The notes below the pieces were generated by a model. It searched no databases. It had not been told where the DNA came from and saw only the letters and a list, made by a program, of their open reading frames with translations. Shown here one piece after another: positions 1-40,600 of a stretch of 40,600 nucleotides of DNA. The DNA comes from an uncultured Eubacteriales bacterium (GTDB lineage: Bacteria > Bacillota > Clostridia > Peptostreptococcales > Anaerovoracaceae): contig CADAEH010000018.1 of NCBI GenBank assembly GCA_902786855.1, positions 1 to 40,600 of the forward strand. Reading direction: 5' to 3'. A program made the translations under genes and the position numbers. How positions within the stretch are numbered: position 1 is the first letter of the stretch; each line of letters begins with the position of its first letter.

Positions 1-1
1 A

Positions 2-511
2 GATAAAATGGCTACCGTTACTGTTAAGGAGACATCAAAAACAGAAATCGATGACAAGCTCAAAGTCCATACCTGGGTCGATGGCAGCACACTGCATGTG
101 AAGTATTGTGCAGCGGGTAAAGGGCTTAGTATTAAGGATCTTAAAAAGACTCTGGAGATCACAGTTCCTGCCGATGTTAAACTATCGGATCTGAGCATCG
201 ATGCTTCAGCAGGTGATGTTAATGTGACAGCGGAAAGCATTGGAAAACTGGCCATTGACATCAGCTCGGGCAATATGAAATTCAGTGCTGACAAAGTGCC
301 GGAAAAGTCAGAAATCGATGCAGCCGCAGGAAATGTCGAGATATATATGCCGGAGAAGACAGATATGACATTGAAGGCAGATATATCAGCCGAAGATTTC
401 AACTCAGAGATACCTTTTACTAAAAAAGGTGATGCTTACATCTTTGGAAACGGTAAAAGCAGGATGGATATAGATGCAAGCGCAGGAAATATAAATATAA
501 AAAAGAAGTAA
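2..511 (+). CDS. DUF4097-like beta-strand repeat protein, 5' end cut by window
   Basis: The frame is open to the left edge, so this is the C-terminal part of a longer gene and the ATG at 8 is probably internal. The visible ~167 residues repeat a short beta-strand motif: IDASAGDVNV, IDISSGNMKF, IDAAAGNVEI, IDASAGNINI. This alternation of I-D-x-S/A-x-G-N/D-x-x-I is typical of DUF4097 (putative adhesin/polymer-forming-like) domains, which fold as a beta-helix. The protein ends in a lysine-rich tail. It is usually found as the cytoplasmic or envelope part of small regulatory membrane proteins; no membrane segment is in the visible part. Role unknown. A terminator follows 62 bases after the stop. 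Confidence 0.7.
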   Translation, partial: DKMATVTVKETSKTEIDDKLKVHTWVDGSTLHVKYCAAGKGLSIKDLKKTLEITVPADVKLSDLSIDASAGDVNVTAESIGKLAIDISSGNMKFSADKVPEKSEIDAAAGNVEIYMPEKTDMTLKADISAEDFNSEIPFTKKGDAYIFGNGKSRMDIDASAGNINIKKK

Positions 512-572
512 GGTCTGTTCATCTGCTGCGTGATAAGGGCTTTCGGAACAATTTTAGGCATCAAGCTGGCTG

Positions 573-604
573 CGGCCTGTGGGAGAGATCCTGCAGGCCG
601 TTTT
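573..604 (+). terminator. Intrinsic terminator of the DUF4097-like gene
   Basis: Stem CGGCCTG (573-579) with CAGGCCG (594-600), extended inside by GGA/TCC, followed by TTTT. It sits 62 bases after the preceding stop codon. Confidence 0.75.
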
Positions 605-750
605 ATATAATCAGTAATCGTCAGACTTTGCATACCCCTTAACAGCGAAAATGCCGTCAAATGGAGATTTTCACAATTCCCATCTGGCGCCATTTCTGCC
701 TTTCAAGGAGGCCTTGTCCCTTCAAAGCAAGCAATTCCAATGCTTTCAGA

Positions 751-791
751 TAAAAAATAGATGTGCGAAGATTTGTTGAAACTGCACATCT
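751..791 (-). terminator. Intrinsic terminator of the tRNA-Arg transcript
   Basis: On the minus strand AGATGTGC (791-784) pairs with GCACATCT (766-759), followed by A and six T (757-752). It begins 5 bases after the CCA end of the tRNA, so it should end the tRNA transcript. Confidence 0.75.
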
Positions 792-795
792 AAGC

Positions 796-871
796 TGGTG
801 CGCCCGGCGAGGATCGAACTCGCGGCCTTCTCATTCGGAGTGAGACACTCTATCCACTGAGCTACGAGCGC
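796..871 (-). tRNA. tRNA-Arg (anticodon CCG)
   Basis: Read on the minus strand, the cloverleaf is complete: acceptor GCGCTCG with CGGGCGC (one T-G wobble), D-arm with AGCTCAGTGG, anticodon stem TCTCA/TGAGA with loop CTCCGAA, so the anticodon is CCG (reads CGG), and T-arm GCGAG-TTCGATC-CTCGC. The 3' ACCA is encoded. It lies about 120 bases downstream of gpsA on the same strand and has its own terminator at 751-791. Confidence 0.95.
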
Positions 872-894
872 ATAATGATCATGTTCATATTCAT

Positions 895-930
895 ACCGGC
901 TGAGAGCATGTGGTGATGCTCCCGGCCGGT
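895..930. terminator. Strong hairpin between gpsA and tRNA-Arg
   Basis: A 14-bp stem with one A/C mismatch: ACCGGCTG-A-GAGCAT (895-909) with ATGCTC-C-CGGCCGGT (916-930), loop of six. A T-run (CCTTTTAT) follows only on the plus strand, where no gene lies just upstream. On the minus strand, the direction of gpsA, it is followed by AT-rich sequence without a T-run. It may still end or process the gpsA transcript before the tRNA. Confidence 0.45.
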
Positions 931-993
931 CCTTTTATCTATATACATTGCCTTAAGAGACGAATGATACGTGTGTGCTGCTTGCTGCAGGAT

Positions 994-1995
994 TTATTTC
1001 TTGTATTCCTGTTTGCGAGGACGTCCCATGAGGGCCTCAAGGGCGTCTTCAACTTTCATCTCGCCGCGGATGACGTTGTAGATGGCCTCGGTGATAGGCA
1101 TCTCCACACCGGTCTTCTTGGAAAGCTCATAAGCCGCCTCGGCGGTGAACATTCCCTCGACGATCATACCAATGGATTTCCTTGCTTCTTCAGGATCCAT
1201 GCCCTGGCCGATGAGGCGGCCGCAGCGGAAGTTCCTTGAGTGCATGCTGGTGCAGGTGACTATCATGTCGCCTACTCCGGAGAGGCCGGCAAAGGTCTCG
1301 AATTTTGCTCCCATTGCCATACCCAGCCTGGTCATCTCAGCAATGCCTCTGGTCATCATAGCTGCTCTGGTGTTGTCGCCGAATCCCATTCCATCGATAA
1401 TGCCCGAGCCGACAGCCATGACATTCTTGACAGAACCTGCAAGCTCCATTCCGAGCATGTCATCATTCGTATATATCCTGAATCTGTTGGTAGCAAAGAG
1501 GTCTGAAAGCGACCTTGCTGTACGTGGATCTCTTGAAGAGATGGATACAGCAGTCGGAACACCGATGCCCACTTCTTCAGCGTGGGACGGACCGGATATG
1601 CAGGCGTACCTGCTCATGTCAAAGCCCACTTCCTCAGCGACTTCAGACATACGCATCAGTGTCTTCTGCTCGATTCCCTTGGCGATGTTCATCGCGAGCG
1701 CATCCTTTTTGATGAACGGAAGCGCAGACTTAAGAGCGCTTCTGAAGTGCTGTGCCGGGATCGAGAAAACTATGATATCAGCATCTTTCAGCGCTGCCTC
1801 GTTGTCAGTATAAAAATGATAGTCTCCTGAAAGCTTTACGCCTGGAAGGTAGTCGACGTTTTCCATCGCGTCCTCCATGCGTTTCAGGTGAGCCTCATCT
1901 ATGTCAAAGATGTTGACCCTGCAGCCTTTTGCTGCGACTATGGTAGAAAGCGCTGTGCCGAAGCTGCCTGCGCCGACAAATGTTACAGTACTCAT
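994..1995 (-). CDS. gpsA: NAD(P)-dependent glycerol-3-phosphate dehydrogenase
   Basis: A cytosolic enzyme that reduces dihydroxyacetone phosphate to sn-glycerol 3-phosphate for phospholipid synthesis. The 333-residue protein has the family's usual length. It opens with the Rossmann motif TVTFVGAGSFGTALS, then has the conserved NIAKGIEQKTL segment, the ISGPSHAEEV motif, the catalytic-lysine region LAGSVKNVMAVGSGI, and GLSGVGDMIVTCTS with HSRNFRCG. I chose the ATG at 1995 because a strong AGGAGG-type site lies just upstream; a longer frame from 2022 would add nine residues with no binding site. The gene stands alone on the minus strand, divergent from the histidine phosphatase; the common plsY neighbour is absent. 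Confidence 0.96.
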   Translation of the reverse strand: MSTVTFVGAGSFGTALSTIVAAKGCRVNIFDIDEAHLKRMEDAMENVDYLPGVKLSGDYHFYTDNEAALKDADIIVFSIPAQHFRSALKSALPFIKKDALAMNIAKGIEQKTLMRMSEVAEEVGFDMSRYACISGPSHAEEVGIGVPTAVSISSRDPRTARSLSDLFATNRFRIYTNDDMLGMELAGSVKNVMAVGSGIIDGMGFGDNTRAAMMTRGIAEMTRLGMAMGAKFETFAGLSGVGDMIVTCTSMHSRNFRCGRLIGQGMDPEEARKSIGMIVEGMFTAEAAYELSKKTGVEMPITEAIYNVIRGEMKVEDALEALMGRPRKQEYKK

Positions 1996-2036
1996 ACTTT
2001 CCCCTCCTGTATGTTTTCGCATTGCGCCGGTCTGGG

Positions 2037-2056
2037 TGATCGGCGGCTGCCGATCA
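2037..2056 (-). promoter_or_regulatory. Hairpin in the gpsA leader
   Basis: Perfect 8-bp inverted repeat TGATCGGC-GGCT-GCCGATCA, between the predicted gpsA transcription start (about 2081) and the start codon at 1995. Role unknown; it could stabilise the mRNA. Confidence 0.35.
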
Positions 2057-2087
2057 GGTGCGTTCCAACCCTGACTGCACTTAACGA

Positions 2088-2116
2088 ATTATACAAGGTT
2101 TTGGCTGAGGTGACAA
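2088..2116 (-). promoter_or_regulatory. Predicted gpsA promoter
   Basis: On the minus strand: -35 TTGTCA (2116-2111), 17-bp spacer, -10 TATAAT (2093-2088). Five of six and six of six consensus bases with ideal spacing. It implies a leader of about 85 bases before gpsA. Confidence 0.65.
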
Positions 2117-2183
2117 GAGCAGTGAAGCCAGGCAAAATAAATCTCTATCTGATCAAGCACTTATGTTAATCAACAAGTTAATG

Positions 2184-2192
2184 TGGTAAAAT
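2184..2192 (+). promoter_or_regulatory. Extended -10 element of the histidine phosphatase gene
   Basis: TGG-TAAAAT, an extended -10 (TGn) element, ends at 2192. The start codon is at 2200, seven bases later, so transcription should begin at or next to the ATG. No good -35 and no Shine-Dalgarno sequence are seen. Confidence 0.45.
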
Positions 2193-2199
2193 TCTTGTC

Positions 2200-2931
2200 A
2201 TGAAACAGACGCTTTACCTTATCAGACATGGACATACTTCAGGAACGGAGTCCGCTCTTATGTACGGAGCGACCGAGCTTCCGTTGACGAAAGACGGTCT
2301 TGACGAGATCGCCGTTTATTCAGATGCCGGTATATATCCGGATCCGAACGGCGCGGCGGTATATACATCAGGTATGATCAGGGCGCTTCAGACACTCGCT
2401 GTCATGTATGGTGCAGACCCGGCTGATGTCCATGTCAGTCCCGAAAACATCTATCCGGAAAAGGGCGACAATATCGAGTGCATCGCAAACAATATAGCAG
2501 AACTTTGCTCTGTTCCGCACGATACAGAACCTATGCTTCGCGAAGTCGATCTGGGTGCTTACGAGATGACGACGATCGATGAGATCCTTGAAGATGAGTT
2601 TGGCAGGAAGTGGATCGGCGGCGAGATCGATGAACCGGACTTCCCGGGCGGAGATACCGATCGCGGATTTCAGGACAGGATCAACCGAGGTCTCTGGGAT
2701 ATACTGAAAAAGGCGAAGGCGGATGGCCACGAAAAGATCATCATCGTGAGCCATGGCGGGGTCATAACATATATAATGAACAAAGCTTTTCCGGGAAGGT
2801 ATGACAACAAGTGGATCTGGTGCCCAAAACCGGGAACGGGATATAAGATAGAGATCGATGACGGCAGTCCGGTAAGCTGGACGCCTGTCGGGGATATCGG
2901 AGAAAACGAGACGCCGACCAAAGATCTCTGA
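2200..2931 (+). CDS. Histidine phosphatase family (phosphoglycerate mutase-like) protein
   Basis: A 243-residue cytosolic phosphatase or mutase of the branch named for the RHG motif. LYLIRHGHTSG holds Arg9, catalytic His10 and Gly11. The acid residue lies in LREVDLGAYE, and the second catalytic His is in VSHGGVITYI (His185). The family transfers phosphate through a phosphohistidine; the substrate cannot be told from sequence. The protein is somewhat longer than CobC/GpmB types and ends in a hydrophilic tail. The ATG is fixed by the RHG position, yet there is no Shine-Dalgarno sequence and a -10 element ends only seven bases upstream, so the mRNA is probably leaderless. The probable selenoprotein gene follows 14 bases later. 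Confidence 0.9.
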   Translation: MKQTLYLIRHGHTSGTESALMYGATELPLTKDGLDEIAVYSDAGIYPDPNGAAVYTSGMIRALQTLAVMYGADPADVHVSPENIYPEKGDNIECIANNIAELCSVPHDTEPMLREVDLGAYEMTTIDEILEDEFGRKWIGGEIDEPDFPGGDTDRGFQDRINRGLWDILKKAKADGHEKIIIVSHGGVITYIMNKAFPGRYDNKWIWCPKPGTGYKIEIDDGSPVSWTPVGDIGENETPTKDL

Positions 2932-2945
2932 CGAGGTTGATGCAT

Positions 2946-3701
2946 ATGGTCGAGCTTAATGACAATGCTATTGAATATATGAAGATGCTCGGCTTTCGGG
3001 ATGTCGTTCTCGGAGTGGAAAAGTTCACGACATGATGCGATCCTCCTAGGATGGAGGTGTCGGTAAGTTTTACCGACGGGAGCCGTGACTTAAACATAGA
3101 GAAAGCCTTGCAGCACGGCACCCACAGTGCGGGCAGTTCAGAGCAGGCAGAGGCCGGTGAGACTGCAGACCGGACATACGATATCGACTGTACTGTGATC
3201 GGGCGTGCATGGATACCGCGCGAAGGTCTCGAGATATCACCGCCGGTCAGGGTCCGCTATGAAAAGCATCCTTGGATAACGGCGTTTGAGTTTGATGGCC
3301 TGAGAGCTGCGCCTGCGCGCCGGACAGGAATCGGAAATAAGGCGGCAAAGGGTTTCGTAAAGTCTCTCAGTACTATATACTCTAAAGCGTATGATGAATA
3401 CCGGGCATACGGAGGGGACGAGAGCTTTGATGCAGGCGCGTACTTCTCAGACGCGGCAAAGCACTTTGCATCCATGGCGTCAGACCCGCAGAAAGCAAGA
3501 TTGTTTTCTAAGTTCTGCGGTTTTGCGGAAAACATGTGGCGCGAGGGCGATGAAGAGATGCTCCGGATCTGCCTGAACGATGTTTTGCCTGCTCTGCTCT
3601 CAGACGCGACGGCCGGAGAGGCCTTCGAAAAGAGCATAACGGCTGAATTCAGATCTTACCTTGAAGGCGGTAGGAGCGGGGCAAAAAACGATTCGCGCTG
3701 A
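2946..3701 (+). CDS. Probable CC/Se-motif selenoprotein, HesB-like N-terminus, in-frame UGA at codon 30
   Basis: Reading from the ATG at 2946 (GAGG at 2933-2936, nine bases upstream) gives 29 residues, then TGA at 3033-3035, then in the same frame Cys-Asp-Pro-Pro and 216 more residues from Met36 on. Reading UGA as selenocysteine gives FTT-U-CDPPRMEVSVSF in a 251-residue protein. The first ~130 residues fit the small HesB-like 'CC/Se motif' (seleno)protein family as I remember it: an N-terminal helix (NDNAIEYMK), a strand, a U-C or C-C pair followed by a proline, then strands like VIGRAWIPREGLEI and a final WITAFEFDGL. The remaining ~120 residues (KLFSK-type helices, KFCGFAENMWREGDEEM) form a helical extension I do not recognise. 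Residues about 58-76 are an Ala/Gly/Glu-rich insert. Alternatives: a gene broken by a nonsense mutation, or a separate ORF from the ATG at 3051, which has no good binding site. Redox or metal-related function is only inferred. Confidence 0.7.
3042..3077 (+). promoter_or_regulatory. Candidate bacterial SECIS hairpins after the in-frame UGA
   Basis: Two hairpins follow the TGA at 3033-3035. The first pairs CCTCC (3042-3046) with GGAGG (3053-3057). The second is a perfect 8-bp stem, GTCGGTAA (3059-3066) with TTACCGAC (3070-3077), loop GTT starting with G, whose loop begins 32 bases after the UGA. Bacterial SelB-binding hairpins lie at such distances inside the coding sequence and usually have a G at the start of the apical loop. 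Confidence 0.5.
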
Positions 3702-3746
3702 CGGATAAAAGATACAGAAACAAACACAATAGAGAGGATAATAATT

Positions 3747-4301
3747 ATGGCTGCAAACAACAAAAGGAAAAACGAACTTCAATTCAAGCTTACCGAAGAC
3801 GACATCAAACTGTTCGGACGCTACAGGATACTCTATACCAAGCAGGGTCACAGGATGGTATTGCAGCAGAGGCTGACATATCTGATCTCGGCGGCTGCTC
3901 TGGCAGTACTGTTCACGGTGTTCCATGTCGATAAGAAGTTCACGATAATGATGTACATCACCGCAGCGGTGATCGCCTTTGTCGGGATCTTCTTTGCTGA
4001 AACCCTGGTAATACGTCAGCAGGACAAGGAGATCGCGAAGACAGAAAGCAGTGCGGAAAGAGTCCATGCCGCTACGAACACTGTAAGACTTGAGGAAGAA
4101 GGGTTCTCGACATTTGCAGCCGGGGACGAGCAGCACTTTAAATACACTGACATCAAGCTGGTAGACCTCACCGACCATGCCATCTATGTGTGGCTGAGCG
4201 ATGAGATGATCATGCCGCTGCCGCTTCATGCATTCAGAGACCTGAAAGATATGAAAGAGACCTGCAAGTGGATCAGGGAGAAGGCTGGTCTGAACGAGTA
4301 G
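3747..4301 (+). CDS. YcxB-like membrane protein
   Basis: A 184-residue protein with two adjacent membrane helices (about residues 48-64, LISAAALAVLFTVFHV, and 70-90, TIMMYITAAVIAFVGIFFA) and a C-terminal domain of about 80 residues. That domain (RLEEEGFSTFAAGDEQHFKYTDIK ... AIYVWLSDEMIMPLPLHAF) has the order of strands seen in the YcxB-like family: an exposed strand, the 'y.di..v.e....yl' segment and a 'iPl.aF' segment. The function of this family is unknown. AGAGAGGA lies about ten bases before the ATG. The gene is 45 bases after the selenoprotein gene and likely shares its transcript. Confidence 0.75.
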   Translation: MAANNKRKNELQFKLTEDDIKLFGRYRILYTKQGHRMVLQQRLTYLISAAALAVLFTVFHVDKKFTIMMYITAAVIAFVGIFFAETLVIRQQDKEIAKTESSAERVHAATNTVRLEEEGFSTFAAGDEQHFKYTDIKLVDLTDHAIYVWLSDEMIMPLPLHAFRDLKDMKETCKWIREKAGLNE

Positions 4302-4369
4302 CAGACGCCGGATATCCCTACCGGAAGAATTGTATTTTGTGAAAAACAACAAATAATCCCAGCAATTCG

Positions 4370-4398
4370 TTGACTTATTGTATAAAACGGTTTATATT
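4370..4398 (+). promoter_or_regulatory. Predicted promoter of the methionine transport operon
   Basis: -35 TTGACT (4370-4375), exactly 17 bases, -10 TATATT (4393-4398). Transcription should start near 4405, giving a leader of about 220 bases before metN that holds the leader peptide gene and terminator. Two AACCGGG direct repeats lie at 4406-4412 and 4417-4423. Confidence 0.7.
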
Positions 4399-4453
4399 AT
4401 CTATCAACCGGGAAATAACCGGGCATCTTATTCTATGAAAGGAGTACATTCAC

Positions 4454-4525
4454 ATGACCACAAGAAGCATGATGATGGATATGAGAATGATGGGCATGTG
4501 CATGTGCGGTGCCGATATAGCATAG
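4454..4525 (+). CDS. Methionine-rich leader peptide of the metNIQ operon
   Basis: A 23-codon reading frame with a strong ribosome binding site (AAAGGAG, 4438-4444, nine bases before the ATG). Nine of 23 residues are Met (positions 1, 6, 7, 8, 10, 12, 13, 15, 17), with Cys at 16 and 18; the stretch MMMDMRMMGMCMC spans codons 6-18. It lies in the leader of a methionine transporter operon, upstream of an intrinsic terminator. I infer a classical attenuation peptide: ribosomes short of charged tRNA-Met stall in the Met run and allow an alternative RNA fold that prevents termination. The two Cys codons might also sense cysteine. The peptide itself probably has no function. A T-box or SAM riboswitch is not seen here. 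Confidence 0.85.
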   Translation: MTTRSMMMDMRMMGMCMCGADIA

Positions 4526-4542
4526 GATAAGGTCATAACGCA

Positions 4543-4580
4543 GCCGATACTATGAGTTTTCTCATGTAATATACCATCGG
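4543..4580 (+). promoter_or_regulatory. Candidate antiterminator fold in the metN leader
   Basis: CCGAT (4544-4548) can pair with ATCGG (4576-4580), enclosing a small hairpin ATGAG-TTTT-CTCAT (4552-4565). ATCGG is part of the 5' arm of the terminator at 4575-4612, so the two folds exclude each other. A second copy of GCCGATA (4511-4517) overlaps the last codons of the leader peptide and could compete, which would make the choice depend on ribosome position. Confidence 0.5.
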
Positions 4581-4612
4581 GCAGGTCGTTAGGACCGGCC
4601 CGATGTTTTTTT
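4575..4612 (+). terminator. Attenuator terminator upstream of metN
   Basis: Outer stem CATCGGGC (4575-4582) with GCCCGATG (4598-4605), one A/G mismatch, inner stem GGTC/GACC, loop GTTAG, then seven T (4606-4612). It lies between the leader peptide and metN, whose ribosome binding site starts right after the T-run. Confidence 0.85.
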
Positions 4613-4626
4613 CAGAAAGGAACAGT

Positions 4627-5697
4627 ATGGCAGAACACATAATCAGTCTGCAGGGGGTCACCAAGGAGTTCGATACCAAGAACGGAAAAGTCGTGGCTCT
4701 CAAAGACATCAATCTGGATATCGAAAAGGGAGATTCTTACGGGATCATCGGTCTCTCGGGTGCGGGCAAGTCGACACTGGTAAGGACGATCAACCTGCTC
4801 GAGCAGCCGACCGAGGGAAAGGTCCTCTTCGATGGAGAGGCATTGACAGGACTCAGAAGCAAAGATCTTAACCTCGCCAGGCGCAAGATCTCGATGATCT
4901 TCCAGCAGTTCAATCTGCTGATGCAGAGGGATGCTGTCGGAAATATCTGCTTCCCGCTTGAGATAGCCGGTGTGCCGAGAGCAGAGGCGAGAGCCAAAGC
5001 CGAGGAACTCCTCAAGGTAGTCGACCTTGAAGAAAGAGCGCACTCCTATCCGTCTCAGCTTTCCGGAGGACAAAAGCAGAGAGTCGCTATCGCAAGAGCT
5101 CTGGCGTCAGACCCGGAAGTCATCCTCTGTGATGAGGCTACATCAGCTCTTGACCCTAAGACGACGAGATCTATCCTGAGCCTGCTGAGGCAGATCAACG
5201 AAGAGAGGGGCATCACACTGGTAGTGATCACCCACGAGATGGAGGTCATAAAGCAGCTTTGCAAAAAGGTGGCAGTCATCGAGAACGGCGAGATCGTAGA
5301 GAGAGGTCTGGTCAAAGATATCTTCGCAAGACCTAAGACAAAAGCCGCAAGAAAGCTTTTCTTCCCTGAAGGTGATGAAAAGGAAAAGACCAAAGGCAGA
5401 ACGGCGACGATGAACCGCCTGAGGCTTGCTTTCAACGAGCAGACAGCATACAAGCCGATCATCTCCTCGATGATCCTGGAGACCGGAGCGCCGGTCAATA
5501 TCCTTTACGCCAACATGGACGCACTCCTCGAGGAGCAGAAGGGCCAGATGGTCATATGTCTCTCCGATGACAAGGATACAGCCGAGAAACAGAAAGCTTA
5601 CCTCATAAAAGAGGGTGTCGACTTTACAGAGATACCGGAGGAATCGGAATACTATGAATATCCGCTTCACGGTTTTGAGGAGGAGGTGACAGAGTAA
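4627..5697 (+). CDS. metN: Methionine ABC transporter, ATP-binding protein
   Basis: The ATPase of the D-/L-methionine importer, on the inner face of the membrane with MetI. 356 residues: Walker A GLSGAGKST, Q-loop MIFQQFNLL, signature LSGGQKQRVAIARAL, Walker B VILCDEATSALD, H-loop VVITHEM. After the nucleotide-binding domain comes a C-terminal ~90-residue NIL domain (about 270-345), which in MetN binds methionine and inhibits transport when the inside pool is high. The start is the ATG at 4627 with AAAGGA upstream; an earlier in-frame ATG at 4603 lies inside the terminator and is rejected. Expression is probably set by the upstream attenuator. metI starts at the last base of the stop codon. 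Confidence 0.96.
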   Translation: MAEHIISLQGVTKEFDTKNGKVVALKDINLDIEKGDSYGIIGLSGAGKSTLVRTINLLEQPTEGKVLFDGEALTGLRSKDLNLARRKISMIFQQFNLLMQRDAVGNICFPLEIAGVPRAEARAKAEELLKVVDLEERAHSYPSQLSGGQKQRVAIARALASDPEVILCDEATSALDPKTTRSILSLLRQINEERGITLVVITHEMEVIKQLCKKVAVIENGEIVERGLVKDIFARPKTKAARKLFFPEGDEKEKTKGRTATMNRLRLAFNEQTAYKPIISSMILETGAPVNILYANMDALLEEQKGQMVICLSDDKDTAEKQKAYLIKEGVDFTEIPEESEYYEYPLHGFEEEVTE

Positions 5698-6359
5698 TGG
5701 ATACAGGTACATTGGTAAGCCTGCTCTGGGAAGGACTTCTCCAGACACTGTACATGACACTCATCGGAACTCTGATCTCATACCTGATAGGACTTCCGAT
5801 CGGAGTATCGCTGGTGGTCACAGGACCTAACGGGATCAGACCGATTGGCATCTATAACAAAGTGATGGGATTCATCGTAAACGTGATCCGTTCGGTACCT
5901 TTCCTCATCCTGATGATCGCGCTGATGCCATACATCCGTAAGATCATCGGCACCGGGATAGGAACAAGCGCTACGACGGCCGCACTCATCGTGGCAGCAG
6001 CACCTTTCGTAGCCAGGCTGGTAGAACAGTCGATCCTCGAAGTAGACGCAGGTGTCATTGAAGCAGCTCAGGCGATGGGAGCGAGCAACTTCCAGATAAT
6101 CAAGAAAGTGCTTTTGCTCGAAGCAAGACCATCACTCCTGAACGGAGCCGCGGTAGCGACGATCAACATCCTAGGGTATTCAGCGATGGCCGGCATAGTC
6201 GGAGGCGGAGGGCTCGGAGACATAGCCATCCGGTACGGACTTTACAGATTCCAGCCTGCGATCATGTGGATCACGATAGTAGTACTGGTCGTACTTGTCC
6301 AGATACTGCAGGAGGTCGGCATCAGAGTTGCCTCCAGGATGGACAACCGTCTCAACTAA
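5697..6359 (+). CDS. metI: Methionine ABC transporter, permease
   Basis: The 220-residue membrane channel of the methionine importer, with about five hydrophobic segments. The N-terminal signature TLYMTLIGTLISYLIGLPIG and the EAA-like coupling motif IEAAQAMGASNFQIIKKVLL, which docks on MetN, are both typical, as is SAMAGIVGGGGLGDIAIRYG. The length matches the family. It overlaps metN by one base (TAATG), so the two are translationally coupled. Confidence 0.96.
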   Translation: MDTGTLVSLLWEGLLQTLYMTLIGTLISYLIGLPIGVSLVVTGPNGIRPIGIYNKVMGFIVNVIRSVPFLILMIALMPYIRKIIGTGIGTSATTAALIVAAAPFVARLVEQSILEVDAGVIEAAQAMGASNFQIIKKVLLLEARPSLLNGAAVATINILGYSAMAGIVGGGGLGDIAIRYGLYRFQPAIMWITIVVLVVLVQILQEVGIRVASRMDNRLN

Positions 6360-6431
6360 ACATGTTAAAACCCCTGGGAGGGAATAATTACAACAGGGTA
6401 TTATATGAAGAAAATGAAAGGAGAAATCACC

Positions 6432-7259
6432 ATGAAGAACATCAGAAAGTTAAGCGTACTCGCGATCGTACTCGCACTCATTTTCGCATTCACAGCATGC
6501 GGAGCCACCTCCAATGACGAAGAAGGTGAAGCCAAGATCATCAGAGTAGCAGCATCCCCTACACCACATGCAGAGATCCTGAATTCGATCGCTGACAATC
6601 TTGAAGAGGAAGGATGGACACTCGAGGTCGTAGAATTCGATGACTATGTACAGCCTAACGTAGCTACAACAGAAGGCGATGTAGATGCCAACTATTTCCA
6701 GCACGTTCCATATCTCGAACAGTACAATGACGAGAACGGCACAGAGCTCGTAGCAGTAGGAAACGTTCACTACGAAGCAATGGGCGCTTACAAGGGAACC
6801 AAAGCTTCCTTCGATGAGCTCGCAGACGGCGACAAAATCGCAGTTCCTAACGACGTGACCAACGAAGCCAGAGCACTCCAGCTCCTCGCAGCGAACGGAG
6901 TTCTCACACTCAAGGACGGAGTCGGTCTCGAAGCAACCAAGACAGATATCGTAGACAACCCTAAGAACATTGAGATCGTAGAGCTCGAAGCAGCTACTAT
7001 CCCTGCATCACTTCCGGACGTTGCAGTTGGAGTTATCAATGCTAACTACGCACTCGGAGCAGGCCTCACAACAGACGATGCAATAGCATACGAGTCTGAG
7101 GATTCAGAAGCAGCTGAGACCTATGTAAATGTCATCGTAGTCAACGCAGGCAACGAAGATTCTGAGAAGACCAAGGCTCTCGTAGCAGCAATCCAGACAG
7201 ACGAGGTCAAGGAATTCATCGCTGAGCAGTTCAAGGGCGCAGTACAGGCTAAGTTCTAG
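6432..7259 (+). CDS. metQ: Methionine-binding lipoprotein (NlpA/MetQ family)
   Basis: The membrane-anchored substrate-binding protein of the importer, 275 residues. A lipoprotein signal peptide ends at FTAC-G, so Cys23 should be lipidated. The mature part begins with the family's IIRVAASPTPHAEILNSI, followed by VVEFDDYVQPNVA, DANYFQHVPYL, KIAVPNDVTNEARALQLL and the ligand-pocket stretch AVGVINANYAL. An upstream in-frame ATG at 6405 is rejected because AAAGGAG lies just before 6432. It is the last gene of the operon, 72 bases after metI and followed by a strong terminator. Confidence 0.96.
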   Translation: MKNIRKLSVLAIVLALIFAFTACGATSNDEEGEAKIIRVAASPTPHAEILNSIADNLEEEGWTLEVVEFDDYVQPNVATTEGDVDANYFQHVPYLEQYNDENGTELVAVGNVHYEAMGAYKGTKASFDELADGDKIAVPNDVTNEARALQLLAANGVLTLKDGVGLEATKTDIVDNPKNIEIVELEAATIPASLPDVAVGVINANYALGAGLTTDDAIAYESEDSEAAETYVNVIVVNAGNEDSEKTKALVAAIQTDEVKEFIAEQFKGAVQAKF

Positions 7260-7317
7260 ACTGTGATTCAGACAGATTCTGATCGAGCTGGATAATAAAC
7301 AGATCCATAAATGAAAC

Positions 7318-7360
7318 AAGCTCCTTTCGCCGGAAACAACCGGCGGAAGGAGCTTTTCTT
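7318..7360 (+). terminator. Intrinsic terminator of metNIQ
   Basis: A 16-bp stem with one G-T wobble: AAGCTCCTTTCGCCGG (7318-7333), loop AAACAA, CCGGCGGAAGGAGCTT (7340-7355), then TTCTTTT. Confidence 0.92.
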
Positions 7361-7534
7361 TTCCAGCCGGGAACGGAAGCCCGGCGCGTGTTATGGTCCG
7401 GGAAAATGTATAGAATCGATACAAAAGGGTAATGACCGTTTATCTCCCTTGTCCAATATGGATGGTGCTGTTACACTTTTATTACTATTGGTGGGGGAGC
7501 AATATTCGTTTTGCGGATAGAAAGGAGAATTTGT

Positions 7535-8881
7535 ATGGTGAAGAAATCAAAAATACTGGCCGTCTTACTGGCTTTTGCGATGGTAGTGACATTCATGCCG
7601 TTTACTGCTCTGAATGTCGATGCTGCTTCAAAAGGCAAGGTCAAGATGGTTACCCAGGTAACGAGTGACGATGGATCAGTAGTCAAGTACTCATATAATA
7701 AGAAAGGTCTGGTAAGCAAGATCGTATCGACCTGGGGTGAAAAGGGAAGTGACAGTGACAGCTATGAGACATCAGTAACAACTTTCAGCTATAACAAGAA
7801 GAACAGGATCACAACAAAAGTAACAAAGACATCTTTCCAGAATATTGAATATAAGATGGACCGGACAACCGGCAAGAGGATTCTCGGTACTGAGGAGAAT
7901 GTTGTTACAACGACCACTACTGTTGAGAATTTTGTATACAACAATAAAGGTCTGGCAACACAGTCCGTCAGGACATCGACAACTGTGAAATCCGGGAGCG
8001 AGGTCTACGATAGTGAGACTACGACCTATAAAGACAACGGAAACGGAACTTACACAGAGACATATATTGAAAAGGGCGAGAAACCTTCTGTTTATGTAAG
8101 AAGTGATAAAAAAGTTACAACGATCAATTATTCATACGATAAGAAAAAGCGCGTAAGCAGTGCGGCTGTTTCCGAAGTTGATTCGTACTCTTCAACACAT
8201 AGCTATACAGATGAAGGCAAGACATATGCATACACAAGTGAAAGATCCGATACGAATGTATACACAGAAGCTTACGCATATGGCAAGAAGAACCGTATGA
8301 AAAAAATGACAACATATAACCCTGGCGTAGAGAACAGCACAGATAAGTATATACTGACTGTTAATGGCAAACTTGACTATTCAGAAGTGGAAATAACAGC
8401 GAACGGCCAGAGAAAGACCATAACTACCGATGAAACCGGAAAGAGTGAGACCAAGATAGACTCTAATTACAAGAACAGACCGGAGCCGACAAACCTGATC
8501 CAGACATTCAAGTATGACAAGAAAGGTAACCTGAAAACGATCGCAGCAACCGGTTCCGAGACAGAGTGGAGAACTGTGTACAATGAGACCACAGGTCAGC
8601 CTACATATGACGCATCAGGAAAGATTGTCAAGCAGCTCATTTCTTACCTGACATCAAGGGTCACGAATTACGAGAACACTGTAAAGAAGGGTTCAAACCG
8701 CATCTCTAAACAGCTTGCTATGACAACATCACAGAGAGAGAGAGCCAGAAGTGCCGGCTATGGCCTGAGCGGACGTGTAGTATACAAGGTCAAGGCAAAG
8801 AAAGCTTCCGATAAGAAATCCGCGGAGAAGCAGCAGTGGATGATCCAGAACGGACCATTCGCAGGAGTTGTAGGTCTGTAA
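7535..8881 (+). CDS. Secreted YD-like repeat protein of unknown function
   Basis: 448 residues. A clear signal peptide (MVKKSKILAVLLAFAMVVTF, cleavage probably after VDA at about residue 30) is followed by repeated motifs of the form Y/F-x-Y-D/N/G-K-K-x-R/G-x-x: YSYNKKGLVSKI, FSYNKKNRITTK, FVYNNKGLATQS, YSYDKKKRVSSA, YAYGKKNRMKKM, FKYDKKGNLKTI. They resemble the YD repeats of RHS proteins but are spaced 40-70 residues apart and the protein lacks an RHS core or toxin tip. It is very rich in Thr, Ser and Lys. No sorting signal is seen, so it is probably released or held by charge. AAAGGAG at 7521-7527 fixes the ATG; a longer frame from 7511 is rejected. Confidence 0.7.
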   Translation: MVKKSKILAVLLAFAMVVTFMPFTALNVDAASKGKVKMVTQVTSDDGSVVKYSYNKKGLVSKIVSTWGEKGSDSDSYETSVTTFSYNKKNRITTKVTKTSFQNIEYKMDRTTGKRILGTEENVVTTTTTVENFVYNNKGLATQSVRTSTTVKSGSEVYDSETTTYKDNGNGTYTETYIEKGEKPSVYVRSDKKVTTINYSYDKKKRVSSAAVSEVDSYSSTHSYTDEGKTYAYTSERSDTNVYTEAYAYGKKNRMKKMTTYNPGVENSTDKYILTVNGKLDYSEVEITANGQRKTITTDETGKSETKIDSNYKNRPEPTNLIQTFKYDKKGNLKTIAATGSETEWRTVYNETTGQPTYDASGKIVKQLISYLTSRVTNYENTVKKGSNRISKQLAMTTSQRERARSAGYGLSGRVVYKVKAKKASDKKSAEKQQWMIQNGPFAGVVGL

Positions 8882-8922
8882 TACACCGACTTATAACTGA
8901 ACTCTTAAACCTTTAAGAGATT

Positions 8923-8950
8923 AAGGGGCAGACACTCGTCTGCCCTTTTG
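8923..8950 (+). terminator. Intrinsic terminator after the YD-like gene
   Basis: GGGCAGAC-ACTC-GTCTGCCC with flanking A/T pairs, followed by TTTTGTT; 42 bases after the stop codon. Confidence 0.9.
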
Positions 8951-8966
8951 TTATGGTAAAAGACTC

Positions 8967-8995
8967 TTCATTTTACGCTGGTATTGTTATATAAT
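8967..8995 (+). promoter_or_regulatory. Predicted promoter of the giant repeat gene
   Basis: A perfect -10 TATAAT (8990-8995) with a weak -35 TTCATT (8967-8972) at 17 bases. The leader of about 95 bases contains a perfect hairpin, GAAGCTGC-GTTT-GCAGCTTC (9029-9048). Confidence 0.5.
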
Positions 8996-9097
8996 TTACT
9001 CTGTATGATTATGTTGATAATTAGCGTTGAAGCTGCGTTTGCAGCTTCGGAAAAGATCCGTGTCAGCGCAAAGGAAAATAGATAAGGGAAACTGGAT

Positions 9098-12000
9098 ATG
9101 GATAAGAATTTCATTAAAGTAGACAAATGGGGCGAGTGCCTTTGGGGCATTGACGAGACCGGCAGACTGTTTATCAACGGCGGCGAAGCTGAGAGTCTCG
9201 AGGGAAGGAGTATCCCATGGGAAAGCTACCGCGGACTCATTACCGAGGCAGCAGTGATCGGAGAAGTCACTCTGCCTGAGGGAGCATCTCTCGCTGAGCT
9301 GTTCAAGGGCTGCAAGGGCCTTGAGGCAGCGGACCTGAGCGGACTCAATACGGAAGGTGTCACAGACATGCACTCGATGTTCGAGGGCTGCACCAGACTT
9401 AAAGAACTCGATATCTCTTCATTCGATACCCGCTCCTGCCATGACATGAGCAGGATGTTCGCAAAATGCGGCAGGCTCACTGACATTCTCCTCGGAGATA
9501 ACTTCAAGCTTGACGGAGACGGCACGACGAGCTGCGACAGACTCGCGGTGAAGGAAGCCGGAAAGTACAGACGTGCCAGAGTCATTTCCGCTGAAGGCTG
9601 CGTGATCAGATACCATGAGAATGCAGGCAGAGATGTTACGGTAGAACGCAAGAGCGTTCCTGATTTCAGATACGTAATAGAAAATCTCATGTACGACATC
9701 CCGGGCGAGAGTCTCGTATTCATGGGATGGAATACCGAGGCAGACGGCTCAGGCCGCATGTTCAGACCTGCTCAGGAACTGAACAGCATAGATGAGGACA
9801 TGGATCTCTATGCGATCTGGGCGAGCTTGCCAGAGATCGGAGAGGTACGCCCGGTCGACGAGTTCACATTCGGACAGCCGATACCGTTCGAACTGCCTGA
9901 GATAGTTTCTGCCGGCGATCCTAATGTCACCGGATATCTTGAAGTAAGCCCTACAGGTGAAGACGGCACATGGCAGGCCATAGACCACAACACGATCCTG
10001 CCTGTAACATGCAACGGCTGGCTGGTCAGACTGGTAGCGTCCAACAGCGTGGGCAAAACAGTCTCCAACGCAGTTGAACTTCATATCAAAAAGGCTGCCA
10101 AAGACATGTCCGGAGTACGCTGGGCGGAAGAAGCCGACATGACTTATGACGGCACTCCGAAACACGTCTGGCTCGAGGGACTGCCGATCGGTGTCAATGC
10201 CGAGTATCAGGGCAATTCAGCTGTTGAAGCCGGTAATTATGTCGCCAGAGTAGATCTCGAATACGATGAGGACAATTTCAGCGAGCCGACACTTCAGAAT
10301 GAATACGAGTGGGCTGTCAAGAAAGCTGTCTATGATATGTCACACGTACGCTGGGACTATGCAGGCGACTTTATGTATGACGGAAAGGAAAAGGAAGTAG
10401 TCCTTACCGGACTGCCTGCAGGAGTCACCGCTGTTTACGAGAACAATAAGGCAGTGAATGCAGGCATCTACACAGCTACAGCATCGCTCAGCTACGATAC
10501 TGTCAACTATGAGAAGCCCGCAGATATCACGCCTTGCGTATGGGAGATAGAAAAAGCTGTCATCGATCCGGCAGGACTTGAATGGTCAGAATACGATAAA
10601 TTCGTCTACGATGGCCAGCCTAAGACAGTGCGCATACTCAATCTTCCTTCCGATGCAGTCGTAGAATACGACGGTGCAAGCGAGACACCTGCCGGCAAGT
10701 ACCTTGCAAGGGCTGCCTTCGTTGGAAACTACAAAGCATCAGGTCAGGTAGAGTACGAGTGGGAGATCACAAAAGCTTCCTATGATATGGGAGTTGCCAG
10801 ATGGGCATACGATAAGCCGTTTGACTTTGACAGGGAGACACACAGCGTAGAACTGACAGGAGTTCCTGCAGAGCTGGAAGTCAGATACAGAGGCAACAAG
10901 GGGATCTCTGCAGGAGATTACCAGGCAACGGCGTCATTCATCAACCCGGATACACATAACTTCTTCACACCGGACGACATGGAACTCACATGGACCATAA
11001 AGAAGAAGGTCCTCGATATGTCGCTTGTGAAGTGGGATTACCCGGGAGCTTTCACATATGACGGGCAGAACAAGAAAGTAGAGCTTACAGGTCTTCCTGC
11101 AGGTGTTCATGTCGACTACGAGAATGCCAGCGCATTCAATGCAGGCGTATACAATGCACACGCGATCCTCGAGTATGACTCAGACAACATGTTCGCGATG
11201 CAGCCGGCAGACTGCCAGTGGAAGATCAACAAAGAGAGATTCGATGTTTCCGGTGTCAGCTGGGATTATGAAAAAGCTTTCACTTACGACGGAAAAGAGC
11301 ACAGCGTATACCTTGCCGGTGTTCCGGAAGGTCTCGATGTAGAGTATCAGGACAACCACAAGGTAGAGGCAGGAAAGTACGTAGCTACAGCAGTCCTGAT
11401 TCCGAGTGATCCAATGAACTATGAAGCTCCTGAGATCAACGGCTGCACATGGGCGATCAATAAAGCGCAGATCGAGAAGCCTGATCTCGAGTGGACAGAC
11501 TGCACAGACTTTGTATACGACGGAACAGACAAAACAGTAGAGATCATCAGCGATCTCAGAGACGATGTCACCGTTGAATACGCATTCAATAAATATCACA
11601 ACGCAGGCAGATATTATGCAAAAGCTATCTTCACTCCTGTGGATGACAACAATTATCTGCCGCCGAAGCCGCTCGGATATTCGTGGAGCATCGGCAAGGC
11701 CGACCCTGACATCGCCGGGGCAGTCTGGGACTATACCAGCGCTTTCACTTATGACGGCAGCAGAAAGGGAGTAAAACTCACCGGCGTTCCTGAAGGTGTC
11801 CACGTGACATATTCAAACGCTTCCGCTGTAGATGCGGGCGACTATACTGCGATCGCAAGATTCAGCGTTTCGGATACCGCCAACTTCAACACCAGCATTC
11901 CTGACATGACACTCGACTGGAGCATTGAAAAGGCTGAGTTCGACCTCAGGAACGCAAAGTGGCAGGAAGAGAGAAGATTTACATACGACGGAGAAGAAAA

Positions 12001-15000
12001 GAGAGTAGCGATCACCGGTCTGCCTGATGGACTCGATCCTGTTTACACAGGCAATATAGCATCGAAAGCAGGCGTATACATGGCTGAGGCAGCTTTTGCA
12101 TTCGATGAGAAGAATTTCGTGAGACCGGAATTCCGCGAGTGCACATGGATCATCGACAAGGCAAAGGTCGATGTCGACGGCGTAGTCTGGTCATATGAGA
12201 AGCCATTCACATACGACGGCTCAGAAAAGGTCATCTATGCACTTGGAATTCCTGAAGGCTGCTACGCTGTTTACAGCAACGCAAGAGCCAGCAATGCAGG
12301 TACTTACGTAGGTACAGCCGAGATAAGACCGGAAGATGCAGACAACTACACACCGTCCAAGATCAATAACATCACCTGGAGAATAGAGAAGGGTGATTAT
12401 GATATGAGCCACGCTTACTGGGATTATGACAGGCCTTTCACATATGACGGGACTGAGCATACAGTGGTCCTCAAGGGCCTTCCGGAAGGAGTGACTCCTG
12501 CATACAGAAACAATACAGCTGCTGATGCAGGCACTTACGAGGCCAGCGTATCGTTCAGAGCAGCTGACGAGAGGAATTACAACGTTCCTGAATTTGAGAA
12601 CTGCACATGGACCATCAACAAGGCTGACTACGACATGTCATCTGTTCAGTGGAATTACAGTGGCGAGTTCAGCTACACAGGCAGGATGCATGAAGTAGAG
12701 CTCAGAGGACTTCCTGAGGGAGTAAGAGCGATCTATTCAGGCAATGCCGCAGCGGATACCGGTGTCTATGAGGCTGCAGTTGACCTGATCCCGTTCGATC
12801 AGAGCAACTACAACAAGCCTCACGTCGACAGCTGCAGATGGCAGATTGTCAAAGCCGACTATGAGATGTCCGCAGTCAAATGGGATTACACCGACGCCAA
12901 GGTCTATAACGGCAGAGTCCAGAGCGTAATGCTCGAGCAGCTTCCTAACGGAGTCAGTGCAGACTACAGGAACAACGAAGCAGTCGGAGCCGGCAAGTAC
13001 ACAGCGAGAGCGATCCTCAAGGTCTCGGATGAGGCCAACTACAATACGCCTTCATTCCGGGACTGCGACTGGGAGATCATCAGAGCAGACTACGATATGT
13101 CCGGCGCTGAGTGGGATTACCAGCCGGGCTCGTTCACATACGACGGCGACAGGAAGAAAGTCGAACTCTTCAACCTGCCTGAGAACGTGACAGCAACTTA
13201 TGAGAACAACACCGGTTTCCTCGCAGGAGACTATGTTGCCACAGCTTCATTCAGGACATCAGATGTGAACTACAACTCACCTGAGGCTATCACTCTGCCT
13301 TGGAGCATAGGCAAAGCAGAGTACGACATGTCCTCGGTTAGATGGGATTATTCCGGAGAGTTTGTATATGACGGCACTCCTAAGAGAGTCGAGCTGACAG
13401 GTCTCCCTGAGGGCATTAGCGTCGACTACGAAAACAACACAGCTGTTGATGCCGGCACATACACGGCAACAGCCAGCTTCAAGACCAACACCGGCAACTA
13501 CAGTGTACCTGGACCTATGAGCTGCACATGGACCATCAACAAGGCTGATCCGGATATCCGCAGGCTCAGATGGGATTACTCGCAGCCGTTCGTATATGAC
13601 GGCAGCGTCAGGACAGTAGAGCTCGCAGGAATGCCTGAGACGATAGAAGCATCATACACAGGCAACACAGGCGACATCGTCGGAACATACACGGCACATG
13701 CAGATCTCAGACCTGTCAACCCGGACAACTACAACTATCCGTCGATAGCAGACTGCAACTGGGAGATAGTAAAAGCAGAGTACGACATGTCCGATGCAAG
13801 GTGGACCGGGGATATGAGATATGTTTACGACGGCACCGAGAAGTCTATCGCTCTGACAGGTCTGCCTGAAGGAGTGACACCTGTATACAGCGGCAATGCA
13901 GCTACAGATGCAGGTACATATACTGCAAGCGCTGACCTTGTATACGATGAACACAACTTCATCAAGCCTGCAGTCGGCAGCATGGACTGGAGGATAGACA
14001 AAGCCGTTTACGACATGTCAGAGGTCGCATGGGATTATGAAGATAACTTCACCTACAGCGGAAGTGAGAGAAGCGTTGCTCTCAAGGGCCTGCCTGCAGG
14101 TGTCACTGCTGTCTACTCCGGAAATACCGGGACAGACGCAGGCGACTATGAAGCTTCGGCAGAGTTCAATTACGATGAGAGGAACTACTTCAAGCCTGAG
14201 TTCGGACCTGTAAGATGGCGCATCGGCATGGCAGACGCTCCTGTCGACACAAGCAGCATCAGGTGGAACTATGAAGGTCCGTTCGTTTACGACGGCACAC
14301 CTAAGAGCGTTGCCCTTGCAGAGAGAGCACTCGAGCAGGGATTCCTCGACAAACTGCGCGGCAAAGCACCTGTCATGGAGATCATAGGCATACCTGAAGG
14401 TTTTGAGGTTGTATACGAAGACAACGTTGCAACAGACGCAGGCGTATACTATGCCAAGGCAAAACTCGTAAGGCCTGGCGACACCAACTACAGAGAGGTC
14501 ACAGTACCTGAGTGCAGATGGGAGATCCAGAAAGCCGGTATCGATATGTCAGATGTCCACTGGGATTACAGCGGTGCATTCACTTATGACGGCAGCGAGA
14601 AGACCGTCAGCCTGGCAGGACTTCCAGACAACGTGGTCGTGACTTATACCGGAAATGCTGCAACGGGCGCCGGCGAGTACGAGGCAATGGCAGAGATCGC
14701 TGCGGCAGATCCTGTCAACTTCGAGACACCTGAACCTGTCAGAGGATGCTGGTGGAAGATCAACAGAGCCAGGTACGACATGTCGGGGACAGAGTGGGCT
14801 TACAGCGATGACATCATCTACAGCGGAGAAGAAAAGAGCGTAGCTCTTGTCGGGCTCCCTGAGGGTGTCAGAGTGGCTGCATACAGAGGCAACGCTGCCA
14901 TTGATGCAGGCACATACATGGCAGAAGCCATCCTCGACTACAGCAACAAGGACAACTACGAAGAGCCGACAGTAGCCAACCTCAAGTGGAGGATCCAGAA

Positions 15001-15481
15001 GAAAAAGATCAACACCTCCGCTGTCAGATGGGACTATGACGAGAGCACACTCTTCGTGTTCGACGAGAAACCTAAGAAAGTCTCACTCATAGGTCTGCCT
15101 AAGGATGCAGAAGTAGTATATGTAGACAACGTCAAGATCAATGCCGGCACATACACTGCAAGAGCAAGACTGACATACGATACCAGAAACTGCGAGGCAG
15201 ACGAGATCGCCGATCTCAAGTGGAAGATCGAAAAGGCGAACTACGACACCGAGCACGTCTACTGGAGCTACGACAAGCCATTCATCTACGATGCTTACGA
15301 AAAGAGTATCGTGCTGAGGAACGTGCCAAAGTCCATCGACGTCAGATACAGAGACAACAAGGCGATCGCAGTCGGAACATACACAGCCAAGGCATACCTG
15401 ACCTACGACAGCGATAACTACAACGCGCCTGAGATCGACACGACCATCGACTGGGCGATCGTATCAGGCGAAAGAGAATAA
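9098..15481 (+). CDS. Giant MBG/YDG-repeat protein with BspA-like N-terminal cap
   Basis: 2,127 residues. Residues ~9-60 form the WGxCLWGID start common to BspA-type surface proteins; ~70-140 are a DUF285-like leucine-rich stretch (MHSMFEGCTRLKELDISSFD, MSRMFAKCGRLTDI); ~195-270 resemble a Listeria-Bacteroides (Flg_new/InlB) repeat ending in FMGWNTEADGSG and LYAIWA. From ~333 to the end I count 23 units of about 76 residues with the pattern YDMSxVxWDY, FxYDGxxKxVxLTGLPEGV, xYxxNxAxDAGTYTA, NYxxP and CxWxIxKA, matching MBG/YDG-type Ig-like repeats. Unit 19 has an extra ~20 residues. No signal peptide, membrane anchor, LPXTG or SLH domain is visible, unlike most proteins of this design. The ATG at 9098 is the only start after an in-frame TAA at 9083; AAGGG lies nine bases upstream. 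Function unknown; an adhesion or scaffold role is inferred from the repeats. Confidence 0.85.
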   Translation: MDKNFIKVDKWGECLWGIDETGRLFINGGEAESLEGRSIPWESYRGLITEAAVIGEVTLPEGASLAELFKGCKGLEAADLSGLNTEGVTDMHSMFEGCTRLKELDISSFDTRSCHDMSRMFAKCGRLTDILLGDNFKLDGDGTTSCDRLAVKEAGKYRRARVISAEGCVIRYHENAGRDVTVERKSVPDFRYVIENLMYDIPGESLVFMGWNTEADGSGRMFRPAQELNSIDEDMDLYAIWASLPEIGEVRPVDEFTFGQPIPFELPEIVSAGDPNVTGYLEVSPTGEDGTWQAIDHNTILPVTCNGWLVRLVASNSVGKTVSNAVELHIKKAAKDMSGVRWAEEADMTYDGTPKHVWLEGLPIGVNAEYQGNSAVEAGNYVARVDLEYDEDNFSEPTLQNEYEWAVKKAVYDMSHVRWDYAGDFMYDGKEKEVVLTGLPAGVTAVYENNKAVNAGIYTATASLSYDTVNYEKPADITPCVWEIEKAVIDPAGLEWSEYDKFVYDGQPKTVRILNLPSDAVVEYDGASETPAGKYLARAAFVGNYKASGQVEYEWEITKASYDMGVARWAYDKPFDFDRETHSVELTGVPAELEVRYRGNKGISAGDYQATASFINPDTHNFFTPDDMELTWTIKKKVLDMSLVKWDYPGAFTYDGQNKKVELTGLPAGVHVDYENASAFNAGVYNAHAILEYDSDNMFAMQPADCQWKINKERFDVSGVSWDYEKAFTYDGKEHSVYLAGVPEGLDVEYQDNHKVEAGKYVATAVLIPSDPMNYEAPEINGCTWAINKAQIEKPDLEWTDCTDFVYDGTDKTVEIISDLRDDVTVEYAFNKYHNAGRYYAKAIFTPVDDNNYLPPKPLGYSWSIGKADPDIAGAVWDYTSAFTYDGSRKGVKLTGVPEGVHVTYSNASAVDAGDYTAIARFSVSDTANFNTSIPDMTLDWSIEKAEFDLRNAKWQEERRFTYDGEEKRVAITGLPDGLDPVYTGNIASKAGVYMAEAAFAFDEKNFVRPEFRECTWIIDKAKVDVDGVVWSYEKPFTYDGSEKVIYALGIPEGCYAVYSNARASNAGTYVGTAEIRPEDADNYTPSKINNITWRIEKGDYDMSHAYWDYDRPFTYDGTEHTVVLKGLPEGVTPAYRNNTAADAGTYEASVSFRAADERNYNVPEFENCTWTINKADYDMSSVQWNYSGEFSYTGRMHEVELRGLPEGVRAIYSGNAAADTGVYEAAVDLIPFDQSNYNKPHVDSCRWQIVKADYEMSAVKWDYTDAKVYNGRVQSVMLEQLPNGVSADYRNNEAVGAGKYTARAILKVSDEANYNTPSFRDCDWEIIRADYDMSGAEWDYQPGSFTYDGDRKKVELFNLPENVTATYENNTGFLAGDYVATASFRTSDVNYNSPEAITLPWSIGKAEYDMSSVRWDYSGEFVYDGTPKRVELTGLPEGISVDYENNTAVDAGTYTATASFKTNTGNYSVPGPMSCTWTINKADPDIRRLRWDYSQPFVYDGSVRTVELAGMPETIEASYTGNTGDIVGTYTAHADLRPVNPDNYNYPSIADCNWEIVKAEYDMSDARWTGDMRYVYDGTEKSIALTGLPEGVTPVYSGNAATDAGTYTASADLVYDEHNFIKPAVGSMDWRIDKAVYDMSEVAWDYEDNFTYSGSERSVALKGLPAGVTAVYSGNTGTDAGDYEASAEFNYDERNYFKPEFGPVRWRIGMADAPVDTSSIRWNYEGPFVYDGTPKSVALAERALEQGFLDKLRGKAPVMEIIGIPEGFEVVYEDNVATDAGVYYAKAKLVRPGDTNYREVTVPECRWEIQKAGIDMSDVHWDYSGAFTYDGSEKTVSLAGLPDNVVVTYTGNAATGAGEYEAMAEIAAADPVNFETPEPVRGCWWKINRARYDMSGTEWAYSDDIIYSGEEKSVALVGLPEGVRVAAYRGNAAIDAGTYMAEAILDYSNKDNYEEPTVANLKWRIQKKKINTSAVRWDYDESTLFVFDEKPKKVSLIGLPKDAEVVYVDNVKINAGTYTARARLTYDTRNCEADEIADLKWKIEKANYDTEHVYWSYDKPFIYDAYEKSIVLRNVPKSIDVRYRDNKAIAVGTYTAKAYLTYDSDNYNAPEIDTTIDWAIVSGERE
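10094..15460 (+). repeat. About 23 tandem ~228-bp units inside the giant gene
   Basis: Each unit encodes one ~76-residue MBG/YDG-type domain, joined by a short K-A-x-Y-D-M-S linker. The units are diverged in sequence rather than near-identical, so this is an old array. Units 3, 7, 22 and 23 are the most divergent, and units 11-18 the most alike by eye. Confidence 0.85.
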
Positions 15482-15888
15482 AGGCACTCATTCGTGGGAA
15501 TGCTCCCGAGTCAGGCAGTCTGATCTATTCAAGTATGATAAGCCGTTCATTGATTGAACGATATTGTCTTGTGATAGAAGATCAAGCTGACGTTTTGAAA
15601 AGGGAGCAGTGCTAAGATCAATAACCATAATAATACTGGATAGTGTTATCTTCGTCGGTGGGCGCTGCATGCAGCCGCGCAGAATCGCGAGCGTATCGAT
15701 GCAGCTCACAAGAGAGCGGCAGCGAGAACGGCTGGAAGCTGCAAAAACGCAGTCGAGCGAAGCGAGCGGAGCTTGCAGCTTCCCCGTGAGCGCAGAGCGA
15801 TCGCCGATGAGATGCACGATACGGGAGCTTCGAGCAGGCACATTCAGCGCTCCCGACACAAATACAATAACTTGAAAAAAGAGGTATA
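15482..15888. other. Intergenic region with possible repeat remnant and hairpins
   Basis: No convincing gene. At 15527-15556 a frame reads FKYDKPFID then stops, close to the SYDKPFIYD of the last repeat of the upstream protein, so it may be a decayed repeat. A hairpin CGTTCA-TTGAT-TGAACG follows on from it. From about 15650 to 15890 one frame is open into the next gene and encodes Ala/Arg-rich helical sequence with no start codon before a late ATG. GGAAGCTGC (15734-15742) and GCAGCTTCC (15775-15783) form a 9-bp inverted repeat around a GAGCGAAGCGAG-rich core. No clear terminator is seen after the giant gene. Confidence 0.5.
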
Positions 15889-17148
15889 ATGAACGGCTAT
15901 CTTATAGCAATTATCGGACTGGTCCTGTGCTCGACATTCTTCTCGGGCACAGAGACCGCGTTCTCTTCCGTAAGCAAGATCAAGATGAAGAATCTTGCAG
16001 CGGATGACAATAAACGAGCGAAGCTGGTGCTTGAGCTGACAGAGAATTTTGACAGGCTCATCACCACCATTCTGGTGGGAAACACCATCTCGAATATAGT
16101 TATGACGACCGTAGCAACAGTCTACGGCATCATGACATGGGGTGCCAGGATCGGTCCTACTATAGCGACGATCATGGTGACCATACTGGTTCTGGTGCTG
16201 GGCGAGATATCGCCTAAGATCATCGCCAGAGAATACGCTGAAGAAACAGCTCTGTTCCTTGCGCCTTTCGTCAAAGGACTCATCATAATCCTGACACCGC
16301 TGACCTTCATCTTCATGGGACTCAAGGTCCTGCTCAAAAAGATGATAGGCAAAAACGAGGCTCCTGAGTTTTCGGAAGACGAGCTTCTCACCATCGTTGA
16401 GGAGGCAGAAGCCGGCGGCGCCATTGGGGAAGAGCAGGGAGAGCTGATTTCCAATGCGATAGAATTCAATGAGACAGAAGCGATAGATGTCCTCACACCG
16501 AGGGTGGATATCGTTGCGATAGAAAAGGGGACACCGGTAGCCGAGATCAAGCAGGTCTTCAGGCAAACGGGTTACTCGAGACTGCCGGTATATGTTGATG
16601 ATCTCGACAATATCATCGGCGTCATCAACCACAAGGACTTCTACAACAAGAATGTCAGGACCATCAAGGATGTCGAGAAGATCATAAAGCCGGTAGCCTA
16701 TGTAGCTGAGACGCTCAAAGCGGCAGTCCTGCTCAAAAGGATGCAGGCAAAAAAGACCCATATCGCCATCGTCGTTGATGAATACGGCGGGACGACCGGT
16801 CTGGTCACACTCGAAGACATCATAGAAGAGATCGTAGGCGATATCTACGATGAGCACGATGCAGTCGCCACCAAGGATGTCAGACCGGCAGGCGAGAATG
16901 AATACCTCGTAGCCGGCGGTGCTGACCTCGAAGACTTCTTCGAGATGGTGGGTGAAGAGATAGAGGCCGACTGCAATACTGTCAACGGCTGGGTAATGAT
17001 AGAACTCGACAGACTGTCTAAGGTAGGCGATGAGTTCGACTATGAATCGCGCCACAAGATCTTTCACGTCAAGGTCATAAAGGCCGACGCAAGGCGCGCT
17101 CTTATGACACGTATCACAGTCGAAGACAAGCCGGAAGAAGACGATTAA
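15889..17148 (+). CDS. CNNM/CorC-HlyC family membrane protein (hemolysin-like)
   Basis: 419 residues. An N-terminal DUF21 (CNNM) domain (1 to ~190) with about four membrane segments starts with FFSGTETAFSSVSKIKMKNL and LVGNTISNIVMTTVATVYG, and includes EISPKIIARE. A CBS-domain pair follows (~205-330: VLTPRVDIVAIE, YSRLPVYVDDLDNIIGVINHKD, HIAIVVDEYGGTTGLVTLEDIIEEIVGDI), then a CorC_HlyC domain (~345-415). Members such as MpfA export Mg2+ or act in Mg2+/Co2+ balance; the old name hemolysin is misleading. AAAGAGG lies seven bases before the ATG. It is the first gene of a plus-strand run leading into secA. Confidence 0.92.
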   Translation: MNGYLIAIIGLVLCSTFFSGTETAFSSVSKIKMKNLAADDNKRAKLVLELTENFDRLITTILVGNTISNIVMTTVATVYGIMTWGARIGPTIATIMVTILVLVLGEISPKIIAREYAEETALFLAPFVKGLIIILTPLTFIFMGLKVLLKKMIGKNEAPEFSEDELLTIVEEAEAGGAIGEEQGELISNAIEFNETEAIDVLTPRVDIVAIEKGTPVAEIKQVFRQTGYSRLPVYVDDLDNIIGVINHKDFYNKNVRTIKDVEKIIKPVAYVAETLKAAVLLKRMQAKKTHIAIVVDEYGGTTGLVTLEDIIEEIVGDIYDEHDAVATKDVRPAGENEYLVAGGADLEDFFEMVGEEIEADCNTVNGWVMIELDRLSKVGDEFDYESRHKIFHVKVIKADARRALMTRITVEDKPEEDD

Positions 17149-17176
17149 ATGCTCATATTTATAAATTTGAATACTA

Positions 17177-17197
17177 CTGCACTGATCTGCAGTGCAG
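17177..17197 (+). promoter_or_regulatory. Hairpin just upstream of secA
   Basis: Perfect 8-bp stem CTGCACTG-ATCTG-CAGTGCAG, ten bases before the secA ribosome binding site and not followed by a T-run. It could affect secA translation or mark a processing site; no leader peptide of the SecM type is seen. Confidence 0.35.
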
Positions 17198-17224
17198 AAT
17201 AAACAAGAAAGGATATATACGCTA

Positions 17225-20014
<2,790 letters not shown>

Positions 20015-20083
20015 AAACGCAGACGCAACGGGGCGGGCCAACAGAGAGCCGTCCCCTGCTGCACACAGAAAGGAGATTCAGTT

Positions 20084-20368
20084 ATGGGTATCGGTATCGT
20101 GCTGCTTATCATAGTGGTGCTCGCTGTGTTTGTCATGGTGACATACAATTCGCTGACAAAAGAAAAAAACCGCATCGAGCTCGCGGAGCAGGAACTTCTT
20201 AAATATGAGGAGTCCGGCACAGAAGAGGACATCGACAATGCGAAAAAGTATCTGACTGCAGTGCTCAGAGATTACAACAATAAAGTCGAGAGCTTCCCGA
20301 CAAGCATCGTGGCCAACCTCTTCAACTTCCCTAAGATGCACACAGAGGACTTCGACGAAGGTCTTTGA
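20084..20368 (+). CDS. Very short LemA-like membrane protein
   Basis: 94 residues: an N-terminal membrane helix (IGIVLLIIVVLAVFVMVTY), the LemA-like start YNSLTKEKNRIELAEQELL, and then directly the LemA C-terminal segment VLRDYNNKVESFPTSIVANLF. LemA proteins are usually ~180 residues with a four-helix bundle; here the middle helices (the RRxDLIPNL region and the next ones) are missing. There is no frameshift, so it looks like a compact natural form or an old internal deletion. AAAGGAG precedes the ATG. It is followed by a DUF2207 gene, a common partner of LemA, which supports the assignment. Confidence 0.7.
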   Translation: MGIGIVLLIIVVLAVFVMVTYNSLTKEKNRIELAEQELLKYEESGTEEDIDNAKKYLTAVLRDYNNKVESFPTSIVANLFNFPKMHTEDFDEGL

Positions 20369-20422
20369 TACATATTTATAAGACCTTGACGTCTGTTATA
20401 CATACTTACTAAGGGGTTTAAA

Positions 20423-22348
20423 ATGAACAATATTCGCAAAAAAATGAAAAGTGTCAGCCGTATTGCTGCGGTCTTCGGCATTGCCGCCCTCATACTTATG
20501 ATGGTGCCTTTTGGCGTGCCTGATGTATATGCAGCTGACAACACCATGGAGACCCTGACATATGATGTCACGGTCGATGTCCATGAGAACAACTCATATG
20601 ATTATCACGAGTATCTCGATATGTATTATGTGAGTCCTCATCACGGCATCTATAGATATATCCCGATGCAGGGTTACAGGATCAGCGGGATCAAGGTGCC
20701 GGAATATGATTTCGAGACCTATGTCCAGAACGGATACAAAGTCGTCAAGATAGGAAGCGGAAGCTACACTCTCACAGGTGAGAACCCGTACGACATCATG
20801 TATAAGATCTCGATGTACGAGGACGGGAATACGGAAAAGGACATGCTGCTCCTGAACCTCATACCGACAGACTGGGAGACTGACATCGAAGATTCGACAT
20901 GCACTGTCAACCTGCCCAAGGAAGCAGACCTGAGCAAGGTCCAGGTATTCTCCGGTCCGTATGGCACTGAGGGCAACGAGGACAATGCGGTTGTCGAGAC
21001 ATCCGATGACGGCAAGACCATCACGATCAGGACAAAAAACATCCCGGCACATCACGGTGTCACCATGACACTCGAGCTGCCTCAGGGCTACTGGGTCGGA
21101 GCGCTTGAATTCGGAAAACTCAACTTTTTCCATATCCTGCTCTTCGCACTCGGACCGATCGGTGCAGCGCTTCTGTGGTACATGTACGGAAGAGACGATC
21201 ACATGGTCAAGACCCTCGAGTTTTACCCGCCGGACGATCTGACTCCGGGCGAGATCGGATACATCATCGACGGGACTGTCGACAAGCAGGACATCATCTC
21301 GACAATCGTCTACCTTGCAGATAAGGGTTACATTACGATAGACCAGAAAGACAGGCGCGAGTTCATCTTCAATGCGGTGCAGGAGCCGGGTGCCGATGAG
21401 CCTAGATACGTTCAGACCATATATAAGGGTCTGTTCCCGGGCAAAACGAGAACCAGAAGCAGCAAAAAGCTCGGTGTCAATTTTGGCCGCAAGTATGAGA
21501 TGGCAAAAGATCAGCTTGCAAGGATGTTCCAGGGCAGCAAGAGCCTGTACACAACAGAATCAGTCGTTGCCAGATTCCTCGGAAGCATCACTGCTGTAAT
21601 GCCTTCAGTCGCTTTCAGCATCTGGGCTACCGCTAATGGAGATGATCTGGGAATGATGGGCGCTGCGTGGGCAGGCATCCATGTTCTGATCACCTTGTGG
21701 CTGATGTGCTCTGTCTATGACAGGATCCGGTCAACATCCAAGGTCAAAACAGTGCTCAAGAGTGTCGCTGCTCTGTGGTTCTTTACCATAGGCGTAGGGT
21801 TTCTCCCACTCGTGTCAGATGCACTGACATATACAAGCAAGGTAAAAGCTGCGATCATAGTCGCTTACCTGGTATTCGGAACGATCATTGCAATTTTCTT
21901 TACCGTTATCTCGATTGCCAAGACGAGCCAGTACACCGCTCTTCTCGGCAGGATCCTCGGATTCAAGGACTTCATCAGGACTGCTGAACTCGATAAGCTC
22001 AATGAACTCGTCGAGCAGGATCCGGAATACTTCTATCACATCATGCCGTATGCATATGTATTCGGTCTGAGCAATAAGTGGATCAAGAACTTCGAAGACA
22101 TCCCGATCGTGCAGCCGCGCTGGTATGTAGGGACCCGCGGATTCGATTCCTGGGATTACTACATGATGGGACGTATGATGAGTGATTGCTCCGCAAGTGT
22201 CAAAAATAACATAGTGATACCTTCAAGCGGCGGCTCTTCCGGAGGCGGATTCTCCGGCGGCGGCAGCAGCTGGAGCGGCGGAGGCGGCTTCAGTGGCGGC
22301 GGATTCTCCGGCGGCGGTTCCGGCGGCGGCGGAGGCGGCGGCTGGTAG
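20423..22348 (+). CDS. DUF2207 domain membrane protein with Gly-rich tail
   Basis: 641 residues. A signal or first membrane segment (~14-34) ends in VYAAD. The DUF2207 extracytoplasmic domain (~36-225) has the typical DVTVDVHENNSYDYHEYLD, HGIYRYIPMQ and HGVTMTLELPQGYWVG. A membrane helix follows (~233-253), then a cytoplasmic part with EFYPPDDLTPGEIGYIIDG and the winged-helix-like IVYLADKGYITID, two to four more membrane segments (~385-490) and YFYHIMPYAYVFGLSNKW. The last 40 residues are Gly/Ser repeats ending in a tryptophan, common in this family. Function unknown, perhaps envelope-linked with LemA. AAGGGG lies upstream of the ATG. Confidence 0.88.
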   Translation: MNNIRKKMKSVSRIAAVFGIAALILMMVPFGVPDVYAADNTMETLTYDVTVDVHENNSYDYHEYLDMYYVSPHHGIYRYIPMQGYRISGIKVPEYDFETYVQNGYKVVKIGSGSYTLTGENPYDIMYKISMYEDGNTEKDMLLLNLIPTDWETDIEDSTCTVNLPKEADLSKVQVFSGPYGTEGNEDNAVVETSDDGKTITIRTKNIPAHHGVTMTLELPQGYWVGALEFGKLNFFHILLFALGPIGAALLWYMYGRDDHMVKTLEFYPPDDLTPGEIGYIIDGTVDKQDIISTIVYLADKGYITIDQKDRREFIFNAVQEPGADEPRYVQTIYKGLFPGKTRTRSSKKLGVNFGRKYEMAKDQLARMFQGSKSLYTTESVVARFLGSITAVMPSVAFSIWATANGDDLGMMGAAWAGIHVLITLWLMCSVYDRIRSTSKVKTVLKSVAALWFFTIGVGFLPLVSDALTYTSKVKAAIIVAYLVFGTIIAIFFTVISIAKTSQYTALLGRILGFKDFIRTAELDKLNELVEQDPEYFYHIMPYAYVFGLSNKWIKNFEDIPIVQPRWYVGTRGFDSWDYYMMGRMMSDCSASVKNNIVIPSSGGSSGGGFSGGGSSWSGGGGFSGGGFSGGGSGGGGGGGW

Positions 22349-22410
22349 ACCGGTCAGAATACCGCGCAGGATGCTCTGAAGCAAAGTGCACATAACATAC
22401 AGAGAGGTAT

Positions 22411-23124
22411 ATGGGTAAGAAGTATATAATTTTCGATTTTGACGGGACACTGGTTCATACCAATGATGTCATCATAGGGTCATGGCAGGCGACTTACGAG
22501 CACTACCTCGGCAGGCAGGTCAGCCGCAGCCAGATCGAGCAGACTTTTGGCGAGACCCTTGCAGACACCATCAGAAACAGGATCCCGGGAGCTCCCGTTG
22601 AAGAGGTAAAGAGCTACTACCGGGCATGGCAGGAAGCTCACAAGGAAGAACTTGTTTACATCTACGATGGGATAAAAGAGTTGCTCTCTGAGCTCAGAGA
22701 GCGTGGCTGCGTTATTGGCGTGGGAACGTCAAGAACAGCGAGCAGCTTATGGAATTACCTCAGGCAGTTCGGCATCGTAGATTACATCGATGCGGTCGTG
22801 ACCATGGATGACGTTACCAGACACAAACCGCACCCTGAGACAGCCCTTGCTGTCCTCGCTAAAATGGCAGGACTTGAAGACGGCTCTAAGAACGCAGGGA
22901 ATGCAGGCTTGGATACTTGTGCCGGGATACCCGCAGATATGCTGGCAGACGCAGTCATGCTCGGTGATTCGAGATTTGACATCGGATGCGCATCTAATGC
23001 CGGGATCGACAGCGTTCTGACCATATGGGGACGCCCGATCGGAGAAGAAGAGATCGCGACCTGGGACTGGAGACCGACCTATGTCATAGAAAGGCCGGGT
23101 GAACTGATCGATATCGTAAGATAA
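22411..23124 (+). CDS. HAD-superfamily hydrolase (phosphoglycolate phosphatase/PpaX-like)
   Basis: 237 residues, cytosolic. HAD motif I is IIFDFDGTLVHT (Asp nucleophile and general acid), motif II is the Thr/Ser in IGVGTSRTAS, motif III the Lys in TRHKPHPETAL, motif IV VMLGDSRFDIGCASNAG. The cap is the helical C1 type. This is the arrangement of phosphoglycolate phosphatase, PpaX and beta-phosphoglucomutase-like enzymes; the substrate cannot be assigned. An Asn/Gly/Ala-rich insert (EDGSKNAGNAGLDTCAG) sits between motifs III and IV. It lies between the DUF2207 gene and prfB in a plus-strand run. Confidence 0.88.
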   Translation: MGKKYIIFDFDGTLVHTNDVIIGSWQATYEHYLGRQVSRSQIEQTFGETLADTIRNRIPGAPVEEVKSYYRAWQEAHKEELVYIYDGIKELLSELRERGCVIGVGTSRTASSLWNYLRQFGIVDYIDAVVTMDDVTRHKPHPETALAVLAKMAGLEDGSKNAGNAGLDTCAGIPADMLADAVMLGDSRFDIGCASNAGIDSVLTIWGRPIGEEEIATWDWRPTYVIERPGELIDIVR

Positions 23125-23174
23125 GACAGCAGACGACAGAAAAAACATCAACAATTATAACAACTGGAGGAAGA

Positions 23175-24291
23175 ATGATACAGCTTGATGAAATAAGAAG
23201 CCAGCTTCCTGCTCTGCGCACGCAGATCGAGGAAGTGGGAGGTTATCTTTGACCCGGCGGGTCTTGCTAAGAGGATACAGGAACTTGAGGACGAGAGCCT
23301 GAAACCCGGCTTCTGGGACGACCAGCGCAATGCTCAGAAAGTCCTGAAGGAGAAAAAGTCTCTCGAGGACAGACTCGGCGCCTATAACAGGCTGAGCTCG
23401 GAGCTTGATGAGATCCCGGAACTGATCGAGATCGCTGAGGAACTTGAAGACGAGGAAGAAGCGAAGACAGTGATCAGAAGCTTTGAGAAGATCGCCGACG
23501 ATCTGGAAGATCTCAGGACTCAGATGCTGCTGTCCGGAAAATACGACAGCAAAGATGCTATACTGAGCATACATTCGGGAACGGGCGGTGTAGATGCCAA
23601 TGACTGGGCAGAGATGCTCGAGAGGATGTACCTGAGATACAGCGAGAAGAAGGGCTTTAAGACCAGGCTGCTTGACAGGCAGGACGATGTCGATTACGGC
23701 ATCAAGAGCTCAACCATACTGGTACAGGGTGACAATGCTTACGGTATGCTGAAGTCTGAGACGGGTGTCCACAGGCTTGTCCGCATTTCGCCTTTCAACG
23801 CTATGGGCAAAAGGCAGACTTCTTTTGCTGCTGTCGAGGTCGTTCCGGATATCGGCGATGACATCGAGGTCAATATCGACCCTGCTGATCTCAAGATAGA
23901 CACCTACAGATCAGGCGGTGCCGGCGGCCAGCATGTCAATACGACAGATTCAGCCGTCAGGATCACACATATCCCGACCGGGATCGTGGTCACCTGCCAG
24001 AACGAGAGATCTCAGATCATGAACCGCGAAGTAGCGATGAAGATCCTTGTCTCCAAGCTGACAAGGCTGGCGGAGGAAGCCCACAGGGAAAACATCAACG
24101 AGCTCAAAGGCGACCAGTCGATGGCGACCTGGGGCTCACAGATCAGAAACTATGTGTTCCAGCCTTACACCATGGTCAAGGATACCCGGACCGGTGCCGA
24201 AGTCGGTAATGTCGATGCGGTGATGGACGGCGATATCGATGTGTTCATCCGGGCAAAACTCTCACAGGACGCTGCGAACAGAAATAACTAG
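23175..24291 (+). CDS. prfB: Peptide chain release factor 2, with programmed +1 frameshift
   Basis: RF2 reads UAA and UGA at the ribosome. Translation starts at the ATG at 23175 (GGAGG upstream) and runs 25 codons to CTT-TGA-C at 23247-23253; skipping T23250 puts the ribosome in the frame that ends at 24291, giving 371 residues. The internal GGGAGG at 23237-23242 serves as the stimulating Shine-Dalgarno element. The protein has the codon-reading tripeptide in RLVRISPFNAMGKRQTSF (SPF) and the catalytic GGQ in SGGAGGQHVNTTDSAVR. Low RF2 lets UGA be bypassed by frameshifting, so the protein controls its own level. The site differs slightly from the usual AGGGGGTATCTTTGAC. Confidence 0.97.
23237..23253 (+). 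promoter_or_regulatory. prfB +1 frameshift site
   Basis: Internal Shine-Dalgarno GGGAGG (23237-23242), then TTAT, then slippery CTT-T with TGA stop (23250-23252). Spacing and order match the conserved prfB recoding signal. Confidence 0.95.
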
Positions 24292-24299
24292 AAGTAAAA

Positions 24300-24340
24300 A
24301 AAGCGTTTCGGGTGCGGGCTGACCGTAACAGGAACGCTTT
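24300..24340 (+). terminator. Probable terminator after prfB
   Basis: AAAGCGTTTC (24300-24309) pairs with GGAACGCTTT (24331-24340), one T-G wobble, 21-base loop. Only a broken T-run (TTTCACTTTT) follows, so termination may be partial. Confidence 0.5.
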
Positions 24341-24423
24341 CACTTTTGCAGGTACGAAAAGGAACGCAGCACCCGGATCAATAAAAGAAGCAGCGGAAAT
24401 GCGCAGGACAGAAAAGGACAGAT

Positions 24424-27400
24424 ATGCTCAGGATCTATGCAGGCAGAGAAAATATAGACAAAGAACGTTTCATCTACGACTCTATCAGTGATCGCGGAGG
24501 TGAGACGCTCGTTTTAGTGCCTAATCAGTATACACTGGTGGCTGAAGAGCAGGCTCTGAAATATACAGGCAGAGACTGCCTTTTTGACATCGAGATCCTG
24601 TCGATGAACAGGCTGGGTCTCAGACTGCTGAGAGAGCAGGGCAGAGAATCGGTAAACATGCTGGACAGGTACGGAAGATTCATGCTTCTCACCAGGCTGA
24701 TAAAAGAGCACAGGGAAGAGTTCGAGATCTTCCGCAGGTCTGCCGGGAAGCAGTCATTCACCAACATGCTGAGCGATTTTATATCGGAATTCAAGCAAAA
24801 CGAGTGCAGCACTGAAAAGATGGCTGCGATGCTTGAAGACGAGAATGCCGATCCGCTCCTCAGGACAAAGCTTCGCGAGGTCGCATCTGTGCTCAGCGCA
24901 TATGAAGAGGCGATCTCGGGAACATACAAGGATTCCGAAGAATATATAGATGACTATATCGAAGCAATCCGGGATTCACAGCTCGTGCGAGGCAGGAATA
25001 TCTGGATATACGGATATGACAGCATCACCCCTAAATTCTCAAGGGCAATGCTGGAACTTGCCGCGGCTGCAGATTCAGTAAATTTCATACTGAACAGGAG
25101 CGAGGAAAACCTCGATGAGACGATAGAGAGCACGCTGAGAGCCGCATGCCGGGAGCGGGGCATCAGTTTCAGCTGCGAGGAGATCGGCCGCGAATACGAG
25201 CTTGCCAAGAGCCGGACGCTGCAGGCGATAGAGAAGAGTCTTTTCGCAAAAGTGCAGGAGCCGGCGGGTTTTGCACCGGATGATCTGACGGTCGTGTGCG
25301 CTGCCAACCCTTACTACGAGGCAGAGAGCGCTGCCGCATATATCTGGCATCTGGTGAGAGACTGTGGCTACAGGATGAGAGACATCCAGGTGATAGCCAA
25401 TGATGAGGGCAATATGCATCCGATCATCAGGCGCGTTTTTGCCGAATATGACCTGCCGGTCTTCATGGATTCAGCAAGGGATATCACAGACACTGCGCCG
25501 GTCGGATTCATCGTCGATCTGCTCTGGTTCCTGATCTACAGCAAGAACCCGCAGTATCTGTTTGCTCTGCTCAAGACCGGTCTTGCCGGGGTCCCGGCGG
25601 ATATCATCGAGGATCTTGAGAATTACGCCAGGACCTATCACATACGCGGCAGCATGTGGGACCGTGATTTCAAATATGGTGAGGATGCTCTGGGTACTGA
25701 GAAGTTCAGCGAGCTCAATGCCGTACGCTCTGAGATCATCGGAAAGGTGAACAAGCTCAGCGATGCTCTGGCAGCTGCAGACAGCCGGATGTCTGTAGCG
25801 GATTTCACTGACCTTTTCATACAATACCTGGATGAGGTGTGGGATCTGTCTTCTGCGGTGCAGAAGATGGCAGATGAAGAAGAGACTCTGGGGTTCATTG
25901 ATGAAGCACAGCGCACCGTTGAAAGTTATAAAAAAGCGGTAGAGATGCTCGCTCAGATCAACGAGATCATGGGTGATTCGGAATTCGATCTGACTGAGTT
26001 TACAGAGATATATGTAGCAGGTCTTACCAACGTAGAGGTCGGGGTGATCCCTCCGGCGGCCGACGGGCTGTCCGTGGGCACCATGATAAGGACACGCCCG
26101 AGGCCGGTCCGCGCCGCAGTCATACTCGGCGCGAACGAAGGCACCCTGCCGCTGCAGCCTTCGCCGGAGGGGCTTTTCTCCATCGACGAAAAAGCATTCT
26201 TTACACGAAATGGTTTTGCCCTCGGCTCGCTTGACGAGATCAAACTGAGTGAAGAAAAGGCTGCCATGTACAGGATGATGTCTAAGCCATCAGAAAAGCT
26301 GTACATCAGCTGGGCACTGACCGACTCTGACGGGAATGAAGCGGCTCCGTCATCCGTGATCGAATCGCTCAGAATGCTTTTTCCGTCACTCGATGAGGGT
26401 GGTATAATTCGTGACGTCGTCAGCGCAGGCTGGGGCGATGCATCGCTTTGCACATCAAATGTCAGCGATATCATGAACTCCCCGGGTGAGTCCATGCGGC
26501 ACATGATAACACGTATCAAAGACCGAAATGCTCCTGAGGAACCTGACCCTCTGCTTCGTGCCATGCTCGCATGGTATAACGCCAGAAGAAAAGGAGAGCT
26601 TGATATAATGCTTGCTGCAGCAGCAGATGAAAACGAGGTCAAACCTCTCGGAAACCGGACTGCAAAGAGCCTGTTCACCAGACCTGACGGTTCGCTCGTG
26701 CTGAGCGCCAGCTCTATCAGCGGCTATTTTGATTGTCCTTTTAAATTCTTTGTGGAAAGAGGCCTCAAACTGCAGGAAGAAAGAAGCTTCTCAAGTGACC
26801 CGCGCTCCATAGGTGATGCGTATCATGAATGCCTGATGGCGGTAGCAAGGCGGCTCCTCGGGGACAGGAAACTCCTTGATATAATTGCAAAGGCCGGAGA
26901 AGCATCTTCCGGTGATGCTGCGAGTGCTGATGCGCCAAAAGACGCCGATAAGGATACTGCGAGTGCTGATGCGCCGGAAAGCGCCGTCAGCGATGCCTAT
27001 AGAATAATAGAAAAAATGGTAGACGAGGAGCTCTCGCGCATAGCTTCTGACTACGAGGGAGGACTCTTCATCTCGACAGGCAGTGAGCTTTACCGCATGG
27101 ACCGTATTCGCGAGATCTGCACCGGTGCCGCCTGTGCTATGGCTGATCAGCTGTCACAGGAAAGCGTCCTCGATGCGTCTTTCGAAGAATCATTCAGCCG
27201 CACCGGAAAGTTTGATCCTGTCACATTCGAGATCGACGGACAGAAAGTTTACGTAGAAGGCAAGATCGACCGCTCAGATATACTTGATGTAGGCGGAGAA
27301 AAGCGCGTGCGGATCATTGACTATAAAACAGGCAGTGACAGCCTCAATGTGTGGAAGATGCGCAACGGATATAAGATGCAGCTGATGATATACATGATCT

Positions 27401-27885
27401 CTGCATCTTCCGGAGACCTTGAGCCGGCAGGACTCTTTTACTTCAACATCAAAGATCCGATGGAAGCGCTCAATGACAAGAACTCCAACAAGGAAAACGA
27501 GATACTCACCCGTGAACCGGGCGATCCATATAAATTAAGAGGCAGATACATCAACGAGCCGGGCGTCCTCGAAGCCATGCCGGCCGAACAGATCACAGGC
27601 GGCAGAAGCGAAAAGGACAGGCAGCTCAGCCGCGAGGAATACGAACAGCTGAAAAATGATGTAACAGCTCGGATCAGAGAGACTGCAGCCGGCATACTCA
27701 AAGGTGAGATCGGTATCCATCCATTCAAGGACGGAAAAAAGCTCGTCTGTGCAAACTGCAGCTACAAACCGATCTGCAAGCGCGATCGGGAATATACGAA
27801 GAATTACGCGCGGGAGATCCCAAAAGAAGAAAAACCAAAAGACGCAAAGACCTCGAAAGATCCGAAAGTATCTGAGGGAGGTTAG
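24424..27885 (+). CDS. addB: AddB-like subunit of AddAB helicase-nuclease, Walker A degenerate
   Basis: 1,153 residues, the usual AddB length. AddAB resects double-strand ends for recombination. The C-terminal PD-(D/E)XK nuclease domain has VRIIDYKTGS (Asp966) and GYKMQLMIYM, and the four iron-sulfur cysteines are present: Cys771 in DCPFKFFVERG and Cys1109, 1112, 1118 in CANCSYKPIC. The N-terminus has the helicase-like GETLVLVPNQYTLVAEEQAL. The Walker A that AddB normally shows as GRxGSGKT is here GRENIDKE: the lysine is kept but the loop glycines and the Ser/Thr are lost, so ATP binding is doubtful. A repeated ASADAP insert lies at ~838-858. No addA follows; yycJ/walJ starts 53 bases after the stop. 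Confidence 0.9.
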   Translation: MLRIYAGRENIDKERFIYDSISDRGGETLVLVPNQYTLVAEEQALKYTGRDCLFDIEILSMNRLGLRLLREQGRESVNMLDRYGRFMLLTRLIKEHREEFEIFRRSAGKQSFTNMLSDFISEFKQNECSTEKMAAMLEDENADPLLRTKLREVASVLSAYEEAISGTYKDSEEYIDDYIEAIRDSQLVRGRNIWIYGYDSITPKFSRAMLELAAAADSVNFILNRSEENLDETIESTLRAACRERGISFSCEEIGREYELAKSRTLQAIEKSLFAKVQEPAGFAPDDLTVVCAANPYYEAESAAAYIWHLVRDCGYRMRDIQVIANDEGNMHPIIRRVFAEYDLPVFMDSARDITDTAPVGFIVDLLWFLIYSKNPQYLFALLKTGLAGVPADIIEDLENYARTYHIRGSMWDRDFKYGEDALGTEKFSELNAVRSEIIGKVNKLSDALAAADSRMSVADFTDLFIQYLDEVWDLSSAVQKMADEEETLGFIDEAQRTVESYKKAVEMLAQINEIMGDSEFDLTEFTEIYVAGLTNVEVGVIPPAADGLSVGTMIRTRPRPVRAAVILGANEGTLPLQPSPEGLFSIDEKAFFTRNGFALGSLDEIKLSEEKAAMYRMMSKPSEKLYISWALTDSDGNEAAPSSVIESLRMLFPSLDEGGIIRDVVSAGWGDASLCTSNVSDIMNSPGESMRHMITRIKDRNAPEEPDPLLRAMLAWYNARRKGELDIMLAAAADENEVKPLGNRTAKSLFTRPDGSLVLSASSISGYFDCPFKFFVERGLKLQEERSFSSDPRSIGDAYHECLMAVARRLLGDRKLLDIIAKAGEASSGDAASADAPKDADKDTASADAPESAVSDAYRIIEKMVDEELSRIASDYEGGLFISTGSELYRMDRIREICTGAACAMADQLSQESVLDASFEESFSRTGKFDPVTFEIDGQKVYVEGKIDRSDILDVGGEKRVRIIDYKTGSDSLNVWKMRNGYKMQLMIYMISASSGDLEPAGLFYFNIKDPMEALNDKNSNKENEILTREPGDPYKLRGRYINEPGVLEAMPAEQITGGRSEKDRQLSREEYEQLKNDVTARIRETAAGILKGEIGIHPFKDGKKLVCANCSYKPICKRDREYTKNYAREIPKEEKPKDAKTSKDPKVSEGG

Positions 27886-27937
27886 AACCCGGCGCAACAT
27901 AAAGCAAAGATAATCATATATACATTAGTAATACAAA

Positions 27938-28906
27938 ATGGCTTTAGAAGTAGTTTCAATAGGGAGCAGCAGCTCCGGTAACTCATATATAATATTGGCA
28001 GGCAGCAGGACGATCCTTCTTGATGTCGGTCTGACAGCGAAGAAGATCATCGGCGCGCTTGAACATTTTGACATTGCGCCTGAGGATGTAGATGCAGTCC
28101 TCGTCACACATGAACATGTCGACCATGTCAAAAGCGTCAGGGCGATCAGCCGTAAATGCTGCAACGCAGTTTTCTTCACAAGCCGCGGCACATACGATGC
28201 TACTGAGAATTTTGCCTACGTGCCTGAAGAGAGACTGCGGATCGTTTCCGCGGGTGATAAAGTGATGCTGAGCGACCCTGTGGACAGTTGCAGCGAAGCA
28301 GGAGAGACTTCCGGTAATGCAGCTGATGTAGTAACGATCGGGATCTTTCCGCTCAGCCACGATGCGAGAGAGCCATTGGGTTACACCATCAGTACTGGCG
28401 GCGAAAAGCTTGCCATCGTCACAGACACCGGTATCATCACTGATGAGATCTATGAAGCGATAAAGGATGCCGGTAAGCTTGTTTTTGAATCCAATCACGA
28501 TGAGCACCTGCTGATGTTCGGGGAGTATCCGTATTACGTCAAACAGCGGATAAAGAGTGATTTTGGCCACCTGTCCAATGACTATGCAGGAAGTGTTTTA
28601 TCCAGACTCCTCAGCGAGAGGTATGAGGACCTGCACCCCGAAACAGGGATCTTCTCAGGCTCTGCTCATGACGAGTATATCGACCTGGATGCTGATCTTG
28701 ATTCTGATACAGATGATGGATCAGACAGGGCCGGCTCGGGCGACAAAGCAATATCGATAATGCTTGCCCATCTCAGCGAACATAACAACCTGCCTCTTTA
28801 TGCCAGCCAGGCAGTGGAAGCAGCGCTGAAAGACAGCGGATTCCGGCGCGGAGTCCACTATAAGCTCACCGTCGCCGCAAAAGAGACTCTCACAATAATG
28901 AAATGA
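27938..28906 (+). CDS. walJ: MBL-fold metallo-hydrolase, YycJ/WalJ family
   Basis: 322 residues. The family start GSSSSGNSYIILAGSRTILLDVGLTAKKI is split here only in wording; the metal site VLVTHEHVDHV, the later His in PLSHDAREPLGY, the Asp in AIVTDTGIIT and SNHDEHLL agree with YycJ. These are cytosolic beta-lactamase-fold nucleases linked to DNA repair and, in other Bacillota, to the walRK cluster. Two acidic or Gly/Ala-rich inserts are unusual: SCSEAGETSGNAAD (~110-125) and DLDADLDSDTDDGSDRAG (~245-266), so the protein is longer than the ~260 residues expected. It follows addB and is closed by a terminator. Confidence 0.88.
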   Translation: MALEVVSIGSSSSGNSYIILAGSRTILLDVGLTAKKIIGALEHFDIAPEDVDAVLVTHEHVDHVKSVRAISRKCCNAVFFTSRGTYDATENFAYVPEERLRIVSAGDKVMLSDPVDSCSEAGETSGNAADVVTIGIFPLSHDAREPLGYTISTGGEKLAIVTDTGIITDEIYEAIKDAGKLVFESNHDEHLLMFGEYPYYVKQRIKSDFGHLSNDYAGSVLSRLLSERYEDLHPETGIFSGSAHDEYIDLDADLDSDTDDGSDRAGSGDKAISIMLAHLSEHNNLPLYASQAVEAALKDSGFRRGVHYKLTVAAKETLTIMK

Positions 28907-28961
28907 TCCTTGAGACAGATGAGATCCTGCATCAGATCCAAGGTTTTACGACAACAAGTAA

Positions 28962-28990
28962 TGCCCGGCTTCGCAGCCGGGCAATCTTTA
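28962..28990 (+). terminator. Intrinsic terminator after walJ
   Basis: TGCCCGGCT-TCGC-AGCCGGGCA, a perfect 9-bp stem, followed by ATCTTTATAT. It lies between convergent walJ and hydE and could serve both, although the T-runs are weak on both sides. Confidence 0.75.
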
Positions 28991-29016
28991 TATATCGGAG
29001 ATTGAAATGGATGTTG

Positions 29017-30075
29017 CTATTTTCTCACCCAGTCTGCGTGGTCGCCGCGGGCTGAAACTGCTTTGTATCCTATGCGGGCGATGCGCCCTTCGAGGCAGGC
29101 ATGACATTCAGCGGCCTCCTCGCCGGTGCAGATCTTGCCGTCGTAGAGCAGGTACTTTTGCCGTACATCTTTTGGCGAAAGGCTCGGCATTATGACATTT
29201 GCCCCGTGCCGTATGCCTTCCTCTCTGCCCAGCGGATCGATGGTTCCGAGAGCAGTGGTTGCAGGGAGCAGGACACGCGGGAACATCAGTCTCAGCATTG
29301 CCAGACAGTAAAGCGTTTCCTCATAGCTGCCGTCAGGCATTTTGGCAAAAGGCGTGTCCGCATGATGGATAAAAGGACCGATCCCTATCATGTGCGGCTC
29401 GAGCTCTTTAAGGTATGCGAAATCCTCTGCGAGGTAGTCATATGTCTGATAAGGTGAGCCGACCATGAAGCCCGCGCCGATCTGGAAACCGATGTCCTTG
29501 AGATCACTGAGGCATCTTTTGCGGTTTTCGATGGTGAGCTCTGCAGGGTGCAGCATAGCATAATGCTCAGGCGAAGAAGTCTCGTGCCTCAACAGATACC
29601 TGTCGGCTCCGGCTTCGTAATATGCCTCATATGTCTTGCGCGGGCGTTCCCCGACCGAAAGAGTGACGGCACAATCAGGATATCTGCGCTTTATTTCCCT
29701 TATCAGTTCGCAGAACGACTCATCTGAATAGGTCATGTCTTCACCGCCCTGGAGCACAAAAGTCCTGAGCCCGAATCCGTAACCGATCTCACAGCAATCG
29801 AGGATCTCCTCACTTGTCAGGCGGTACCTTTCTGCCTTGGAATTAGAGCGTCTGATACCGCAGTACAGGCAGTCGTTCCTGCAGTAGTTGGTGAATTCTA
29901 TAAGTCCGCGCAGGAAGATATCGTGGCCATAATTAGCCACTGCGGTTTCCTGTGCAAGAGATCGAAGATATTCGCTGTCCTCCGGATTGCGGCAGGTAAA
30001 CATGCGCACAAATTCGTCATGCGATAAAATGCGATCTTCTTTAAGCTTATCTATCAAAGGTCTGAGTTCAGCCAT
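29017..30075 (-). CDS. hydE: [FeFe]-hydrogenase H-cluster radical SAM maturase HydE
   Basis: 352 residues. A radical SAM enzyme that helps build the diiron part of the H-cluster of [FeFe]-hydrogenases. The CX3CX2C cluster motif is CRNDCLYC (Cys65, 69, 72) inside LIEFTNYCRNDCLYCGIRR. Other HydE landmarks: YGFGLRTFVLQGGED, LSVGER, GADRYLLRHETS, IGAGFMVGSPYQT, HMIGIGPFIHHADTPFA, LLPATTALGTI and GANVIMPSLSP. The close relative PylB is less likely given these. The ATG is preceded by GGGAGG. It follows mnmA by 69 bases and is probably cotranscribed; HydF, HydG and the hydrogenase are not in the window. Presence of HydE supports a fermentative H2-metabolising anaerobe. Confidence 0.93.
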   Translation of the reverse strand: MAELRPLIDKLKEDRILSHDEFVRMFTCRNPEDSEYLRSLAQETAVANYGHDIFLRGLIEFTNYCRNDCLYCGIRRSNSKAERYRLTSEEILDCCEIGYGFGLRTFVLQGGEDMTYSDESFCELIREIKRRYPDCAVTLSVGERPRKTYEAYYEAGADRYLLRHETSSPEHYAMLHPAELTIENRKRCLSDLKDIGFQIGAGFMVGSPYQTYDYLAEDFAYLKELEPHMIGIGPFIHHADTPFAKMPDGSYEETLYCLAMLRLMFPRVLLPATTALGTIDPLGREEGIRHGANVIMPSLSPKDVRQKYLLYDGKICTGEEAAECHACLEGRIARIGYKAVSARGDHADWVRK

Positions 30076-30144
30076 AGCTATCAGCCTCCCTGTTATTTAT
30101 ATATTGATTCGATTTATTTGAGATTTGTTTGAGCTTTCTCTTAT

Positions 30145-31236
30145 TTACACGATTATGCCTCCGCCGAGCACATAGTCTCCGTCATACACGACCACCGACT
30201 GTCCGCTGGTGATCGCGCGCTGCGGTTCATCGAAAATTATCTTAACAGTATCTTCGGAAAGCGGCACTATTCTTGCCGGGGCCTCGTGATGTCTGTATCT
30301 GATGCGCGCCAGAGCCCTTATGTCACTCTGCGGCACAGCAGTCGACACCCAGTTGAATTGACCTGCTGTAAGCTCGCGGGTGAAAAGCTCTTCATTGTCA
30401 CCGAGGATGACCCTGTTACCGGCGGTGTCTATGCTGAGGACATAGGCAGGTTTCCTGAGAGCGAGCCCGAGTCCTTTGCGCTGGCCTATGGTGTAATTGA
30501 TGATGCCCTTATGTGTGCCCATCACTTCACCGTCAGTGCTGACAAAGTCGCCCTGCGGGTACTCATGCCCTGTATATCCGCGTATGAACGAGGCATAATC
30601 GCCACCTGGCACAAAACATATATCCTGGCTTTCGCGTTTTTTCGCAGTTACCAGTCCCTGGCCGAGAGCGATCTCCCGGACTTCTGTTTTTGTCAAGGCA
30701 CCGAGAGGGAAGAGTGTGCGTGAGAGCTGCTCCTGCGTCAGGTCATACAGGAAGTAACTCTGATCTTTTGATGCGTCCTGCCCTTTGCGCAGCATATATC
30801 TGCCGCCGGCAGACCGCTCTATCACAGCGTAGTGCCCGGTAGCGACATAAAGCCCGGATCCTTCGCCTGCTGTGTCTGTCAGCAGATCGCGCGCAGCAAG
30901 TTCATAGAGCCTGTCGAATTTCAGATACTTATTGCAGGCAACACAAGGGTTAGGCGTCGAGCCCTGCTCGTATGCCCTGACGAATCGGTCGATGACTTCA
31001 CGCCTGAAATCGGGTCTCATGTCGTACACGACATAGTTTATGCCCAGTTTGTTTGCAACCTCGCACGCATCCTCGATGCTGCTGAGACTGCAGCAGGTTT
31101 TGTCACTGATACCGATCGTTTCATTATCAAAAAGCCTCATAGTGGCGCCTGTCGTTTCGTAGCCTGCCTCGCGTACCAGGTACGCTGCCACACTCGAATC
31201 AACACCACCACTCATTCCCACAAGAGCCTGTTTCAT
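30145..31236 (-). CDS. mnmA: tRNA-specific 2-thiouridylase MnmA
   Basis: Adds the 2-thio group to U34 of tRNA-Lys, -Glu and -Gln. 363 residues from the ATG at 31236, the family's usual length. The PP-loop is ALVGMSGGVDSSVAAYL; the catalytic cysteines are Cys98 in STPNPCVACNKYLKF and Cys207 in ESQDICFVPGGDY. The stretch KTCCSLSSIEDA, GHYAVIE, KDQSYFLYDL and NYTIGQRKGLG also fit. A GTG nine bases earlier is in frame, but AAGG lies against it and eight bases from the ATG, so I prefer the ATG. The insert LLTDTAGEGSGLY precedes the VATGHY motif. Upstream is a strong hairpin in the leader; hydE follows downstream. Confidence 0.96.
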   Translation of the reverse strand: MKQALVGMSGGVDSSVAAYLVREAGYETTGATMRLFDNETIGISDKTCCSLSSIEDACEVANKLGINYVVYDMRPDFRREVIDRFVRAYEQGSTPNPCVACNKYLKFDRLYELAARDLLTDTAGEGSGLYVATGHYAVIERSAGGRYMLRKGQDASKDQSYFLYDLTQEQLSRTLFPLGALTKTEVREIALGQGLVTAKKRESQDICFVPGGDYASFIRGYTGHEYPQGDFVSTDGEVMGTHKGIINYTIGQRKGLGLALRKPAYVLSIDTAGNRVILGDNEELFTRELTAGQFNWVSTAVPQSDIRALARIRYRHHEAPARIVPLSEDTVKIIFDEPQRAITSGQSVVVYDGDYVLGGGIIV

Positions 31237-31282
31237 GCCGGACACCTTACTTTAAATCGGATCATAAATCAGAATAATGACA

Positions 31283-31315
31283 CTGCCGGAGCCTGACCCG
31301 GTGTCAGGCCGGCAG
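31283..31315 (-). promoter_or_regulatory. Strong hairpin in the mnmA leader
   Basis: CTGCCGG (31283-31289) with CCGGCAG (31309-31315) and, after a 2-base bulge, CCTGAC with GTCAGG, loop of five: 13 bp in all. It lies between the AT-rich promoter region (TATAAT on the minus strand at 31334-31329) and mnmA. On the plus strand it is followed by AAATTTT, but no plus gene precedes it. Role unknown. Confidence 0.45.
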
Positions 31316-31442
31316 AAATTTTGCGTTTATTATATCATTATGCACATTAAATATGTATAATCAGCCAGGAGACAAAAAAGGTACGTATCTGTATACAAAA
31401 GAGGTCCATTTGACAACATTTGGCGAAATAAATCGCAATTGT

Positions 31443-31470
31443 TTGAAGATGTTGATAATTTTCATAAAAT
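31443..31470 (+). promoter_or_regulatory. Possible rlmH promoter
   Basis: TTGAAG (31443-31448), 16 bases, TAAAAT (31465-31470). Another TATAAT lies at 31356-31361 without a good -35. The ~330 bases between mnmA and rlmH hold no other supported gene. Confidence 0.35.
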
Positions 31471-31579
31471 ACTTACAGATTCCTGAAGGTGTTCGCAATT
31501 ATCAGAAACTTGCAGATCTCCGCGGGACAGACGGAAAGCTTATCAACAGGCAAAAACAAACTATAACGAGGCGGTCAAA

Positions 31580-32059
31580 GTGCTTAATATAAAAGTGATC
31601 TGTGTAGGAAAATCAAAAGAGAAATATTGGGATGCTGCATATGCTGAATATCTCAAACGCCTTAAGGGCTACTGCAATCCTGAAGTGATCGAGGTGAAGG
31701 AGGCAAAACTGCCGGCTAACGCTTCTGCTGCCGATGAGAGCAATGTGATCACTGCAGAGGGCAGGGATATCCTTTCCAGGATCGGAAACGGAGATTATGT
31801 CATAGCTCTGGATATTCAGGGTAAAGAATTCGCATCAGAAGAGATAGCCCGTAAGATTTCAGAAATCTCCTTTAATAATTCCCGCATCAGTTTTATAATA
31901 GGAGGCAGCCTCGGGCTTTCAGACGAAGTAAAAAAGAGAGCAGACCTCAGGATGAGCTTCGGCAGGATAACCTTGCCGCATCAGCTCGCGAGGGTGGTGC
32001 TGCTCGAACAGATATACAGAGCGTTCAAGATCAACGCCGGCGAAGCATATCATAAATAA
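31580..32059 (+). CDS. rlmH: 23S rRNA (pseudouridine1915-N3)-methyltransferase RlmH
   Basis: 159 residues, the exact family length. A small homodimeric SPOUT methyltransferase acting on assembled 70S ribosomes. Landmarks: IKVICVGKSKEKYWDAAYAEYLKRL, VIALDIQGKEFASEEIA, ISFIIGGSLGLSDEV (the SAM knot) and LPHQLARVVLLEQIYRAFKI with the C-terminal GEAYHK. The start is GTG at 31580 with GAGG (31568-31571) eight bases upstream, which gives the correct N-terminus. A small membrane protein gene follows 37 bases downstream. Confidence 0.96.
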   Translation: MLNIKVICVGKSKEKYWDAAYAEYLKRLKGYCNPEVIEVKEAKLPANASAADESNVITAEGRDILSRIGNGDYVIALDIQGKEFASEEIARKISEISFNNSRISFIIGGSLGLSDEVKKRADLRMSFGRITLPHQLARVVLLEQIYRAFKINAGEAYHK

Positions 32060-32096
32060 CAATATAGATGTATACAATAATAATAAGGGGATAGAA

Positions 32097-32276
32097 ATGG
32101 CAAATAAATACAGCAAGAGCAACAAGTCAACCAAAGCAGCAGAAGAAAGGTCCATGCAGAAATACGAAGAGCAGAGACAGAGACTCAATACCACCGCTAA
32201 AATTCTGGCAATCGTAGTATCACTTGCCATGATAGTCACGACTTTCCTGGCAGCAGGCGTATTTTTCTGGGATTAA
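32097..32276 (+). CDS. Small membrane protein, 59 residues
   Basis: Starts MANKYSKSNKSTKAA, has a charged helical stretch (EERSMQKYEEQRQRL), and ends with one membrane helix (about residues 34-57, AKILAIVVSLAMIVTTFLAA) and the tail GVFFWD. AAGGGG lies six bases before the ATG and a terminator follows 65 bases after the stop, so this is a convincing small gene. Predicted topology: N-terminus in the cytoplasm, with a positively charged front. I do not recognise the family. Probably cotranscribed with rlmH. Confidence 0.75.
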   Translation: MANKYSKSNKSTKAAEERSMQKYEEQRQRLNTTAKILAIVVSLAMIVTTFLAAGVFFWD

Positions 32277-32341
32277 AGTGATCGGGCGGTCAGGCAGGAC
32301 CCGCTCCGTTTGCTTATCTGATTTTTCAGACTTGGTAAGGT

Positions 32342-32374
32342 AAATGGCCGTGATCAGGCCGTTTTTCTTTTTTT
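32342..32374 (+). terminator. Intrinsic terminator after the small membrane protein
   Basis: AAATGGCC-GTGATCA-GGCCGTTT (one T-G wobble), followed by TTCTTTTTTT. Confidence 0.85.
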
Positions 32375-32723
32375 GGAAATGGAAAGAGGGCAAATCTTTA
32401 CGGAATGTTCGCGGATCATCTTTTGCAAAAATTCAGGTGAAACTGTGAAAACATTAACACGATAATGGTCTGGAGAACAAAAATCAGAAAATGAAGAGCG
32501 GTCATTTGCTGTTGCGATGAATACAGCAACAAGGGAAAAGCTAAAACCGTTTTCGCTTTAAACCATTGAAAAATACGCCTTTGGTCAGACCTTTGAAACT
32601 CTGAAAAATGCCCTTAACGGGGAAAAATTGTATTTTTAGACATGGTTAATTAATTAACAAACGCACAATCCTATGAAATTCCAACATTTTATGTATTTTT
32701 TTTATAAAATCCAATTGTTTTGT
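32375..32723. other. AT-rich intergenic stretch without a gene
   Basis: No supported gene. Contains a 7-bp inverted repeat TTGCTGT/ACAGCAA near 32505-32530 and a perfect 14-bp palindrome GTTAATTAATTAAC (32645-32658) about 65 bases upstream of the ATPase promoter, which could be an operator. Confidence 0.5.
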
Positions 32724-32752
32724 TTGAAGCAAAGCCTGTCAGATACTATAAT
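32724..32752 (+). promoter_or_regulatory. Predicted promoter of the V-type ATPase operon
   Basis: -35 TTGAAG (32724-32729), exactly 17 bases, -10 TATAAT (32747-32752). The predicted start near 32759 gives a leader of about 260 bases. Confidence 0.7.
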
Positions 32753-32758
32753 TAGTAT

Positions 32759-33020
32759 ATCTAGAATTTTGCGCAATTACGCGGGTTGCCGACGGTTTCG
32801 GCTATTTCGGCCGGACGGCTTCTCAGCAATGATGATACCCGCTCAAGGCACAAAAGAAAGGAAGTATATTGTATGTCGAAAGCTGATATCGCATTATAGG
32901 GGCTGCGTAGTCAGTTGAAACTTCCACGGGGAAGATTTCAGCGGATGAAGCAGTTTTTTATGTAATTGAGGAAAGGCTTTCGAGGATGTAGGTTATTGTT
33001 TCAGGAAATAGGAGGTGCCT
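32759..33020 (+). promoter_or_regulatory. Long structured leader of the V-type ATPase operon
   Basis: Contains GC-rich inverted repeats at about 32788-32822 (GCCGACGG, CGGC, GGACGGC), a mini-ORF with its own binding site (AAAGGAAG, ATG at 32874, seven residues MSKADIA plus Leu, then TAG), and a hairpin TGAAACTTCC-ACGG-GGAAG-A-TTTCA (32916-32940). AGCTGA (32881-32886) can pair with TCAGTT (32911-32916) in competition with that hairpin. No T-run terminator is seen, so any control would act on translation or stability. I cannot match it to a known riboswitch. Confidence 0.4.
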
Positions 33021-33587
33021 ATGGAATTACAGATTCAAGACCTTGTTTCCTCTATCCGCAAAGAAGGAATAGAGGCGGCAAAAGCTGAAGCGGATTCTAT
33101 CATTGCAGAAGCAAAGAAAAAAGCCGAGTCGATCTTGAACGGAGCTAAGGTTGAGGCACAGCAGTACAAAGATTCTTCTGAGAAGGAAATCGGTATTCTC
33201 AGAGAGAGCGCTGCTGTCAGTGCTGAGCAGGCCAAGAGAGATGCTGTTCTTGCATTCAAGACAGAGATCCAGGGTGAGTTCGAGAAGATTCTGTCCGCCA
33301 AGATTGGAAAAGAGCTCAAGGATGGCGGAGCACTTGGCAAACTGATCCGTGCAGCTGTTGCCGGCGAGAATGTTGCAGATTATGCTGCAGAAGTATCCGA
33401 GGTCAGCGATGCTCTTAAGGCTGAGCTTGCAGATGAGATCAAGAAAGGACTGGAGATCAGACCGACTAAGGGTGTACAGCAGGGATTCCGTCTTGCAACT
33501 AAGGATGGATCCGGCTATTTCGACTGTTCAGATGACGGAATCATGGAGATGCTGATGCCATACTTCAGAGATCTGGATTTCCAGTAA
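33021..33587 (+). CDS. atpE: V-type ATP synthase subunit E
   Basis: 188 residues. The peripheral stalk subunit that ties the A3B3 head to the membrane part. The first ~110 residues are a long helix rich in Ala, Lys and Glu (IRKEGIEAAKAEADSIIAEA, KKKAESILNGAKVEAQQYK), followed by a small globular domain. The ATG at 33021 has AGGAGG just upstream; the GTG at 33015 lies within that site and is rejected. First gene of a seven-gene operon. Confidence 0.9.
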   Translation: MELQIQDLVSSIRKEGIEAAKAEADSIIAEAKKKAESILNGAKVEAQQYKDSSEKEIGILRESAAVSAEQAKRDAVLAFKTEIQGEFEKILSAKIGKELKDGGALGKLIRAAVAGENVADYAAEVSEVSDALKAELADEIKKGLEIRPTKGVQQGFRLATKDGSGYFDCSDDGIMEMLMPYFRDLDFQ

Positions 33588-33602
33588 AGAAGGAGGCACA
33601 GT

Positions 33603-34124
33603 ATGGCTTCGTATTATTATCTGATATCAAGCCTGCCTGAACTTAGAGCAGACGGTGAGATGCCTATTTCATATAGCGAATTTCTTACCTGCTGCCAGTC
33701 AAATGTGAGTGAATCAACCTATCAGTTGCTTAAAGATCTCACACTCAACTCTGAAGAGGGTCCGCTTGTAGACAAGTGGGCAAACTTCTACGGAATGCTT
33801 ATGAAAGAGCTGAACTATCAGAGAAGCATGAACCTCGGCAAGAGCTATTCATCAACTTTTGATAAAGACGGCTTCATAGCACAGGTAGTAAATACTGCAC
33901 TTTCAGCTAAGAATCCACTCGAAGCGGAAAAAGTATTGCTGGAGTACGAGTTTGAAAATCTTGACTCACTGGTTGGACTGCATATGTTTGACGACTATGT
34001 GCTGTTCGGATATGCGATCAAATTGAAACTGCTGGAGCGTCTGAACAGCTTCGAGCAGACAAAGGGCAAGGCTGAATTCAAGTCTCTTTTCGACGGGATA
34101 CAGCAGCGCGTCTACAGTTTGTAA
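33603..34124 (+). CDS. DUF2764 family protein, V-ATPase subunit (C-like)
   Basis: 173 residues, opening with ASYYYLISSLPELRADGEMPISYSEFL, the typical DUF2764 start. The rest is helical (DKWANFYGMLMKELNYQR, ENLDSLVGLHMFDDYVLFGYAIKLKLLERL). It lies between subunits E and A. In Chlamydia, Treponema and Bacteroides operons a DUF2764 protein sits in the same place and is thought to stand in for subunit C, linking the head to the rotor; no other C, F or G subunit is in this operon. That role is an inference from position and length. GGAGG lies just before the ATG. Confidence 0.85.
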   Translation: MASYYYLISSLPELRADGEMPISYSEFLTCCQSNVSESTYQLLKDLTLNSEEGPLVDKWANFYGMLMKELNYQRSMNLGKSYSSTFDKDGFIAQVVNTALSAKNPLEAEKVLLEYEFENLDSLVGLHMFDDYVLFGYAIKLKLLERLNSFEQTKGKAEFKSLFDGIQQRVYSL

Positions 34125-34136
34125 CAGGAGAGTTTT

Positions 34137-35867
34137 ATGAAAGTAGAAACAGGATATGTAGCCGGAGTCAACGGAAACCTTATAAAAGTTGATTTCGATG
34201 GCTCCGTTCGTAAGAATGAAGTTGGTTACATCCTCGTTGATGATAAGCGCCTCAAGGGAGAGGTCATCCGTATCAACAACGGGGAAGTAAGCATGCAGAT
34301 CTACGAGATGACGAACGGCATCAAGGTCGGTGACCCTGTAGAGTTCACAGGCGAGCTGATGAGCGTAGATCTGGGTCCGGGACTGCTGACACAGGTATTC
34401 GATGGTCTGCAGAACCCGCTGCCAAAACTGGCTGAGCAGTGCGGTTTCTTCCTGGAAAGAGGAGTCTATCTGGATGCTATTCCGGATAGAGACTGGGACT
34501 TCACACCGGTAGCCAAGGTAGGCGACCGCGTCAAAGCGGGAAGCACCATCGGTACTGTACCGGAAGGTCTGTTCACACACCGCATCATGGTTCCGTTCAC
34601 ACTGAAGGGCGATGACTGGACAGTGAAGTCTGTAAAGGGCGCTGGAACATACAACGTCCACTCCACAATCGCAACCATTGTTAACGGCAAGGGTGAAGAA
34701 AGAGATCTCACAATGATCTTCACACAGCCGGTCAAGCAGGCAGTTACCTGCTACGCAGAGAGACTGCGTCCGAGCGAACCGCTCGTAACCAAGATCCGTT
34801 GTATCGACTCCTTCCTGCCTGTAGCAAAGGGCGGTACATTCTGTACACCGGGACCTTTCGGTGCCGGCAAAACAGTACTTCAGCACATGCAGGCTAAGAA
34901 CTCCGAGGCTGACATCGTAATCGTAGCTGCCTGCGGAGAGCGTGCCGGCGAGGTAGTAGAAGTACTTAAAGAGTTCCCTGAACTGACCGACCCTAAGACA
35001 GGTCGTTCACTGATGGAAAGAACAATCATCATCTGTAACACATCATCCATGCCGGTAGCTGCCCGTGAAGCTTCCTGCTACACAGCTGTAACACTGGCTG
35101 AGTATTACAGACAGATGGGTCTCGACGTACTGCTTCTTGCTGACTCCACAAGCCGTTGGGCTCAGGCGATGCGTGAGATGTCCGGACGTCTTGAGGAAAT
35201 CCCGGGCGAGGAAGCTTTCCCGGCTTACCTCGAATCAACGATCGCTAACTTCTATGAGAGAGCCGGTGTAGTTCGTCTTGAAGACGGAAGCAAGGCTTCG
35301 ATCACAATCGGCGGAACAGTATCACCGGCCGGTGGTAACTTCGAAGAACCTGTAACCCAGGCTACTCTGAAGGTAGTAGGAGCATTCCACGGTCTTGCAA
35401 GAGAGCGTTCCGATGCTCGTAAGTACCCGGCTATCCACCCGGTAGATTCCTGGTCAAAATATAAGGGCGTTGTAGACATGGATCGTGTCAACACAGCAAG
35501 AGGAATCCTTATCAGGAGTACCGAAGTCAACCAGATGATGAAGGTAGTCGGTGAGGAAGGTACTTCCAGCGAGGACTACATCACATATCAGAAGGGCGAA
35601 CTTCTGGACGCTGTATATCTGCAGCAGAACTCCTTCGACCCTATCGATGAGGCCTGCGTACCTGCAAGACAGCGCAGAGAATTCGACAGACTCTACGATG
35701 CAATGATGAAGAAGTATGATCTTGAGGATAAGAGAGAGATCCGTGCATTCTTCAACCAGCTCAGACAGGAATTCCTTGACTGGCACGGAACATTGTTCGA
35801 GACACCTGAGTACTTCGCACAGGAAAAGAAGATCACAGACTTATATATGTCGAAGGTCGCTGAGTAG
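34137..35867 (+). CDS. atpA: V-type ATP synthase catalytic subunit A
   Basis: 576 residues, full length. The nucleotide-binding catalytic subunit. Walker A is [11 protein letters not shown] (~239-249), Walker [21 protein letters not shown], with the non-homologous A-type insert between residues ~110 and 200, and [19 protein letters not shown] and [20 protein letters not shown]. The beta-barrel N-terminus [15 protein letters not shown] is typical. Overlap is absent but spacing is tight (12 bases), and AGGAG precedes the ATG. Confidence 0.97.
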
Positions 35868-35881
35868 GAGGTCGGTGTAAG

Positions 35882-37177
35882 ATGCAAAAAGTATATACAA
35901 AAATAGAATCAATCGTCGGTAACGTAGTCACCGTACGTGCACCGGGAGTCAAGAACGGCGACCTTGCACTTGTAGGCGACAGTTACGCGAACGTAATCAA
36001 GCTGGATAAGGACGTAGTTTCTCTCCAGGTATTCGCGGGCGCACAGGGTGTCAGCACAACTGACCCGGTCCGTTTCCTGGGCAGACCGATGATGGTTTCG
36101 TTCTCAGAGCACCTGCTTGGCCGTATCTTTGACGGTGCGGGAGTTCCGAGAGACAACGGTCCGGCTCTGACAGAGAACATGATCCCTATCGGCGGTCCTT
36201 CATTCAACCCGGCAAAGCGTATTCTTCCTAATAAGATGGTACGTACCGGTATTCCGATGATCGACGTATTCAATACTCTGGTAGAGAGCCAGAAGCTCCC
36301 TATCTTCTCCATCTCCGGTGAGCCGTACAACCAGCTCCTCTCGAGAATCGCGATGCAGGCTGAGGTAGACATCATCATCCTCGGCGGCATGGGACTGAAG
36401 TACGACGACTACATGGAGTTCCGTGACACCCTTGAAAAGGGCGGCGCTATGGCACACACTGTAATGTTCATCCATACAGCTGCTGACCCTATCGTAGAGT
36501 GCACACTGGTACCTGATATGTCGCTGGCTGTTGCAGAACAGTTCGCTCTTGAAGGAAAGAGAGTACTCGTACTGCTCACAGACATGACCAACTTCGCCGA
36601 TGCCCAGAAGGAAATGGCGATCACTATGGAACAGGTACCGTCCAACCGTGGATATCCGGGAGACTTATACAGCTGCCTCGCTTCCAGATACGAAAAGGCA
36701 GTAGATATCGAGGGCGCCGGCTCAATCACCATCCTTGGTGTAACGACCATGCCTGGTGACGACGTCACTCACCCGGTTCCTGACAACACAGGATATATCA
36801 CAGAAGGTCAGTACTACCTCAAGGGTGGACGTATCGAGCCGTTCGGTTCGCTGTCACGTCTGAAACAGAACGTAAACGGCAAGACCAGAGACGACCACCG
36901 TGCCCTGATGGATGGTATGATCAAGCTTTACGCTCAGTACAAGGAGTCCCTTGAGAAGAAGTCCATGGGATTCATGATGACTGAGTGGGACGACAAGCTC
37001 CTGAAGTACGGCGAAATGTTTGAGACCAAGATGATGGATCTTTCCGTAAACATTCCGCTCGAAGATGCTCTTGACCTTGGCTGGGATATCCTTGCAGAAT
37101 GCTTCGACCCTGTAGAAACAGGTATGAAGACAAGCCTGATCGAGGAGAGATGGCCTAAAAAAGATGCGTTGAATTAA
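35882..37177 (+). CDS. atpB: V-type ATP synthase regulatory subunit B
   Basis: 431 residues. The non-catalytic partner of A in the hexameric head. No Walker A, as expected: the corresponding stretch reads [18 protein letters not shown]. Typical segments are [74 protein letters not shown] and [25 protein letters not shown] precedes the ATG; 14 bases separate it from atpA. Confidence 0.97.
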
Positions 37178-37192
37178 TAAAGGAGCGGGTCC

Positions 37193-37801
37193 ATGGCTAT
37201 CAAACTAACAAAGAACGAACTGAAGAAGCAGAAGGACAACCTGAAACAGTTCCAGCGTTACCTTCCGACTCTGCAGCTCAAGAAGCAACAGCTGCAGTCG
37301 GTGATCATGGGTATCCGTCAGGAACTGGAACGTAAGGAAGCCGAACGCATTCAGATGATTGGTGATTTGGACGAATGGGTAGCTGTTTTCGCAGAAAATG
37401 AGATCTTCGACGAAGACAAGAGACTCGACCATCTGGTTCAGCCTGACAAGGTCATCGTAAAGGAAGAAAACATCGCAGGTGTTAAGATTCCGGCCTTCGA
37501 AGAGCTGACGTTCAAAGACATCAATTACGATGTGGACGACTACCCTCTGTGGGTCGACACTGCTGTCTTTAAACTTCGTGAGATTGCCAGACTCGACGCT
37601 TTGGTCTCAACGCTCAAGAAGCAGACAGAACTTCTTGAGGCGGAACTCCGGACGACTTCACAGCGAGTCAACCTGTTTGAAAAGGTCAAGATTCCGGAAG
37701 CCAAGGAGAACATCCGCGTCATTCAGGTATACCTGGGTGACCAGCAGACAGCGGCCGTTGTTCGCGGCAAGATATCGAAGAAGAAATTAGTGGAGGTATA
37801 G
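37193..37801 (+). CDS. atpD: V-type ATP synthase subunit D
   Basis: 202 residues. The central rotor shaft inserted in the head. The N- and C-terminal helices form the coiled coil (KLTKNELKKQKDNLKQFQRY, LPTLQLKKQQLQSVIM; RRTSQRVNLFEKVKIPEAK), with the conserved VNLFEKVKIPE. Subunit F, which normally binds D, is not in the operon. AGGAG lies upstream and atpI begins two bases after the stop. Confidence 0.94.
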   Translation: MAIKLTKNELKKQKDNLKQFQRYLPTLQLKKQQLQSVIMGIRQELERKEAERIQMIGDLDEWVAVFAENEIFDEDKRLDHLVQPDKVIVKEENIAGVKIPAFEELTFKDINYDVDDYPLWVDTAVFKLREIARLDALVSTLKKQTELLEAELRTTSQRVNLFEKVKIPEAKENIRVIQVYLGDQQTAAVVRGKISKKKLVEV

Positions 37802-37803
37802 CG

Positions 37804-39627
37804 ATGATAGAAAAAATGAAAATGGTTCACATCGTTACATCTGCCTCCAGAAAAGAAGAGATGCTCAAAGGCCTCAGAGAAGCAGGCGTAATGCATCTCG
37901 CAGAGAAACAAAGTGCAGATCGTGAGATCACTGAGCGCTTCCAGACCATGTCAAGGACAGCCAATACTCTCAAAGAGTACGCAGCTCCTAAGCAGGAAGC
38001 AAGCAAAGAGATCTTAAGCGATGATGAATTTAACAAAATGTATGACGGCGTGCTTGATGCAATCGAGCGCAAGAGCGTTCTCGGTTCTGAGATCTCAGCC
38101 GCCAATACGGAAATCGACAGAGTTTCAGCATGGGGAGACTTCTCTCCGGCAGAAGTGAACAAACTCAGGGAAGATGGATATGATCTCCACTTCTACACTA
38201 TAGCAGATAAGGATCTTTCTGCTGCAGTAGCACATGATGACGTCCGCATGTTCCGCCTCGGTACCATCGATAAGATGAAGGCAGTGGCGACTCTCGGACC
38301 ACTCCCTGCAGAGATCCCGGCTACAGAGTTCATGATCCCGGAGAAGAGCATTTCTGAGATGCAGGCAGGCATCGAGGCAGCCAGAGAAGGCATTGCAGCA
38401 TGCGATGAGGCCCTCAAGGCAGCTTCCATCTATGATGCCAGCTTCAAAGACCAGATGCTGAAGACACAGAACGATATCAACTATTCAGCAGCCAATGCTA
38501 CAACCCAGGGCGATGAGGATTTCGTCTGGTTATCCGGATATGTTCCTGAAGCCGACCTGGATACATTCACCAAGATGGCTGCTGAGAAGAACTGTGCATG
38601 GGCGGTTGAAGACGTAGCTGAAGAAGACGAAGCGATCCCGACCAAGGTTCGCTACAACAAAGTTTCTAGATTCATTCAGCCGGTATTCGACATCCTCGGA
38701 ATCGTTCCGGGATACAGAGAGCAGGATATATCACTCTGGTTCTTCCTGTTCTTCACACTGTTCTTCGCAATGATCATCGGAGACGGCGGCTACGGTGTGC
38801 TGATCCTGCTCGGAACCATCTTCCTCAGGGTCAAGCAGGGGAAGGGCTCGACAGTTACCTTCCTGCTATTCGTACTGTCTATAGCAACCATTGTCTGGGG
38901 CGCCGTGACGGGAACCTGGTTCGGTATGGTGAGTGCTATGAACGTACCGTTCCTGAAAGCATTGGTAATTCCGTCATTCGCAACTTATCCTGAGTTCTTC
39001 GGATCAACTGACAGTGTTTCACAGAACGCGATCATGAAGTTCTCATTCTCGATAGGAGCGATCCAGATGGCACTCGGATGCATTCTGGCAATCAAGAAGA
39101 AGATTTCTGAGAAGAATCTCTCCTGGGTTGCAGATCTCGGATGGATGATCGCGATCATCGCGATGTACATGCTGGCACTGAATCTGGTTATCCACGAGGA
39201 CATCAGCCTGAAGCCTGTATTCGGAGGCATCGGCGTTGCATTCGTACTTGTCCTGCTGTTCGGCGGTATGTCGCCAGAATTATCTTTCGGACAGGGTCTG
39301 AAAGCAGGTCTGGCGAACGCGTTCACAGACTTCCTGGATACCATCAGCTGCTTCGGTAATGTAATGAGTTACATCAGACTGTTCGCTGTCGGCATGGCCG
39401 GAGTTGCGATTTCCCAGAGCTTTAACGGGATCGCAGCAGGCATGCACGGCCCGCTGATCATTCTGGGCGTTCTGGTCGTCCTTATCGGCCATGCGCTTAA
39501 CATAGTAATGTGTTTCCTGTCGGTAGTCGTTCACGGCGTACGTCTGAACGTCCTCGAGTTCTCAGGCCAGGTTGGTCTTGAGTGGACAGGTATTCCGTAT
39601 GAACCATTTAAGAAGTTAAATAAATAA
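37804..39627 (+). CDS. atpI: V-type ATP synthase membrane subunit I
   Basis: 607 residues. The N-terminal ~310 residues form the cytosolic collar that joins the peripheral stalk; the C-terminal part has about seven to eight membrane helices and forms the ion half-channels. Seen: MIEKMKMVHIVTSASRKEEM, DFVWLSGYVPEADLDTF, GYREQDISLWFFLFFTLFFA, MIIGDGGYGVLILL, and the key helices NVMSYIRLFAVGMAGVAISQ with the conserved Arg and VVVHGVRLNVLEFSGQVGL. Shorter than the ~650-residue archaeal forms but in the range of bacterial ones. Confidence 0.95.
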   Translation: MIEKMKMVHIVTSASRKEEMLKGLREAGVMHLAEKQSADREITERFQTMSRTANTLKEYAAPKQEASKEILSDDEFNKMYDGVLDAIERKSVLGSEISAANTEIDRVSAWGDFSPAEVNKLREDGYDLHFYTIADKDLSAAVAHDDVRMFRLGTIDKMKAVATLGPLPAEIPATEFMIPEKSISEMQAGIEAAREGIAACDEALKAASIYDASFKDQMLKTQNDINYSAANATTQGDEDFVWLSGYVPEADLDTFTKMAAEKNCAWAVEDVAEEDEAIPTKVRYNKVSRFIQPVFDILGIVPGYREQDISLWFFLFFTLFFAMIIGDGGYGVLILLGTIFLRVKQGKGSTVTFLLFVLSIATIVWGAVTGTWFGMVSAMNVPFLKALVIPSFATYPEFFGSTDSVSQNAIMKFSFSIGAIQMALGCILAIKKKISEKNLSWVADLGWMIAIIAMYMLALNLVIHEDISLKPVFGGIGVAFVLVLLFGGMSPELSFGQGLKAGLANAFTDFLDTISCFGNVMSYIRLFAVGMAGVAISQSFNGIAAGMHGPLIILGVLVVLIGHALNIVMCFLSVVVHGVRLNVLEFSGQVGLEWTGIPYEPFKKLNK

Positions 39628-39643
39628 GAAAAGGAGAATTAAT

Positions 39644-40072
39644 ATGAATCTTGCATTTCTTGGTATGGCTGCGGCCCTTGGTTTATCTGCTGCCGGTTCG
39701 GCATTCGGTGCTGGTTTTGCCGGCATGTCTTCGGTAGGCGCTTGGAAAAAGTGCTACGCGAGCGGAAAACCTGCTCCATTCATCATGATCGCTTTCACCG
39801 GTGCACCGCTCACACAGACAATCTACGGATTCCTGCTGATGAACTTCATCAGAAGTTCCAACTGTGATGCCGGCATGGCACTTGGTATCGGCATCTTCTG
39901 CGGAATAGCAATCGGCCTCTCGGCTCTCTTCCAGGGCAAGTGTGCTGCAGCTTCCGCTGATGCTCTCGGAGCAACCGGAAAAGGTACCGCAAACTACTTC
40001 ATCGTAATCGGTATCGCAGAAACAGTAGCGCTGTTCACACTCGTATTCAGCCTGCTGCTCCTCAACAGCTAA
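39644..40072 (+). CDS. atpK: V-type ATP synthase rotor subunit K, Na+-type
   Basis: 142 residues with four membrane helices, i.e. two fused hairpins, as in V-type c subunits. The ion-binding residues of Enterococcus hirae NtpK are present: Thr and Gln in PLTQTIYG (Thr57, Gln58), Gln97 in LFQGKCAAA, and the carboxylate Glu126 in GIAETVALF. Only the second hairpin has the carboxylate, as usual for V-type rings. The ligands point to sodium rather than protons. AAGGAGA precedes the ATG. Last gene of the operon; two terminators follow. Confidence 0.95.
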   Translation: MNLAFLGMAAALGLSAAGSAFGAGFAGMSSVGAWKKCYASGKPAPFIMIAFTGAPLTQTIYGFLLMNFIRSSNCDAGMALGIGIFCGIAIGLSALFQGKCAAASADALGATGKGTANYFIVIGIAETVALFTLVFSLLLLNS

Positions 40073-40110
40073 TCAAAGCCTAGAGCTATACAGCAATAAC
40101 ACAACAATAG

Positions 40111-40141
40111 AAAGGAGTCCGCAACACGCGGACTCCTTTTT
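40111..40141 (+). terminator. Intrinsic terminator of the V-ATPase operon
   Basis: Perfect 12-bp stem AAAGGAGTCCGC (40111-40122) with GCGGACTCCTTT (40128-40139), loop AACAC, then TT. Confidence 0.93.
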
Positions 40142-40170
40142 ACCTCTTGCACAAAGCAAAACACAGAAAC

Positions 40171-40201
40171 AAAGGAGCCCACAACACACGGACTCCTTTT
40201 A
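40171..40201 (+). terminator. Second, decayed copy of the terminator
   Basis: AAAGGAG (40171-40177) and CTCCTTT (40193-40199) pair around one mismatch and two G-C pairs. The sequence, with its ACAAC-type loop, copies the first terminator 60 bases upstream with a few changes. Confidence 0.7.
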
Positions 40202-40429
40202 ACCTTTTAACCCTTCGTTCTTTTACCTATGCGCATGGACCCAACACCCGGGTGTAGCCCTCACCGATGACACCGTTATACGTTCTAGCTTTTTAACGTT
40301 TTCATTTTTTAACCTTTTTAACTTTTTTACAAAACCTTTCCTGTATTCAGCCAATGCCTCCACGATAGCGAAGTAATTTCTTTGCGATCGTACCTATTTA
40401 TGGTCTTCAGATATTGCAGATCAGAAGCT
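40202..40429. other. T-rich non-coding stretch
   Basis: No gene. Contains repeats of CTTTTTAAC type (about 40289-40330) and a 12-bp palindrome ACACCCGGGTGT (40244-40255). Confidence 0.5.
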
Positions 40430-40501
40430 TTATATGACGAATCAGGGAAAAAGAGAAAAACGTCATATAAAACGATACATTTACGGAGATCTTATATGAC
40501 G
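40430..40501 (+). repeat. Three TTATATGACG boxes at exact 31-bp spacing
   Basis: TTATATGACG occurs at 40430-40439 (forward), 40461-40470 (reverse complement) and 40492-40501 (forward). The starts are 31 bp apart, three helical turns, with 21-bp spacers. The array lies upstream of the promoter at 40542-40550, where activator sites would be. Confidence 0.8.
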
Positions 40502-40530
40502 ATGAGCCGTACCCCGTTTTGTAGAGTGAG

Positions 40531-40547
40531 GTAGCATAGTATGCTAC
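40531..40547. promoter_or_regulatory. Operator-like palindrome
   Basis: GTAGCATA-G-TATGCTAC, a perfect 8-1-8 inverted repeat that overlaps the predicted -10 box at 40545-40550. A bound protein here would block RNA polymerase. Confidence 0.6.
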
Positions 40548-40550
40548 AAT
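40542..40550 (+). promoter_or_regulatory. Predicted extended -10 promoter of the last gene
   Basis: TGC-TACAAT, an extended -10. A -35 (TTGTAG, 40519-40524) is at a poor 20-base spacing. Confidence 0.45.
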
Positions 40551-40574
40551 GCACTCAAGAAACGGAGGTGTGCT

Positions 40575-40600
40575 ATGTATGATGCTCCATTTAAGCTCCA
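40575..40600 (+). CDS. Start of a further gene, cut by the window edge
   Basis: GGAGG (40564-40568) stands six bases before an ATG; eight codons (MYDAPFKL) are visible. The product cannot be named. It lies directly behind the box array and the operator-like palindrome, so it is probably a tightly controlled gene. Confidence 0.6.

Follow-up and report, generated by a model that had tools for sequence, protein, structure and literature searches.

A methionine-rich leader upstream of metNIQ in Clostridia, probably a ribosome-mediated transcription attenuator that counts Met codons

The window analyzed here, a stretch of 40,600 nucleotides from the contig of an uncultured Eubacteriales bacterium, carries on its forward strand three adjacent genes: metN for an ABC ATPase (4627..5697), metI for a permease (5697..6359) and metQ for a substrate-binding lipoprotein (6432..7259). 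The top NCBIfam models for their products are ABC_MetN (343.8 bits; curated cut-off 499.7), MetI (194.7 bits; cut-off 212) and MetQ (202.7 bits; cut-off 374, with MetQ/NlpA as a second top model at 187.7 bits against 228.85), all of them below the curated cut-offs. Together with the gene order, these matches support the identification of metNIQ as a methionine importer. We took 4627 as the start of metN; an alternative longer ORF from 4603 would begin within the terminator described below. The source genome is 87% complete (2.9 Mb, 62 contigs). By record title, the nearest relatives of its MetN come mostly from Mogibacterium sp., Candidatus Crickella and uncultured Clostridiales or Clostridia, and several records bear gut sample names. 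The sole Rfam match at gathering score in the window is a tRNA gene (799-871, minus strand), and the region discussed here resembles another contig (L002), by eye in promoter-like sequence ahead of a dapA-like gene.

All elements of the region upstream of metN lie on the plus strand. A sigma-70 type promoter, TTGACT-17-TATATT (4370..4398), agrees with the consensus at 10 of 12 positions; a promoter scan returned two promoter-like sites against 1.0 on average in shuffles, and a promoter-like sequence can be read by eye, uncounted, at the matching place in most aligned relatives. It is followed by the Shine-Dalgarno sequence AAAGGAG (4438..4444), recognized in both the sequence and the alignment, and by the leader ORF MTTRSMMMDMRMMGMCMCGADIA (4454..4525, stop TAG at 4523-4525), of whose 23 codons nine, counting the start, are Met. 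The 101 bases between the leader stop and metN hold an intrinsic terminator (4575..4612; −22.1 kcal/mol), consisting of a hairpin at 4575-4605 and a U tract, whose upper stem is also marked by a simple terminator scan (one found versus 0.2 in shuffles). The promoter, the strong binding site, the 23-codon frame with nine Met and the stem-T-run terminator had all been claimed in an earlier sequence-only reading, and each was borne out. The operon is thus preceded by a short ORF with a Shine-Dalgarno sequence, which is predicted to be translated, by codons for the amino acid that the operon concerns and by an intrinsic terminator.

From 80 related loci collected to examine conservation, the 44 nearest (L003-L046), with best-segment identities of 75-91% to MetN, were inspected by eye and by script. 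In 43 of them the core MMGM(C/R)M(C/R) can be made out, in L019 as a decayed copy only; L041 shows no Met core but has just 80 bases of upstream sequence. Every part, as judged by pattern, is present in 37 of the 45 loci formed by the window and its 44 relatives, and these 37 loci (36 distinct sequences) were aligned. Three of the eight loci left out have a contig end too close (L019, L022 and L041). Of the rest, L024 and L032 are without the antiterminator arm, L033 has lost the leader start and Shine-Dalgarno sequence with the frame retained, L036 is without the terminator and L016 without the 5' arm of helix P1 (see below). These five are metagenome-assembled genomes by title, so that the missing parts could be either assembly errors or real losses. 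In L036 the 3' half of the terminator is gone and the leader continues directly into metN; the operon there would be constitutive, unless this is an assembly error. A decayed second Met-rich leader ORF lies between the terminator and metN in L019 and L030, apparently the remnant of a tandem duplication.

In all 37 aligned loci a whole number of codons separates the leader start from the Met core (30, 33 and 39 bases in 22, 13 and 2 loci, respectively); as there are only three length classes, few independent events stand behind this conservation of frame. The distance from the core to the 3' arm of P1 varies from 12 to 16 bases and is out of frame in 6 of the 37. Within the close clade the residues MMGMCMC are nearly constant and the synonymous sites of the Met core hardly vary; several loci have another residue in place of the first Met of the MMM run. 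The sequence-only reading had named as evidence against itself relatives with the terminator but no Met-rich frame, and none was seen among the close relatives wherever the upstream sequence sufficed. The divergent loci L239 and L240 likewise keep a Met-rich frame before a MetN-like ABC ATPase, with P1-like helices of different sequence predicted in single-sequence folds.

Beyond what the sequence-only reading had observed, the leader is spanned by a hairpin, P1/P2, within a whole-leader fold of −68.5 kcal/mol (z −4.05). P1 is formed by a 5' arm that lies early in the predicted transcript (CTTATTCTATG, 4427..4437) and a 3' arm that overlaps the stop codon (CATAGGATAAG, 4521..4531). P2 joins 4444-4449 with 4502-4507 and 4451-4456 with 4495-4500, so that the start region, including the start codon, pairs with the Met-Cys-Met-Cys codons within Gly14-Met-Cys-Met-Cys18, with 100% of cells paired. 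Codons 6-13, which read MMMxMxMM, are Met-rich outside P2. Across the 37 aligned loci all 826 of the 826 P1 and P2 cells are standard pairs, and double changes occur at three pairs in five cells; not one of the five measures is attained in any of 500 shuffles, and versions of P1/P2 slid along the alignment are at most 58% paired with at most two doubly changed pairs. Since most pairs are invariant, the covariation depends on few changes, which by reading of the alignment are those in L003 (P1), L035 (outer P2) and L029, L042 and L045 (one inner P2 pair).

The four loci with double changes in P2 have Arg in place of Cys, with the adjacent Met codons unchanged. In L240 one Cys codon has become Tyr, and there, too, the predicted fold pairs the start region with the core codons; in L239 only GCAC ahead of the start codon is predicted to pair with Met-Cys codons, the start codon itself pairing elsewhere in the Met run. 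As the compensatory changes in P2 turn Cys into Arg, RNA pairing, rather than cysteine sensing, would explain the Cys codons in this clade, and the additional cysteine response suggested by the sequence-only reading is not needed here.

The terminator faces a conserved competitor. Its 5' arm, GGTC-AT-AACG (4531..4540), adjoins the 3' arm of P1, with which it has a single base (4531) in common, and its 3' arm, CGTT-AG-GACC (4587..4596), occupies the terminator loop and 3' arm, making the two structures mutually exclusive. All eight pairs of this antiterminator are present in 37 of 37 loci when these are read locus by locus without alignment gaps. In the alignment 95.8% of its cells are paired with one double change (G-C to A-U in L045), a count equalled in 74 of 500 shuffles; the evidence for it is therefore one of conservation rather than covariation. 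A re-paired antiterminator (AGG.AUCUAAC with GUUAGA.ACCU) is predicted in a truncated transcript of L239, and none was seen in the predicted fold of L240 at equal truncated length. The antiterminator at 4531-4540 and 4587-4596 replaces the pairing of CCGAT (4544-4548) with ATCGG (4576-4580), for which the sequence-only reading had proposed an alignment of metN upstream regions: that alignment bears out the Met core and adds the covarying P1/P2, but the CCGAT/ATCGG helix, present in the window, is complete in only 1 of the 37 loci (46.5% of cells paired versus 49.5% in shuffles) and is hence not a conserved feature. In the window, folding suggests that it may be an extra nested helix inside the larger antiterminator. 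The window segment TAGCATAGGATAAGG has stops in all three frames, so that translation would end beside the antiterminator in any frame.

We then folded the leader with ribosomes placed on it. For transcripts that stop just within the terminator and a ribosome on a Met codon, the median probability of the antiterminator is 0.96, and the probability exceeds 0.5 at 232 of 287 positions (0.5 to 1.0 for the window itself). Once the ribosome is placed at the stop codon, the probability in the window is at most 0.01 at every mask from stop+11. Across loci the outcome depends on the mask: the antiterminator arm begins 13 bases past the stop codon in 26 of the 37 loci, and masking to stop+12 therefore brings the probability below 0.1 in just six loci (the window included), followed by 7 at +14, 23 at +15, 32 at +16 and 37 at +20. 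The arm would thus lie at the leading edge of the ribosome in most loci, where simple masking is unproven. The terminating ribosome would cover much of the 3' arm of P1 under every mask. With no ribosome, the antiterminator is still likely (median 0.87). Whichever of the three ribosome states is imposed, the full-length RNA of the window folds into the terminator, and the switch must therefore act kinetically. In window transcripts, P1 and the antiterminator are present in one fold when the 3' end is at 4595 and, with P1 shifted, at 4598. Because the two helices share just one base and co-fold, a role for P1 as an anti-antiterminator in the manner of trp, which we considered, is weakened.

The best explanation of the locus, which we hold with good confidence, is a ribosome-mediated transcription attenuator that counts Met codons and controls metNIQ. 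When Met-tRNA is plentiful, the ribosome would pass the Met codons and reach the stop codon at 4523-4525, where it would cover the P1 3' arm and extend up to, or onto, the antiterminator arm; the terminator at 4575-4612 would then halt transcription. When Met-tRNA is short, the ribosome would stall within codons 6-17, the Met run, far short of the antiterminator arm, leaving 4531-4540 free to pair with 4587-4596, such that the terminator could not close and metNIQ would be transcribed. If the leader is not translated, P1/P2 would close over the start region and probably restrict translation to the pioneer ribosome. P1 might also support the antiterminator by stacking. As P1 abuts the antiterminator and hardly overlaps it, the default state of an untranslated leader may be ON, not OFF. 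The sequence elements, their conservation, their pairing and its covariation are what was seen; the stalling, the response to methionine, the direction of the switch and the roles of P1 and P2 are inferred from them. Of the attenuation reading proposed from the sequence alone, the leader peptide, terminator and antiterminator before a methionine importer stand, whereas the particular antiterminator and, in this clade, the cysteine response are not supported; the underlying observation is real and its core interpretation likely right.

A more elaborate joint reading is tentative, and on balance we doubt it: methionine would be sensed twice, through fMet-tRNA at initiation and Met-tRNA at elongation, with the start locked by the leader's own Met-Cys codons; the pioneer ribosome alone would vote; P1 would stack on the antiterminator, leaving the untranslated leader ON; only a ribosome finishing the Met run would turn metNIQ off; and Met-counting leaders would have evolved several times within the class, on different RNA designs.

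A covariance model of P1, P2 and the ORF matches in 6 of 197 genomes of the family, five of them of the source genus (the window's genome included) and one, weakly (31 bits), of another genus, which indicates a narrow distribution of the P1/P2 RNA design. Leaders rich in Met occur more widely: among the 36 loci L047-L082, ones of other sequence precede metN in seven (L047, L048, L049, L051, L052, L074 and L078), each followed by a terminator; L051 is from Herbinix hemicellulosilytica. For a census of the class we took 100 loci, one per genome, from the 166 of 391 genomes with a MetI match; they were picked by score order and so are not a random sample (G154 was skipped for its short contig). 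Ninety-eight were usable, L160 having no ABC ATPase frame that we could find and L137 too little upstream sequence; metN was taken to be the frame before metI that carries a Walker A motif. We counted as a leader any upstream ORF with a ribosome-binding site, 10-60 codons, at least four internal Met and at least 12% Met, a threshold chosen after the close clade had been seen. By this measure, 11 of the 98 loci have a Met/Cys-rich leader of other sequence ahead of metN, as compared to 0 of 98 reverse strands and 1 of 980 resamplings of metN upstream regions; these resamplings, like those of the complementarity analysis below, are first-order Markov and not exact dinucleotide shuffles. The leaders fall in families f11, f22, f31, f47, f55, f58 (only the doubtful L136) and f79. 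A lenient search without control finds a terminator after 10 of the 11 and after both near misses (L197 and L200, with three internal Met and uncounted); the exception, L136, is probably a false match. Of the five other own-family genomes with metI, the three that were inspected (L140, L143 and L217) are without such a leader.

Some of these leaders point to other RNA designs. The ORF end complements the 5' arm of the terminator beyond 200 of 200 resamplings in L139, L148 and L092 (metY), and L138 shows the same design at 22 of 200. The corresponding values are 8 for L200, 10 for the window, 14 for L074, 15 for L191 and 19 for L045, and range from 34 to 141 of 200 in the other 13 loci with a terminator; for most outlying leaders the complementarity is no better than chance. 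As the designs in other families share, by eye, Met codons and not sequence, they furnish the best reason for taking the codons as the sensor, and codon-counting Met leaders are apparently recurrent in several families of the class.

In Bacillota, the RNA control of methionine genes is known chiefly in the form of SAM riboswitches and Met T-boxes. Neither a SAM riboswitch (RF00162) nor a T-box (RF00230) was matched upstream of metN in the window or in the 20 of the 44 close loci that were scanned, nor was either matched in the seven distant Met-rich loci, the 11 census loci or the two near misses. SAM riboswitches do lie directly before metN in other MetN relatives (L054, L057 and L066). The Rfam run covered 40 of the 100 census loci: six SAM riboswitches turned up among scanned loci chosen partly for frames beginning MKPGN or MKPSN, and a second batch gave no SAM riboswitch and one T-box (L155). 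T-box leaders in L072 (3402-3645) and L075 (3405-3647) are on the far side of the metN stretch and not before metN. The one SAM riboswitch of the source genome (C8:17342-17451, minus strand; L083) precedes a metK-like gene, and two T-box matches below the family cut-off precede thrS-like and trpB-like genes, all named by eye. The source genome thus seems to employ two kinds of methionine-related RNA control.

Among other explanations, the one that deserves most weight, though we think it unlikely, is a combined methionine-and-cysteine leader, in which a ribosome held up at a codon of either amino acid would switch on uptake. At least one Cys is found in all 11 census leaders and at least three in eight of them (the half-weight given to Cys in the ranking introduces a slight bias), each of the seven distant leaders has at least one, and Streptomyces lividans metL has both residues (PMC8079986). 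Against this, the Cys codons of the clade lie in P2 and become Arg together with their pairing partners (L029, L035, L042 and L045), and the Tyr of L240 stands beside unchanged Met codons. That the Met/Cys peptide stalls in the exit tunnel in response to methionine, SAM or another ligand is improbable: the near constancy of MMGMCMC in the close clade would suit such an arrest peptide but is partly explained by P2, the leaders found elsewhere are alike in Met content and different in sequence, and the distance from core to stop is variable.

We regard it as more improbable still that the leader is purely an RNA element, structured and binding a protein or ligand, with the ORF as a by-product of paired AUGs. 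The strong conservation of P1/P2 and the scarcely varying synonymous sites of the core speak for it; yet codons 6-13 are Met-rich outside P2, the Shine-Dalgarno sequence and frame are kept, and Met-rich ORFs of other sequence accompany other RNA designs. A Met/Cys peptide that binds and senses a metal such as copper is hardly credible, as nothing beyond the composition favors it, the downstream genes are a methionine importer or metY-like and the Cys codons track RNA pairing.

Classical attenuators, such as those of trp and his, combine a leader peptide in which the regulated amino acid abounds, an antiterminator and a terminator that compete, and a stop codon near the antiterminator, all of which the window leader shares. 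It differs in that its start region is paired to its own regulatory codons, in that the helix closing the ORF abuts the antiterminator without strongly excluding it, and, compared with trp as generally described, in that the antiterminator is likely even without a ribosome. To judge from the title of Canestrari 2020, the polycysteine leaders of mycobacteria resemble it as leaders with codons for a sulfur amino acid and differ in the amino acid, cysteine, and in being leaderless. The nearest precedent is metL of S. lividans TK24, compared here by description rather than by sequence: according to PMC8079986, a short Met- and Cys-containing leader ORF (...GARCMCRRMCAF) directly before metNIQ is termed an attenuator by the authors, is leaderless, has two internal Met and by their account has no typical Rho-independent terminator. 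The sequence-only reading had held Met-codon attenuation to be rarely or not described; the S. lividans case qualifies this, and among the matches listed from the open-licence PMC literature no Met-codon attenuator was found in Clostridia.

His leader peptides before hisZ/hisS in Firmicutes, as portrayed by Naville and Gautheret 2010 (PMC2965389), offer another likeness, as codon-counting peptides that replace a T-box, and differ in serving histidine and hisS-family genes. PMC8632094 describes a Cys-codon attenuator, uORFC-8-2, before cysS and the odc1 motif with its ribosome-binding site held in a helix. These resemble the window leader in codon attenuation and helix-held initiation, respectively, and differ in belonging to Alphaproteobacteria and to other genes; the words methionine and metN are absent from that text. 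RNA attenuation of Bacillota methionine genes is represented in PMC3771891 by the SAM (S-box) riboswitch and the Met T-box, from which the window leader differs in that its sensor would be the translating ribosome and not an aptamer or a tRNA-binding RNA. An actinobacterial survey (PMC1262725) records no conserved RNA structure ahead of methionine operons. A codon-counting Met leader would be a third RNA solution at Bacillota methionine genes, making the sensors directly comparable. Methionine is special because its starvation also hits initiation, and in this leader the start codon itself is predicted to pair with the regulatory codons.

Motif searches gave several further observations. The source genome has 10 matches of ATGNNNATGATGNNNATG, this leader among them; of eight such loci examined, five lie in open frames of 77-931 codons, and the three in short frames (L241, L243 and L244) are not leader-like by eye. 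The pattern M-x-M-C-M-C matches in 18 of the 391 class genomes, versus 6 for the reversed pattern. These matches include L089/L090 (before metN in L090) and L092/L093 (before metY); the others were inspected for an open frame and the next ORF only. In L092 and L093 (genomes G039 and G248) a Met/Cys-rich leader ORF with a terminator and uORF-terminator complementarity precedes an O-acetylhomoserine sulfhydrylase-like gene (metY, named by eye).
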